A stretch of DNA of 46,515 nucleotides, taken from the NCBI GenBank assembly GCA_003963405.1, contig RXIY01000037.1, forward strand, positions 1 to 46,515. The letters run 5' to 3'. Positions 1 to 46,515 of this stretch are shown one piece after another. The DNA comes from Hyphomicrobiales bacterium. GTDB lineage: Bacteria; Pseudomonadota; Alphaproteobacteria; Rhizobiales; Beijerinckiaceae. A model generated the notes under the pieces. That model saw only the letters and a program-made list of their open reading frames with translations. It was not told the origin of the DNA and made no database searches. How positions within the stretch are numbered: the first letter of the stretch is position 1; the number at the start of each line of letters is the position of its first letter. The position numbers were made by a program, and so were the translations under genes.

Positions 1-1
1 T

Positions 2-412
2 GTTCCGCTGAACACCGTCGCCTTCGCGACCTTGCCCAACATATTGCGAACCGAGGGCGCCGCAATGCTCACCCTTGTAAGAAACATCGGCAGCTCTGTC
101 GGCATTTCGATCGTGATCGCCCAATTGACCCAGGGAACGATCCAAGCCCATGCGCGTCTCGTCGAATTTGTGACGCCCTTCACGGGGGCCCTGGACGCCG
201 TTGGTCCAAGAGTTCAGTTCGACGTCATGACCGACGAGGGTCGCGCCATGCTCGACGCTCTCGTCTCGCAACAAGCCGCGATCATTGCTTATTCAGGCGA
301 CTTCCGGCTGTTGAAATTTCTCTTGATCGCCACACTTCCGCTCGTTCTGACGCTTGGTTCGTCGAAATCGCCGACGCGTTCAGACCCGCAAGTCGATCTG
401 GCGCTGGAGTGA
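2..412 (+). CDS. MFS drug exporter of the DHA2 (EmrB/QacA) type, C-terminal part
   Basis: The reading frame is open from the window edge, so the 5' end lies outside. The visible 136 residues begin PLNTVAFATLP and continue with NILRTEGAAMLTLVRNIGSSVG, the conserved segment before the late membrane helices of 14-helix DHA2 exporters. A hydrophobic stretch near the C-terminus (FLLIATLPLVLTL) fits the final helix. Such proteins exchange protons for drugs or other small molecules across the inner membrane and pair with an HlyD-type adaptor and an outer-membrane factor. A TolC-like gene starts 22 bp after this stop, which supports an EmrAB-TolC-type tripartite pump; the adaptor would lie upstream. 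The substrate cannot be told. The family call is firm and the exact subclass less so. Confidence 0.85.
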   Translation, partial: VPLNTVAFATLPNILRTEGAAMLTLVRNIGSSVGISIVIAQLTQGTIQAHARLVEFVTPFTGALDAVGPRVQFDVMTDEGRAMLDALVSQQAAIIAYSGDFRLLKFLLIATLPLVLTLGSSKSPTRSDPQVDLALE

Positions 413-434
413 AAATGCAAGGCAAGAGATCGTT

Positions 435-1891
435 ATGAAGACGGAGACGGAGACCATACGGACCGTTTGCCGCTTTGCCCGCTGCACGGAGACGCTCTTT
501 TTCGCCATGGCGCTCGGCGGCTTATTAATCGGAATGACTGGACCGCTCTCGGCGGAGACGCTCCGTTCGTCACTTGCCCGCGCCTATGCGGGCAACCCGG
601 ACCTCAACCAGAGCCGCGCGGCCGTCCGCGTGCGCGACGAGGATGCGCCGAAGGCGCTGGCGGGGATGCGCCCCAAGGCCAATATTCAGGCGTCGGCCGG
701 GCCTCAATACGCCAATCTGCGATTCCCGGGGGGCGCAATCCGGATACCGGGAAGCGCCAATACACCATCGAGGAATACACGGGGTGGCCGCGCGGCACGA
801 CCTTGAACCTCCAGCAGAATATTTTCGACGGCAACCGTACCGAGAACTCCGTGAAACAGGCGGAGTCGAACGTCTTCGCCGCCCGCGCCACCATGCGCCT
901 CACCGAGCAGGCGATCCTGCAGAACGGGGCCACCGCCTACATGAACGTGCTGCGCGACACGGCCGTAATGAATCTGCGGAAGAACAACATCGCCGTGCTG
1001 GAGCAGCAGCTCAAGCAGACCCGCGACCGTTTCCAGGTCGGCGAGGTGACGCGCACAGACGTCGCCCAGGCCGAGGCGTCGCTGGCGCAGTCGCGTTCCG
1101 AGTTTTACGCCGCGCAGGCGCAACTCAAGAACAGCATCGCCAATTACCGGCAGATCATCGGCGACGAGCCGAAAAATCTTCAGCCGGGCGCCTCCGTCGA
1201 GCCGCTGCTCCCCAAATCGCTGAACGACTCCATTCAGATCGCACTGGTCGAGCATCCGGGCGTTGTCTCGGCGCTGCATCAGGTCGATGCGGCCGAGCTT
1301 GCCGTGAAGGTGGCTGAAAGCGCGCTGATGCCAAATCTTTCGGTCAACGCGCAGGTCTCCAACCAGTACGACTCCTTCCTAGGCATCCCCGGCACCCGCC
1401 AGTTTTCGGCGCTGGCGGCGGCCCAGCTCAACATTCCGCTCTACCAGGGCGGCGCGGAATACGCCTCCATCCGTCAGGCCAAGGAACAGGTAGGACAGGC
1501 GCGCCTCAACGCCGATCTGCAACGCGACAGCGTGCGCGCCAGCGTGGTGTCGAGCTACGGTCTGCTCGAGACGGCGAAAGCCTCGATCATCTCCGGGCAG
1601 GCGGCCGTGAAGGCGGCGGAGACGGCGCTCGCGGGCGTCCGGGAGGAAGCCAAGGTCGGGCAGCGCACCACGCTGGACGTGCTGAACGCGCAGCAGGCGC
1701 TGCTGAATGCGCGCGTGAGCCTCGTCATCTCCCAGCGCGACCGCGTCGTGGCCTCCTATGCGGTGCTCGGCTCGATTGGCCGACTTTCTGCACAGGAACT
1801 TGATCTAAACGTAAGTTTGTATGATCCGGCAATCCATTACGAGCAGGTGAAGACCAAGTGGTGGGGCACGGACACGCCGGACGGGCGTTAG
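435..1891 (+). pseudogene. TolC-family outer-membrane efflux protein, frameshifted
   Basis: The protein is the outer-membrane channel of a type I secretion or efflux system. The N-terminal part (start ATG 435, signal-like hydrophobic stretch FFAMALGGLLIGMTGPLSAE, then LRSSLARAYAGNPDLNQSRA) is in one frame and ends prematurely at 806. The rest, from about 725 to the stop at 1891, is in another frame and carries TolC features: EYTGWPRGTTLNLQQNIFDG, the repeated helical QAEASLAQSRSEFYAAQAQL segment and a second repeat ending LDVLNAQQALLNARV. The frames meet around the G-run at 727-732, and adding one base there would restore a protein of about 485 residues. So it is either a real 1-nt deletion or a homopolymer sequencing error. 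It follows the MFS exporter by 22 bp and probably shares its transcript. Confidence 0.85.
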
Positions 1892-2134
1892 CATAAGGAA
1901 ATCCAAGCCGGCGACACAAACAAGGATGCGGGTCGGGAAGCGCCTTCCGCGGCGCTAGAGCGTTACTCAGGTGACGCGCTGATCGGCCGCGAGATCTAAA
2001 ACCGGCGGGGACGAGCACGAAGGGGCGTTCGTTTCTGCCTCCCGGAGAGGCGGCGACGCCCTTCATGGCTTGCCGACTGCTGGCACGCCCTGGCGGAATC
2101 TTTTCTCTCCTTTCCTAACCGTCGGAGGGCTCCC

Positions 2135-2926
2135 TTGCGACTCCCAACCTATTTCATCTCCCATGGCGGCGGGCCATGGCCCTGGATGCCAGAATGGCGA
2201 CGACGGTTCGCCGACCTCGAAGCCTCGCTTGCCCGGATTCCGAAGGAGTTGCCTGCTAAACCGAAGGCCGTGCTCGTCATCTCAGGCCACTGGGAAGGGC
2301 CCGATTTTGCCGTCATGTCGGCAAGCCGGCCGCCGATGATCTATGATTACTCCGGTTTTCCGCCGGAAACGTATCGCGTCGTCTACCCGGCTCCGGGCGC
2401 GCCTGGCATCGCTGTGAAGGCAGCAGAACTGATCCGCGCGGCCGGTCTGCCGACGCGGCTCGATGACACGCGAGGGTTTGACCACGGCGCCTTCGTCCCG
2501 CTCTACATCATGTATCCGAATGCCGAGACGCCAGTCTTACAGCTCTCGCTGCAATCAGGCTACGATCCCGCCAGGCACTTCGCGCTTGGACGGGCCCTCG
2601 CCCCTCTACGAACAGAAGGCGTGCTTATCATCGGCTCTGGCTTGAGCTATCACAACCTCGCGCTATTCGGACCGGGAGCCCGAACGCCTTCGGAGACCTT
2701 CGATAAGTGGCTATCCGATGCGCTGTCCAGTGCGCCGGAGCGACGCTCTGCCTCCGTGATGGCCTGGGAGCAGGCTCCTTATGCCCGCGTCTGCCATCCG
2801 CGCGAGGATCACTTGGCTCCCCTTTTCGTCGCGCTGGGCGCAGCTGAAAATGACACGGCGACGCAGACCTATCATGAGCGGGGTCTGTTCGGGGGCGTCA
2901 CAGCCACGAGCTATCGGTTCGGATAG
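2135..2926 (+). CDS. DODA-type extradiol ring-cleavage dioxygenase (class III, YgiD-like)
   Basis: The 263 residues match the class III extradiol dioxygenase/4,5-DOPA dioxygenase family, soluble enzymes that use a non-haem metal to open catechol-type rings. Visible signatures are the N-terminal SHGGGP (metal-ligand His), VISGHWEG (second His), FDHGAFVPL and, late in the protein, HPREDHLAPLFVALGAA. The length is normal for the family. The start is TTG 2135, chosen because a good ribosome site (GGAGGG, 2124-2129) lies 5 bp upstream and no better codon is near. It stands alone, with noncoding sequence on both sides. The substrate is unknown; some bacterial homologues have unclear physiological roles. 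Confidence 0.88.
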   Translation: MRLPTYFISHGGGPWPWMPEWRRRFADLEASLARIPKELPAKPKAVLVISGHWEGPDFAVMSASRPPMIYDYSGFPPETYRVVYPAPGAPGIAVKAAELIRAAGLPTRLDDTRGFDHGAFVPLYIMYPNAETPVLQLSLQSGYDPARHFALGRALAPLRTEGVLIIGSGLSYHNLALFGPGARTPSETFDKWLSDALSSAPERRSASVMAWEQAPYARVCHPREDHLAPLFVALGAAENDTATQTYHERGLFGGVTATSYRFG

Positions 2927-3237
2927 CAGCGCAACACAATGCATTTAGACATTCCGAACTGTAAAGCTCACGAAACGGCCTCGCTCTTACGCACCACTAC
3001 ACGCTGACGATTGCCTTGCGGAACCTCATCAACGACGCCGCGACGAAGATTGCGCTGATCGCCGTCATCACGCGCTGGATGATTTGTCCGCTGGGCAATC
3101 GAATGCGTGCGATCGAAAGGGTTGTCCATCCCTTGTAGCGGGTTTCGACATTCAAAAGTTCGTTTTACATCACGAACACCGCCACGTGTGAGGGATGAAG
3201 GAAACCTCGCAGCGAATGGATCCTCGCCTGCTCGCCG
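2927..3237 (+). other. Intergenic stretch without a supported gene
   Basis: No convincing gene is seen in these 311 bases. A short minus-strand reading (about 2990-3105) encodes a hydrophobic run like GQIIQRVMTAISAIFVAASL, which could be the remnant of a membrane protein's last helix, but it has no start and I cannot name it. The neighbouring 3.2-3.75 kb stretch holds two gene relics, so this whole interval looks like decayed DNA. Confidence 0.4.
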
Positions 3238-3435
3238 TCAGCAGGTCACATGCATGAGGCCGACCTTTCTCTTGCGCATCTCGTTGAACGAATGAATGGC
3301 TTCAGGCGTCGGCTGGAGCAGGACGGCGCAACCTTTTTTGCTCAAATATTCGCTAGCCTCAGGAGAAAGGCGCACGTTGTCGTGTTGGCCTGTTCCAACG
3401 ATCACGACTTCGCAACGACCGAATACGAGACTGGC
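3238..3435 (-). pseudogene. C-terminal relic of an Mth938-like (DUF498) domain protein
   Basis: The minus-strand frame ending at 3238 reads LVFGRCEVVIVGTGQHDNVR, then LSPEASEYLSKKGC, and ends KVGLMHVTC. This is the pattern of the C-terminal half of Mth938/NDUFAF3-like proteins (V-IVGTG, PEA-EYL-KKGI, AALxHLTC at the end). The N-terminal half, which should hold another 40 to 60 residues of conserved fold, is missing: upstream residues are unrelated low-complexity sequence. The fragment therefore looks like a 5'-truncated gene. The function of the family in bacteria is unclear. A plus-strand reading frame covering the same bases looks like its shadow. Confidence 0.6.
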
Positions 3436-3550
3436 GCCCGCGCCGAGACCAGTTATAGTAACGCCTCCGCTAGCATCGCAGGGGGAGGAGTGGCGGGAAG
3501 AGGGCGGATGAACGGCGTCGCGAGCATAATCGAACTGCTGAACGCACGCC

Positions 3551-3742
3551 ATGACGACGCGGCATTGGCGGCGGCCCCCTTCAAACGGCCCGACGGCTCG
3601 ATCGATTTCACGCCGCTACGCTTGGAACCAACCCCGACGGCGGCAGCTGTTCGCTCGGGCGCGTATACCTCTACTCCATGGGGCTAACGCCGGTCGCTGG
3701 TCGTGGTTCGTCGTCGTCGCGATGGACGGCCGCGCCCAGTAA
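3551..3742 (+). pseudogene. Decayed paralogue of the small NAGRW protein encoded at 8902-9216
   Basis: The frame at 3551 starts MTTRHWRR, as the intact protein does (MTRRNWRR). The next frame then reads FKRPDGSIDF, like FKRPDG in the intact copy. A third frame reads RVYLYSMG (compare RIYRYLYG), and the first frame resumes with GANAGRWSWFVVVAMDG (compare GANAGRWFWMVLIAPDG). The relic ends at a stop soon after and lacks the last third. At least two frame changes are needed to read through. This shows that the replicon once had two members of this small family and that one is dead. Confidence 0.7.
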
Positions 3743-3956
3743 ACAGGCGCGCGAGACACTGGGAAGCCCGAGCGCACCCACTCTTGACCGAGGCAGTTTG
3801 GCAAGTCTTTTGTAAGTGATACAAGCACGGTGTTTCGTTCGCCTGGGCCGCCAAAGCGTAACCTTAACCACAACTGCGGTTTAGCTCCCGAATCCACCTA
3901 TCCTCCTCGAATCTGCAACGCCGCTTACGCGGGCGCTTCTTGAACGGAGATCGAGA

Positions 3957-4802
3957 ATGAGCATTGAAGCGATGCTATTGGTAATCACTTTCTGCGTGAT
4001 CATTTTCCCAGTAGCACGCCAACGATACGTCGAGGTTTTGCGGCGCAGAGCGATTTTTGCAATTGAGAAGCAGCGGCATACGCGGGTGATTTCATTGATC
4101 CACCGTGAGGAGTCGATCAATCTTTTCGGAATCCCGGTCGTCAAATTCTTGAACATGAATGATCTCGAAGAGATCATGCGCGGCATTCATTTGACAGACC
4201 CCGAGACGCCCATCGATTTTATACTTCACACGCCAGGCGGACTTTATCTCGCCGCTACCCAGATCGCGCGAGCTTTGAAAGACCACGCTGGAAAAGTGAC
4301 AATTTTCGTGCCCCATTACGCAATGTCCGGAGGAACTCTTATCGCTCTCGCAGCTAACGAAATCATTATGTCCCCCCATGCAGTTCTGGGACCTATCGAC
4401 CCTCAGATCGACGACCTTCCGGCAGCGTCGATCCTCAAGGTGATTCAGCGAAAGCCAATTGCTGAAATTGATGATGACACGATTATACTCGCCGATCTTG
4501 CTGAAAAGGCCATTTCTCAGCTCGGAGATATTGTTGGGGAACTATTAGCCGATAAACTCGACGCGTCAGCGATTGAAATGGTGTCAGAAAGTCTCACGAG
4601 TGGGGCCTGGACACATGACTTTGCGATCACGTATCGGCAGGCAAAAAAGCTTGGTCTGCCGGTGACGACGAACATCCCCAATGAAATTCTCGACCTAATC
4701 GCTCTATATCCTCAACCCATTATTGGAACGCCAAGCGTTGAATATCTTCCGAACACCACTCGGCGAGGGAACGCGGCGAAAACCGATCCATCGCGGAAAT
4801 AA
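3957..4802 (+). CDS. SDH-family Clp-fold serine protease, membrane-anchored
   Basis: The 281-residue product belongs to the SDH/SppA-like serine proteases with a Clp/crotonase fold, predicted to cleave membrane-associated or exported peptides. One N-terminal membrane segment (residues 5-20, AMLLVITFCVIIFPVA) anchors it. The oxyanion-type motif ILHTPGGLYLAA lies at 89-100, and the likely nucleophile is Ser124 in PHYAMSGGTLIALAANEI. These are followed by GPIDPQ, as in the family. The start ATG 3957 is preceded by GAACGGAGA, an acceptable ribosome site. It is a single gene between debris on the left and a convergent CapA gene on the right. The physiological target is unknown. Confidence 0.85.
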   Translation: MSIEAMLLVITFCVIIFPVARQRYVEVLRRRAIFAIEKQRHTRVISLIHREESINLFGIPVVKFLNMNDLEEIMRGIHLTDPETPIDFILHTPGGLYLAATQIARALKDHAGKVTIFVPHYAMSGGTLIALAANEIIMSPHAVLGPIDPQIDDLPAASILKVIQRKPIAEIDDDTIILADLAEKAISQLGDIVGELLADKLDASAIEMVSESLTSGAWTHDFAITYRQAKKLGLPVTTNIPNEILDLIALYPQPIIGTPSVEYLPNTTRRGNAAKTDPSRK

Positions 4803-4917
4803 ACTGAAAGTCAGCTTCGGCGCCGGCCGTCTTTTGGCGCCCGGTTGCAGCAGGCGCCTTCGGGTCGAGGAGAATAAGACGGGCTCAGCACGGTCGCCGC
4901 AAAACCCCTAAGGCGCG

Positions 4918-6042
4918 TCAGACGGTTTGGTCCCGCCAGGAAAGCGCGAGCCGCTCACCGGAGCTCGAAGAGACGCGCGCGCCCAGTTTGCGGCTTTCGT
5001 GGTCAAGTTTGTGTTGAAGCCAACCGACATCCGCCGTAGTTGGCCGGCTTAGACGAAACCCTCTGATTTGCAGTGGCGTCATCTCGAGCGCATGCAGGAA
5101 GCCCGTCCCTGCCTCAACTTCGACGAAATACATCAACGCCAAATCCCCTCTATATTCCTCGTAGCCGGAAATTCCCTCGTAATCATTCAGAAAATCGCCA
5201 CTTCCATAAAGGATGAGGCGATCACGGTAGACCTCAATCCCTTTCGGATGGTGCGAGGAATGGCAATGCAACACAGAAATTGGTGTGTCGTCAATCAATC
5301 GATGAGCAAAGTTTCGATCTTCATCGGAAACCTCATAGCCCCAGTTCGGTCCACAGTGCACGGAAAGAACGACGACGTCGCCGGGTTCGACCCTGCGCGA
5401 TATTGAATGAACAATCCGCGATACATTGCGCTCCGAAAAACTCGTCAACAGCGCAATACCGGCGACATCAGATTTCGCTGCCCAGCTCATTGGCGCTCCA
5501 CTCGAGACGCAAGCGCAGGAAAAAATGAGGACGCGTCCTCTGCCGGGAATTTCGAACGTCGCTGGCGCCCAAGCATCTGCCAGGCCGCGCCCGGCCCCGG
5601 CGAATTTTATTCTTAACCGTTGGAGGGTCTCGAGCGTATCGAATAAACCCTCCCGTCCCCAATCCAGGACATGGTTATTGGCGAGCACGCAACAGTCCAC
5701 GCCCGCAGAAGTCAGGCAGCCGGCGTTCTCCGGGCTCATTCGGTAATTTATGCCCTTGGGGAAATAGCTTTCGCTTCGCGTGATGCTTGTCTCTAGGTTG
5801 ATGATGCGCAGGTCAGGTTTCGCGCGCTCGAACTCCGGGAGCGCTGCGCCCCAGATATAAGGAAACGGCGCGGATCTCGGAATTTCGCCATGCGCATCCT
5901 CCGCAAGTCTCACATATCCTTCGGCCGAGGCCATATATTCCTCGTGAAGACGGGGGTTGCAGGGATAGGGCAGGATTTGGTCGACGCCACGTCCCGTCAT
6001 TACATCCCCGCAAAGGAACAGCTTGATCGAGGGGGAACGCAT
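4918..6042 (-). CDS. CapA-family protein (PGA_cap metallophosphatase-like fold)
   Basis: The 374-residue product matches the CapA/PgsA family, calcineurin-like phosphoesterase relatives first known from poly-gamma-glutamate capsule synthesis and now seen widely. Visible signatures are LFLCGDVMTGRGVD near the N-terminus, LRIINLETSITRSE, VLANNHVLDWG, VVVLSVHCGPNWGYE, VLHCHSSHHPKGIE and LILYGSGDFLNDYEG. No signal peptide or membrane segment is seen, unlike classical PgsA, so this version is probably cytoplasmic. No capB or capC is nearby, so a capsule role is not supported. The gene converges with the protease gene to its left. ATG 6042 is used; no strong ribosome site is seen. Confidence 0.85.
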   Translation of the reverse strand: MRSPSIKLFLCGDVMTGRGVDQILPYPCNPRLHEEYMASAEGYVRLAEDAHGEIPRSAPFPYIWGAALPEFERAKPDLRIINLETSITRSESYFPKGINYRMSPENAGCLTSAGVDCCVLANNHVLDWGREGLFDTLETLQRLRIKFAGAGRGLADAWAPATFEIPGRGRVLIFSCACVSSGAPMSWAAKSDVAGIALLTSFSERNVSRIVHSISRRVEPGDVVVLSVHCGPNWGYEVSDEDRNFAHRLIDDTPISVLHCHSSHHPKGIEVYRDRLILYGSGDFLNDYEGISGYEEYRGDLALMYFVEVEAGTGFLHALEMTPLQIRGFRLSRPTTADVGWLQHKLDHESRKLGARVSSSSGERLALSWRDQTV

Positions 6043-6136
6043 TCATTCAGGTCCTGGATGTTCCATCTCGCCAGAGAGGCGCCTTGCGCAAGACACCCCC
6101 CGCGTCATGGCCTTGATTGAGCGATGTTATCCCTCT

Positions 6137-6766
6137 TCACTGGTCCGCGTCCGGGGTGGACTCGACGCTGGAAGCGGAAGGGGCGCGCTCTGCGAGCGGC
6201 GCCGACGCGAGAACTTGGTAGCCCGTCGCGCCGGCAGGCGGCGATCGGAAGAGCTCAACGGATTCGACATATTGCACGAAGGACAGCGGCCGGTCGATCG
6301 GGTGTCGGCGCGCGATCGCCGCGCCATTTCCGCGAAGACGGGCAAGCGTGATATGCGGCCGAAATGGCCGGTCGTCGTTTTGGCCGAACAGATCGAGAAG
6401 CGCGCCCCGCAAGGCTACGGCCTCATCCGGCGCCGCGCACTCCGCCCATAACAGGCGAGGCCGTTTCGCCTCCGGGCCATAATTGAGGCGCCGCAACTCG
6501 AGTGGGAATGGGCCGAATTTAGAGACAATCAAACGCATCTTCTGGATTGCTTCATCTATCGACATTTCATTCCACGGAGGAACCATCGTGAGATGAACAT
6601 CTCCAGGCGAGACGAATTTGACCTGTTCCTCCCGCAGCTCTTTTACGAGCCTCGCCAGTTGATCGGAGATGTCGGGCGCTATCTTAACCCCTAGAAAGAC
6701 GCGCATCCCTTGAGGCGGTTTTCCGACACCGCTCGCAATCGCGTGGTCGTGTTCATTTTCCGGCAT
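6137..6766 (-). CDS. thpR: RNA 2',3'-cyclic phosphodiesterase (2H family, ThpR/LigT-like)
   Basis: The product is a 2H phosphoesterase that opens 2',3'-cyclic phosphates on RNA ends, leaving 2'-phosphates; some members also ligate 2',5'-linked RNA in vitro. Both H-x-T motifs are present: DVHLTMV and RPHITLARL. The N-terminal RVFLGVKIAPDISDQLARL is typical. The body is about 185 residues, normal for ThpR. ATG 6766 follows GAGGTAG; an internal ATG at 6706 (MRVFLGV) gives the more typical N-terminus and is an alternative start. The C-terminal tail is acidic and unconserved. It is divergent from the THUMP gene, 53 bp apart, and near an RNA cyclase gene, suggesting shared work on RNA termini. Confidence 0.85.
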   Translation of the reverse strand: MPENEHDHAIASGVGKPPQGMRVFLGVKIAPDISDQLARLVKELREEQVKFVSPGDVHLTMVPPWNEMSIDEAIQKMRLIVSKFGPFPLELRRLNYGPEAKRPRLLWAECAAPDEAVALRGALLDLFGQNDDRPFRPHITLARLRGNGAAIARRHPIDRPLSFVQYVESVELFRSPPAGATGYQVLASAPLAERAPSASSVESTPDADQ

Positions 6767-6819
6767 CTACCTCGAAGCCTTCAGGCTTTCCCCGAGTTCT
6801 CGTTTTAAGGAAGCAGTCG

Positions 6820-7359
6820 ATGAAGGACTGGAACGTCGTCATTACCATCTATCAGGATGGCTATAAACGGGCGCTCCGCGCTTTGCGAGAATTTGGCGCC
6901 GTCACCGGTAGCCCCTACCACAATGTGCTTGTTATGACCGTCGCCGATCCTTTGGCGCTGCTCGAGTCCATGGAAAAGCGTACGGCGGAGGCGCCCGCCC
7001 TGCTTGACGCGATCTCGCGGATCGCCCCGGCGCTCGGCAATTTCGATTTTGTGTCTGCCGATGATTTTCGGCAAAAAGCCAGGGAGAGGCTGCTCCAATG
7101 GGCGCCACGACTGGCGGGGCGCTCCTTTCACGTGCGCTTTCACCATCGCGGAACCGCTTCCGACCTGCCGACGCCAGACGTTGAGCGCTTTATGAATGAC
7201 GCCCTCTTGGAGGCCTTGAGGCAAGCAGGAACGCCCGGCTCGATTTCTTTTTCCGATCCCGAGGTCATCATCGCGATTGACACGCTCGACCGTCGCGCCG
7301 GCCTGGGCCTATGGAGCCGGGAGGATCTCGCCCGCCATCGCCTGTTGCGGCCGGACTAG
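6820..7359 (+). CDS. THUMP-domain RNA-binding protein
   Basis: The 179-residue product has an N-terminal alpha/beta region (MKDWNVVITIYQDGYKRALR) and a C-terminal THUMP-like domain at about 80-175 (RSFHVRFHHRG, then DVERFMNDALLEAL, then VIIAIDTLDRRAGLGLWSRE). THUMP domains bind the acceptor end of tRNA and usually sit in front of a modifying enzyme. Here no catalytic domain follows, so it may deliver RNA to a partner. ATG 6820 is preceded by AAGGA eight bases upstream. It lies between the ThpR-like gene (divergent) and rtcA (convergent, 28 bp between stops). The domain call is fairly secure; the partner and substrate are inference. Confidence 0.75.
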   Translation: MKDWNVVITIYQDGYKRALRALREFGAVTGSPYHNVLVMTVADPLALLESMEKRTAEAPALLDAISRIAPALGNFDFVSADDFRQKARERLLQWAPRLAGRSFHVRFHHRGTASDLPTPDVERFMNDALLEALRQAGTPGSISFSDPEVIIAIDTLDRRAGLGLWSREDLARHRLLRPD

Positions 7360-7387
7360 TCTCCGCCGTGAGAAGACGCGCCGCCAA

Positions 7388-8509
7388 TCACCTCGGCGCC
7401 CGGCAGGGGCGCGGGGCAACCCGGACGTGGCGCGGCCGCCCGGAGTCGACCGTGATGTCGGCGACGCCGAATTGGCCGATCGTCCAGGCGTTTGTCAGAA
7501 GGTGCGCCGTTGGTTCCGCCACAGTAAAGGTCGAAGGGCCTGTCGCGAGCGCGAGCGGCGCCAGCAATTGATCAGACAGAAAGGGCTCGACCGCCGCCCC
7601 CGAAACATGGTGCTCGAAGAAGGCGGCGACCGCCGCATCCGCGACGGCCTCGGATGGCTTCCCCAATCGACCGAGCGCGGAAAAGCTTACCGCCAACGCC
7701 TCATACTCGGCGGTCAGAAATATGCCGGCTCCCGGGCAAGCGGCGCTAACGCATCGCGCCTTGATGTCGACCGGGACGCCAAGCGCGCAGAGCGACTCCC
7801 GCGCCCGGTCGGCCATGCGCTGCGGAATGTGTTCCGGAAGGTTCGCCGCGGCGGCGCGACCGGCGATGCGCCGCAAGGGACCGCGCCGGACCAGCGTGAG
7901 CGGCATCGGCGGGTTTGCGCCGCGCTCCACCCGCGCCGGAGCGATCCGACACGCCACTTCGCCGCCGCCCGCCGGGCGCCAGCCCCAACGGTTCAGTTGG
8001 GCGTCGAAGCAAAAGCCCATTTGTCGCAACGCCGGCAAATAGGAATTGGCAAAATGGTCGAAGGGCGGCGACAAGTCGACATGCGTTCCTCCACGCGCCA
8101 GCAGGGTGGAGGCGCCCTCGGCAAGCGCCAGCGGAAGAACGAGCGTTTGAAGGATGAGAGTCACCGAGCCGGCGCTGCCGCGTTCCGCTGTTGCGGCGAC
8201 GTCGAAAACGTAATCGCCGCTCCTTCCGGCGTGGCCGGGAGCGAAGGTGAGCTCGGTCGAGCCAAGCGCGTCTCCGGAAACAGCCGCGCCACTGATCGCC
8301 GCCGCCGCTCTCACCGCCGCAAGATGTTGCGGGCGCAGGCCGGGATTGCGTCGGTTGGCGCGGATGTTTTCGAGGCGAAAGCCGCGCGCCGTCACGATCG
8401 AGAGACTGAGCGCGGTCCTCAAAATCTGGCCGCCGCCTTCGCCGTGCGAGCCATCGATGACGCGAAGTTCCGCCGACCGTATCCCGTGTGCAGAACCATC
8501 AGCTGGCAA
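7388..8509 (-). CDS. rtcA: RNA 3'-terminal phosphate cyclase RtcA
   Basis: RtcA uses ATP to convert an RNA 3'-phosphate to a 2',3'-cyclic phosphate through an enzyme-histidine-AMP intermediate. The family start IDGSHGEGGGQILRTALSLS is present, as are RANRRNPGLRPQHLAA and the late PTAHLLTNAW, whose His is the nucleotidyl acceptor by analogy with E. coli RtcA. The length of about 373 residues is slightly above the usual 340. The start appears to be TTG 8509, six bases after the stop of a small acidic ORF; no ATG or GTG lies between it and the conserved start. No rtcB ligase or rtcR regulator is in the window. The neighbours (ThpR and THUMP) also concern RNA ends. Confidence 0.92.
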   Translation of the reverse strand: MPADGSAHGIRSAELRVIDGSHGEGGGQILRTALSLSIVTARGFRLENIRANRRNPGLRPQHLAAVRAAAAISGAAVSGDALGSTELTFAPGHAGRSGDYVFDVAATAERGSAGSVTLILQTLVLPLALAEGASTLLARGGTHVDLSPPFDHFANSYLPALRQMGFCFDAQLNRWGWRPAGGGEVACRIAPARVERGANPPMPLTLVRRGPLRRIAGRAAAANLPEHIPQRMADRARESLCALGVPVDIKARCVSAACPGAGIFLTAEYEALAVSFSALGRLGKPSEAVADAAVAAFFEHHVSGAAVEPFLSDQLLAPLALATGPSTFTVAEPTAHLLTNAWTIGQFGVADITVDSGRPRHVRVAPRPCRAPR

Positions 8510-8515
8510 GACTGT

Positions 8516-8716
8516 TTATTCCTCGAAGATCGGGGACTCCGTTTCGTCGGTTTCGAGCTGTTCGACTGGCTCGTTCCCCGTCTCGGGAAGCTCCCGCTCC
8601 ACATCCGCCATTTCTGTTTCGATGAGTTTCGGAGCCTCGTCTTCGCCTTCGGAATAGGCGTCGGGCCGCTTCGGCTTTCTGGGCCCGCGCATGTTCGTTG
8701 TCGCTTCTCGCCACAT
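8516..8716 (-). CDS. Small acidic hypothetical protein upstream of rtcA
   Basis: This 66-codon frame (a second ATG at 8692 gives 58) ends six bases before the TTG start of rtcA and would be transcribed with it. The product is basic at the start (MRGPRKPKRPDAYSEGEDEA) and then strongly acidic, rich in Glu, Asp and Pro, with no hydrophobic core, so it is probably disordered. I do not recognise a family. The positional coupling to an rtcA that begins with a weak TTG codon suggests a real leader gene, but composition alone could make such an ORF by chance. Confidence 0.45.
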   Translation of the reverse strand: MWREATTNMRGPRKPKRPDAYSEGEDEAPKLIETEMADVERELPETGNEPVEQLETDETESPIFEE

Positions 8717-8901
8717 GGGATGACCTCGTTGCTTTCATTTGCGGCGTTTGCGCCTAAGGGACTAGCATACCAACAATCATGCGACGTGAGAAATGAAGCC
8801 CCTCGATCCGCTCGACCTATGGCGTTGGCGTGCCTTGTAGCTTGCGCCCGCGCCCTCGGGCGCGTGTTTCCGTTTTGGCCGGGCCGGCCTATCATCCCGG
8901 C

Positions 8902-9216
8902 ATGACGAGGCGAAACTGGCGCCGGACCTCATTCAAGCGGCCTGATGGAACAGCGGGCGTCGCCAGGAACGACTGGACGTTATCCGACGACGCCGGCCGC
9001 GCGCTCGCCCGCATCTACCGCTACCTCTACGGCGCCAACGCGGGGCGCTGGTTTTGGATGGTCCTGATCGCGCCGGATGGCACGCCCTTCAATGCCGGGT
9101 CAGGTTTTGCGGCGACGGAGGCAGAAGCCCGCGAGATCTGCGAAGCCATGATCCCGCCCGGCGTTCAGGAGCGCGGCTCCTGTTGCGACGAGGGTGGCGA
9201 ACCGGGCGTCGAATAG
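8902..9216 (+). CDS. Small conserved-looking protein with GANAGRW motif, unknown function
   Basis: The product from ATG 8902 is 104 residues: MTRRNWRRTSFKRPDG, then RALARIYRYLYGANAGRWFW, then MVLIAPDGTPFNAGSGFAAT, then EAEAREICEAMIPPG. It is soluble, and the aromatic centre (WFWMVLIAPDG) followed by a helix (ATEAEAREICEAM) resembles a compact alpha/beta fold. I do not recognise a named family. A frameshifted relative sits at 3551-3742, which shows that the protein is a real, duplicated gene. The upstream in-frame extension to 8830 has no conserved counterpart in the relic, so 8902 is preferred. No clear ribosome site is seen. Confidence 0.65.
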   Translation: MTRRNWRRTSFKRPDGTAGVARNDWTLSDDAGRALARIYRYLYGANAGRWFWMVLIAPDGTPFNAGSGFAATEAEAREICEAMIPPGVQERGSCCDEGGEPGVE

Positions 9217-9571
9217 AACCGGCATGGCGCGCATGGCTGCGATACGCATGAGTATCTCGGCGCTCCTCGCTCTGCCTGGCGCGCCTGGGGCCTCATTCAG
9301 TTCGCGGCTAACGAGTTCTGGCCGCCAGCCGAAAACAGCACGACCGTGCCAGGCGGCGGTGTAAGATCCCCTGACCCATTCGAAACGAGCTCCTATCGAA
9401 TTATAGGGTGATCGCTCGAGACCACGTGAGCACAAGCTTGAACTTTTACTGAGCGCTGCGTAAAAGCTAGCGCCGCGCGGCGAGCATTCATCGAGCCCCG
9501 GCCTCTTCGGCAGAGACAAAATCGGAAATGGTTGTTAGGTTCGGGTCGAACTAACGCCCCAGATAAGCGCT
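9217..9571 (+). other. Intergenic region upstream of the discoidin-glycosidase gene
   Basis: No gene is supported in these 355 bases. A minus-strand frame covers it but has no recognisable content. A promoter for the large downstream gene presumably lies here; I cannot mark one with confidence. Confidence 0.4.
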
Positions 9572-12442
9572 GTGAACGTCCCGCCCAAACATCAGTGGAG
9601 AATCACGGCCAGCAGCGGCGATCCGCGGCTTGCTACCGACGATAATTATACGACGTCGTGGCCCGTGGGAGCCACCGGGACCTGGCTGGAAATCGATCTG
9701 GGCGAAAGAGCCATCCTCGGCGGGCTCGAAGTTTATTGGGGCCAGCAGGCCCCGATCATATATGGGTTCGAAGCCTCGCTCGACGGCAAAATCTGGGCGC
9801 ATCTGTGCCGCACGCGCCATGGCGAAGGCGGGCAGGAAATCTTCGCTTTCCCGCCAACCCCGGTTCGCTTCCTGCGATGGACATGTGACGATCGGGGACC
9901 GGCGCGGTCGCTCGAAATCATCGAGATCAATCTCTACGATCCCGCCAATGCTCCATTGGTTGCCGAGGAAGGACGCGTCGCAGCGCTTGGGCATGCGCCC
10001 GTGACGCTCCGCGCTGGGGAGAGCATTACGGTTGACTTCGGTTATCCCCGCTTCCCGCTGGGCGCGCTTATCGCGTGGGGAAAGACTTATGGAACGGATT
10101 TCTCCGCCTCTCTCTCGGATGATGGCGTCAACTTTCGCACTGTGGGCCGCATCACGCTCGGCAGCGGCGGCAGCGATAGCTTCTGGTGGCGCTCCACGAT
10201 CGCCCGCCACTTCCGCCTGACTGTTCACGAGACCAGCTCGCCCGAGGGCGCCGTCGTCGTCGAACTCAAACTTCGCGTCCTCAACAAGGACCGCATGCCC
10301 ATCGGACAATTGGAACGCGGCGCTCGGGCGGGGCGTACCGATCTTTACCCACAGGCGCTTCTGGGGCGCCAGGTGTATTGGACCGTGGTGGGGGAAACAG
10401 ATCATACCGAGGAAGCGCTCTTCGACGAATATGGAAACCTCGAACCGAAAGCCCGAGCGCCTCAAATCACGCCCTTGCTCCGGCTAAGCGGGCTCTTGCA
10501 GGGCGCCCCCGCCAGCGACGCCGTCAGCCAATCCCTTGCCGAAGGGTCGCTGCCGATCCCGCGCGTGGTCTGGTCCCTCCATGGCGTCGAGCTCGTCGCA
10601 ACAGCTCTCGCCGATGCGGGGGAAGCGCTGGTCGAATACCGCGTCACCAATCGCGGCAGCTCTTTGCAGGAGGGCGCGCTCGTCCTCGCGGTGCGCCCTG
10701 TCCAGATCAATCCATACTGGCAACATGGCGGCCACGCGGCCATCAACGCCATCGCCGTCGATGGCCGGGAGGTCTGGGTCAACGATAGAGTATTTTTCGC
10801 GGTTTCACGCGAACCCGACGTCGTCTCGATCGCGGACTTCGATGACGGCGACGTCGTGAGACTGATCGGGACTGCGCCCGAAGAGACCGCTCGGAGCCTT
10901 CGGTCGGACTCCGGGCTGCTCAGCGCCGCCTGCGAGTTCGGCTTTCGACTCGCACCGGGGGACACTCTCGCCGTCGTCATGTCGTCGCCGATGCGGGACA
11001 AGGTCACGCCACGACCGGACGTGGACTTCGGCGTTGTTTACGAAAAAGCCCTACGATTCTGGCGGGAGAAAATCGGGCCGCGAAAGATCACGGTCGGGGA
11101 CCGGGAAGTCAGCGACACAGTCGAAGCGCAAACCTCGTATATTCTCGTCAACGCAACGGACCATGCTTTTAAGCCCGGTCCCCGAAATTACGACCGCACC
11201 TGGATTCGCGACGGCGCATCGCAAGCGCTTGCCCTGCTCTGGGCCGGCTTGGCAGAAGAGGCCAAAGCCTACGTGATCTGGTACGCCAAACGTATTTATG
11301 AAAACGGCATGGTGCCGCCGATTCTCGAAATCGATGGCGGCGTCTATCGCGGCTATGGGAGCGACATCGAGTTTGATTCACAGGGCGAGTTTGTCGGAAT
11401 CGCCGCGGACGTTTACCGCACCACCCGCGACCGCGACTTCCTCGACGTAATTTTCGATGCGGTCGTTCGGGCGACAAATTTCATTGAGGAGCTTTGCGCA
11501 AGGACGAATGTGCTACATGGGCCGGCGTCGCGGTTCCATGGCCTCCTGCCTCCCTCCATCAGTCATGAGGGCTACAGCAAACCTTCCTACAGCTACTGGG
11601 ACAATTATTTCGCCTTGAGCGCCTGGCGAAATTGCGAGTATCTCGCCAGGCAGATCGGCGACACGGCTGTCGCGGCGCATGCGAAAGCGAAGGGGGCGGA
11701 GTTCGCCGCAAATCTCGCGCGCTCGATACGCATGACCACCGAAGACCTGGGCACGGGCGTGATCCATGGCTCCGCCGATCGTGAGGACGTCGATCCAACC
11801 TCGACCTCCATCGCCTTCGAGCCCTGCCGAGTGGAAGACGTGCTGCCGACTAAATTCGTTCAGGTGACATATGATATTTCCGCAGCCCGCATCAAGCTGT
11901 TCGGCAAGCCTGACTTCGAGGGATCCTATCCGCCGTACGCGATACGGAACCTCAACGCCTTCGTGTCCTTGGGTCGTTTTGAAGATGCGTTTCGGCTATT
12001 GTCGGCCGCGCTCGCCTGCCGACGGCCGAGCGGCTGGCGAGAGTCGGCCGAGGTTGCCTGGGCGGCGCCGCGATCGCCGGATTACATTGGCGACATGCCG
12101 CACAGCTGGGTCGGCGCGGAGTTCGCCACCGCGATCCGCCGCATGCTGTTGCGGGAAAATGGAGCGACGCTCGAATTGTTCCGTGCCGTCCCCGACTCCT
12201 GGTGGCAGGGTGAAGGGATCACGCTGCGCGATCTGCCAACCACCTTCGGCGTTGTCAATCTGAGAGCGCAGCGCGGGCCATCTTGCGCAATGGTGGACAT
12301 GACGCTTACGGGGCCAGCGCCAGAAAGAATCACCGTCCGATATCCGGGCGTGAAGCAAGCGCGCGCCGATGGAAAGCGCTGCGAAATCGAAGATGACGTC
12401 ATCTCAGTGTCCGCCATGACCAGGCTCGTGATCGACTTCTGA
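9572..12442 (+). CDS. Discoidin (F5/8 type C) plus six-hairpin glycosidase-like protein
   Basis: The 956-residue product begins with a discoidin-type carbohydrate-binding domain (about 1-130: TASSGDPRLATDDNYTTSW, WLEIDLGERAILGGLEVYWG, VRFLRWTCDD). A second, similar beta-sandwich follows (about 140-240, ITVDFGYPRFPLGALIAWG). The C-terminal half resembles an (alpha/alpha)6 glycoside hydrolase: RNYDRTWIRDGASQALALLW, YSKPSYSYWDNYFALSAW, then a C-terminal beta domain around WWQGEGITLRDLPTTFGVVN. The catalytic acids are not assigned. No signal peptide is seen from the GTG start at 9572, although the start is weakly supported. GH13, GH3 and ROK genes nearby suggest intracellular glucan or oligosaccharide handling. 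The exact GH family is not determined. Confidence 0.75.
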   Translation: MNVPPKHQWRITASSGDPRLATDDNYTTSWPVGATGTWLEIDLGERAILGGLEVYWGQQAPIIYGFEASLDGKIWAHLCRTRHGEGGQEIFAFPPTPVRFLRWTCDDRGPARSLEIIEINLYDPANAPLVAEEGRVAALGHAPVTLRAGESITVDFGYPRFPLGALIAWGKTYGTDFSASLSDDGVNFRTVGRITLGSGGSDSFWWRSTIARHFRLTVHETSSPEGAVVVELKLRVLNKDRMPIGQLERGARAGRTDLYPQALLGRQVYWTVVGETDHTEEALFDEYGNLEPKARAPQITPLLRLSGLLQGAPASDAVSQSLAEGSLPIPRVVWSLHGVELVATALADAGEALVEYRVTNRGSSLQEGALVLAVRPVQINPYWQHGGHAAINAIAVDGREVWVNDRVFFAVSREPDVVSIADFDDGDVVRLIGTAPEETARSLRSDSGLLSAACEFGFRLAPGDTLAVVMSSPMRDKVTPRPDVDFGVVYEKALRFWREKIGPRKITVGDREVSDTVEAQTSYILVNATDHAFKPGPRNYDRTWIRDGASQALALLWAGLAEEAKAYVIWYAKRIYENGMVPPILEIDGGVYRGYGSDIEFDSQGEFVGIAADVYRTTRDRDFLDVIFDAVVRATNFIEELCARTNVLHGPASRFHGLLPPSISHEGYSKPSYSYWDNYFALSAWRNCEYLARQIGDTAVAAHAKAKGAEFAANLARSIRMTTEDLGTGVIHGSADREDVDPTSTSIAFEPCRVEDVLPTKFVQVTYDISAARIKLFGKPDFEGSYPPYAIRNLNAFVSLGRFEDAFRLLSAALACRRPSGWRESAEVAWAAPRSPDYIGDMPHSWVGAEFATAIRRMLLRENGATLELFRAVPDSWWQGEGITLRDLPTTFGVVNLRAQRGPSCAMVDMTLTGPAPERITVRYPGVKQARADGKRCEIEDDVISVSAMTRLVIDF

Positions 12443-12457
12443 CGCCACCCGCCGATC

Positions 12458-12478
12458 GGCGCTTGGCGCTTGGCGCTT
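12458..12478 (+). repeat. Three tandem copies of GGCGCTT
   Basis: A 7-bp unit, GGCGCTT, is repeated three times exactly between the convergent stops of the glycosidase-like gene and polX, followed by a partial fourth copy (GGCTT). It is outside both genes. A unit this short can slip during replication; no function is suggested. Confidence 0.8.
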
Positions 12479-12509
12479 GGCTTGCTACGGTTGGACAGGG
12501 GCAAATCCT

Positions 12510-14279
12510 TCATGAGCCACTGCCTCCACTTCGCGGCTTGGCCCTGCGGCCCGGGCGGCTTCGCCGTTGCAGCGTTTCCATGAGCGTCGACAAGGGACGC
12601 GTATTTATCACATCGTCACGCTCTAGCCAGCCACGCCGCGCCTGATCAACGCCGAAGCGCATGCAGTCCAGGCCAAAGACGGAATGCGCGTCCGTCGAAA
12701 TCGCCACTTTGACGCCGATCATTTTCGCCATGTGGGCGTGCACGTCATTGAGATCGAGCCGGTCGGGCGCGGCGTTGATCTCCATCACGCAGCCGCGTGC
12801 CCGCGCCGCGCGCAGAATCTGCTCCATGTTGATGTCATAGGCGTCACGTTCGCCAATCAGACGTCCTGTTGGATGACCGATGATCGAGACGTGCGGATTC
12901 TCCATGGCGCGAAGCACGCGCTCGGTCTGCGCGTCGCGCGGGAGGTCAAATTTGTAATGCACCGACGCCACCACAATATCGAGTCGCTCGAGAATCTTGT
13001 CCGGCAGATCGAGGCCGCCATCCGCCAATATGTCGACTTCGACGCCTTTGAGAAGGGTAATGCCTTGCAGCTTCGCGTTGAGGTCGTCGATCTCGCCGAT
13101 CTGCCGCATCAATCGCTCCGGGGTGAGCCCATGCGCGACAGTAACGCGACGACTATGGTCGGTCAGCGCCAGATAGGCGTAACCGCGTGCCTGCGCCGCG
13201 ATCGCCATCTCCTCGATCGACGCCACCCCGTCCGTCCAGTCGGAATGCACATGGAGATCGCCGCGAATGTCGCTCAGGGAAACAAGTTCCGGCAAAGCCT
13301 TCTTTTCGGCCAGTTCGACTTCGCCGCGATCCTCGCGCAACTCGGGTGGCACGAAGGCGAGCCTGAGCTTTTTGTAGATCTCTTCTTCGCTGACGCCGGC
13401 GATGCGCCTGTCGCCGTCGAACAGGCCATACTCGTTGAGTTTCCATCCGCGCGCATTGGCGAGATTGCGCAGCGCGATGTTGTGAGCCTTTGACCCGGTG
13501 AAATACATCAACGCCGCGCCATAGCTTTCATCCGCAACGACGCGGAGATCGACCTGCAGCCCCGAGCGCAATCTGACCGTCGTACGTGTCGGTCCATGCG
13601 CCAGCACCTGGGCTGTATTCTCATAAGCAGCGAGCCGGTCGCCAACGGCGGGGCCCGCTTCTGCCGTCGCCAATATGTCGAGATCGCCGACGGTCTCCTG
13701 ACGGCGGCGAAAGCTGCCAGCCGCGACAAGGCGCTTGCAGAGCTTGCCGCGCGCGAGCCAGTCGAGAAGCGCCTTCGCCTCCGCTTCGGCGACTGGAAGC
13801 TTGAATCTCCCTGTCGCCGTCTTCGGCTTTGCAAGCGCGTCGAGAATGCTATGCTCCATCTTGGGCCCGAAGCCGCGCAGTTCCTGCAAGCGGCCGGCTT
13901 TCGCCGCGCGGCGCAGGTCGTCGAGAGAACTCACGCCCAGCTCGTCGAAGAGAAGCCTGACGCGCTTGGGGCCCATCCCTGGAATCTCGAGCAGCTTCGC
14001 GAGCCCTCCGGGCATTTCGCGTTTGAGCTTTTCGAGGAGCGTGAATTTGCCCTTTTTGACAATGTCGGCGATTTTCCCTGCGAGATCCTCCCCGACGCCG
14101 GGCAGTTCTGAAAGCTCTTCACCTGAACCCAGCATCGCGGAGGCGCTTGTCGGCAGGCTCTCGATCGTGCGCGCGGCGCGGCGATAGGCTCTGATCCGGA
14201 ACGGGTTGTCGCCCTTGATCTCCAGAAGCTCCGCCGCCTGATCGAACATCGCGGCGATTTCAGCGTTTTGAACCGGCAT
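12510..14279 (-). CDS. polX: DNA polymerase/3'-5' exonuclease PolX
   Basis: This 589-residue bacterial family X polymerase fills short gaps in base-excision and end-joining repair. In order it shows: a helix-hairpin-helix region (residues 1-150, GVGEDLAGKIADIVKKGKF and IPGMGPKRVRLLFDELG); the nucleotidyltransferase core with GSFRRRQETVGDLDI, where Asp199 and Asp201 bind metal and Asp244 (LQVDLRV) is the third; and a C-terminal PHP exonuclease domain beginning GDLHVHSDWTDG (His343, His345) and continuing through EVDILADG, SVHYKF, GHPTGRL and STDAHS. All key residues are present. ATG 14279 was chosen over an upstream frame extension because GAGG lies at the right distance and MPVQNAEIAAMFDQ is the usual N-terminus. 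It is divergent from the topoisomerase VI genes. Confidence 0.93.
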   Translation of the reverse strand: MPVQNAEIAAMFDQAAELLEIKGDNPFRIRAYRRAARTIESLPTSASAMLGSGEELSELPGVGEDLAGKIADIVKKGKFTLLEKLKREMPGGLAKLLEIPGMGPKRVRLLFDELGVSSLDDLRRAAKAGRLQELRGFGPKMEHSILDALAKPKTATGRFKLPVAEAEAKALLDWLARGKLCKRLVAAGSFRRRQETVGDLDILATAEAGPAVGDRLAAYENTAQVLAHGPTRTTVRLRSGLQVDLRVVADESYGAALMYFTGSKAHNIALRNLANARGWKLNEYGLFDGDRRIAGVSEEEIYKKLRLAFVPPELREDRGEVELAEKKALPELVSLSDIRGDLHVHSDWTDGVASIEEMAIAAQARGYAYLALTDHSRRVTVAHGLTPERLMRQIGEIDDLNAKLQGITLLKGVEVDILADGGLDLPDKILERLDIVVASVHYKFDLPRDAQTERVLRAMENPHVSIIGHPTGRLIGERDAYDINMEQILRAARARGCVMEINAAPDRLDLNDVHAHMAKMIGVKVAISTDAHSVFGLDCMRFGVDQARRGWLERDDVINTRPLSTLMETLQRRSRPGRRAKPRSGGSGS

Positions 14280-14428
14280 TCTGCCCTCGCCCGGTCGAGC
14301 GCATGAATCGACAATAAGCGCGCTGTCATGGCTTTGCGAGATTTTTTGCAGCGCCTTTACATTGAGCGGCAACCCGCTAGGCTCGGTTTTGGACAGGCGT
14401 ATGCGACGCTACTCCACCCGTGAGACAA

Positions 14429-16102
14429 ATGTCCGATCGACAGGCGGCGGCGGCGACCGCTCAGGAAATGGCCGGCAGGCAGAAAGAAATCTCCGTTTCG
14501 GAGTTCTTTCTCAAGAACCGCCATCTGCTCGGCTTCGACACGCCAGCCAAGTCCCTGGTGACAGCCGTCAAAGAGGCGGTCGACAACGCCCTTGACGCCT
14601 GCGAGGAAGCCGGTGTGCTGCCGGAGATCACGGTCGAGGTGCGGGGGCGTTTCGAGCGGTCATGGGTCGCGGTCGAGGACAATGGCCCCGGCATCGTCGA
14701 AAGTCAGATCGCGCGCATTTTCGGCAAGCTGCTTTATGGCTCGAAATTCCACAAGCTCAGCCAGTCCCGCGGCCAGCAGGGCATGGGAATTTCAGCGGCG
14801 GGCATGTATGGCCAGCTGACCGTCGGCAAGCCGCTGCACATCATCAGCCGGATCGAAGGGGAGCCGCTGGCCTCCGAGCTCTACGTCTCGATCGACACGG
14901 CCAACAACCGCCCCGACATTCATAAGAGAAAACGCATCGCCTGGAGCCGCCCGCACGGCACGCGGGTTGAGATGGAGTTGGAGGGCGTCAATCAGGGCGG
15001 GCCGCATTCTGTCGAGGCCTATCTGAAGCTGACGGCCATCGCCAATCCGCATGTGTCGATCATTTACAAAGGTCCCCGCGGCAAGGAGCTATTCTTCGCC
15101 CGCGCCTGCGACGAGCTTCCGCCCCGGCCAAAGGAAATCAAACCCCATCCGGGTGGCGTCGAACTCGGGCGGCTCATTCAGATGCTGAACGGCGCCAAAA
15201 ACCGCTCGCTACACCAGTTCCTGGTCGATGAGTTTTCCTGTGTCGGCGAAAAGACGGCGCGCGAGATCATCCAGCTCGCAGGCAAGCCGTTGAGCGAGCG
15301 CTCCTATCCGGCGCATATCGCCCATGCTCAGGCGAACGCCCTGCATCGCGCCCTGCAGAAGGCTCGTGTCCAAAAGCCGCGTCCAGATTGCCTCGTCCCG
15401 ATCGGCGAGGCGCAGCTCCTCGAGGGACTGCGCAAGGAACTGCCCGCCGAGTTCTATACGGCGGCGACGCGCCCGCCGGCGAGCTACCGGGGCAATCCGT
15501 TCCAGGTGGAGGTCGCGATCGCCTTCGCCCGTCCGGGCGAAGCGGAGATCGACGTCGACGTCGCTTCCGGGCGCATGCGCAAGAAGCAGCCCGCGGAATC
15601 AGACCCGGCGCCGCACCTCATCGCGCACAAGGACGAGCCGGTTCGGCTGCTGCGCTTCGCCAACCGCGTGCCCCTGCTCTATCAGCAGTCAAGCTGCGCC
15701 ATCACCAAGTCCGTCCTGCAAACCAATTGGCGCGCCTATGGCCTGCATCAGCCGAAAGGCGCCCTGCCCATCGCCCCGATGGCGATCGTCGTCCATGTCG
15801 CCTCGGTCTGGGTTCCTTACACCTCCGAAGCCAAGGAGGCCATCGAACCCTACCCTGAGCTTGTCCGGGAGATCAAACTGGGCTTGCAGCAATGCGCGCG
15901 GCGTCTGTCGCATTTCCTGCAACGGGAGCGCACTCTGCAGCATGAATATGAGCAGCGCGCCTATATCGAGACATACCTGCCGCATATCGGCGTCGCCCTT
16001 CAGGAGATCCTTGGGTTGGACGACGGGACCCGCGACGGCGTCGTCGCGCGGCTCGACGACGCGCTGCATGCGAACCGGGCCGCCAAGAGGCGAAGCTCAT
16101 GA
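14429..16102 (+). CDS. top6B: DNA topoisomerase VI subunit B
   Basis: Subunit B is the GHKL ATPase of type IIB topoisomerase, which passes one duplex through another and relaxes supercoils. The Bergerat motifs are all visible: EAVDNALDACEE, VAVEDNGPGI and GQQGMGISAAGMYGQ. The linker helix-two-turn-helix and transducer follow, with the switch-lysine region near QTNWRAYGLHQPKGALPIAP. The length (about 557 residues) is normal. ATG 14429 (MSDRQ) is preferred; GTG 14420 in the same frame is possible. Its stop overlaps the subunit A start by 4 bp, so both are made together. This enzyme is standard in Archaea and plants and scattered in Bacteria, which suggests ancient transfer. Confidence 0.95.
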   Translation: MSDRQAAAATAQEMAGRQKEISVSEFFLKNRHLLGFDTPAKSLVTAVKEAVDNALDACEEAGVLPEITVEVRGRFERSWVAVEDNGPGIVESQIARIFGKLLYGSKFHKLSQSRGQQGMGISAAGMYGQLTVGKPLHIISRIEGEPLASELYVSIDTANNRPDIHKRKRIAWSRPHGTRVEMELEGVNQGGPHSVEAYLKLTAIANPHVSIIYKGPRGKELFFARACDELPPRPKEIKPHPGGVELGRLIQMLNGAKNRSLHQFLVDEFSCVGEKTAREIIQLAGKPLSERSYPAHIAHAQANALHRALQKARVQKPRPDCLVPIGEAQLLEGLRKELPAEFYTAATRPPASYRGNPFQVEVAIAFARPGEAEIDVDVASGRMRKKQPAESDPAPHLIAHKDEPVRLLRFANRVPLLYQQSSCAITKSVLQTNWRAYGLHQPKGALPIAPMAIVVHVASVWVPYTSEAKEAIEPYPELVREIKLGLQQCARRLSHFLQRERTLQHEYEQRAYIETYLPHIGVALQEILGLDDGTRDGVVARLDDALHANRAAKRRSS

Positions 16103-17220
16103 AAGAGGACGGAAGCGAACAGGACAGACGCACAATCGATCTCATCGAGTCGATCGCCAGCCAGGTGCGCGCCGCGATCGAGAGCGGCGCCCTGCCGGCG
16201 ATCCGCACGCCGACGCGCAGCCTCGAGAACGTCAGCTATAACAAGGAGGTCGGATATCTCGAACTTGGCAAGAAGGAGCAGGTCCGCGCTCTGACCGTCA
16301 ATACGGCGCGTGCCTTCGCCCAGACGCTGCGGTTGATGGCGGCCTCGCGGGCGATGGTGGCAAGCAATGATTTCGCCACCAAGCGAGAGGCCTATTACAT
16401 CAGCAAGAACTGGGGCGACTGCCGATTCGACGAACAGGCCGAGTCGGACGCCATCATGGACGACATCGAAGCGATCGCCTCGCTGCATGGCCTGTCGCGT
16501 GAGAACCTCCGGTTTTATCCCGAGTCGCACGGCGGCTCGGTCGCGGGGCGCCTCGTCATTGTCGATAAGAGCGCGACTACCGGGGAGACGATCGAGATCG
16601 ACTGCGCCAGGCTCGGCGTCGGCGCCTACAGCATTCCCCGCTCGGCCGAACATCTCGCCTTCCGGACGGACGCGCGCTTCATTCTCGCCATCGAAACCGG
16701 CGGCATGTTCCAGCGCCTCAACAATCACCGTTTCTGGGAACGCGCCCAGTGCATCATCGTGGAGATGGGCGGCGTGCCAACCCGCGCGACGCGGCGCTTC
16801 ATTCGCCTTCTATCCGACAGGCACGATCTGCCGGTCTATTGCTTTGTCGACTGCGACCCTTACGGCTTCACCAACATCTACCGTACGCTGAAGGCGGGGT
16901 CCGGGAACGCCGCGCATGTCAACCGCTTTCTCTGCGTGCCGCGCGCGCAATTCCTGGGCGTCACCCCGCAGGACATTATCGACTTCGGCCTTGAGGATGC
17001 GACGCATCCATTGACGCCTGTCGACATCAAGCGGGCGAAGGACGCATTGCGCAACGACCCCTTCATCGTCGCCCATCCACGCTGGGTGGCGGCGATCAAG
17101 CAGTTGCTCGACATGGGCGTGCGAGCTGAACAGCAGGCGCTCGCCAAATGGGGCCTGAACTATGTAATCGACGAATATCTGCCGCGAAAGCTTGCGGAGG
17201 TCAGTGGCTTTTTACCGTAG
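16099..17220 (+). CDS. top6A: DNA topoisomerase VI subunit A (Spo11-like)
   Basis: Subunit A makes the transient double-strand break. The 373-residue product has the 5Y-CAP motif TKREAYYISKNWG (Tyr99/Tyr100, the second probably catalytic) and a Toprim domain with Glu199 (ILAIETGG) and Asp251/Asp253 (CFVDCDPYGFTNIYRTLK). All residues needed for cleavage are present. The ATG overlaps the subunit B stop (ATGA), a classic translational coupling. Only 65 bp separate it from the GH13 gene. There is no sign of decay. Homology to Spo11 is well established for this family; the cellular need for it in this organism, which must also have gyrase, is unknown. Confidence 0.95.
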   Translation: MKEDGSEQDRRTIDLIESIASQVRAAIESGALPAIRTPTRSLENVSYNKEVGYLELGKKEQVRALTVNTARAFAQTLRLMAASRAMVASNDFATKREAYYISKNWGDCRFDEQAESDAIMDDIEAIASLHGLSRENLRFYPESHGGSVAGRLVIVDKSATTGETIEIDCARLGVGAYSIPRSAEHLAFRTDARFILAIETGGMFQRLNNHRFWERAQCIIVEMGGVPTRATRRFIRLLSDRHDLPVYCFVDCDPYGFTNIYRTLKAGSGNAAHVNRFLCVPRAQFLGVTPQDIIDFGLEDATHPLTPVDIKRAKDALRNDPFIVAHPRWVAAIKQLLDMGVRAEQQALAKWGLNYVIDEYLPRKLAEVSGFLP

Positions 17221-17285
17221 GCGGCGCGCTCGTCCATTTGGCGGGAGCAAAAGCAAGCGCAACTTGACCGTCAGATGTCGCTAGG

Positions 17286-18881
17286 ATGGAAACGCTCATG
17301 GTCTGGTGGAAAAAGGCGGTCATCTACCACATCTATCCGCGCTCTTTCCAGGACTCGGACGACGATGGGGTCGGCGACCTCAAGGGCGTTCGTGATCGCC
17401 TCAACTATCTGGTCTGGCTCGGCGTCGACGCGATCTGGCTCTCGCCGTTTTACAAATCGCCAATGAAGGACTTTGGCTACGACGTCTCGGATTACTGCGA
17501 CGTCGACCCGCTCTTTGGAGCGATCGACTGTTTCGACGCCCTGCTGACAGAGGCGCATGCGCGGGGGCTCAGAGTGATCCTCGATTTCGTTCCAAATCAT
17601 AGCTCCAATCAGCATCCGTGGTTTCTGTCGAGCCGGCGATCGCGGGACGACCCGAAGAGAGACTGGTATATCTGGCGCGATCCGGCTCCCGGCGGCGGGC
17701 CGCCGAACAATTGGGTCAGCCATTTCGGCGGCAGCGGCTGGACCTTCGACGAAGAAACGCAACAATATTATTATCACGCTTTTCTCGAAGAGCAGCCGGA
17801 CCTGAACTGGCGTAATCTTGAAGTTCGCAATGCGATGCACAACGTGCTTCGCTTCTGGCTTAAGCGCGGCGTCGACGGATTTCGCATCGACGTCGCATCG
17901 CATCTCGTTAAGGATGCAGCTTTCCGGGACAACCCGCCAAATCCAAACTATGACGGGCGCGGTCCGGACATTCAGCGGCTGATGCAGACCTATTCCTCGG
18001 ACCGGCCGGAAGTGCAGGAGATCATCGCCGGCCTGCGACAGGTTGTCGACGAATTCGGCGGCGATCGGCTTCTCATCGGCGAATTGTATCTCTCTCTCGA
18101 CAGGCTTGTGCGCTATTACGGCGAGGGCCTTCGGGGGCTGCATCTTCCGTTCAATTTCCAGCTCCTCGACGCGCGCTGGTCGGCCGATGACATCCGTCGT
18201 GTCATCGAAAAATATGAAGCGGCCTTGCCTGAAGGCGCATGGCCGAACTGGGTGCTGAGCAATCACGACCGGCCGCGCGTCGCCGTGCGCGTAGGCGAGG
18301 CGCAGACGCCGATCGCCGCAATGTTGGTCTTGACGCTGCGCGGAACGCCGACGCTCTATTACGGCGACGAGATCGGCCTCGGGAACGTGCCTGTTCCGCC
18401 CGAGAGAACAAGGGACACATGGGCGCTTCGCGAGTCTGGTCCCGATGTGGGACGCGATCCGTCACGAACGCCAATGCAATGGGACGAAGGCCCCTTTGCG
18501 GGCTTTTCCGGCCGGGAGCCCTGGCTTCCGTTGTCGCCCGATCACAGCAGCCGCAATGTCTCCGTCATGCGCGACGACGAGCGCTCGATCCTTCTGCTGA
18601 TAAGAGAACTGTTGCATTACCGACGCGGACATGAGGCGCTCGAACGGGGCGCATGGCGCCCCTTGCGGTCTGACGACGACGTCCTCGCTTACGAACGCGT
18701 CTTCGGCGACGAACGGATCGCGATCTTGCTCAATTTCTCCAACGAGCCGCGTTGCGTCGAAGGGCTCGGTCTCGACTCTGCGGAGATTGCCCTCTCGACC
18801 CACGCGGATCGCAAGGGCGAGCGCGCGGGAGAGGTTGTAACGCTTCGACCCGACGAGGGACTCATCCTGGAACGCCCGTAA
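17286..18881 (+). CDS. GH13 alpha-glucosidase
   Basis: The 531-residue product is an alpha-amylase-superfamily hydrolase of the oligo-1,6-glucosidase/alpha-glucosidase type. It opens with WWKKAVIYHIYPRSFQDSDD. Catalytic residues by motif are Asp202 (GFRIDVA, nucleophile), Glu266 (LIGELYL, acid/base) and Asp328 (VLSNHDRP, transition-state stabiliser). QPDLNW and ALRGTPTLYYGDEIG-type segments are present. There is no signal peptide, so it probably acts on imported or internal oligosaccharides. ATG 17298 is an equally good start, with GGATGGA in front. It follows top6A by 65 bp and its 3' end overlaps the GH3 gene on the other strand by 20 bp. Trehalose or sucrose specificity cannot be excluded. 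Confidence 0.9.
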   Translation: METLMVWWKKAVIYHIYPRSFQDSDDDGVGDLKGVRDRLNYLVWLGVDAIWLSPFYKSPMKDFGYDVSDYCDVDPLFGAIDCFDALLTEAHARGLRVILDFVPNHSSNQHPWFLSSRRSRDDPKRDWYIWRDPAPGGGPPNNWVSHFGGSGWTFDEETQQYYYHAFLEEQPDLNWRNLEVRNAMHNVLRFWLKRGVDGFRIDVASHLVKDAAFRDNPPNPNYDGRGPDIQRLMQTYSSDRPEVQEIIAGLRQVVDEFGGDRLLIGELYLSLDRLVRYYGEGLRGLHLPFNFQLLDARWSADDIRRVIEKYEAALPEGAWPNWVLSNHDRPRVAVRVGEAQTPIAAMLVLTLRGTPTLYYGDEIGLGNVPVPPERTRDTWALRESGPDVGRDPSRTPMQWDEGPFAGFSGREPWLPLSPDHSSRNVSVMRDDERSILLLIRELLHYRRGHEALERGAWRPLRSDDDVLAYERVFGDERIAILLNFSNEPRCVEGLGLDSAEIALSTHADRKGERAGEVVTLRPDEGLILERP

Positions 18882-21033
18882 TCGCGTCCGACGGGCGATC
18901 TGCGGAGCGCGTGGGGCCACGCAGCCGAATCCGGGTTTCGAGCGCCGATCTGCTGTCTGCGTCGAGGCCAACCCTCACGTCGAAGTCGCCGGCCTCGACG
19001 ACAGGCTCGAGGGTTCTGTCGAGAAACTGGAAATGGCTGCGGTCGAGCAGGAAGGAAACGGTGCGGGCTTCACCGGGAGCGAGCGCAACCTTGGCCCATT
19101 CCTTCAGTTCCATCACAGGGCGCGCGACGCTGGCGACGGCGTCGTGAAGGAAAAGAAAGATCGTCGCCTCTGTCGCGACCTTTCCGTCATTCGAGGCCTC
19201 GACCTCTATTCTGACAGGCGCGTCATCGAATTCTTCCGGCGTCGCGCGCAGATTCTTCAGGCTGACGCTCGCGAAGGACAGGCCGTATCCGAAATGGAAA
19301 AGCGGTTCGTTGGGCAAATCGAGATATTTGCTGGTGAAGGGATCCGTCGATTGCGGCGGCCGGCCGGTCGATCGCTGCGCGTAATGAAGGGGGATTTGGC
19401 CGACGTCGCGCGGCCAGGTGACGGCGAGGCGTCCGCTCGGATTGAAACGCCCGAGCAAGACATCGGCAATGGCGTCGCCGGTCCGATCGCCGAGCTGCCA
19501 GCTCGCCACGACCGCCGCCGCCCGTTCGATCAGATCGGCAATCATCAGAGGCCGGCCGGAAGACAACACCAGGACGACAGGAGGCCCGGCGCTCAGGGCA
19601 GCCTCGGCAAGTTCGCGCTGGCGGCCGGGAAGACCCGGCATGGCGCGGCTTGCGGCTTCTCCGCTCATGCCGGCTGATTCCCCGAGGCAGAGCACGATAG
19701 CGTCGGCCGTTTCGCACAAGGCGCGGGCGGCGCCGATCCCGCTCGCGTCGCCGCCATCGATATCGACGCCCCTGTGATGCAAGACGTCTCCCTGCGTCCA
19801 GGTGGCTCGCAACGCGTCGAGCGTCGTGACGGCTTTCGCCGGATCGCCCGCCGCCGACCACGGGCCCAGCATCTCCGCTCGCGCATCGGCAAGCGGTCCG
19901 ACGACCGCGAGACGGCGGATGTTTGCGTCGAGCGGAAGCGCGTCCCGGTTCATCAGGAGAACGATGGATCGTCGCGCGGCGTCCAGCGCCAGTTCACTCC
20001 ATGTCTTGCGAGGCGCGCGCGCCGGGGCGAGCCGCAAATAGGGATCGTCGAGCAGGCCGAGCTTTTCCTTGAGCGCGAGAACCCTGCGCGCGGCGGCGTC
20101 TATGTCGGCCTCGGCGACGAGGCCGCGCGACAGAGCCTCTGGCAGGCGCAGATAACATCCGCTCACCATGTCCATATCGACGCCCGCCTTCAGCGCAAGC
20201 GCCGCCGCCTCCACCTCGTCGGCCGCGACGCCATGTTCGACGAGTTCGGCGATCGCGGTGTAATCGCTGACCACGACTCCGTCGAAGCCGCGCTTCTCCC
20301 GCAGCCATCCGGTGACGAGCGCGCCATGCGCCGTCAGGGGGATGCCTGCGAGACTGTTGAAGGCGGGCATGACGGCGGCGCAGCCGGCCGCGACGGCCGC
20401 CGCAAAAGGCGGCAGATAGGTTTCGTGAAGCTCGCGGTCCGACATGTCGATCGCCGCGTAATCGCGTCCCGCCTGCGCGGCGCCGCCCCCGCAGAAATGC
20501 TTGGCGGTCGCGGCCAGCGCGACGCTGCTCGACAGTCCGGCGCCCTGAAAGCCGCGTATTTTCGCTTGCGCGAATTTTGCTCCGACCAGCGGGTCTTCGC
20601 CGGGCCCCTCGACGATGCGTCCCCAGCGCGAGTCGCGGCAGATGTCGAGCATGGGGGCAAAGGTCAGGTCGATCCCTTCGCTTGCGGCCTCCTCGGCGGC
20701 GGCGCGAGCCGTTTCCTCCCATAGAAGCGGATCGAAAGCGCCGGCCTCGGCGAGCGGAGACGGGAAGATCGTTTTGAAGCCGTGCAGCACGTCGAGCCCG
20801 AAGAAGAGCGGGACGCCGAGACGGCTTTCCTCGACAGCGGCCCTCTGCAGGACCGCCACGGGCTCGCGCCCCCAGATATTGAAGACGCCGCCGACAGTGC
20901 CGGCGCGCACATTCGCCATGACGTCGCCCGACCCCGACGGGCCGGTGACGACCTGCCCGGCGGTCACCAGATTGAGCTGGCCCACCTTCTCCTGAAGAGT
21001 CATCTTCGATAGCAGCCAGTCGACCCTGCCCAT
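18862..21033 (-). CDS. GH3 beta-glucosidase (BglX-like)
   Basis: The 723-residue product removes beta-linked glucose from oligosaccharides. It starts MGRVDWLLSKMTLQEKVGQL and has the (beta/alpha)8 domain with GIDLTFAPMLDICRDSRWGR, ATAKHFCGGGAAQAGRDYA and the nucleophile motif GVVVSDYTAI. The alpha/beta sandwich (AARRSIVLLMNRDALPLD) and a C-terminal fibronectin-like domain (FHFGYGLSFASVSLKNLR) follow. The length and domain order match BglX, but no signal peptide is present, so it is probably cytoplasmic. The usual KHF-x-GG arrangement is intact. Its 3' end overlaps the GH13 gene; the 5' end faces the ABC transporter gene across about 230 bp. It fits an intracellular sugar module with GH13 and ROK. 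Confidence 0.92.
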   Translation of the reverse strand: MGRVDWLLSKMTLQEKVGQLNLVTAGQVVTGPSGSGDVMANVRAGTVGGVFNIWGREPVAVLQRAAVEESRLGVPLFFGLDVLHGFKTIFPSPLAEAGAFDPLLWEETARAAAEEAASEGIDLTFAPMLDICRDSRWGRIVEGPGEDPLVGAKFAQAKIRGFQGAGLSSSVALAATAKHFCGGGAAQAGRDYAAIDMSDRELHETYLPPFAAAVAAGCAAVMPAFNSLAGIPLTAHGALVTGWLREKRGFDGVVVSDYTAIAELVEHGVAADEVEAAALALKAGVDMDMVSGCYLRLPEALSRGLVAEADIDAAARRVLALKEKLGLLDDPYLRLAPARAPRKTWSELALDAARRSIVLLMNRDALPLDANIRRLAVVGPLADARAEMLGPWSAAGDPAKAVTTLDALRATWTQGDVLHHRGVDIDGGDASGIGAARALCETADAIVLCLGESAGMSGEAASRAMPGLPGRQRELAEAALSAGPPVVLVLSSGRPLMIADLIERAAAVVASWQLGDRTGDAIADVLLGRFNPSGRLAVTWPRDVGQIPLHYAQRSTGRPPQSTDPFTSKYLDLPNEPLFHFGYGLSFASVSLKNLRATPEEFDDAPVRIEVEASNDGKVATEATIFLFLHDAVASVARPVMELKEWAKVALAPGEARTVSFLLDRSHFQFLDRTLEPVVEAGDFDVRVGLDADSRSALETRIRLRGPTRSADRPSDAITGVPG

Positions 21034-21264
21034 GCCGAAATCCGGTCAGTTTGTTCCCCTCTTTGACGAAGGGAATGAGAGCGCCGAAATTGTCGCGCCT
21101 CCCCAAGCGCGCGTTTTCGGAAAGACGCCGGCGAAAATCATAGCCAATCGCGACGACGCGAGCGAAGCGCCATGTCAGGCGCGCTATTTTTTCTCATTGC
21201 CGCAGTGGCCCCGGCGCTGCAATGATGACGATTGTTTTGCAAAGCTTCAAGAAATGCCGGAACA

Positions 21265-23055
21265 ATGGACGACACTCCCATGACGCCGCAATCGGACGAC
21301 GCCCATCTGACCACGGGGGCTTCGGTAAGCGCCAGTAGCGTCTCATCGCGGTTCGCGGCATTGATCCGCATGATCCGCGCGTCGGGCGAGGGCGCCAGGC
21401 TGCTCTGGCTCGTCGCGGCGCTCGTCGCGGTCGTCGGCGCGACGGCCTATGCGCAGATCCGTCTCAATGCGTGGAACGAGCCGTTTTTCGACGCCATCAA
21501 CCGTAGGGACATTCCGGCCTTCGGCTTTCAGCTCGGCGTCTATGCGATCATCGCGGGGACGCTCCTTGTCCTCAACGTCAGCCAGACCTGGCTCAATTTG
21601 ATGATGAAACTCAAATTGCGCGAGATCGTGTCGCGCGACCTGTTCGAGCAATGGCTGTCGCCGCGGCGGGCTTTCATGATCGCCAACGCAGGACAGATCG
21701 GGATCAATCCCGATCAGCGCATTCACGAGGACACGCGGCGTTTGACCGAACTCTCCACCGATCTCGGCGTCGGGCTTTTTCAGGCGACCTTGCTGCTCGT
21801 CAGCTTCATCGGCGTGCTCTGGTCGCTCTCTGCTGGCGTCAGCTTCACTGTCGAGGGGTCGAGCTTCGTCGTTCCCGGCTATATGGTGTGGTCCGCGCTT
21901 CTCTACGCCGGTCTTGCGTCGCTGGCGAGCTGGCGCGTGGGCAAGCCTCTCGTCGATCTCAACGCCGAGCATTATGCGCGCGAATCCGACATGCGCTTCT
22001 CTCTCGTGCGGGTGAACCAGAATTGCGATGGCGTCGCCGTCTATCGCGGCGAAGCACAGGAGCGCGGCCGTCTCGACCTCGAATTCGACCGGCTTCTCGA
22101 CGTCCTGCGGCGGCTCGTTGGCGCAACGACGCGGCTCGCGTGGGTGACCTCGGGTTATGGCTGGTTCACGATCGTCGCGCCGGTCATCGTCGCGGCGCCC
22201 GCCTATTTCGCCGGAAATCTGACCTTCGGCGGATTGCTGATGGCGGTCGGCGCCTTCACGCAGGTCCAGCAGTCGCTGCGCTGGTTTGTCGATAACGCCA
22301 GTCTGATCGCCGACTGGAAAGCGACGCTTCTGCGCGTGAGCGAATTCCGGCGCGCCCTGACCGAGATTGATCGCGTCGAGAGAGACCTGCAGCGAATCGA
22401 GATCGTCGAAACAGGCGACCGCATCGTTCTCGACGACGTGAACGTGCTGCTTCCCCCGGGGCGCAGCAGCCTGAGCGCGCGGCGCCTCGAAATCTCTCGA
22501 GGCGAGCGCGTCGTGATCGTCGGCGGGCCGAGTTCAGGCAAGACCAGCCTTTTTCGCGCCTTGGCGGGACTGTGGCCCTGGGGAACCGGCCATGTCGAAC
22601 TCCCGGCCGAAGGCGTCATGTTCATGCCGAAGCATCCCTATCTTCCGGGCGGCTCGCTGCGCGACATTCTCGCCTATCCCTATCCGCCAGATAAGTTCGG
22701 CGACGCCGATTTTCGCGCGGCTCTCAACGCGATGGGCCTGCCGCACCTCGTCTCCGCGCTCGACACGGCGGCGCCCTGGGAAAAGGAGCTGAGTGACCCC
22801 GAACAGCAGGGACTGGCCTTCGCGCGGCTCCTGCTTCACGGACCGCGCTGGGTGGTAATCGACACGGCGCTCGACACCTTGTCCCCGCAAACGCGCCGCG
22901 CACTGTTCGATGCCTTGCGCAAAGAGTTGCCCCAGACGTCCGTGCTCGCGATCAGCGGCGTGGAGCACACATATGATTTCTTCGACCGCCTGATCAGCCT
23001 GAGTCTTCGCCCTGAAAACGACGGCGCCGAGGGACGGTCGGCGACTTCAGTCTAA
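21265..23055 (+). CDS. SbmA/BacA-like ABC transporter, permease fused to degenerate ATPase
   Basis: The protein of about 596 residues has six membrane segments in an SbmA/BacA/YddA-type permease (GATAYAQIRLNAWNEPFFDA, RRAFMIANAGQIGINPDQR, then VRVNQNCDGVAVYRGE and VTSGYGWFTIVAPVIVAAP) and a C-terminal nucleotide-binding domain. This family imports peptides or cofactors such as cobalamin. The Walker A motif is intact (GGPSSGKTS). The signature loop reads LSDPEQQGLAFARLLL where LSxGEQQR is expected, and Walker B reads WVVIDTALDTL, with Thr replacing the catalytic Glu of the usual LDEATSAL. Hydrolysis may thus be weak or regulatory. ATG 21265 is chosen over TTG 21232. It ends with a 9-bp convergent overlap onto the ROK gene. 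Confidence 0.85.
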   Translation: MDDTPMTPQSDDAHLTTGASVSASSVSSRFAALIRMIRASGEGARLLWLVAALVAVVGATAYAQIRLNAWNEPFFDAINRRDIPAFGFQLGVYAIIAGTLLVLNVSQTWLNLMMKLKLREIVSRDLFEQWLSPRRAFMIANAGQIGINPDQRIHEDTRRLTELSTDLGVGLFQATLLLVSFIGVLWSLSAGVSFTVEGSSFVVPGYMVWSALLYAGLASLASWRVGKPLVDLNAEHYARESDMRFSLVRVNQNCDGVAVYRGEAQERGRLDLEFDRLLDVLRRLVGATTRLAWVTSGYGWFTIVAPVIVAAPAYFAGNLTFGGLLMAVGAFTQVQQSLRWFVDNASLIADWKATLLRVSEFRRALTEIDRVERDLQRIEIVETGDRIVLDDVNVLLPPGRSSLSARRLEISRGERVVIVGGPSSGKTSLFRALAGLWPWGTGHVELPAEGVMFMPKHPYLPGGSLRDILAYPYPPDKFGDADFRAALNAMGLPHLVSALDTAAPWEKELSDPEQQGLAFARLLLHGPRWVVIDTALDTLSPQTRRALFDALRKELPQTSVLAISGVEHTYDFFDRLISLSLRPENDGAEGRSATSV

Positions 23056-23865
23056 GGGTCCCCTCAGACGAACAAGCCCGCCCCACAGCCCGCCAAGGTC
23101 GCCGAGAGCGGCGCGCCGCAGTTCTGGGAGGACTGGATTCTTGCGTTTGACAGCTGCGAGGCGCGCTTCGATGCGATCGAGACGAATGCCCACGTCGCCC
23201 ATCATGGAGCCGCCGAGGACGATTCTCTCGGGAGACCAGTAGGCGATCGTATTGTGCACTCCAATCGCGACGATCTCGGCCAATTCCTCCCACACCGGAT
23301 GGTCTTCGCCGAGCGAGGCGGGCGGCGCGCCGAAGCGCTCTTCAATCGCCCGGCCTGAAACAAGCGCCTCCAGGGTGCGGGCGCTCGCGTCACGGCCCAT
23401 GAGCTGTTCGCCAATCTCAAATCCGAACGCCGCGCGGTCGAGCGCGCCGTCGACGATGCGCGCGCCATTCACCCCCGTCGAGATCGTCACATAGGCGACG
23501 ATGGCGGCGCCTCTTCCGGCCCCGACCGTCGCCTCGCCGAGACCGACCAGAGCCGTGTCGTTTTCCATGATCACGGGCGCGCCCAGCGCCGATTCGAGAT
23601 CATCCGCGAGAGCGGCGCCGCTCCAGTCCGGGAGATTGGGCGCATTGACGATCTGGCGCTTGTCTTGCGAGAGAACGCCGGGCGCGCCCACCGCGACGCC
23701 GCGCGGCGTTTCGCCCGCGATTCTTTTCACCGCGTCGACCAGCGCGCCGAGCCCCTCCCGATAAGCAGGCGGCGTGTGAAAAATATCTACAGAGGCGAGC
23801 GCGTCGGCGCCATCGGCGCGACCGATACGCGTTTTCGTTCCGCCGATGTCGAAAGCGATGAGCAT
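23047..23865 (-). CDS. ROK-family sugar kinase-like protein lacking the zinc motif
   Basis: The 272-residue product has the ROK/ASKHA N-terminal phosphate loop MLIAFDIGGTKTRIGRADG, PGVLSQDKRQIVNAPNLPDW, catalytic Asp in VIMENDTALVGLGEA, and YVTISTGVNGARIVDG. The ROK consensus continues with a GH...CxCGxxGCxE zinc-binding stretch; here that region (FGFEIGEQLMGRDASARTLE) has no cysteine and no His ligand. So it may be a ROK kinase without zinc or one that acts on an unusual sugar. It has no DNA-binding domain. It ends the minus-strand operon, 9 bp after the acyl carrier protein gene, and could phosphorylate glucose released by the nearby glucosidases. Substrate unproven. Confidence 0.85.
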   Translation of the reverse strand: MLIAFDIGGTKTRIGRADGADALASVDIFHTPPAYREGLGALVDAVKRIAGETPRGVAVGAPGVLSQDKRQIVNAPNLPDWSGAALADDLESALGAPVIMENDTALVGLGEATVGAGRGAAIVAYVTISTGVNGARIVDGALDRAAFGFEIGEQLMGRDASARTLEALVSGRAIEERFGAPPASLGEDHPVWEELAEIVAIGVHNTIAYWSPERIVLGGSMMGDVGIRLDRIEARLAAVKRKNPVLPELRRAALGDLGGLWGGLVRLRGPLD

Positions 23866-23874
23866 GGGCGCGCC

Positions 23875-24138
23875 TCAACCACCGGAATCCGGCTGGCCGA
23901 GCGCCGTCTCGACATAGGCGATGGCGCCGCCGATCGTGAAAAGCTTGCGGTAGTCGACCTCCGGAATATTCACCCCTGTACGCTTGTGTATCGCAACTAC
24001 CAGATTGGCGAAATCCATGGAGTCGAGGTCGAAGGCCTCGCGAATGTCCGCGCCGTCGGCGACGGACGACGGATCGGCCTCCGGCGCGATGTCGCTGATC
24101 AGTTGGAGAAGAAGCGATCTTATTTCATCACTGGTCAC
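23875..24138 (-). CDS. Acyl carrier protein
   Basis: The 87-residue product is a stand-alone carrier protein of the four-helix ACP type. The phosphopantetheine site is the Ser in FDLDSMDFANLV, and the charge pattern (LLLQLISDIAPEADPS at the start) is typical. It shares a 4-bp ATGA overlap with the E2 gene upstream and lies 9 bp before the ROK gene, so it is clearly co-translated with the dehydrogenase genes. It is not the housekeeping AcpP, whose usual GADSLDTVE signature is absent. What acyl group it carries is unknown; an acyl or acetyl group delivered by the E1-E2 complex is one inference. Confidence 0.88.
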   Translation of the reverse strand: MTSDEIRSLLLQLISDIAPEADPSSVADGADIREAFDLDSMDFANLVVAIHKRTGVNIPEVDYRKLFTIGGAIAYVETALGQPDSGG

Positions 24139-25301
24139 AATTTTTCGGGCTCCTGCAAAAGACGCGCAACCTCGGCGAGATAGAGTCCGCCAAGATGGCC
24201 GTCGGTCACGCGATGATCGGCGGCGAGGCTCACCGTCACGAGGGGGCGCGGCGCGATCCCTTCCTCGACGACAAAGGGGCGCGTGACGACGCGCCCGAAG
24301 CCGACGATCGCCACCTGGGGCGGGTAGATGATCCCTGTCACCGTCTCCGCGCCACGATCGCCGACGCTCGTCACGGTCATTGTGGGAGACGTAAGCTCCG
24401 ACGCCCGCAAGCCGCCGCGCCTTGCGCGTTCGACCAGATCGCGCATCGCCGACATGAGGTCGGCAAGCGATTTTTTGTCCGTGTCCCTGATCGCCGGCGC
24501 CACCAGCCCGCCGCCGCGAAGCGCCACGGCCCAGCCGATGTGAATCTCGCTCAGGGGGACGAAGGCGCCGCTCTCGTAAAACCCGTTCAGTTTCGGCTGC
24601 GCGCGCAGCGCGAGGGCGGCGGCCTTGAGAAAAAGCACGGCCGGCAGGATGCGCGCGAGCGGCTCCCGGTCGCGATTGAAGTTCTCTAGCCAGGTGAGCG
24701 CGGCGTGAAGATCGACCGTTTCGCTGAGATAGTAATGGGGAATCTCGCGCTTCGAACGACTCATCGCGGCGGCGATGGCCTTGCGCATTTCCGACAGATC
24801 AACGCCGCGCCTGATCGACGGCGCGCTGGCTGGAAGGGCGCGGGCGGCCGCCTCCACATCCGCGAGCCGGATCGCCCCCTCGGCGCCCGTGCCGCGCAGC
24901 GTCGTCACGTCGATGTTCAGCGCCGTGGCGCGACGGCGGGCGACAGGCGTGATCTTCAGGCGCGCGCCTGTCGCGATGGTTGGCCTTGCGACAGGAATCG
25001 GCGCCGCCACGACTTGCGGCGTCGGCGATCGCGCGGCCGCCGCGGCGGGCTGCGCCGTCTCGCCCGCCGCGCCGTCGATCCGCGCGAGGACGGTTCCGAC
25101 CGGGACGCGCGCGCCGACGGGAACCAGTATGTTCGAGACGACGCCCTCGACGAAGACTTCGACTTCGATCGCGCCCTTCTGCGTCTCGACGACGGCGATG
25201 ACGTCGCCCGACTTCACGCGATCGCCCTGCTTCACATGCCATTCAACGAGGGTGCCGGCCTCCATGTCGGCGCCGAGCGCCGGCATCTTGAAGTCACTCA
25301 T
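24135..25301 (-). CDS. Dihydrolipoamide acyltransferase (E2) of a 2-oxoacid dehydrogenase
   Basis: The 388-residue product has one lipoyl domain ([20 protein letters not shown]; the modified Lys is in [13 protein letters not shown]). Pro/Ala linkers, a peripheral subunit-binding domain ([19 protein letters not shown]) and a catalytic domain follow, with the active-site [15 protein letters not shown]. These E2 proteins pass acyl groups from E1 to CoA. ATG 25301 was chosen because the frame upstream overlaps E1 beta and reads as Arg-rich shadow. It overlaps the E1 beta stop by 4 bp and the ACP start by 4 bp. Closest by architecture to acetoin or pyruvate dehydrogenase E2. No E3 gene is in this operon, so E3 must come from elsewhere. 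Confidence 0.92.
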
Positions 25302-26293
25302 GTCGGCCGCACGAGGTCGCGCGCGGCGGCGACGATGGCGTCTCGCTGCGGCAGGCAGGCGTCTTCGAGATGCGCGGCGTAAGGCATGGGAACTTCGCGC
25401 CCGCACACGCGCCTGAGCGGCGCGTCCAGTTCGAAGAAGGCCCCTTCGACGATGCGCATGCCGATTTCCGCCGAGATGGAGCCGCTGCGCCACGCTTCGT
25501 CGATAATGACGCACCGCCGCGTCTTGCTAACCGACGCCAGAATCGCGTCGGAATCGAGCGGCCGCAGCGTGCGCAGATCGAGCACTTCGGCCTCGATCCC
25601 CTCCTTCGCCAGCGTCTCGGCGGCGTCGAGCGTTTTGAACAGGCCGCCGCCGTAAGTGATGAGACTGACGTCGCGCCCCGGGCGGCGGATCGCGGCATGG
25701 TCGATGTCGACGGAGGTCACGCCGGGCGTCAGAACGCCCTCCATATTGTAAAGCATCACGTGCTCGAAAATGAGCGTCGGATTGGGCTCGACGAGCGCGG
25801 CGAGGAGCATGTAGCGCGCGTCATCGATCGTCGCCGGCGTCAGCACGCGCAAGCCGGGAATATGCGCATACCATCCTTCCAAACTATGCGAATGCTGCGC
25901 GGCGACCCGGCGCCCGCCGCCTGTCGCCATGCGGATCACGAGGGGGACAGCGAATTGGCCCCCGGACATATAGGGAATCGTCACGGCGCTGTTGACGATC
26001 TGATCCAGCGCCAGAAGGCTGAAATTGACCGTCATGATCTCGACAATGGGCCGCATCCCCGCCATCGCCGCGCCGATTCCGGCGCCGACGAAGGCGCTCT
26101 CCGAAAGCGGGGCGTCCCGGATCCGTTCGTCGCCGAATTCTTCGAGAAGCCCCTTGGTCACCGCATAGCAGCCGCCGTAACGGCCGATGTCCTCGCCCAT
26201 GAGAAAGACGCGGGAGTCTTCCACAAGCGCCTGACGCAGCGCCTGTTTGCAGGCTTCGCGATAGGTGATCGCGAGGGGAGCAGACTCGCTCAA
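25298..26293 (-). CDS. 2-oxoacid (pyruvate/acetoin-type) dehydrogenase E1 beta subunit
   Basis: The 331-residue product is the transketolase-like beta half of the thiamine-dependent E1. It starts at TTG 26293 ([20 protein letters not shown]), which overlaps the E1 alpha stop (TTGA). Signatures are [53 protein letters not shown], and the late [17 protein letters not shown] and [14 protein letters not shown]. The long frame running upstream to 27193 is Arg-rich shadow of E1 alpha and was not used. A TTG start with overlap is common in such operons. It forms a heterotetramer with E1 alpha; decarboxylated acyl groups go to the E2 lipoyl arm. The substrate (pyruvate, acetoin or branched oxoacid) cannot be settled by eye. 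Confidence 0.92.
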
Positions 26294-27276
26294 GTGGGAA
26301 TCTCCGTCATTGTCACGAAACGCTCGACCTCCGCGACGGACTCGAGCGCGCCCGCTTCGGCGAAGACGACGGCGGCGGCGATCTCGGCCTCGACTTTCGT
26401 CTCGATCGCTTGAACCTCTTCCGGCCTGATCAGGTGATTGCTTTCGAGCCAGCCCTGAAAGCGCAGGATCGGGCCTTTCTTTCGCCAGGCTTCGATCTCT
26501 TCCTTCGAGCGATAGAGTTGCGCGTCGAACATCGAATGCGCCCGAAAGCGGTAGGTGCGGCATTCCAGAAAATACGGATCGCTCGTGGCGCGGACCCTTT
26601 CCACGGCGCGCCGAGCCGCGCTTTCGACGGCGACGACGTCCATGCCGTCGACCCGCTCGCCCTCGATCCTGTAGCCGCTGGCCTTGTGCACGAAATCCGT
26701 GTCCGCCTCCGCGCGCTCGACCGCCGTGCCCATCGAATAGAGATTGTTCTCGCAAACGAACAGAATGGGCAGCCGCCACAGCTTCGCCAGATTGAGCGTC
26801 TCGTGGAATTCTCCCTCGTCCACGGCGCCTTCGCCGAAGAAGCAGGCCGTCACGGCGGCGCGCTTCGACAATTTGTCGGAGAGCGCGACGCCCAGCGCCA
26901 GCGGCAATCCGCCGCCGACGATGGCGTTGCCGCCGTAGAAACGATGCGCCCGGTCGAAAAAATGCATCGAGCCGCCGCGCCCGCGGCAGCATCCGTTGAG
27001 CTTGCCCATCATCTCCGCCATCAGGCAGCCGGCGTCGACGCCGCGGGCGAGCGCCTGACCATGTTCGCGATAGGTCGCGATGATGGAATCTTGCGGCGTC
27101 AGGGCCTCCATGATCCCTACCGACACCGCCTCCTCGCCGTCGTAGAGATGCAGGAACCCCAGGATTTTCTGCGCCTGATAGAGCTCGACGCATTTTGCCT
27201 CGAAACGACGGATGCGGATCATCGCCTCGAGGAGCCGCAACAGATGCGCATGATCGAGATGTACCTTTTCCGTCAT
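26290..27276 (-). CDS. 2-oxoacid (pyruvate/acetoin-type) dehydrogenase E1 alpha subunit
   Basis: The 328-residue product binds thiamine diphosphate and decarboxylates a 2-oxoacid. It shows [19 protein letters not shown], the active-site [13 protein letters not shown] and [20 protein letters not shown]. The thiamine motif starts [18 protein letters not shown] (Gly-Glu-Gly in place of Gly-Asp-Gly) and ends LFVCENN. The phosphorylation-loop-like segment is [18 protein letters not shown], where pyruvate enzymes usually read RYxGHSMSDPxxYR; the Asp-Ala-Gln change is notable. The ATG overlaps the end of the acyl-CoA synthetase gene by 4 bp. Its context (synthetase, E1 beta, E2, ACP, kinase) is unlike the housekeeping pdhABC cluster. 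Confidence 0.92.
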
Positions 27277-29054
27277 CGCTCGTCGCTCTCCAGGGTCGAC
27301 AGGTCGCCCTCCGGCAGGCCGAGTTCGCGCGCTTTCAGAAGGCGCCGCATGATCTTGCCGCTGCGCGTCTTCGGCAGATTGACGCGAAACTCGATCTCCT
27401 TCGGCGCGACAGCCGCGCCGAGACGTTTGCGCGCATGTCCCAGCAACTCCTTGCGCAGGGACTCATCCGCCGCGAAGCCTTGTTTCAAGGCGACGAACGC
27501 CTTGACGATCTCGCCCGCGACCGGGTCCGGCTTGCCGATCACCGCCGCCTCGGCCACGGCTTCATGCTCCATCAATACGCTTTCGACCTCGAAAGGCCCG
27601 ATCAGATGGCCGGACGATTTGATCACGTCGTCGGCGCGGCCCACGAACCAGAAATAGCCGTCGGCGTCGATGCGGGCGAGATCCCCCGTGAGATACCAGT
27701 CGCCCACGAAACATTTGCGGTAGCGCTCTTCTTCATGAAGATAGCCGCGCATCATGGAAGGCCAGCCGCGCCTGAGCGCGAGCTCGCCCTCCTTCTCCGG
27801 CGTATCGACGATGTCGACGCTTCCGTCCGGCTTGCGCAAGGCGATGCGCGCCTCGACGCCCGGCAGCGGGCGTCCCATGGAGCCGGGCTTGATGTCCATG
27901 ACCGCGAAATTTCCGATCATGATGCCGCCCGTTTCCGTCTGCCACCAATTGTCGTGAAAGGGCAGACCCAGGGCCTGCGCGCCCCAGACCACGGCTTCCG
28001 GATTGAGCGGCTCGCCGACGCTGGCCGCGAAGCGCAGAGACGAAAGGTCGAAACCATGAAGCGCTTCTTCACCCGCTTTCATCATCATGCGGATGGCGGT
28101 CGGCGCCGTATACCAGACGGTGACCTTCTCTTCGGCGAGAACGCCATACCAGCTTTGCGCGTCGAACTCGGCCTCGACCACAATATTGGTCACGCCATGC
28201 ACGAGCGGCGCGATGACGCCATAGCTCATGCCCGTCACCCATCCCGGGTCCGCCGTGCACCAGAAGCGATCGCCCTCATGGAGATCGAGCGCGAAAAATC
28301 CGGTCGCGTAATGCGTCACCACGGCGTCGTGCACATGCAGGACGCCTTTCGGCCGGCCGGTCGTCCCGCTGGTGAAATGGAGAAGCGCGACGTCTTCCGG
28401 ATCGGTGGGCGGTATGTCGAAAACGGGCGACGCCCCGCGCATCAGCTCGCGCCAGGACAGCACGCCCTCGCCACCTGTCTCGGCGTCGACGAGAATGATG
28501 TGTTCGAGCTTTGGCAGGCGCGGACGCAAGGCTTCGATCTTGCGCCGGTAGAGCGCCTGCGTGGTGACGAGGACGCGCGCCTCGCCGATCTCCATGCGCG
28601 TGGCGATCGGCTCGGGACCGAAGGCCGAGAACAACGGCGAAACGACGCATTTGGCCTTCAGCGCGCCGAGAATGGCGATGTAAAGTTCAGGAATGCGCCC
28701 GAGCAGAACGAAGACCGCGTCTCCCGCGCCGACGCCCAGAGATCGCAGGGCGTTGGCGAAGCCGCTCGTCGATTGCGCAAGTTCGGCGTAGGTATAGTTT
28801 CGACGTTCGCCGAGCTTGCCAATCCATCTTATTGCAATCTTGTCCTTCCTGTCGCCGCCTGCATGGCGATCGACGGCTTCGAAGGCGATGTTCAACCCGC
28901 CGGCATTCGGAAGACCCGCCAATTTTGCGCGCGCCGTCTCCCAGCAAAATTGCGCGCGCGCTGCGTCGTAGTCGGCGAGATTGGGGGCCGTCGCGAGCGA
29001 GGCCGCATCCTTGTGGATGCTGGCGTAGCGCAGGCCGTCACTCGGCAGCCCCAT
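27273..29054 (-). CDS. AMP-forming acyl-CoA synthetase (acetate-CoA ligase, AcsA-like)
   Basis: The 593-residue product activates a carboxylic acid, probably acetate, to its CoA thioester through an acyl-adenylate. Signatures are the AMP motif [37 protein letters not shown], the substrate-pocket [34 protein letters not shown], the hinge [16 protein letters not shown], and the C-terminal catalytic Lys region [16 protein letters not shown]. The length is closer to Bacillus AcsA (about 570) than to enterobacterial Acs (about 650). ATG 29054 is preceded by GAGAGG at good distance. It is the first gene of a tightly overlapping operon, so a shared promoter should lie at 29055-29278. Confidence 0.92.
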
Positions 29055-29141
29055 CTTGCCTCTCGATCCCGGCGCACATCAAAGCCGCTTCCTCATGTGA
29101 TTATTGTGTGATCTGCCGGCCTGGCGATCAAGCTAATTTCG

Positions 29142-29161
29142 GCCGAGCGTCACCTCGGCCT
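29142..29161 (+). promoter_or_regulatory. Inverted repeat in the divergent acs / 29.3-kb promoter region
   Basis: GGCCGAG and CTCGGCC form a perfect 7-bp inverted repeat with a 6-base gap, about 88 bp upstream of the acyl-CoA synthetase start and 118 bp upstream of the small gene on the other strand. TTATATAC follows on the plus strand and could be a -10 element. It may be an operator or a hairpin; the sequence cannot decide. Confidence 0.4.
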
Positions 29162-29278
29162 TATATACTTTTCGCGATCCCTTCCGGCCGCGTACCTTTC
29201 ACGCAGGTTGCGTTGTCGGACGCGTCGGCCCAATCTGGTTGTCGATCATATTCGCAATCATGCGCGGGACGTGAAGCG

Positions 29279-29494
29279 ATGACAGAGCAACCGCAAGGCC
29301 GCTACAGGACGCAAGGCGAGGAGGGAAAGCCGAACACGATTTTCGTGGAGGTGGGAAGAATCGGTCTCGAAATTTCCGAGCAGGAATACCGCGATCGCGG
29401 CTATGAACCGGCGTTCGATACGCTTCCCTGGAAGATCAATTATTGTCCTGTCGACGAGAAATGCGACAAGCATTCGGCGCGCCGGAGAGATTGA
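29279..29494 (+). CDS. Small conserved-looking hypothetical protein
   Basis: The 71-residue product from ATG 29279 reads MTEQPQGRYRTQGEEGKPNT, then IFVEVGRIGLEISEQEYRDR, and near its end INYCPVDEKCDKHSARRRD. It is soluble and has two Cys separated by five residues near the C-terminus (CPVDEKC), which might bind metal. I do not recognise a family. It lies 27 bp upstream of the nitroreductase gene on the same strand, so they may be co-transcribed. The upstream frame extension to 28832 is the shadow of the synthetase gene and was rejected. Confidence 0.6.
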   Translation: MTEQPQGRYRTQGEEGKPNTIFVEVGRIGLEISEQEYRDRGYEPAFDTLPWKINYCPVDEKCDKHSARRRD

Positions 29495-29521
29495 GAGTGC
29501 AAAGACGGAGAAGCCGCCGCT

Positions 29522-30166
29522 ATGAGCACTTTGACAAAACTGGCGCTAGGCATGATGGGGCGTCTGCGTCCAAAGCCGGCGCGAGGCGACGCTTCGGAGA
29601 CCATCATATTGCCGGAGCCACAAAAGGAAGGCGGCATTCCTTTGATGGAGGCGATCTCCAAGCGCCGATCCGACCGCGAGTTCGCAAGCCAGGAATTGCC
29701 GCTGCCGTTGCTGGCGAATTTGCTCTGGGCCGCCTACGGCGTGAACCGGCCGGATGGACATCGCACCGCTCCATCGGCGCTCGACGCCCAGGAGATCGAC
29801 GTTTATGTCGCGCTGCCGTCCGGCGCTTACCTTTATAACGCCACGGCGCATCAGCTCGAGCTGATCGCTTCCAGCGATCTGAGAAGCATTACCGGCTACC
29901 AGGATTTCGTCGACGAGGCGGCCCTGGACCTGGTTTTTGTCGCCGATTACAGCCGCATGAAACTCGTGCCAGTCGCTCTTCGCGAGAGTTACGCGTCCGT
30001 CGCGGCCGGCGCGATTTCGCAGAATGTTTATCTATTCGCCGCGGGCAATGGGCTTTCAACCGTGATCCGAGCCTGGATCGACCGGGAGGCGATCGCCAAC
30101 GCCTTAGGGCTGAGCCACGACCACGAGGTGCTGCTGTCGCAAACGGTCGGTTATCCTAGGGGATAA
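29522..30166 (+). CDS. SagB/ThcOx-type nitroreductase-family protein
   Basis: The 214-residue product fits the FMN-dependent nitroreductase superfamily, SagB/thiazole-oxidase branch: PLMEAISKRRSDREFASQEL, LLANLLWAAYGVNRPDGHRT, APSALDAQEIDVYVALP and YNATAHQLELIASSDLR, with RESYASVAAGAISQNVYLFA later. Members oxidise azoline rings in peptide natural products or carry out unrelated flavin reductions. No cyclodehydratase, precursor peptide or YcaO gene is nearby, so a bacteriocin role is unsupported. An N-terminal hydrophobic patch (LTKLALGMMG) is short. ATG 29522 follows a weak ribosome site. Confidence 0.82.
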   Translation: MSTLTKLALGMMGRLRPKPARGDASETIILPEPQKEGGIPLMEAISKRRSDREFASQELPLPLLANLLWAAYGVNRPDGHRTAPSALDAQEIDVYVALPSGAYLYNATAHQLELIASSDLRSITGYQDFVDEAALDLVFVADYSRMKLVPVALRESYASVAAGAISQNVYLFAAGNGLSTVIRAWIDREAIANALGLSHDHEVLLSQTVGYPRG

Positions 30167-30229
30167 GCGCATGGTTGATTGCTCAAGATCAAGTTAATCC
30201 GGGGCTTTTGGGGTTGCGTAATCAAAAGG

Positions 30230-30819
30230 AGTCTGAGCGCGCCTTTGACCAAGCGTCCTTTAACAGCGGGTGCGAAAATTTCAGCGTCTGTGGAGGGGAA
30301 GCAGAGTTTCATCGCCGCGGCGCTAACCCATGCGGCCGCGGTGAGCTGATCGGGCGCCGTGGCCACCATTTCGCGAGGGCGCCGGCATCGATTGCCTCGT
30401 TTAGTCCAAGAAGCCCCGCCGCGCGCAAGATCGCCGCATCGAGTCGCCCGCCCTGCGGCGCATAGAGACGAAAGACACGATGCAGCCGCCCCGCCGGGCT
30501 GGTCTCGCCGCTGCCTGCAAGATGCTCGGTGGCGCGCAGGAGTCAGCGGCGCGCAGCGCGAAGCGCTGGCGCAAACAGCCAGCGAAGACCGGCTCGGCGC
30601 CGTCCGGCCCGCTGCGCAGAATCTGGTCGAACACGGCGAGACCGGCGCCCGCGGAAAACGTTGCCAGCGCCCCTCTCCGTTTTGAGGTCGCGCCCAGCGC
30701 GGAAACGATTGAATTTCAGTGATCTTCGAAGCCAACGGCGCCGCGACGCGACGTGCGCGGGAGGAGCGCTTCGCGGCGGAAACGGGCATGAACGCGAAGG
30801 TCGAATCAAGCGCATGCAT
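30230..30819 (-). pseudogene. DUF1403-like protein, multiply frameshifted
   Basis: No single frame makes a normal protein, but successive minus-strand frames give a protein-like text. From ATG 30819 the first frame reads SKITEIQSFPRWARPQNGEG. The second reads VFDQILRSGPDGAEPVFAG, then CLRQRFALRAA. The third reads LLRATEHLAGSGETSPAGRL, then HRVFRLYAPQGGRLDAAILR. The first frame resumes with EMVATAPDQLTAAAWVSAAA and ends near AEIFA. The string FPRWARP, the central LRQRxALRAA and AAAMKLC fit what I recall of DUF1403-family proteins of alphaproteobacterial plasmids. At least three frame changes and loss of the 3' end show it is dead. It is divergent from an intact recombinase gene. The family name is from memory; the decay is seen directly. 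Confidence 0.65.
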
Positions 30820-30898
30820 GGGAAGAATCCTACCGGATGGCGGCGCTTTGTCACGGAGTTTCGGGACCAATGCGCCGGGCCCGTCGCCCTGTCTGGAT

Positions 30899-30923
30899 GT
30901 CCGATAATGTGCGCTTATCGGAC
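30899..30923 (+). promoter_or_regulatory. Perfect 9-bp inverted repeat with 7-bp spacer (recombinase core-like)
   Basis: GTCCGATAA (30899-30907) and its exact reverse complement TTATCGGAC (30915-30923) flank the 7 bases TGTGCGC. This is the geometry of a tyrosine-recombinase crossover site or of an operator. It lies in the divergent region between the DUF1403-like relic and the recombinase gene (start 31056). A closely related site is at 38086-38112. Confidence 0.6.
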
Positions 30924-31055
30924 GCAGTGGCAAACCCCTGCTATACTGGCCGAAAGGCGCTGGTTTGGGCTCCCCAGTGCCCGCCGAGGCGTCGGATTTT
31001 TGAGCCCCGAGCGCACGCCGGGGCCCGCCCGGCGGCGGCGCAACCGAGGACAAGA

Positions 31056-32099
31056 ATGGCTGAGGCCGACAAGGACAAAACCGACGGCAGGGCGCTCGCC
31101 GCGCCCGCCCCCCATCTCGCGGCGCTCTCCGAAAAGGCCCGCGACTATGCCCGCAACGCCCGGTCGGAAAATACCCAAAAGGCCTATGACGCCGATTGGC
31201 GGCAGTTCGCCTCCTGGCTGCGCCGGCAGGGCCTCGACCCCCTACCCCCGGACCCCCAGACCGTCGGCCTCTATCTCGCCGCCTGCGTCGAGGGCGGGCC
31301 AGGCCGGCCGCCGTTGTCCGTGTCATCTTTGGAGCGCCGGCTCTCCGGGATCTGCTGGCGCTATCGCCAGCTCGGGCGTCCGCTAGATACGGGCGACCCG
31401 CATATCGCCACCGTATTGGCCGGCATCCGCCGCGCCCATGGACGCCCGCCGGTCCAGAAGGAGGCGATCTTCGCCGACGAGCTGCTGGCCATGCTCGCCG
31501 TCCTGGACAACGACCTGCGCGGCCTCCGCGACAAGGCCATTCTCGCCATCGGCTTCGCCGGCGGCCTGCGCCGCTCGGAAATCGTCGGCCTCGACTGCGG
31601 CCCGGATCAGACTGAGGACGGGACCGGATGGATTGAGATCGTCGGCGCCGATCAGAACGGCGGCGGCCTGCTCCTGACCCTCAACGGCAAGACCGGCTGG
31701 CGAGAGGTCGAGATCGGCCGCGGCTCCTCCCCCCTCACCTGCCCCGTCGCCATGCTCGAAACTTGGCTCAAACTCGGAAGGATCGCGCGGGGTCCGGTTT
31801 TTCGATCTGTCGCCCGCAAGAACGGCGGCGTCGCGCCCGAGCGGCTCTCCGACAAGCATGTCGCCCGCCTCGTCCAGAAAGCGGCGCTGGCGGCGGGCCT
31901 GCGCGGCGATCTCCCCGAAGGCGAACGACGACGCGCCTTTTCCGGCCACTCCTTACGCGCCGGCCTCGCCTCCTCGGCCCAGATCGAGGAAGGCCATGTG
32001 CAAAGGCACCTTGGCCACGCCTCCCCCGAAATGACCCGTCGCTATCAGAGGAGACGCGACCGCTTCAGGGTCAATCTCACCAAGGCGGCGGGGTTGTGA
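31056..32099 (+). CDS. Tyrosine recombinase/integrase, intact
   Basis: The 347-residue product is a site-specific recombinase. Residues 30-125 form the SAM-like core-binding domain (ENTQKAYDADWRQFASWLRR). The catalytic domain carries the full set of active-site residues: Arg172 (FAGGLRRSEIVGL), His298 and Arg301 (FSGHSLRAGLAS), His321 (RHLGHASPEMTRRY) and the nucleophile Tyr330. ATG 31056 follows GAGGA by 5 bp and was chosen over an upstream in-frame extension of low complexity. An inverted repeat at 30899-30923 precedes it and might be its target or operator. The divergent DUF1403-like relic is its left neighbour. It resembles plasmid-resident recombinases rather than phage integrases, an inference from context. 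Confidence 0.92.
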   Translation: MAEADKDKTDGRALAAPAPHLAALSEKARDYARNARSENTQKAYDADWRQFASWLRRQGLDPLPPDPQTVGLYLAACVEGGPGRPPLSVSSLERRLSGICWRYRQLGRPLDTGDPHIATVLAGIRRAHGRPPVQKEAIFADELLAMLAVLDNDLRGLRDKAILAIGFAGGLRRSEIVGLDCGPDQTEDGTGWIEIVGADQNGGGLLLTLNGKTGWREVEIGRGSSPLTCPVAMLETWLKLGRIARGPVFRSVARKNGGVAPERLSDKHVARLVQKAALAAGLRGDLPEGERRRAFSGHSLRAGLASSAQIEEGHVQRHLGHASPEMTRRYQRRRDRFRVNLTKAAGL

Positions 32100-32138
32100 A
32101 ACCGCGCCCTGTGAAAAACAAAAGATTTCAGGCTTCCA

Positions 32139-32465
32139 TCATCTAGAATCGGCCGCCGGCTGATTGAGCCGGGCGATCAAACCAGGCGCCGCTTTGAAGG
32201 TCAGAACGAGGCGCGCAGAGATCGGCGCCGGCGTCTTCGTCTTCGGGTTGCGGCCGACCCGCGGGCGCTTGCAGCGCACGTTAAACGCGCCAAAACCGCG
32301 TAGCTTAACCGGTTCGCCGCTCACCAACGTTTCCGCGATCTCCGCCAACACGAGGTCGACAAGCTCGGTGGCGTCCCGGCGCGCTAAGCCGGTACAGGAT
32401 TTGTAGACAGCCGCCCGCAGATCGGCGCGCGTGACGACGCCTTGGCTCTGATGTGTCGATGTCAT
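32139..32465 (-). CDS. HU/IHF-family DNA-binding protein
   Basis: The 108-residue product is a histone-like dimeric protein that bends DNA. It has the helical N-terminus (VTRADLRAAVYKSCTGLARR), the turn VKLRGFGAFNVRCKRPRVGR, and NPKTKTPAPISARLVLTFK at the DNA-contact arm, with the family's RNPKT and Pro. It is about 10 to 15 residues longer than standard HU and more like IHF alpha. It sits convergent to the recombinase gene and may serve recombination or replication on this replicon. ATG 32465 has a weak ribosome site. Confidence 0.88.
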   Translation of the reverse strand: MTSTHQSQGVVTRADLRAAVYKSCTGLARRDATELVDLVLAEIAETLVSGEPVKLRGFGAFNVRCKRPRVGRNPKTKTPAPISARLVLTFKAAPGLIARLNQPAADSR

Positions 32466-32614
32466 TTGGTCAGTCCGCCCACGCGGCAGGATACGCGGAA
32501 GTCTCCGAAGCGCGCAAACGTGAGCGGGCGCGTTCTCCAGGGAGCTTCCAGAGCTCAGCGTCGTCAGGGCGCCGCCTCTTGACCGGAGTCCCGCGAGGAC
32601 TCAGACTCGCGCTC

Positions 32615-32845
32615 GTGCACGCGATCCTTCTGCATCGCATCGACCCGGCCAAGAACATGCGCCGGTTCTACCGCCTCGAGGTCGCGCCCGATCTATTCGG
32701 GCGCTGGTGTCTGGTCGCGGAATGGGGACGGATCGGCCGCGCCGGTCGCCTGCGCATGATCGCTTTTGACGATCTGGCGCAAGCCAGGGAGGCTCTTGTC
32801 CGGCAGCGGCGTGTGAAGGAGCGTCGCGGTTATGTGGCCCTGTGA
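32615..32845 (+). CDS. WGR-domain protein
   Basis: The product, about 76 residues, is almost entirely a WGR domain: VHAILLHRIDPAKNMRRFYR, then LEVAPDLFGRWCLVAEWGRI, then GRAGRLRMIAFDDLAQAREA. The Trp-Gly-Arg motif is in AEWGRIGRAG. WGR domains occur in PARP proteins, where they contact DNA ends, and as small stand-alone proteins in proteobacteria whose role is unclear. I prefer GTG 32615 because it fits the usual domain edge; an ATG at 32453 would add 54 unconserved residues and overlap the divergent HU start. The ribosome site GAGGA is 15 bp away, farther than ideal. Confidence 0.75.
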   Translation: MHAILLHRIDPAKNMRRFYRLEVAPDLFGRWCLVAEWGRIGRAGRLRMIAFDDLAQAREALVRQRRVKERRGYVAL

Positions 32846-32962
32846 CGCGCCACGGTCGGCGGACCGGACCGTCCTCAAAGCCGAGCCTGGCGTTCGGCTT
32901 TCAAAGATCCGTAAACCCTTCTCCGTCTAATCATCATCTCCGGAAAGGGCGAGGGGTTATCC

Positions 32963-33481
32963 ATGTCGACGGTCACGACCGGCGGGGCGTCACGTCATCA
33001 GAAAAATTCTACGAAATCTCGCCGCGCCAACACATCAACGCCACGGCCCGCCACAAAGCCCGCGACCTCAGCTCTCCCGCGTGGAGACGGCGTAAGATAT
33101 GCCCTCTTCGCCGGAAAGTGCGTCGCAGCCGCGGTGTTCGTGTTCGGCGCCCTGTGCGCCCTCATTTACACGTCGGCGGCCCCTCGCCAGACAAAGCATG
33201 TCGCCAGCGAGAAACAGAAAATCATCGCAAGGCAGAAGACGGCGACAGCGGATAAATCCACCGCGGACGCCAAAGCGGCCCCGGCGAGATTGGTGTCCGC
33301 GCTGGTTTCCAAAATCGATCTGCCAATCAGAGACGCGCCAAGGGGAGAGGCGAAGATCCTTGGCCGAGCTGTCTATGGGTCCCGCGTCGAGGTCCTCGGG
33401 CAAGACGGCAGATGGGCGCAGGTCCGCGCCATCGGGCAAAACGCCGCCGGTTGGGTCGAGAAGGCCGGCCTGAATTTCTAA
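32963..33481 (+). CDS. Membrane-anchored SH3-domain protein
   Basis: The 172-residue product has a basic N-terminal tail (residues 1-45), one membrane segment (about 46-70: YALFAGKCVAAAVFVFGALC), a Lys/Ala-rich linker and a C-terminal bacterial SH3 domain (about 115-172: SKIDLPIRDAPRGEAKILGR, then GSRVEVLGQDGRWAQVRAIG, then AAGWVEKAGLNF). Such proteins often bind peptidoglycan or other proteins on the periplasmic side. ATG 32963 follows AAGGGCGAGGGG, a good ribosome site. It is convergent with repC. Function on the replicon is unknown. Confidence 0.8.
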   Translation: MSTVTTGGASRHQKNSTKSRRANTSTPRPATKPATSALPRGDGVRYALFAGKCVAAAVFVFGALCALIYTSAAPRQTKHVASEKQKIIARQKTATADKSTADAKAAPARLVSALVSKIDLPIRDAPRGEAKILGRAVYGSRVEVLGQDGRWAQVRAIGQNAAGWVEKAGLNF

Positions 33482-33526
33482 AGGCGGGGCGCTCGCAGAA
33501 CCATCCTCTTTCTGCAGCCGTCGCGA

Positions 33527-34870
33527 TCACCCCGCCGCCTTTCGCGCTCTCGCCGACTTGGCGGCCTTGCCCCGCAACAGCGCCATCAACACAGGCCCCA
33601 GGGAAAACTCCCCTGCCCGCGCCTTGGCCGTCAGTGCGCGCAAATAGCCGCCGGCGGATGTGATTTCGTCGCCCCGCTGCAGGATTGCGGCGATAACGAT
33701 CGAGGCGTCATGTTCGCCCATAACCTCAATCGCCTGCGCCCAGGCGTCGGGCGAGACGCCAAGGGCTGAACGAACCGTCGCGGCGGCCGTCGCGAGATCG
33801 CGCCACGACGAAATCTCTCCGCCCCTGGCGTAATCGACGATATCCGGACAGGCTTGCAGCACCATCCCAAGCGGATAGGTTCGGGGGGCTGGTGGTGACC
33901 CGGGATGGATGCGCGTTTCGGTTGCCTGCCGCTCAGGCTCCAATGCTCCTCCCCCATCGGCCGCCGCTTCCTTGCCGATTGGCCCGGACGGTTCGGCCCT
34001 GCCTTCGTGAAGGCTAGGTTCAAGATCAGAAATGTTTGTGGTTTGATTCTGTATGTGGCGCTCAGTCTGAGACTCATTGGCGCTCTTATTTTGGCGTTTA
34101 ACGTGGTTTTCCAGCGCACTATTGATTTCGGCCGCGAGCGCGGCGAGTTCCCCCGCCAAAGCCTCCAAATCGGTCCGCGTCATTTTTCGCGCCTGGCGGC
34201 TGGCAAGCGCCCGATAATCGCTGTGGCGGGTTTCCCAGTCGCCGCGAACGCCCTCTTCCATCCCAGTCTCGATCATTTTGGCGATGTCGCGCCGCGCCAG
34301 AGTAATTTTTTCGCGCAGCAGCGCCATCGCGCGGTTTTCGGCGCGAACCTCTTCGGCGAGATTTTCGATTTCGGTCGCGCGCGCAACGAGCGGTGTTAGG
34401 TCGAAGCCGTAGGCGTCCTCGATGGCGCCCCCCTGCCCTCTCCTGGCGAAGCGTTTGCCGTTGGGTGAGTCCCGGCGGATGATCAGTCCGGCGTCGACCA
34501 GCATGGCAATATGCCGGCGCAACGTGGCTGGGGCCATCCCGTGAGCGCGGATCGACAGTTCCTTATTCGACGGAAAAACGACGATCCCCGGGGCTACTCC
34601 GCTTTCCGAGACCCCCACGCCCTTCTCGGACAGCGTCAGCACCGTCTCCTGATGGAAGCTCAGCAGAGCGTGCAAAACCGATAACGCCCGGTCGGTGACG
34701 CCAAGCGGCGCTTTCGCCTCTGTCAGGGCCCGAAATAGCCGCCATTTGTGGACGACGATTTCCGCCGCGCCGGCGCGGCGCATGAAGTCTTTTGCGGTCG
34801 CCTGGCTCGCCACCATGGCAAGCGTCAGCGACCGCCGCCCGAAGGGCGTCGTTGAGCAATTTTGTTCCAT
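33527..34870 (-). CDS. repC: Plasmid replication initiator RepC
   Basis: RepC is the initiator of repABC replicons and normally acts on an origin inside its own gene. The 447-residue product starts MEQNCSTTPFGRRSLTLAMV and shows the winged-helix region typical of RepC: LGVTDRALSVLHALLSFHQE, ISVFPSNKELSIRAHGMAPA-type text (IVVFPSNKELSIRAHGMAPA), then TLRRHIAMLVDAGLIIRRDS. A C-terminal domain includes YPLGMVLQACPDIVDYARGG. The order repA-repB-repC on the minus strand and the 272-bp repB-repC gap are standard. Translation of RepC should be limited by the antisense RNA described at 34960-35021. No decay is seen, so this replicon is likely functional. Confidence 0.93.
   Translation of the reverse strand: MEQNCSTTPFGRRSLTLAMVASQATAKDFMRRAGAAEIVVHKWRLFRALTEAKAPLGVTDRALSVLHALLSFHQETVLTLSEKGVGVSESGVAPGIVVFPSNKELSIRAHGMAPATLRRHIAMLVDAGLIIRRDSPNGKRFARRGQGGAIEDAYGFDLTPLVARATEIENLAEEVRAENRAMALLREKITLARRDIAKMIETGMEEGVRGDWETRHSDYRALASRQARKMTRTDLEALAGELAALAAEINSALENHVKRQNKSANESQTERHIQNQTTNISDLEPSLHEGRAEPSGPIGKEAAADGGGALEPERQATETRIHPGSPPAPRTYPLGMVLQACPDIVDYARGGEISSWRDLATAAATVRSALGVSPDAWAQAIEVMGEHDASIVIAAILQRGDEITSAGGYLRALTAKARAGEFSLGPVLMALLRGKAAKSARARKAAG
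34020..34110 (-). other. AT-richer stretch within repC, possible replication origin
   Basis: In repABC plasmids the origin lies inside repC, often in an AT-rich part in its second half. Here the segment encoding NHVKRQNKSANESQTERHIQ and its continuation is visibly richer in A and T than the surrounding gene. It is only a candidate; no iterons are seen and the placement rests on family knowledge. Confidence 0.3.
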
Positions 34871-34929
34871 GCCTCTGCCTCTATGGCTTCAGGCAAAGAA
34901 GAACCGCTCGCCGAATCGACGTTCCAACA

Positions 34930-34958
34930 TTGACAAATTTTGTGGAGAGGCTTATTCG
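34930..34958 (+). promoter_or_regulatory. Promoter for the repB-repC antisense RNA
   Basis: A perfect -35 hexamer TTGACA (34930-34935) is followed after 17 bases by TATTCG (34953-34958) as a weak -10 element. It points on the plus strand, opposite to the rep genes, exactly where antisense RNA promoters lie in repABC plasmids. Confidence 0.55.
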
Positions 34959-34959
34959 T

Positions 34960-35021
34960 ATCTTCGCCAAAAGAACACGAAGGCTCTCGAGTTGGTTCGC
35001 CGCTTGGGGGCCTTTCTTTTT
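34960..35021 (+). ncRNA. Predicted counter-transcribed RNA (incA-type) between repB and repC
   Basis: The repB-repC gap of repABC plasmids encodes a small antisense RNA that limits RepC synthesis and causes incompatibility. Here a promoter-like pair (34930-34958) reads into a short segment ending in a terminator hairpin (34982-35021), which predicts an RNA of about 55 to 60 nt. Position, strand and length all fit the family. The start site is an estimate, and expression is not shown by sequence. Confidence 0.65.
34982..35021 (+). terminator. Rho-independent terminator of the antisense RNA
   Basis: GGCTCTCGAG (34982-34991) pairs over ten positions with CTTGGGGGCC (35003-35012), counting G-T wobbles, around an 11-base loop. 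TTTCTTTTT follows at 35013-35021. The plus-strand orientation suits the antisense RNA rather than the rep mRNA. Confidence 0.7.
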
Positions 35022-35102
35022 GCCGTGAGTTCCGTCCTCTATTTTCATTGTTCGGGCGATTGCCGTTTCTGATCAGCGGAAGCGCCGATCGTGAACGATG
35101 AA

Positions 35103-35128
35103 GAATCCTTGGCATCTGCCAAGGATTC
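35103..35128. repeat. 26-bp palindrome, copy 1, just downstream of repB
   Basis: Arms GAATCCTTGGCA and TGCCAAGGATTC are perfect reverse complements around a 2-base centre (TC). Copy 1 lies 15 bp after the repB stop, within the repB-repC gap. An identical-armed copy is at 35381-35406. The position and symmetry fit centromere-like (parS) sites bound by RepB, although the sequence is not the GTT(N4)GC-type consensus I recall for other repABC plasmids. Confidence 0.8.
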
Positions 35129-35142
35129 ATCTCGCCATCAAA

Positions 35143-36171
35143 TTACTCTTCACGCTCACTCGCAAAAAACTTGCTCATCAACGAAGGAAGTTCTGCACTT
35201 AGAAAAGTGGCGAACGCCTCCGAACGTGACTTTTCGATCGTCAGCCTTATTTCCGACGCCGAAAACGTGGCCCGGCCGACGACTTTCCCTGCAGGAGACG
35301 AAAGGTCGAGGCCCCTGCGCGGGCTCTCAGTCCGCTTTTTCACGGACTCCAGAGCGGCGCGGAAACGATCGTCGGACACAGAATCCTTGGCAGATGCCAA
35401 GGATTCTTTCAGGCGATCCAACGCGGTCGGGTCAGCGTTGACAGCGTTTCCAAGCGCCACCCAACGAGGTCGGCCGGCCTTTGGCGCTCGGCCAATCGCT
35501 AGAATTGTTTCCACGGAAAGGGCCCGGCAAACTGCACGGAATCGGGCTAACTCAGGATCGTCGATCGCGAGGGCAGAGCGGATGTCTCGTGCCTTTATCC
35601 CCGCTTCATCCATGCGCCATGCGAAGAGAGCCTTTTCAATCCAACTAAGGTCCTGACGCGCAGAATTCTCGATTCCTTGCGCGATGACCAGTTCCCGGTC
35701 ATTAAGGCTGGCGATCACCGCCTTGACGGTTATTCCAAGTTCCTTGGCTGCCCGCCAACGTCGATGGCCGTAAACCACTTGATACCGGTCAATGGCGACA
35801 GGATGCGGCCGCACTCCGATCGGAACCTTCTGTCCTTCGTCGGAGATAAGCTTTTTGAACTCCTCAAAATCGTGATTATCATCTTCCGGCAGACGATCGG
35901 GGTAGGGCGAAGGATCGACCAACGAAGGGTCGAGTTCTCGTATGCCGCCAGCCTCGAGTTGGGCCCGAAGCCTGTCCCGCTCCTCCCGGATATCAGTCAA
36001 AGTGCGCTGAGTGGCACCGATCACGCCTGCGCCGACACGCGAAACAGGTTGTGGTGTTTGTCCGAGCCGGGGTGAACCAGAGTTAGTTTCGTCATCTGGC
36101 TGTTCGGTCAGTCCCGCGGAGAGAGCGCTGAAATTCGAGATAATAGACTTTCTAGGAGAGTGTTTGCTCAT
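35143..36171 (-). CDS. repB: Plasmid partition protein RepB (ParB family)
   Basis: RepB binds centromere sites and works with RepA to segregate the replicon. The 342-residue product has the ParB nuclease-like N-terminal boxes (IGVRPHPVAIDRYQVVYGHR, then RWRAAKELGI; ENSARQDLSWIEKALFAWRM) and a central helix-turn-helix area (GIKARDIRSALAIDDPELAR). The C-terminal RepB region follows. ATG 36171 overlaps the repA stop by 4 bp (ATGA). A perfect 26-bp palindrome is embedded in the coding sequence at 35381-35406, where it encodes ESLASAKDS. The family and operon place are secure. Confidence 0.93.
   Translation of the reverse strand: MSKHSPRKSIISNFSALSAGLTEQPDDETNSGSPRLGQTPQPVSRVGAGVIGATQRTLTDIREERDRLRAQLEAGGIRELDPSLVDPSPYPDRLPEDDNHDFEEFKKLISDEGQKVPIGVRPHPVAIDRYQVVYGHRRWRAAKELGITVKAVIASLNDRELVIAQGIENSARQDLSWIEKALFAWRMDEAGIKARDIRSALAIDDPELARFRAVCRALSVETILAIGRAPKAGRPRWVALGNAVNADPTALDRLKESLASAKDSVSDDRFRAALESVKKRTESPRRGLDLSSPAGKVVGRATFSASEIRLTIEKSRSEAFATFLSAELPSLMSKFFASEREE
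35381..35406. repeat. 26-bp palindrome, copy 2, inside repB
   Basis: The same 12-bp arms as copy 1 (GAATCCTTGGCA / TGCCAAGGATTC) surround a different 2-base centre (GA). The copy lies in the repB coding region, where it encodes ESLASAKDS. It is centred 278 bp from copy 1. Conservation of a perfect palindrome inside a gene suggests selection for protein binding. Confidence 0.8.
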
Positions 36172-37379
36172 TGCCGCCCCCAGCTCTCGGCGATCAGAGC
36201 CCGGATACTATCGTTGACAGCATCCATGGACTCTCGCGCCCGGAGAAACGTGTCGCGCCCAATTTCACCGGACTCCAGTTCATAAAGGCTACGTTTTGCA
36301 AGGCCGGCTGCCTCAATGGCGGTGCTCTCTATCGCCGTCGGCATCAATACTTCATCCGCGAAGAGCAGTCGCAACATCGACACTATTTGCGCTTGAGGCT
36401 GATCATTTGGGTCATGTCGCGTGATGAGATAACGGAAAAAGTCCTGATTCAGAGTTGCCCCTGCCTCCTTAATGACTCCAATCAAGTCACTCATCATCAA
36501 TAGGAACTGGCTCATGGAGGCGACGTCGAGCATAGCGGGGTGGACCGTGACCACTAGTCCCGTTGCCGCGTAAATCGCGCCCAGGGTCAAGAATCCCAAT
36601 GACGGCGGGGTATCCAAGATAACTACGTCATAATCGACGTCTGCTTCAGCAATTGCCAGCCGAAGGCGCTCGAAGAACAACCCTCCAGAAGAACTGCGCT
36701 GCGCCAAAATACGCGGAATCTCGTGTTCGTATTCCATAACCTCAATATTTCCCGGAATAAGATCCACCCCCGTGAAATAGGTCTTCCGAATGATATCCCG
36801 GATCGGGCGCCGAAGGTCATCATGGCGTAACGCGGCATAGATCGTCTCGTTGTCGCCGACATCCATTTCAGGCTGGGCACCAAACATCGCAGATAATGAC
36901 GCCTGTGGGTCGAGATCGATTGCTAAAACACGATAGCCGTGGAGACCAAGATAATGAGCCAAGTGCAGACTTGTGGTCGTCTTGGCGCTTCCACCCTTGA
37001 AATTCGCGATGGCCAAGACCTGAAGATGTTCGCCCGGACGTCGACGCGGCAGAAACCGCAACGCCTCCAATGGCTTCTGTTCGGCAAAGAGGCGACGTAG
37101 CTCATTTATTTGCGTGAGCGTGTAAGCCCTATGATTATTCTCGAGACGAGCCGGTATTGGCCCTTTGCCTTCAATTGACATTGTCTTCAGTGTGGAAGCG
37201 GGAATTGATGTGAGCTTCGACACCTCGTTGGTCATAAAGTTGCGGAGGCTTTTTTCGGCATGCGGGGGGTACATTCTCTGCCGTAGAGCCTGCATTTGGT
37301 TAGAGAGCACGCCGGCGTGGCGGACAATCCTCTCCGCAGGATCTTCCCGTGCTGCAAGACGTCTCGCGACTTCAACCAT
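36168..37379 (-). CDS. repA: Plasmid partition ATPase RepA (ParA family)
   Basis: RepA is the Walker-type ATPase of the repABC partition system and also represses its own operon. The 403-residue product has an N-terminal helix-turn-helix region (RNFMTNEVSKLTSIPASTLK), a deviant Walker A motif at 128-134 (IANFKGGSAKTTTSLHLAHY), and RVLAIDLDPQASLSAMFG. Later come VDYDVVILDTPPSLGFLTLG and VTVHPAMLDVASMSQFL. Length and order are normal. ATG 37379 lies 18 bp after a strong hairpin (37398-37437) in the leader. Its end overlaps repB by 4 bp. Confidence 0.94.
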   Translation of the reverse strand: MVEVARRLAAREDPAERIVRHAGVLSNQMQALRQRMYPPHAEKSLRNFMTNEVSKLTSIPASTLKTMSIEGKGPIPARLENNHRAYTLTQINELRRLFAEQKPLEALRFLPRRRPGEHLQVLAIANFKGGSAKTTTSLHLAHYLGLHGYRVLAIDLDPQASLSAMFGAQPEMDVGDNETIYAALRHDDLRRPIRDIIRKTYFTGVDLIPGNIEVMEYEHEIPRILAQRSSSGGLFFERLRLAIAEADVDYDVVILDTPPSLGFLTLGAIYAATGLVVTVHPAMLDVASMSQFLLMMSDLIGVIKEAGATLNQDFFRYLITRHDPNDQPQAQIVSMLRLLFADEVLMPTAIESTAIEAAGLAKRSLYELESGEIGRDTFLRARESMDAVNDSIRALIAESWGRQ

Positions 37380-37397
37380 CGTCGTTCCCGGCCCTAA

Positions 37398-37437
37398 CTG
37401 ACGGGTGGAAGGCGCTTTGACGCCCTCCGCCCGTCAG
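37398..37437 (-). promoter_or_regulatory. Strong hairpin in the repA leader
   Basis: CTGACGGGTGGAAGGCG (37398-37414) and CGCCCTCCGCCCGTCAG (37421-37437) match as inverted repeats at 15 of 17 positions, the other two being wobble pairs on the minus-strand RNA, with a 6-base loop. It ends 18 bp before the repA start codon. It could be a RepA operator or an mRNA structure that limits repA translation. Confidence 0.6.
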
Positions 37438-37658
37438 GGAATAGGCCACGATTCTCTCTGTAGGTCCAGCGATATTGGGTTAACAAGATATTAACGCCAC
37501 CCCGCCGAGATTAAGGCTCAGCTGGCTGCGGGTTTTTGTCTCGGCGGCTTGGGAGATATGACAGAAAGCAGCAACTCGGGGAAATACTGGGTTAGGAAGG
37601 CAACTGGTTGCGCAATGAACCTCAATTTCATCGCCAACCGGACGTGCAGAAATCTGAT

Positions 37659-37934
37659 TCAGTGCACCCATGCCTTGAGGACTTCCGCACCGGCTTCGGC
37701 CCATTGCTTGTAGGTGCCCCAGGCACCCGACATGTAGCCGCAAGCATCGGCGGCGGCCCAGAGGGTCAGGATGTTGACGCCGCGATAGCGGCTCTTCGAG
37801 GCGATATTGACGGGACGCATGATGTTGCCGGCCGAGCGGTGCCAGGGCAGGCGGAATTCGCCTGCGCCGGACTCGATTGCGGCAATGATTTGATTGGTTA
37901 TGTGCTGGTGAATGTAGAAGCGTTGCTCTTTCAT
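37659..37934 (-). pseudogene. N-terminal fragment of an ArdC-like antirestriction protein
   Basis: The 91-residue frame has the N-terminal domain of the ArdC/DUF1738 family: MKEQRFYIHQHITNQIIAAI, LPWHRSAGNIMRPVNIASKS, RYRGVNILTLWAAADACGYM, then GTYKQWAEAGAEV. There it diverges from the family (LKAWVH, stop) where RKGEK is expected. The C-terminal zinc-peptidase-like domain is missing here; a related copy of that part lies at 38589-39258. ATG 37934 is clear. ArdC binds single-stranded DNA and shields entering plasmids from restriction; this stump probably cannot, though a truncated DNA-binding domain could still bind. Confidence 0.75.
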
Positions 37935-37936
37935 AA

Positions 37937-37970
37937 CGGTTCCCCCTTGATTGGCGAGCCGCGGGAACCG
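37937..37970. promoter_or_regulatory. Inverted repeat just upstream of the ArdC N-terminal fragment
   Basis: CGGTTCCC (37937-37944) and GGGAACCG (37963-37970) are perfect reverse complements with 18 bases between. It begins 3 bp from the ArdC fragment's start codon, so it may be an operator for that gene. Confidence 0.4.
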
Positions 37971-38085
37971 AGGAATAAAGGCAGCGGAGACATTCCGGCT
38001 AGTCAGCTGGCCGCCGACGCGGTGCGAGAGCGAAGAAGGTGTTACGCCTGGCAGGTGCGCTCTGATTAAGAGATAGAGCCGGCGG

Positions 38086-38112
38086 TGCCTGATAAGCCAA
38101 GTTTATCGGACA
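38086..38112 (+). promoter_or_regulatory. Imperfect inverted repeat related to the 30.9-kb recombinase site
   Basis: TGCCTGATAA (38086-38095) and TTATCGGACA (38103-38112) are inverted repeats matching at 8 of 10 positions around the 7 bases GCCAAGT. The right arm is nearly identical to that at 30915-30923 (TTATCGGAC), and the 7-base spacing is the same. The two sites thus look like members of one family, perhaps crossover sites for a tyrosine recombinase. Confidence 0.55.
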
Positions 38113-38201
38113 TTAAAGGCTCCCGACAGGGCGGCGATTTACAGGCTGAAAGAGGCGATAAAGCGCCGGGTGATCCGCGCGAATTTCGAGCTCACGGGCG
38201 A

Positions 38202-38543
38202 TTATTCGCGGAACTGCGATGAAGGAATATCAGGGTCGGGGCGCTCGTCGTCGGAATTCGGACGGGCAGGGGGCGCGCACCTGATCGGCCTGTTTTCAAC
38301 AAAAACGGGGCCGTTGTCGCCTTCGTCGCCGAAATAATGGCCGGTTTCCTGCTCGATAAGCAGAAGCTCTTCCTCGCCCAGCCAGTGGTCGATCCAGCGG
38401 GAGACGGCGTCAATCTCGCGGACCGTGTCAGGATCGCGTGGGGCCTCGTCAAGCTGCCGCCGAACGGCAAGCCCGAGAAGATAAGTCGCCCGCTCGTCGG
38501 GGGTGAGGCTTTTGAGGCTCAAGGAAACTCCGTGCTGTCTCAC
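38202..38543 (-). CDS. Hypothetical acidic protein downstream of the ArdC relic
   Basis: The 113-residue product begins MRQHGVSLSLKSLTPDERAT and has a helical middle (YLLGLAVRRQLDEAPRDPDT, REIDAVSRWIDHWLGEEELL) and an acidic, Pro-rich tail. I do not recognise a family, but the codon pattern and regular helices look like a real protein. It follows the ArdC C-terminal relic by 45 bp on the same strand and may once have been in its operon. No other function can be suggested. Confidence 0.55.
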   Translation of the reverse strand: MRQHGVSLSLKSLTPDERATYLLGLAVRRQLDEAPRDPDTVREIDAVSRWIDHWLGEEELLLIEQETGHYFGDEGDNGPVFVENRPIRCAPPARPNSDDERPDPDIPSSQFRE

Positions 38544-38588
38544 GATGATATTTGATCGAGAAGACGGCTTCGCAAGGGAAAAGGGCGC

Positions 38589-39258
38589 TCACGCGCCCTG
38601 GAGAGAAGCGAGAAACGCTACGGCCTCGGAGGCCTTCGAAGCGGCGGTGAAGATGGCCTTCTTGTCGGCCTTGAGGACGCAAAGCCAAGCATCGAGATAC
38701 TGCGCGTGATCGGCGCGCGGCGCATCGGTGATGGAAAGATCGGCACAAAGGAACGCTGCGCCTAGTTCGGCAATGAGCTCTTCCATGGCGTAGGCCTCAT
38801 CGCCGAAGCGCTTGCCGAGCTCACGATTGCAGCGCGTCTCGGCGCTCGTCCAGTGCACGAGCTCATGCAGCTTGGTGGAGGCGTAAACTTCGGCCGGCGT
38901 GCTCTTCGTGGAGCCGATAAAGGCCTCGCGCGGGGGCAGCTGAATGCTGTCAGTCGAGGGGCGGTAATAGGCGCGGCTGCCGCCGTGATGCACGATTGCG
39001 CCGGTCTTGGCGACGAAGCTCTCGGCGGCCTCGAAGGGTTCAAGAGCGGTTGTCGGCGTCTCGGCGACGGGAAGCTCGAAGCCCTCAACCTGCTCGGCGG
39101 CAAACACCGGGCGTCGCGCGAGCGAAGAGACGGGTATCGGCCTCGGTGCTGTCGCTGTCGTCGGACGCGACGGTGATCTCCTTGTAGAAGACGACGTAAG
39201 CGGCTTTCTCGCCCTTACGGACCTGCGCGCCGGCCTCGGTCCATTGCTTGTAGGTGCC
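38589..39258 (-). pseudogene. ardC: ArdC-like C-terminal metallopeptidase part, 5'-truncated and frameshifted
   Basis: The sequence starts abruptly at GTYKQWTEAGAQVRKGEKAA in one frame and runs to RLFARATP. It then shifts by one base near 39108 (an extra G) to VFAAEQVEGFELPVAET, and continues with VASTKLHELVHWTSAET-type text (VYASTKLHELVHWTSAETRC) and EELIAELGAAFLCADLSI. HELVH is the zinc-binding active-site helix of the ArdC C-terminal domain. The N-terminal domain is gone, and the break lies exactly where an integrase fragment begins on the other strand. An 18-bp stretch (CCATTGCTTGTAGGTGCC) is shared with the N-terminal copy at 37701-37718, so the two fragments are paralogues rather than halves of one gene. 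Confidence 0.75.
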
Positions 39259-39735
39259 TTCGCCTTCGCCCGCATCAGCGCCGTCGTCACCATGCGCGTC
39301 GAGGACTACTACCCGCAAGGCAAACGCTGGTGGGTGCGGCTGCACGAGAAAGGCGGCAAACGCCACGAGATGCCGGCGCACCATAATTTAGAGGCCTATC
39401 TCGACGCCTATATCCAGGCGGCCGGCTTACAGGACCAGAGCAAGAGCCCCCTCTTCCGCTCCGCCGTCGGGCGCACCGGAGCCTTAACGGCAACGCCAAT
39501 GAACCGGATCGACGCCTACCGCATGATCCAGCGGCGGGCCGCCGATATGGGGATGAAGATCAAGATCGGCTGCCATACGTTCCGTGCGACGGCCATCACC
39601 GCCTATCTCGAAGCCGGCGGCTCGCTCGAAAACGCGCAAGCCATGGCGGCGCACGAAAGCCCGCGTACCACCAAGCTCTATGATCGGACGGGGGATGAAA
39701 TTACGCTCGACGATGTCGAACGGATTACCATTTGA
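39259..39735 (+). pseudogene. Tyrosine integrase, C-terminal fragment
   Basis: From about 39259 the plus strand reads FAFARISAVVTMRVEDYYPQ, then GKRWWVRLHEKGGKRHEMPA, and the active-site GCHTFRATAITAYLEAGGSL, ending HESPRTTKLYDRTGDEITLD. The box II His, Arg and terminal Tyr are present (HTFRATAI, HESPRTTKLYDR). The N-terminal core-binding domain and the start of the catalytic domain are missing; the box I Arg survives only as FARIS. Upstream frame is ArdC shadow. The fragment is head to head with the ArdC relic and both are cut at the same point. It is unlike the intact integrase at 31.1 kb. Confidence 0.8.
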
Positions 39736-39824
39736 AGCAGCACACAGTTGGAATGGTGGATTCGTGCGACGGAAAGACGCTTTCTTGGAGGCAAGGCCCT
39801 CGGTACAACGTCTCTCTTGATCCA

Positions 39825-41747
39825 TCAATTCAACAATTCCATTTCGACGAGGAACCGAGATGGCTCTTTATGCCAACCACGATAGCTTTCGGCACGGCTG
39901 AGGATGAGAGATTCCTTTGCTCGCGTGATAGCGACAAAGCAGTTTCGTCGTTCTTCCTCCATTTCCGGACTATCATCGCCCTTCTGACAGGCCTGAAAGG
40001 ACGGCATAATGCCCTCGGCGAGACCCATGACATAGACAACATCAAACTCCCGCCCCTTTGCACCGTGAACGGTCATCAGGGTCACTGTGTCAGGTCCGGG
40101 CGACGGTTCTTTTGAACGAAGTTGTAGCTCTTGAAGAAACTGATCAAGCGGGGCCGCGCGTCCGATGTGGCGTCCTATCTCCCGGGTAATCTCGCGCCAA
40201 GCCGCGACATCTTCAGATAGGTCATCGTATCCATCGACTTCGTGTTCATCGACAACAGACGCAAAAATTGCCACGATATCCTCGCTAACCTTTTTCGCTA
40301 TCCGAACGTCAGACACAGCTGGCTGCGCGACATCAATCAACTTTCGTGTTCTCTCGTCCAACTCCCGACCATTCGCTGCGTCGAACCATACCAGAAGGTA
40401 ACTTCGGCCCGATGATTCCGCTTCAGCTAAGACCTGAGGACCACTCAATTCCAAGCCTGTCATACGACTGAATGTGTCGACTAGGACAGCGGCGTTACGG
40501 CGATCAAGCGGACGAACGATCTGCGTGAGGAAAGCGACTAACCAACGAAATTCAGCAGACAAGAACTCATCACGGCGTTGTGCGATAACAGCCGAGACGC
40601 CTTGCGCTCCAAGAGAACTGTGGATGCGTTCAAGAAGAGCTCGGGTCCTTCCGAGAACAGCTATCGCAGCCCAATGCGCTCACCCACGAGCCGCTATCTC
40701 GGCGGCAATCCCAGCCGCCTCCTCTTCGTCGGTTCCGAAAACTCGGAGTTGCAAATGTTCATCGGCCGGAAGTTTGAGCGCCGTCTTTCCAGCAAGTAAA
40801 GGCTTTTTGTCTTTGGAGCGGGTTACATTGTATGCAACGAGTCGATTAGCGGCCTCGACGATGACCGGAGGACAACGGAAATTTGTTGGGAGCTGGACCA
40901 CATCTGCGCGAAAATCGGCACGGAAACGCTGAACCTGGCGAAAGCTTGCGCCGTTCCACTGATAAATGATCTGATCGTCATCAGCGACGGCAAAAACGTT
41001 CCTGAATTCGCTCCCCGCCATGACTCGGATAAAACGATATTGTGCATCGTTTGTGTCCTGAAACTCGTCTAGTAGCCAATATGGATGCGATCGGCGATAC
41101 CGCGCCGCAATTGCAGGAAATGTGTTGAAGAGCCGATGTGCCTCAAAGATGAGCGAATTGAAATCGAGCGCGTTGAGGCGGCGAAGCTCAGCCTCATACA
41201 AAGCATAGGCCATGGCTACGCGCTGGCTATCCCTGTATTTCGCAAGCGCCGTTTCGGCTCCTTCTGGTGCAACTAGTCGCGTTTTGAGTCGATCGATTAA
41301 TGGCAAATGCCGGACGTCATCGCTTGTCAGATCACTACCGTCGCGTCGTGCGTATCGAAGCGCATCCTCGAAAACTGCCTTGCGATCGTCTTCAAGGGCG
41401 TAGATCGAGAAATCTGGCTTTATGCCAATATGCACTCCATGTTGACGAAGAACTTGACCGCAGAAACTATGGAAGGTCCCCACGAAGGTTCTCTCTTCAA
41501 GACCAGGGGCAAGGGCGGAAATTCGCTCCTTCATCTCGTCCGCGGCCTTGTTTGTGAACGTTAGCGCTAGAATGCGAAAACTCTGACCCTTTGACCCCTC
41601 CAACAAATGGGCTATCCGGCATGTCAACACCTGCGTTTTGCCGGACCCCGGCCCAGCGAGGACAAGTACGCTGCCTTGATCCCAGAGGACTGCCTGCCGC
41701 TGGATACCGCTTAGTTTGTTTATTGCTGCGTCCAAGGGGCTATTCAC
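39825..41747 (-). pseudogene. UvrD-like helicase (GajB-like), one in-frame TGA
   Basis: The reading frame starts at ATG 41747 and shows superfamily 1 helicase motifs: Walker A LVLAGPGSGKTQVLTCRIAH, ILALTFTNKAADEMKERI, FVGTFHSF, WLLDEFQDTNDAQYRFIRVM, ADDDQIIYQWNGASF and PTNFRCPP. At 40682-40680 it has a TGA, then continues in the same frame with AHWAAIAVLGRTRALLERIH and motifs V/VI, VTLMTVHGAKGREFDVVYVM and EERRNCFVAITRAKESLILS, to 39825. Without the TGA it would be a 640-residue helicase. It overlaps the OLD-nuclease gene's end by 8 bp, the arrangement of Gabija systems. Lost by a nonsense change or by sequencing error; the two pieces might also fold separately. Confidence 0.8.
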
Positions 41748-43658
41748 AGTCTAGCCCCCTTAGCTCGCCGATCGCATCACGAAACGCTTGGGGCAACCGA
41801 CCGGCAAGAGCTGCGTCCGCCGTAACAAGCCGCGCCAGTTCAGCCGCGTAATCTGTCTTCCTCTTTGACAATCGACTTTCCAGTCCCGAAGCATCGCAAC
41901 TCACGGCGTCTCTGACGCCGACATCAGTAAGTATTTGTCGTAATTCCGACTCGAGCCCGTCTCGGAGCAATTGCTGCTCTAGGTTGCCGTCAGGCAAGCA
42001 TCGACACCGTGATCGCACGAAAGTTGGATCAAAGCCGCGCTTTTCGATATCTGACACATATCCCTGGCCGGCGTCATCACCGTCGAAGACCGCAAGCCAA
42101 GGTATATCAAGAGCCCTGGCTACCGCCGCGAATGTGGCCGGGTTCCCGTTGTTCATAGCGTCAATCACCGCTACCCCATGCTCATCAAGATCGTAGCCAA
42201 GAGCCGTTGCGAGAGCATGCGTGATAAGGTATTCGGCCTGCCCTTCAACGATAAGCCAGCGACGCGCAAAGAAAATCTCTCCTCGGATACGGCGGGCGAA
42301 TGTCTGCAAAGCGCGAAGCTCGTCATCGGGAATAAACCGCAGCGATCGGTCCATCAGGTCGCGCAGAACGCCAGTGATGACTGCTCGATCCGGATGGGCG
42401 CCGTAGCAAGACAATAGACTCCGGTAGAGTCCGTTTTCTAGTGCACCGTTCACAGTTAGCACTTGTGCGGCACGATCATACGTTAACATGCCACGAGAGT
42501 TCGCAACAATTGGGTCTAGGCCGGCCGCATGTGGGATACTAGCCGAGAAATTCGGCGGCAACCAGCTGATCCTCGTATCGTTTTCTGTGAGACGCACTAG
42601 TCGTAGATCACGAAAAGGCACATGCTGCACGAAATAGGGTGAATGGGTCGTGATTATCTTCTGCCCTGGCAATGCGTTGACATGGGTCCACAATGTGCGT
42701 GCGGCTTGCGGATGAAGATGTGTCTCTGGCTCTTCAAGAGCGAGTACCGGGGCACTATCGGCTTCGTAAAGCTCCTTTAAAAGGTGCTCGACGAAAGCTT
42801 GAAATAAAAAGATCACTGACAAGCTCTGAAGCCCCTGCCCATGCCGTTGCAGAGGTAACCATGGCCAGTCTGGCTCATTGCGGAGTATGATCTCGGCCTT
42901 CGACAACAAGTCCCACGACTTGAGTGGCACGAGCCGCAAATCGGCGCTGCCGGCGCGATCGCGCGCAGCGACCTTGGTCGACTGCGTCAACGTTCTCGCG
43001 ATTTCTCCCAACCGAGGATCAGCTTTAAGCAGTTTCTTATTCAAGAGATCTAGGACGCGTTGCACCTTGCTTTCAAGCGCAGTCGGGATTTCCATGGCCT
43101 TTAACAAGCGGCCCCAGAACTGCGAGCGTGGCGAAAACTCGTCGTCAGCATCACGAAGTGCACGAGATAGAATACCGGCAAGTATTGCCAGAATCTCTCA
43201 AGATTCGTACGCCTCGCGGAATGTCCTGCCAGAGGAGCGCGCGCCGCATTTAAGAAGACCCAAGACGGCTGAAAGCAGCCTTCAGCAGCATCCCAACGGC
43301 AACTTGATTGTAGCGTGATGAAACTGCGCCCAGTCGCAGGGTCTGTCTGAACAATGTCATCTAGGTCTTGCTGGAGTGAGTCGGGCCACTCGCCGGCCTC
43401 GGCCTCTTCTGTTCGGACTTCGATCACAACCCCAGACGACGCCTTTGGGTCGTCTGTTTCGGTAGCCAAATGCACATCGTATTCGGTAAACCCAGTGCCG
43501 CGCTGACCCCAGCGACGGGTCAAAGCAATTCGTATGGCATCAAGTACCGCAGTCTTCCCAGCATTGTTTGGGCCGATGAACACAGTCGTATCGCCCAACT
43601 CGATGTCGAGCTGCTTGATCGATCGAAAGTTTTCGATCTTGAGATGGGTCAGTCGCAT
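41740..43658 (-). pseudogene. OLD-family ATP-dependent nuclease (GajA-like), one frameshift
   Basis: The N-terminal part (ATG 43658) reads MRLTHLKIENFRSIKQLDIE with Walker A FIGPNNAGKTAVLDAIRIAL, and runs to FWQYLPVFYL. Here, at 43162-43163, one base is missing: the frame shifts and the protein continues as ALRDADDEFSPRSQFWGRLL. Then come the ABC-type LQSLSVIFLFQAFVEHLL and VLALEEPETHLHPQAARTLW, and a C-terminal Toprim domain (RRWLIVEGQAEYLITHALAT, and AVFDGDDAGQGYVSD with Asp ligands). Full length would be about 640 residues, a class 2 OLD nuclease. Followed by a UvrD-like helicase, the pair fits Gabija defence: the ATPase senses nucleotide pools and the Toprim nicks DNA. Both genes are broken here. 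Confidence 0.82.
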
Positions 43659-43997
43659 TGAGGTGACAACTCCTCTTAAGCTCTCTCATGTCGCATAGAG
43701 GTATAGCCCGTTGAAACGATTCTGTTTTGGCTTCATCGCCCGCTTCATAAAAACGCGCGCTGAGCTGAGCCAAACAAGTTGGCAAATTGAGTTCGATTAG
43801 GCATGTATTCGGCTCGCAGAAGAATTTTTTTGCAAACGCGCCAGACCGCAAACACTCAATATCGCGCATATCATAAATGAATAAATCTCCAGCTTTACCT
43901 TTCAGGATTGATTTAGCATGTTTTACTACACAAAATAGCAAATATTAAGCCAGTACGCTGCGTAAGCCACTCGTGGCAATCGAGCACGAACCGCGCA
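43659..43997 (-). other. Gap upstream of the OLD-nuclease gene; one doubtful small ORF
   Basis: A minus-strand ORF starts at 43941 (MLFCVVKHAKSILKGKAGDL, then FIYDMRDIECLRSGAFAKKF) and runs into the nuclease gene. Its first 90 codons lie in non-shadow sequence and look partly protein-like, but the rest overlaps the nuclease start for more than 100 bp. It may be a truncated leader or a chance frame. The stretch is A/T-richer than its surroundings, as promoter regions often are. Confidence 0.35.
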
Positions 43998-44906
43998 TCA
44001 GAGGTTATGGACGAAAGCTCCAGGACCACAAATCCACTGGCGTGCCCTTCCTCGAACCTCTTGATTGATCGCGTCGATTTCAGCCCGAGACGCCTTCACT
44101 GCATTTATAGGCAGATCGTCAAGCACCGTCGTGGGTTTTGATAGGCGCAACCCCAAGCGCGCACTCAAGCCAATCCCAAAGCCGTAATTGATTCGCATCG
44201 GTACCGGGCGGTCAGACAAAATAAAGGCAGGCGCGACCGATTCGATGAGATGCCATTCCAGTCCCAAGAGATGCATGGCAACTGGATACGCCGCCTCAAT
44301 AATGAGCTCAGGGTTGAAGTAAGCCTCGTATCCATGTGCATCGAGGATCTGTTCGAGCTCGTTAGCGAGATTTTCTTCGGAAGCCGCCTTCAACCTCTCG
44401 AACTCTGTGGCGGTGATGGCCGCCCCCGGCAGCATACCTGTTGAGCGTAGCGCTTTATTGAGGGTGGCGGCGTCGGGGCATGAAGAGTAGTGCTTGAGCG
44501 CGATCGCGAGATATCGACCAAGATTTAGCCTGTCTCGGAACTGGTCGGGGTATCGACACGCCTGAATTGCTAAGAGGTAAGCAATATCGACGCGCGCAAG
44601 GGCGTCGATAACGGAAGTGGCTATCGTCCGATCCAATCCCTGGATGGCCTTGGCCTCTAAAGTGCTCAGCCTGTCTTCAAGACGGTCGCTGGGCCGGAAG
44701 TATTCGTCGAAGACGATGTATGCATACTCTTCCGACATCTTATTTCCTGGCCCCTGCGCATTCAGGTTTTCCTGAGTGATGACGTTACGGTAATACGGGC
44801 CTGCGTCACCCGCAGAGGTAAACCTTTTCTGCCATGCAGCAGGTACGACGTGGTGCGTGTGCTTTTCGAACTTAGGGGCAGGGTTCAATGGCATGAAGGC
44901 TAGCAT
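43998..44906 (-). CDS. DUF4238-type protein, possible HNH-like/defence associated
   Basis: The 302-residue product fits the DUF4238 family by its N-terminal KHTHHVVPAAWQKRFTSAGD (usual HHYVPQFYLRRF), EEYAYIVFDEYFRPSDRLED and LIESVAPAFILSDRPVPMRI near the C-terminus. Members are found as scattered accessory genes; their biochemistry is not established. It is soluble, without membrane segments. A second ATG at 44894 (MPLNPAPKF) is as likely as 44906. It lies next to the Gabija-like genes on the same strand and may be part of the same accessory island. No decay is seen. Confidence 0.7.
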   Translation of the reverse strand: MLAFMPLNPAPKFEKHTHHVVPAAWQKRFTSAGDAGPYYRNVITQENLNAQGPGNKMSEEYAYIVFDEYFRPSDRLEDRLSTLEAKAIQGLDRTIATSVIDALARVDIAYLLAIQACRYPDQFRDRLNLGRYLAIALKHYSSCPDAATLNKALRSTGMLPGAAITATEFERLKAASEENLANELEQILDAHGYEAYFNPELIIEAAYPVAMHLLGLEWHLIESVAPAFILSDRPVPMRINYGFGIGLSARLGLRLSKPTTVLDDLPINAVKASRAEIDAINQEVRGRARQWICGPGAFVHNL

Positions 44907-45196
44907 AACTCGCCATTATGAGACGGGCCACAAACTCACGTAAGGCTTTGTATTATAAAGGACATTATCATATATGGGCTTAGATGTCGGCGACCCCCAA
45001 GGACGTTATGCATACACGCCCCGTTCGAGAGGAAGTGCGCGTCGTCTTTAGACACCGCCTGAAGGCCTTGAATTCGTGTCTACTGACAATGGACACGAAC
45101 ACGAAGCATTTTTGAGCAAGGGGACGGAAGCTGACTTCAACGACTTCCGGCGGTTTTCTAGCAAAAAGAGGAATCGAAACCCTGCAGTCTGGATTC

Positions 45197-46515
45197 CTAC
45201 GCATGTTCATCAAGAAAGCGTCGACAAGCGTCAAAATCCTGCTGATAGCCCTCTGGCAAGGGTGTCTTCTTAGTGCGCGCGATCGTCTGCGCGTATGCGA
45301 CCATTTTGGCGGTAGGCGCTTTCCGGTTTCCAGCTCTTGCGTCTTCAGCGTTCGCGACTGAGGCGAGACCATTGCGTGTCGTTACTCGGCGGTTTGTCGA
45401 TCGGCGCTGTGTTCGAGCCGGCTTCCGTCCCTTAGTCTCGGACCGATTGCTCGTCTTTCCGCCATAACGCTACCGCCCGGATCGACGAGTTTGCGTGGAA
45501 TTTTCTAGACTGATCGTTGCGCTCGATCGCTTTTGGAGCGCCTCAATCAGATCCGCCGCGGCGGCGGCAATGCCGTCGATCACCGCGCGGAAATCCGCCT
45601 TCCCGGTGACAACCTCGTCGAGACGCATCTCCCATAATGCCGTTGTGCCGGGATCGACGAGCGCAGGCGCCGAAGCGCGCAGAAGCTCGAACAGTTGGAG
45701 TCCCGCAGGGCTTGGCGCCACCAGCTTGCCTTCTGCAATCAGCAAGTTTTGACGCTTCAATCCCTTGATGATTTCAGCCCGGGTGGCGGGGGTCCCGATG
45801 CCCTTGGCTTCCTTGAGCCGGTCGCGCAAAGCTGGATCTTCGACAAAGCGCCATGCGTTCTGCATAGCGTCCACCAGCGTGCCTTCGCTATAGCGAGGCG
45901 GAGGCTGGGTTCTTTTCGCCTCCACCTTCGTTTCCGACAGGGTCGCGGCGTCACCGTCATTGATGGGCGGCAGCGTCTGCTCTGCCTCTGAGTCCGGCTC
46001 CGCCTCGCCGATCTGATAGACTGCCTTCCAGCCGAGGCGCAGCGGAACGCGGCCGACTGCCCGAAACTCTGCCGAGCCCCCATCGGGCAGAGGAACCGGC
46101 ATGGTGACGACAGTCTGCCGATATTCGTAGTCCGGCATGATGATCGCCAAGTAGGACCGACAAATCAAAGCGAACAAGCGCTTTTCGTCGTCGTTCAGGC
46201 GGACTAACCGGCTTTCCAGATCATCGAGAACGTTGACATTGGGAACGATGGCGTGATGCGAAACACCCTCGAGCGCCTTGTCGCAGAAATGGCCCGATTT
46301 CCCGCGGCGGATCACTGGCGCAGCAATTTCCAGGTGAGCAAAGCCACGCAGGCGCGTAAGCGCGGCGACGGTCGCCACCGCGTCATGGATCTGGTTTTCG
46401 CTGAGGTAACGGGCCTCTGAGCGAGGATAGGTGATCAATTTCTTGCCGTCGCCGTCATACAGCTCCTGCGCGATGGCGAGCGTCTTATCTGCTGTCCATC
46501 CCCAACGCTGGCCGC
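45197..46515 (-). pseudogene. topB: Topoisomerase III (TopB-like), partial, with in-frame TAG
   Basis: The frame enters from the right edge of the window and carries the type IA active-site Tyr in KLITYPRSEARYLSENQIHD. It continues with HHAIVPNVNV, FALICRSYLAIIMPDYEYRQ, LKEAKGIGTPATRAEIIKGL and LVAPSPAGLQLFELLRASAP. At 45472-45470 a TAG ends it after STQTRRSGR. The same frame continues open for 90 codons, through a Lys/Arg-rich linker, to APTAKMVAYAQTIARTKKTP and DFDACRRFLDEHA (stop 45197), the usual tail of plasmid- and ICE-borne TopB. So the gene has lost its tail by one base change, or the tail is dispensable. The N-terminal Toprim part lies outside. Confidence 0.8.

Follow-up and report, generated by a model that had tools for sequence, protein, structure and literature searches.

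According to the accessible portions of the respective papers, the centromere (parS) of repABC plasmids follows a 16-bp consensus, GTTNNCNGCNGNNAAC, found in pAMI4 and others (PMC9040568), and in R. leguminosarum TA1 it is located inside repB on pRleTA1b and behind repB on pRleTA1c (PMC4492784). A more divergent palindrome, CCTGTCAGCTGACAGG of Sinorhizobium meliloti pSmeLPU88b, displaced a mini-replicon with that repABC when present on a cloned 0.7-kb fragment (PMC10194956). As this site is reported to be functional although it lies outside the consensus, functional sites are not limited to those that match it. Several repABC replicons per cell are known, and a 2018 review calls it open how coexisting RepA and RepB proteins act at their own and not at foreign sites (PMC6090056). 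For the related ParB and Noc proteins, R173 of ParB and Q158 of Noc have been described to contact base 1 of the site, which is G in parS and A in NBS (PMC7383237).

In this study, we analysed two palindromes which are very probably parS sites of a repABC plasmid from a Methylocystis-type methanotroph. Sequence comparison further suggests that a single residue of RepB, residue 205, reads the outermost base that distinguishes the centromere type of this plasmid from the usual one.

Two inverted copies of one palindrome in a repABC operon

The window, i.e. the whole analysed stretch of 46,515 nucleotides, is contig C71 of a 4.64-Mb assembly with 122 contigs. Both palindromes sit in or beside a repABC operon, whose repA, repB and repC models all exceed their curated cut-offs (Table 1). 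A ParB fold with helix-turn-helix was recognised in RepB by TIGR03454 and by a profile match to ParB 6t1f (E 3.4e-17).

Table 1 Features of the repABC operon and its putative parS sites (positions in the window).
Feature	Position	Strand	Details
Putative parS copy behind repB	35103..35128	.	16-bp core 35108-35123 (CTTGGCATCTGCCAAG on +), flanks GAATC/GATTC; exact search, 0 in shuffles
Putative parS copy inside repB (28 bp when the outer pair is included)	35380..35407	.	16-bp core 35386-35401; RepB residues 256-264
RepB recognition helix, repB codons 205-217	35521..35559	-	D205 codon 35557-35559, F211 codon 35539-35541
repA, ParA-type partition ATPase	36168..37379	-	TIGR03453 580.7 bits, cut-off 348.45
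repB (P0001), ParB-type centromere-binding protein, 342 aa	35143..36171	-	TIGR03454 290.7 bits, cut-off 201.5
repC, replication initiator	33527..34870	-	NF040974 495 bits, cut-off 150

An earlier note, made from the letters of this DNA, had described two perfect 26-bp palindromes with identical arms, regarded a chance origin as implausible, seen no other copy in the window and translated the in-gene copy as ESLASAKDS. All four points hold: the palindromes are present at 35103-35128 and 35381-35406, their 16-bp core thus occurring in two perfect copies, 100 dinucleotide shuffles of the window gave an expectation of 0.00, a third exact copy is missing from the window and from the whole assembly beyond it, and the translated peptide lies in the RepB frame. 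The arm of the in-gene palindrome reaches 13 once its outer pair is counted, while 14 bp (35129-35142) separate the downstream copy from the repB stop codon. When up to two mismatches were allowed in an 18-bp core, three extra places appeared, each with two mismatches, versus two for a reversed-pattern control. When the in-gene site was recoded at random with the amino acids kept, 12 of 12 positions paired in 21 of 20,000 synonymous variants. One argument had to be given up, namely that the different centres of the copies (TC and GA) point to binding of a dimer: read on the opposite strand, the second 26-mer is identical to the first, so that the copies are one sequence in inverted orientation and the argument fails.

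Both sites are bounded by GANTC (GAATC/GATTC), which makes four GANTC sites over the two 26-mers. GANTC is the target of CcrM, and contig C43 of the same genome encodes a CcrM-like methylase that has a RAMA domain. This motif is common in the window (once per 366 bp) and rare in the 93 sites of the window's RepB group, where eight carry it, six of them belonging to the window plasmid and its 98% twin, the latter counted twice; GANTC on both arms is confined to these two plasmids. We hence keep the methylation idea as an observation only.

The twin is a plasmid of Methylocystis iwaonis with a repAB region 98% identical to that of the window, and the M. iwaonis genome (G177) belongs to the same genus. 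The genus search contained a single further genome of the species, G962; it gave no RepB match at E 1e-60, which suggests that the window plasmid is accessory. The genome under study contains seven additional RepB loci (E 1e-20), i.e. eight repB loci in total. Six of the seven carry parS sites of six distinct types (arms GTTGGCC, GTTGGGA, GTTCTCA, GTTGCCA, GTTAGCC and GTTTGCC), none of them the same as the window's; the 4-kb contig of the seventh has no parS site on it.

Inspection by eye revealed two further elements in the operon. A 40-bp imperfect inverted repeat directly upstream of repA (37398-37437; CTGACGGGTGGAAGGCG ... CGCCCTCCGCCCGTCAG) takes a position like that of RepA operators described in other repABC operons. 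In the gap between repB and repC (around 34931-35025, plus strand), a TTGACA-like box and a GC-rich hairpin with a T run resemble a counter-transcribed RNA gene; this element matched no Rfam family and is absent from the list produced by the scan.

Sites at the same places in related repB loci

If the palindromes are centromeres, related repB genes should carry them as well, and the earlier note had named their enrichment there as the check to be made. We began with 12 related repB loci, all from named genomes. Palindromes with 7 of 7 pairs each were present at both corresponding places, with arms other than the window's (e.g. AAAACCTTGTCAGCTGACAAGGTTTT in Mesorhizobium and AAACCCTGTCAGCTGACAGGGTTT in Rhizobium). 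We enlarged the set to 67 loci whose RepBs share about 46% identity or more with that of the window in local alignments, near-copies included (L020 and L082, for example, are the same plasmid). An in-gene site was counted when at least 5 of 7 pairs and half the core were found at the aligned codons, a downstream site when the core was complementary. On these definitions the palindrome is conserved among related repB loci, being present inside repB in 43 of 67 and just behind it in 53 of 67, with both sites in 35 and neither in six, of which L094 (plasmid At of strain C58) is one.

In 33 of the 35 loci with both sites, the 14 arm letters are identical between the two, and the arms vary between lineages. 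Pairing the sites at random between loci (500 shuffles) gave 13.9 such loci on average and 22 at most. The centre is variable among the relatives (GC, GA, GG, AC, TC, CC and others). Base 5 is T in 34 of the 67 loci, G in 12, A in ten, unlabelled in ten and mixed in one (L093); nine loci besides the M. iwaonis twin have the G-type of the window. In most loci, pair 5/12 is either T-A or G-C, and RepB positions 259/261 correspondingly read S/D or A/A. This pair thus co-varies with residues that it helps to encode, which indicates that it is the symmetry of the DNA that is kept.

L093 is pSmeLPU88b, whose RepB falls in the window's RepB group. In its record, the published palindrome is located about 94 bp downstream of repC, and near the repB stop there is a second palindrome, which differs in base 5.

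The comparison supports the centromere reading of the earlier note well: the places are shared, the two sites of a locus have identical arms, the arms are specific to the lineage, and the group includes a parS published as functional. It is because the pSmeLPU88b site is reported to be functional, and because parS locations inside and behind repB are known from TA1, that we confidently read the palindromes as parS. The note was also right that they miss the repABC consensus. By reading, the core CTTGGCANNTGCCAAG fits seven of the ten specified letters of GTTNNCNGCNGNNAAC, and no full match to the latter lies within the operon. The claim of a new specificity survived in part: the consensus is indeed broken, but the CTTGGCANNTGCCAAG-type also occurs in nine further loci of the group, in the near-identical Methylocystis plasmid and in one distant lineage (L132), a site from the wider group is already in print, and pRleTA1b and pRleTA1c already provide examples of sites inside or behind repB. 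One full match to GTTNNCNGCNGNNAAC exists elsewhere in the window, far from the operon (GTTTTCCGCCGGAAAC, 2355-2370); its arms pair imperfectly and it is thus probably due to chance.

RepB residue 205 and base pair 1 of the site

An AlphaFold2 model places helices at residues 194-201 and 205-217 of RepB (pLDDT of the block 96-97), residue 205 being the first of the recognition helix. In a profile of 18 RepBs, position 205 aligns without gaps to R173 of Caulobacter ParB and to the equivalent Q of Noc; the single-sequence alignment is off by one residue here, hence the mapping rests on the profile.

We scored 186 RepB loci by the best-represented site per locus, a perfect site having 7 of 7 pairs, T at position 3, T or C at position 2 and C or G at position 6. 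With an acidic residue 205 (n = 72), base 1 was C in 57 loci and 15 had no perfect site. K or R at 205 without a following P (n = 102) went along with G1 in 76 loci, an A/G tie in two and no site in 24, while K or R followed by P (n = 5) gave A1 in two and no site in three. Among the seven loci with other residues, six were without a site and one showed a tie. The same relation was then tested by column in 155 non-redundant loci with a perfect site, of which 56 had only C1, 88 only G1 and four only A1, the seven mixed loci being left out. Residue 205 is acidic in 56 of 56 only-C1 loci and basic in 88 of 88 only-G1 loci, 144 loci together. Trained by class without L132 and L200, column 205 made no error and predicted both omitted loci (L132 was already known when the rule was written, L200 was not), whereas none of the other columns among the 342, by residue or by class, was both error-free and able to predict the two.

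The rule was fixed, with its KP exception alongside, before 65 further loci were fetched. In this later set, K/R205 was accompanied by G1 in 15 of 37 loci (22 without a perfect site), D/E205 by C1 in one of eight (seven without) and KP by A1 in two of two, a result at odds with the plain K/R rule but in line with the exception; of 18 loci with other residues, one had G1 and 17 no perfect site. As 46 of the 65 loci lack a perfect site, this test is weak in numbers. Seven named plasmids gave G1 for K in two of two cases, C1 for D/E in three of four with one lacking a site, and G1 for the single Q.

There are exceptions. L171 combines D205 with two TTTGTTAACTAACAAA palindromes at +11 and +28 behind repB, and a looser scan assigned AGTCACAGCTGTGACT to L206 (E205), GTTTACAGCTGTAAAC, a G1 site present three times, to L196 (A205), and TTTGTCTGCTGACAAA, present twice, to L244 (A205). 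L270 has Q205 with a G1 site. In L139 (M205), base 1 varies between sites, with A, C and T ends, at nearly constant inner bases. Following from the exceptions of the looser scan, a residue 205 that is neither basic nor acidic predicts nothing and an acidic one does not always mean C. For five D205 RepBs (L153, L160, L162, L257 and L266) with the helix DDTLLSRML or DDSLLSRML, no recognisable parS was found in the fetched stretch. All four K205-P206 loci that have a site carry A1.

Some of these loci deserve a remark of their own. The sites of L139 look as if base 1 were no longer read. The K205-P206 RepBs of L178, L182, L204 and L229 carry ATTGTCAGCTGACAAT sites (A1), apparently a further specificity class. 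L200, L267, L268 and L269 are Rhodobacterales plasmids with E205 and CTTGACCGCGGTCAAG twice around the repB stop, L267 and L268 having a third copy further downstream.

But does this relation reflect recognition, or have residue and base merely been inherited together? The latter, with real parS sites and a residue-205/base-1 link owed to shared ancestry, strikes us as possible, though rather unlikely. In its favour, D205 is found in 54 of the 56 non-redundant C1 loci, these 54 belong to one clade, and the number of independent changes is small. In a tree of 40 rows, built without the helix and site columns and with 24 basic rows drawn at random, an acidic residue 205 requires three changes; a larger quick tree shows four changes of base 1 (scored as G or not) and three of K/R. 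The rule rests on about three independent changes, and with so few, sign tests and the independent-pairs test for residue 205 cannot reach significance. Against shared ancestry, a single acidic clade was rejected by the AU test (p = 0.00726), in which two L200-type rows were less than half filled and the group was named after the data had been seen. L132, with E205 and CTTGGCAGCTGCCAAG twice between repA and repB, is placed among K205 relatives with G1, its nearest ones being the Methylobacterium loci L264 and L265 (K205, GTTTGCAGCTGCAAAC; branch 100/97). L200 and its three plasmid relatives, all E205, have C1 as well, and the residue aligns with the ParB residue described as contacting base 1 (PMC7383237). 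Next to the window's own clade in the 40-row tree stand L029, L033 and L038, all with R205 (branch 93/97, not starred), and the L033 site GTTGTCAGCTGACAAC differs from the common site of the clade, CTTGTCAGCTGACAAG, at base pair 1 alone.

On balance, we lean towards recognition: the first residue of the recognition helix would read base pair 1 of parS (K/R for G, D/E for C, KP for A), and reversal of its charge on at least three occasions would have turned a site left unaltered in all other respects into a new, non-cross-reacting centromere (GTTGTCAGCTGACAAC to CTTGTCAGCTGACAAG). This could help numerous repABC plasmids to share a cell, as with the eight repB loci of this genome. We did not find such a residue-to-base code stated in open-access papers, and the rule would be the new part of this work, correlative and with exceptions, yet structurally plausible; the code may be partly known already.

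As for base 5, residue 211 is aromatic in ten of 11 non-redundant loci with G at base 5 and in one of 32 with T. Column 245 scores above 211 as a predictor of base 5, columns 98 and 163 about equal it, and the independent-pairs test had too few pairs, so that the link is only a possible one. Columns 259 and 261 are trivially linked to base 5 because the site itself encodes them.

Other readings, proposed mechanism and known systems

It is improbable that the palindromes are in the first place operators, at which RepB or RepA would regulate repB and repC as a repressor, and not centromeres. One copy does lie in the repB-repC gap, and the accessible text of PMC9040568 discusses whether parS copies at this place take part in regulation; however, parS inside and behind repB of TA1 is reported to cause incompatibility and described as unnecessary for strong repression (PMC4492784), about 2 kb separate the in-gene copy from the operon start, and a promoter scan of the stretch returned two promoter-like places versus 1.3 expected.

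Even less credit is due to a role in RNA, i.e. a hairpin behind repB acting as terminator or in the control of repC, with an accidental counterpart in the coding region. Neither copy is followed by a T run, the terminator scan omits both, the arms are the same in the coding and non-coding copies of one locus and nothing exceeded Rfam gathering scores, even though the transcript behind repB folds strongly (z -4.08). Outside the centre, G-T was seen in one of 231 in-gene and one of 322 downstream cells (seven pairs), a weak count because the sites had been selected for pairing. Two specific candidates were rejected: an intrinsic terminator (GC-rich hairpin plus T run), as the T run is missing and the scan does not list the sites, and Rfam BSnc120 (E 0.06; 23.4 bits versus a gathering score of 114). 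Insertion of a small palindromic repeat element unrelated to partition, which could account for identical copies and for one of them lying in a gene, is hardly conceivable with two copies in 4.64 Mb and with sites of other arm letters at the same places in distant loci.

Taking the palindromes as centromeres, a RepB dimer would bind each of them with one subunit per arm, and RepA would move the RepB-site complexes apart, giving a partition function. In this RepB, the recognition helix begins with D205, whereas K or R occupies that position in most other RepBs for which a site was recognised, and base 1 is C and not G; D205 may directly contact base pair 1. The likely history begins with a change of R or K205 to D together with GTTGTCAGCTGACAAC to CTTGTCAGCTGACAAG, presumably in this direction, followed by T to G at base 5, possibly tied to the aromatic residue 211, which would give CTTGGCANNTGCCAAG. 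The comparison thereby yields a prediction of a single residue and a single base pair, for which nature provides sister pairs. Centromere types and incompatibility groups might thus become predictable from repB sequences.

Compared with known systems, the sites would work like repABC parS, as a variant of the published consensus. They share with it the 16-bp palindrome in two copies in a repABC operon as well as T2, T3, C6, G11, A14 and A15, but have C instead of G at base 1 (and G instead of C at base 16), a centre other than GC and a longer palindrome of 26-28 bp. The pSmeLPU88b site has the RepB group, C1 and the core TGxCANNTGyCA in common with the window; in CCTGTCAGCTGACAGG, base 2 is C and base 5 is T, and the tested copy lies behind repC. 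The parS sites of pRleTA1b and pRleTA1c, which we liken to ours by location only, are of the same location kinds, their other copy sitting elsewhere. With ParB-parS and Noc-NBS, as far as described in PMC7383237, the window plasmid would share that the residue starting the recognition helix reads base 1; those systems are chromosomal, and the accessible passages on them do not mention an acidic residue paired with C1. Altogether, the two palindromes appear to be a known kind of element with a switched specificity, unusual yet explicable.

Follow-up and report, generated by a model that had tools for sequence, protein, structure and literature searches.

Two identical palindromes around the 3' end of repB as probable parS sites of a repABC plasmid from a Hyphomicrobiales bacterium

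The repABC locus and its two palindromes

The window, that is, the whole 46.5-kb stretch of DNA that was analysed, corresponds to contig C71 of the host genome, which is assembled into 122 contigs totalling 4.64 Mb. It contains a repABC replicon in which the three genes follow one another in order on a single strand, the minus strand: repA, coding for a ParA-type partition ATPase (36168-37379; TIGR03453, 580.7 bits), repB, coding for a ParB-type centromere-binding protein of 342 amino acids (35143-36171; TIGR03454, 290.7 bits for a cut-off of 201.5; PF07506 and PF02195), and repC, coding for the replication initiator (33527-34870; NF040974, 495 bits). By the gene coordinates, the repB-repC intergenic region spans 34871-35142. 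RepB combines a ParB N-terminal domain with a helix-turn-helix DNA-binding domain, as members of the ParB family do. Its structure, predicted from 11 sequences with a mean pLDDT of 69.3, best matches those of ParB, Noc and KorB, and that of SopB-DNA for the DNA-binding part; the predicted helix-turn-helix is made of helices 194-201 and 205-217. The closest named relative of this RepB is encoded by plasmid pSS37A-Re-3 of Methylocystis iwaonis (98.2%), on which basis we take the host to be a Methylocystis. Near the repABC genes of pSS37A-Re-3 (L065:1128-2942) are genes annotated as a CBASS oligonucleotide cyclase and an S-4TM family putative pore-forming effector, which likely serve anti-phage defence.

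Two 26-bp palindromes, neither assigned to a strand, are found at this locus. Site 1 (35103-35128, GAATCCTTGGCATCTGCCAAGGATTC) lies in the repB-repC intergenic region, 14 bp past the repB stop codon, and site 2 (35381-35406, GAATCCTTGGCAGATGCCAAGGATTC) lies inside repB, where it corresponds to codons 255-264 approximately and encodes ESLASAKDS. The dyad of site 2 gains one base pair on each side of the 26-mer, giving a 28-bp palindrome at 35380-35407. The sequences and positions given in a preliminary description of this DNA were exact. That description also considered that the centres of the two sites differ, being TC in one and GA in the other. This is a strand artefact: the two 26-mers are reverse complements, so that TC in one plus-strand copy and GA in the other represent a single centre seen from opposite strands, and one sequence is present in inverted orientation. 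Elsewhere in the locus, a near-palindrome (GCTCGCCACCATGGCAAGC) is found at 34805-34823, in the 5' part of repC; other repABC loci (L024, L025, L042, L061 and L063) show GCTCGCCATGGTGGCGAGC, in the direction of the operon, 252 to 294 bp after repB, and L039 has a variant of it.

Apart from the two 26-mers, the window has no perfect palindrome whose arms reach 10 and whose centre does not exceed 4. A search of the host assembly returned no additional copy at up to three mismatches, and the pair therefore represents the only candidate sites of such sequence in the assembled DNA. In 60 first-order Markov simulations of the window, the sequences contained on average 0.033 palindromes with arms of at least 12, and never more than one, so that the initial rejection of a chance origin holds. 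Two identical copies are what a palindromic element of the REP type, mobile or repetitive, would leave if inserted twice, but such an element, like a chance match, is rejected as highly improbable by the lone pair in the assembly, by the simulations, and by the occupation of the same positions in other genera, where the arm changes in step at both sites (see below). Alternatively, the palindromes might be operators only, through which RepB or RepA represses repC or the ctRNA, the true centromere being located elsewhere on the plasmid. The contig is possibly part of a larger plasmid, its closest relative being 83 kb long; against this, the assembly holds no further copy of the sequence, and regulation and centromere function are compatible with each other. 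We consider an operator-only role unlikely.

Perfect inverted repeats can also fold as RNA. Site 1 lies where repABC plasmids encode their ctRNAs (PMC9040568), and the palindromes could act as a terminator of transcription or belong to the structure of the ctRNA or of the leader between repB and repC. However, the second copy is within repB, neither copy is followed by a T run, and the sole terminator-like site predicted between 34750 and 35500 coincides with neither (35319-35335). The only Rfam match that overlaps site 1 scores 23.4 bits for a gathering score of 114, and conservation within plasmids and within arm classes bears on the sequence of the arms, beyond pairing alone. The hairpin hypothesis is not supported, and we consider it very improbable. 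The Rfam match in question is a full-length one to BSnc120 (Brucella sRNA 120) at 35072-35145, with an E value of 0.06, and is probably due to chance; it is the sole match in 33000-38000 at E values up to 1, and an antisense ctRNA was not located in 34871-35142.

The 26-mers start and finish with GANTC (GAATC and GATTC), given as the recognition sequence of the CcrM methylase in PMC9040568. We give no weight to a link with CcrM, since GANTC occurs 127 times in the window, or once per 366 bp, and since the outer bases that are commonest among relatives, AAACC, form no GANTC.

Paired sites in related repABC loci

Relatives were scanned in 12 RepB loci of named genomes, 16 stretches of named plasmids and loci of further genomes, from which a core set of 32 loci was formed, window included, whose RepBs are at least 48% identical. 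For each locus, the site retained was the one with the best score within 40 bp for the in-gene place, or within 50 bp for the downstream one. A palindrome or near-palindrome (at least 7 of 8 pairs) was present at the same place inside repB in 26 of the 32 loci (8/8 in 22), and downstream of repB in 30 (8/8 in 24). Both were found together in 25 loci; given that near-copies exist among the rows and that sites were picked by best score, these counts do not represent independent events. In control stretches of repB genes, 8/8 pairs were never reached (0/365), and 7/8 pairs were reached in 13 of 365. Within the distances scanned, the in-gene site was absent from six loci (L075, L076, L077, L079, L080 and L083) and the downstream site from two (L073 and L076). 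Palindromes at both places were found in Xanthobacter, Ancylobacter, Mesorhizobium, Bradyrhizobium, Nitrobacter, Pelagibacterium, Devosia, Hoeflea, Aminobacter and Rhizobium.

In the 25 two-site loci, the centre of the in-gene site lies 248 to 263 bp before the repB stop, always in one codon phase, and that of the downstream site 9 to 29 bp past it. The inner 6-bp arm was identical between the two sites of one plasmid in all 25 pairs, versus 296 of 600 comparisons across different plasmids.

In this RepB group, the majority of sites flank the 3' end of repB. Perfect palindromes are also found downstream of repC in L079, L080 and L095, which indicates that site position varies across the wider group, and parS-like sites appear to have moved within it. 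L079 and L080, which are devoid of the in-gene site, have kept a palindrome directly after repB (7 and 8 of 8 pairs, respectively).

At the scale of the order, the pattern CCTTGNCANNTGNCAAGG has matches in 12 of 397 genomes. In three of these (G000, G118 and G384) a match adjoins a RepB relative, and in the other nine no RepB relative was found in the stretch fetched. The backward control of the pattern matches 2 genomes, and from these results such a loose pattern is not diagnostic by itself. Within the host genus, taken as Methylocystis, CTTGGCANNTGCCAAG is present in 2 of 39 genomes, at two places in each; it is absent from the same-species genome G433, as expected of an accessory plasmid.

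The host genome encodes eight RepBs above the TIGR03454 cut-off. The seven other repABC loci (L058-L064) were compared in stretches of 4 to 8.5 kb, and six of them contain 16-mers of the published kind, with arms GTTAGCC, GTTGGCC, GTTGCCA, GTTGGGA, GTTCTCA and GTTTGCC; no parS-like 16-mer was found at the seventh, on the 4-kb contig C75. The comparable plasmids of this host share no arms, as compatibility predicts. One of these loci, the distant repABC of contig C117 (L064), whose RepB is 33% identical to that of the window, has a parS-like sequence (GTTTGCCGCGGCAAAC) in the 3' part of repB, a 16-mer centred at 4292, its centre 245 bp before the repB stop, and a second parS-like site upstream of repB, at about 1.35 kb from its start.

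A site embedded in the repB coding sequence

As site 2 is part of the repB coding sequence, the same nucleotides would specify both a binding site and the protein recognising it. In an alignment of 17 RepBs of 55% identity or more, same-residue codon identity peaked in the nine columns that start at residue 256 (0.926, the maximum among 343 windows, for a mean of 0.466). The DNA under site 2 is conserved there beyond the protein, its synonymous positions being frozen to a far greater extent than in the remainder of repB. In the predicted structure, the encoded stretch forms the end of helix 250-260 and the next loop, behind the helix-turn-helix.

The protein records the type of arm. Residues 259 and 261 are Ser and Asp in 16 of 16 rows with the CTTGTCA arm, and both are Ala in the four rows with the CTTGGCA arm.

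Arm classes and RepB lineage

CTTGTCA is the arm of most of the 32 rows. The CTTGGCA arm is found in the window, in M. iwaonis (L065), in Aminobacter pSR5 (L074) and in another genome of the order, G118 (L048); the T/G difference between the two is mirrored in both arms and at both sites. Four Rhizobium loci have CCTGTCA, and the inner arm of the site after repB is of the CTGACA type in five loci (L075, L077, L079, L080 and L083). The in-gene site of Xanthobacter dioxanivorans (GAAACCTTGTCAGCTGACAAGGTTTC) shows two mirrored changes relative to the arms of the window. When arm labels (five groups, one being 'other') were placed on the RepB tree, 5 changes were needed, against a mean of 14.3 for shuffled labels. 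Arm classes therefore cluster on the tree, and arm and RepB co-vary, as is expected of parS sites and their binding proteins. The CTTGGCA group corresponds to one change on the unrooted tree (95/90). Monophyly of the group was not retained, since with outgroups as drawn it appears as a basal grade, in which part of the branches are long.

Three RepB residues, 170, 180 and 211, distinguish the four rows with CTTGGCA from the 16 with CTTGTCA, the comparison at 170 and 180 covering these 20 rows and leaving out L073, and the differences at all three follow the RepB tree. Residue 211, which falls in the second of the two predicted helices of the helix-turn-helix, is F in 4/4 CTTGGCA rows, L in 15/16 CTTGTCA rows and M in 8/8 CCTG rows. 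As a single specificity residue, it was rejected on two exceptions, L066, which has M with a CTTGTCA arm, and L073, which has F with an imperfect GTCA-type site; given these exceptions and the agreement of the pattern with the tree, we treat it as a lead only.

Comparison with published parS sites

The repABC parS consensus is GTTNNCNGCNGNNAAC (Cevallos et al., as quoted in PMC9040568), and for the parS sites of pAMI4, RepB binding, incompatibility and partition were shown (PMC9040568). The preliminary description held that the palindromes do not match the parS consensus of repABC plasmids. This is true in part: counting by hand, the 16-mer of the window agrees with GTTNNCNGCNGNNAAC at 7 of 10 specified bases and departs from it at 3. 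Both are 16-bp palindromes located at repABC, and they share the TTNNC and GNNAA cores, whereas the window has C-G and not G-C as the outer pair and departs from the consensus at one central base of the two.

A full match to the consensus does not define membership among parS sites. On plasmid pSmeLPU88b of Sinorhizobium meliloti, CCTGTCAGCTGACAGG acted as parS in an incompatibility test even though it is divergent from the consensus (PMC10194956); counted in the same way, this working site agrees with GTTNNCNGCNGNNAAC at 6 of 10 specified bases and departs at 4. We located it in the pSmeLPU88b record (L095), about 94 bp after repC. The RepB of this plasmid is 51% identical to that of the window, and both sites fit the register CNTGNCA-NN-TGNCANG, but the pSmeLPU88b site is downstream of repC and not at repB, and its arm is CCTGTCA in place of CTTGGCA. 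The repB-repC DNA of pSmeLPU88b is 90% identical to that of L079, which is among the related RepBs on the tree.

Sites inside and just after repB are described in Rhizobium leguminosarum, where pRleTA1b has a parS inside repB and pRleTA1c has one just downstream of repB that needs DNA between 19 and 49 bp past the gene; in the corresponding cassettes, both parS of each plasmid exert incompatibility (PMC4492784). The likeness to our two sites is one of reported location alone, and each of these sites is paired with one upstream of repA, whereas the window has the internal and the downstream site together. In Rhodobacteraceae, the RepABC palindromes TTAACAG/CTGTTAA and TTCACAG/CTGTGAA differ by a mirrored one-base change that separates two compatibility groups (PMC5613091). 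CTTGTCA and CTTGGCA likewise differ by one mirrored base, T or G; the Rhodobacteraceae palindromes differ from those of the window in being 14 nt long and typically present as two adjacent copies downstream of repC. In the literature, CTTGTCAGCTGACAAG and CTTGGCAGCTGCCAAG were not found among the matches listed, and one repABC paper, PMC3123555, contains the string CCTTGGCA.

Conclusions

We consider it very probable that the two palindromes are the parS (centromere-like) pair of this plasmid. This reading derives from comparison of sequences: pairs at the same places in relatives, identity of the arms within a plasmid, frozen synonymous positions, and the Ser/Ala and Asp/Ala alternatives at residues 259 and 261 are as a RepB-bound centromere predicts. 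The initial proposal of candidate centromere sites is strongly supported by position, pairing and constraint at the DNA level in relatives, but 'new' was overstated, since the sites resemble known repABC parS sites in where they lie and in their core (PMC9040568, PMC10194956, PMC4492784). Related plasmids having such a pair at the same places, we regard it as a known type of element in a new sequence variant. Two features are less ordinary, namely the recurrence of a pair around the 3' end of repB, one member of which is dual-coded in that gene, and the rarer CTTGGCA arm.

By analogy with known repABC and ParB systems, a RepB dimer would bind the arms CTTGGCA/TGCCAAG via its helix-turn-helix. 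RepB would then load at the two sites on either side of the repB 3' end and spread or clamp on nearby DNA, and the RepA ATPase would move it so that plasmid copies separate. Both sites would confer incompatibility, and they may also tune transcription of repC or of the ctRNA.

It is plausible that the CTTGGCA arm marks a separate specificity group. A broader proposal is that CTTGGCA defines its own centromere specificity group in a RepB subfamily with a parS pair bracketing the 3' end of repB, in which the switch between CTTGTCA and CTTGGCA changes residues 259 and 261 at once and accompanies the differences at 170, 180 and 211, DNA and protein specificity having moved in step. We put this forward tentatively, at slightly less than an even chance.

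Plasmids of methanotrophs (Methylocystis) hereby gain a defined candidate centromere and incompatibility determinant. The parS-like sites of the host, with their differing arms, constitute a natural set for parS compatibility, and the arms CTTGTCA, CTTGGCA, CCTGTCA and CCTGACA, together with the matching RepBs, offer a compact natural series on specificity change in ParB-type proteins, in which one site is dual-coded in the gene of its own binding protein.
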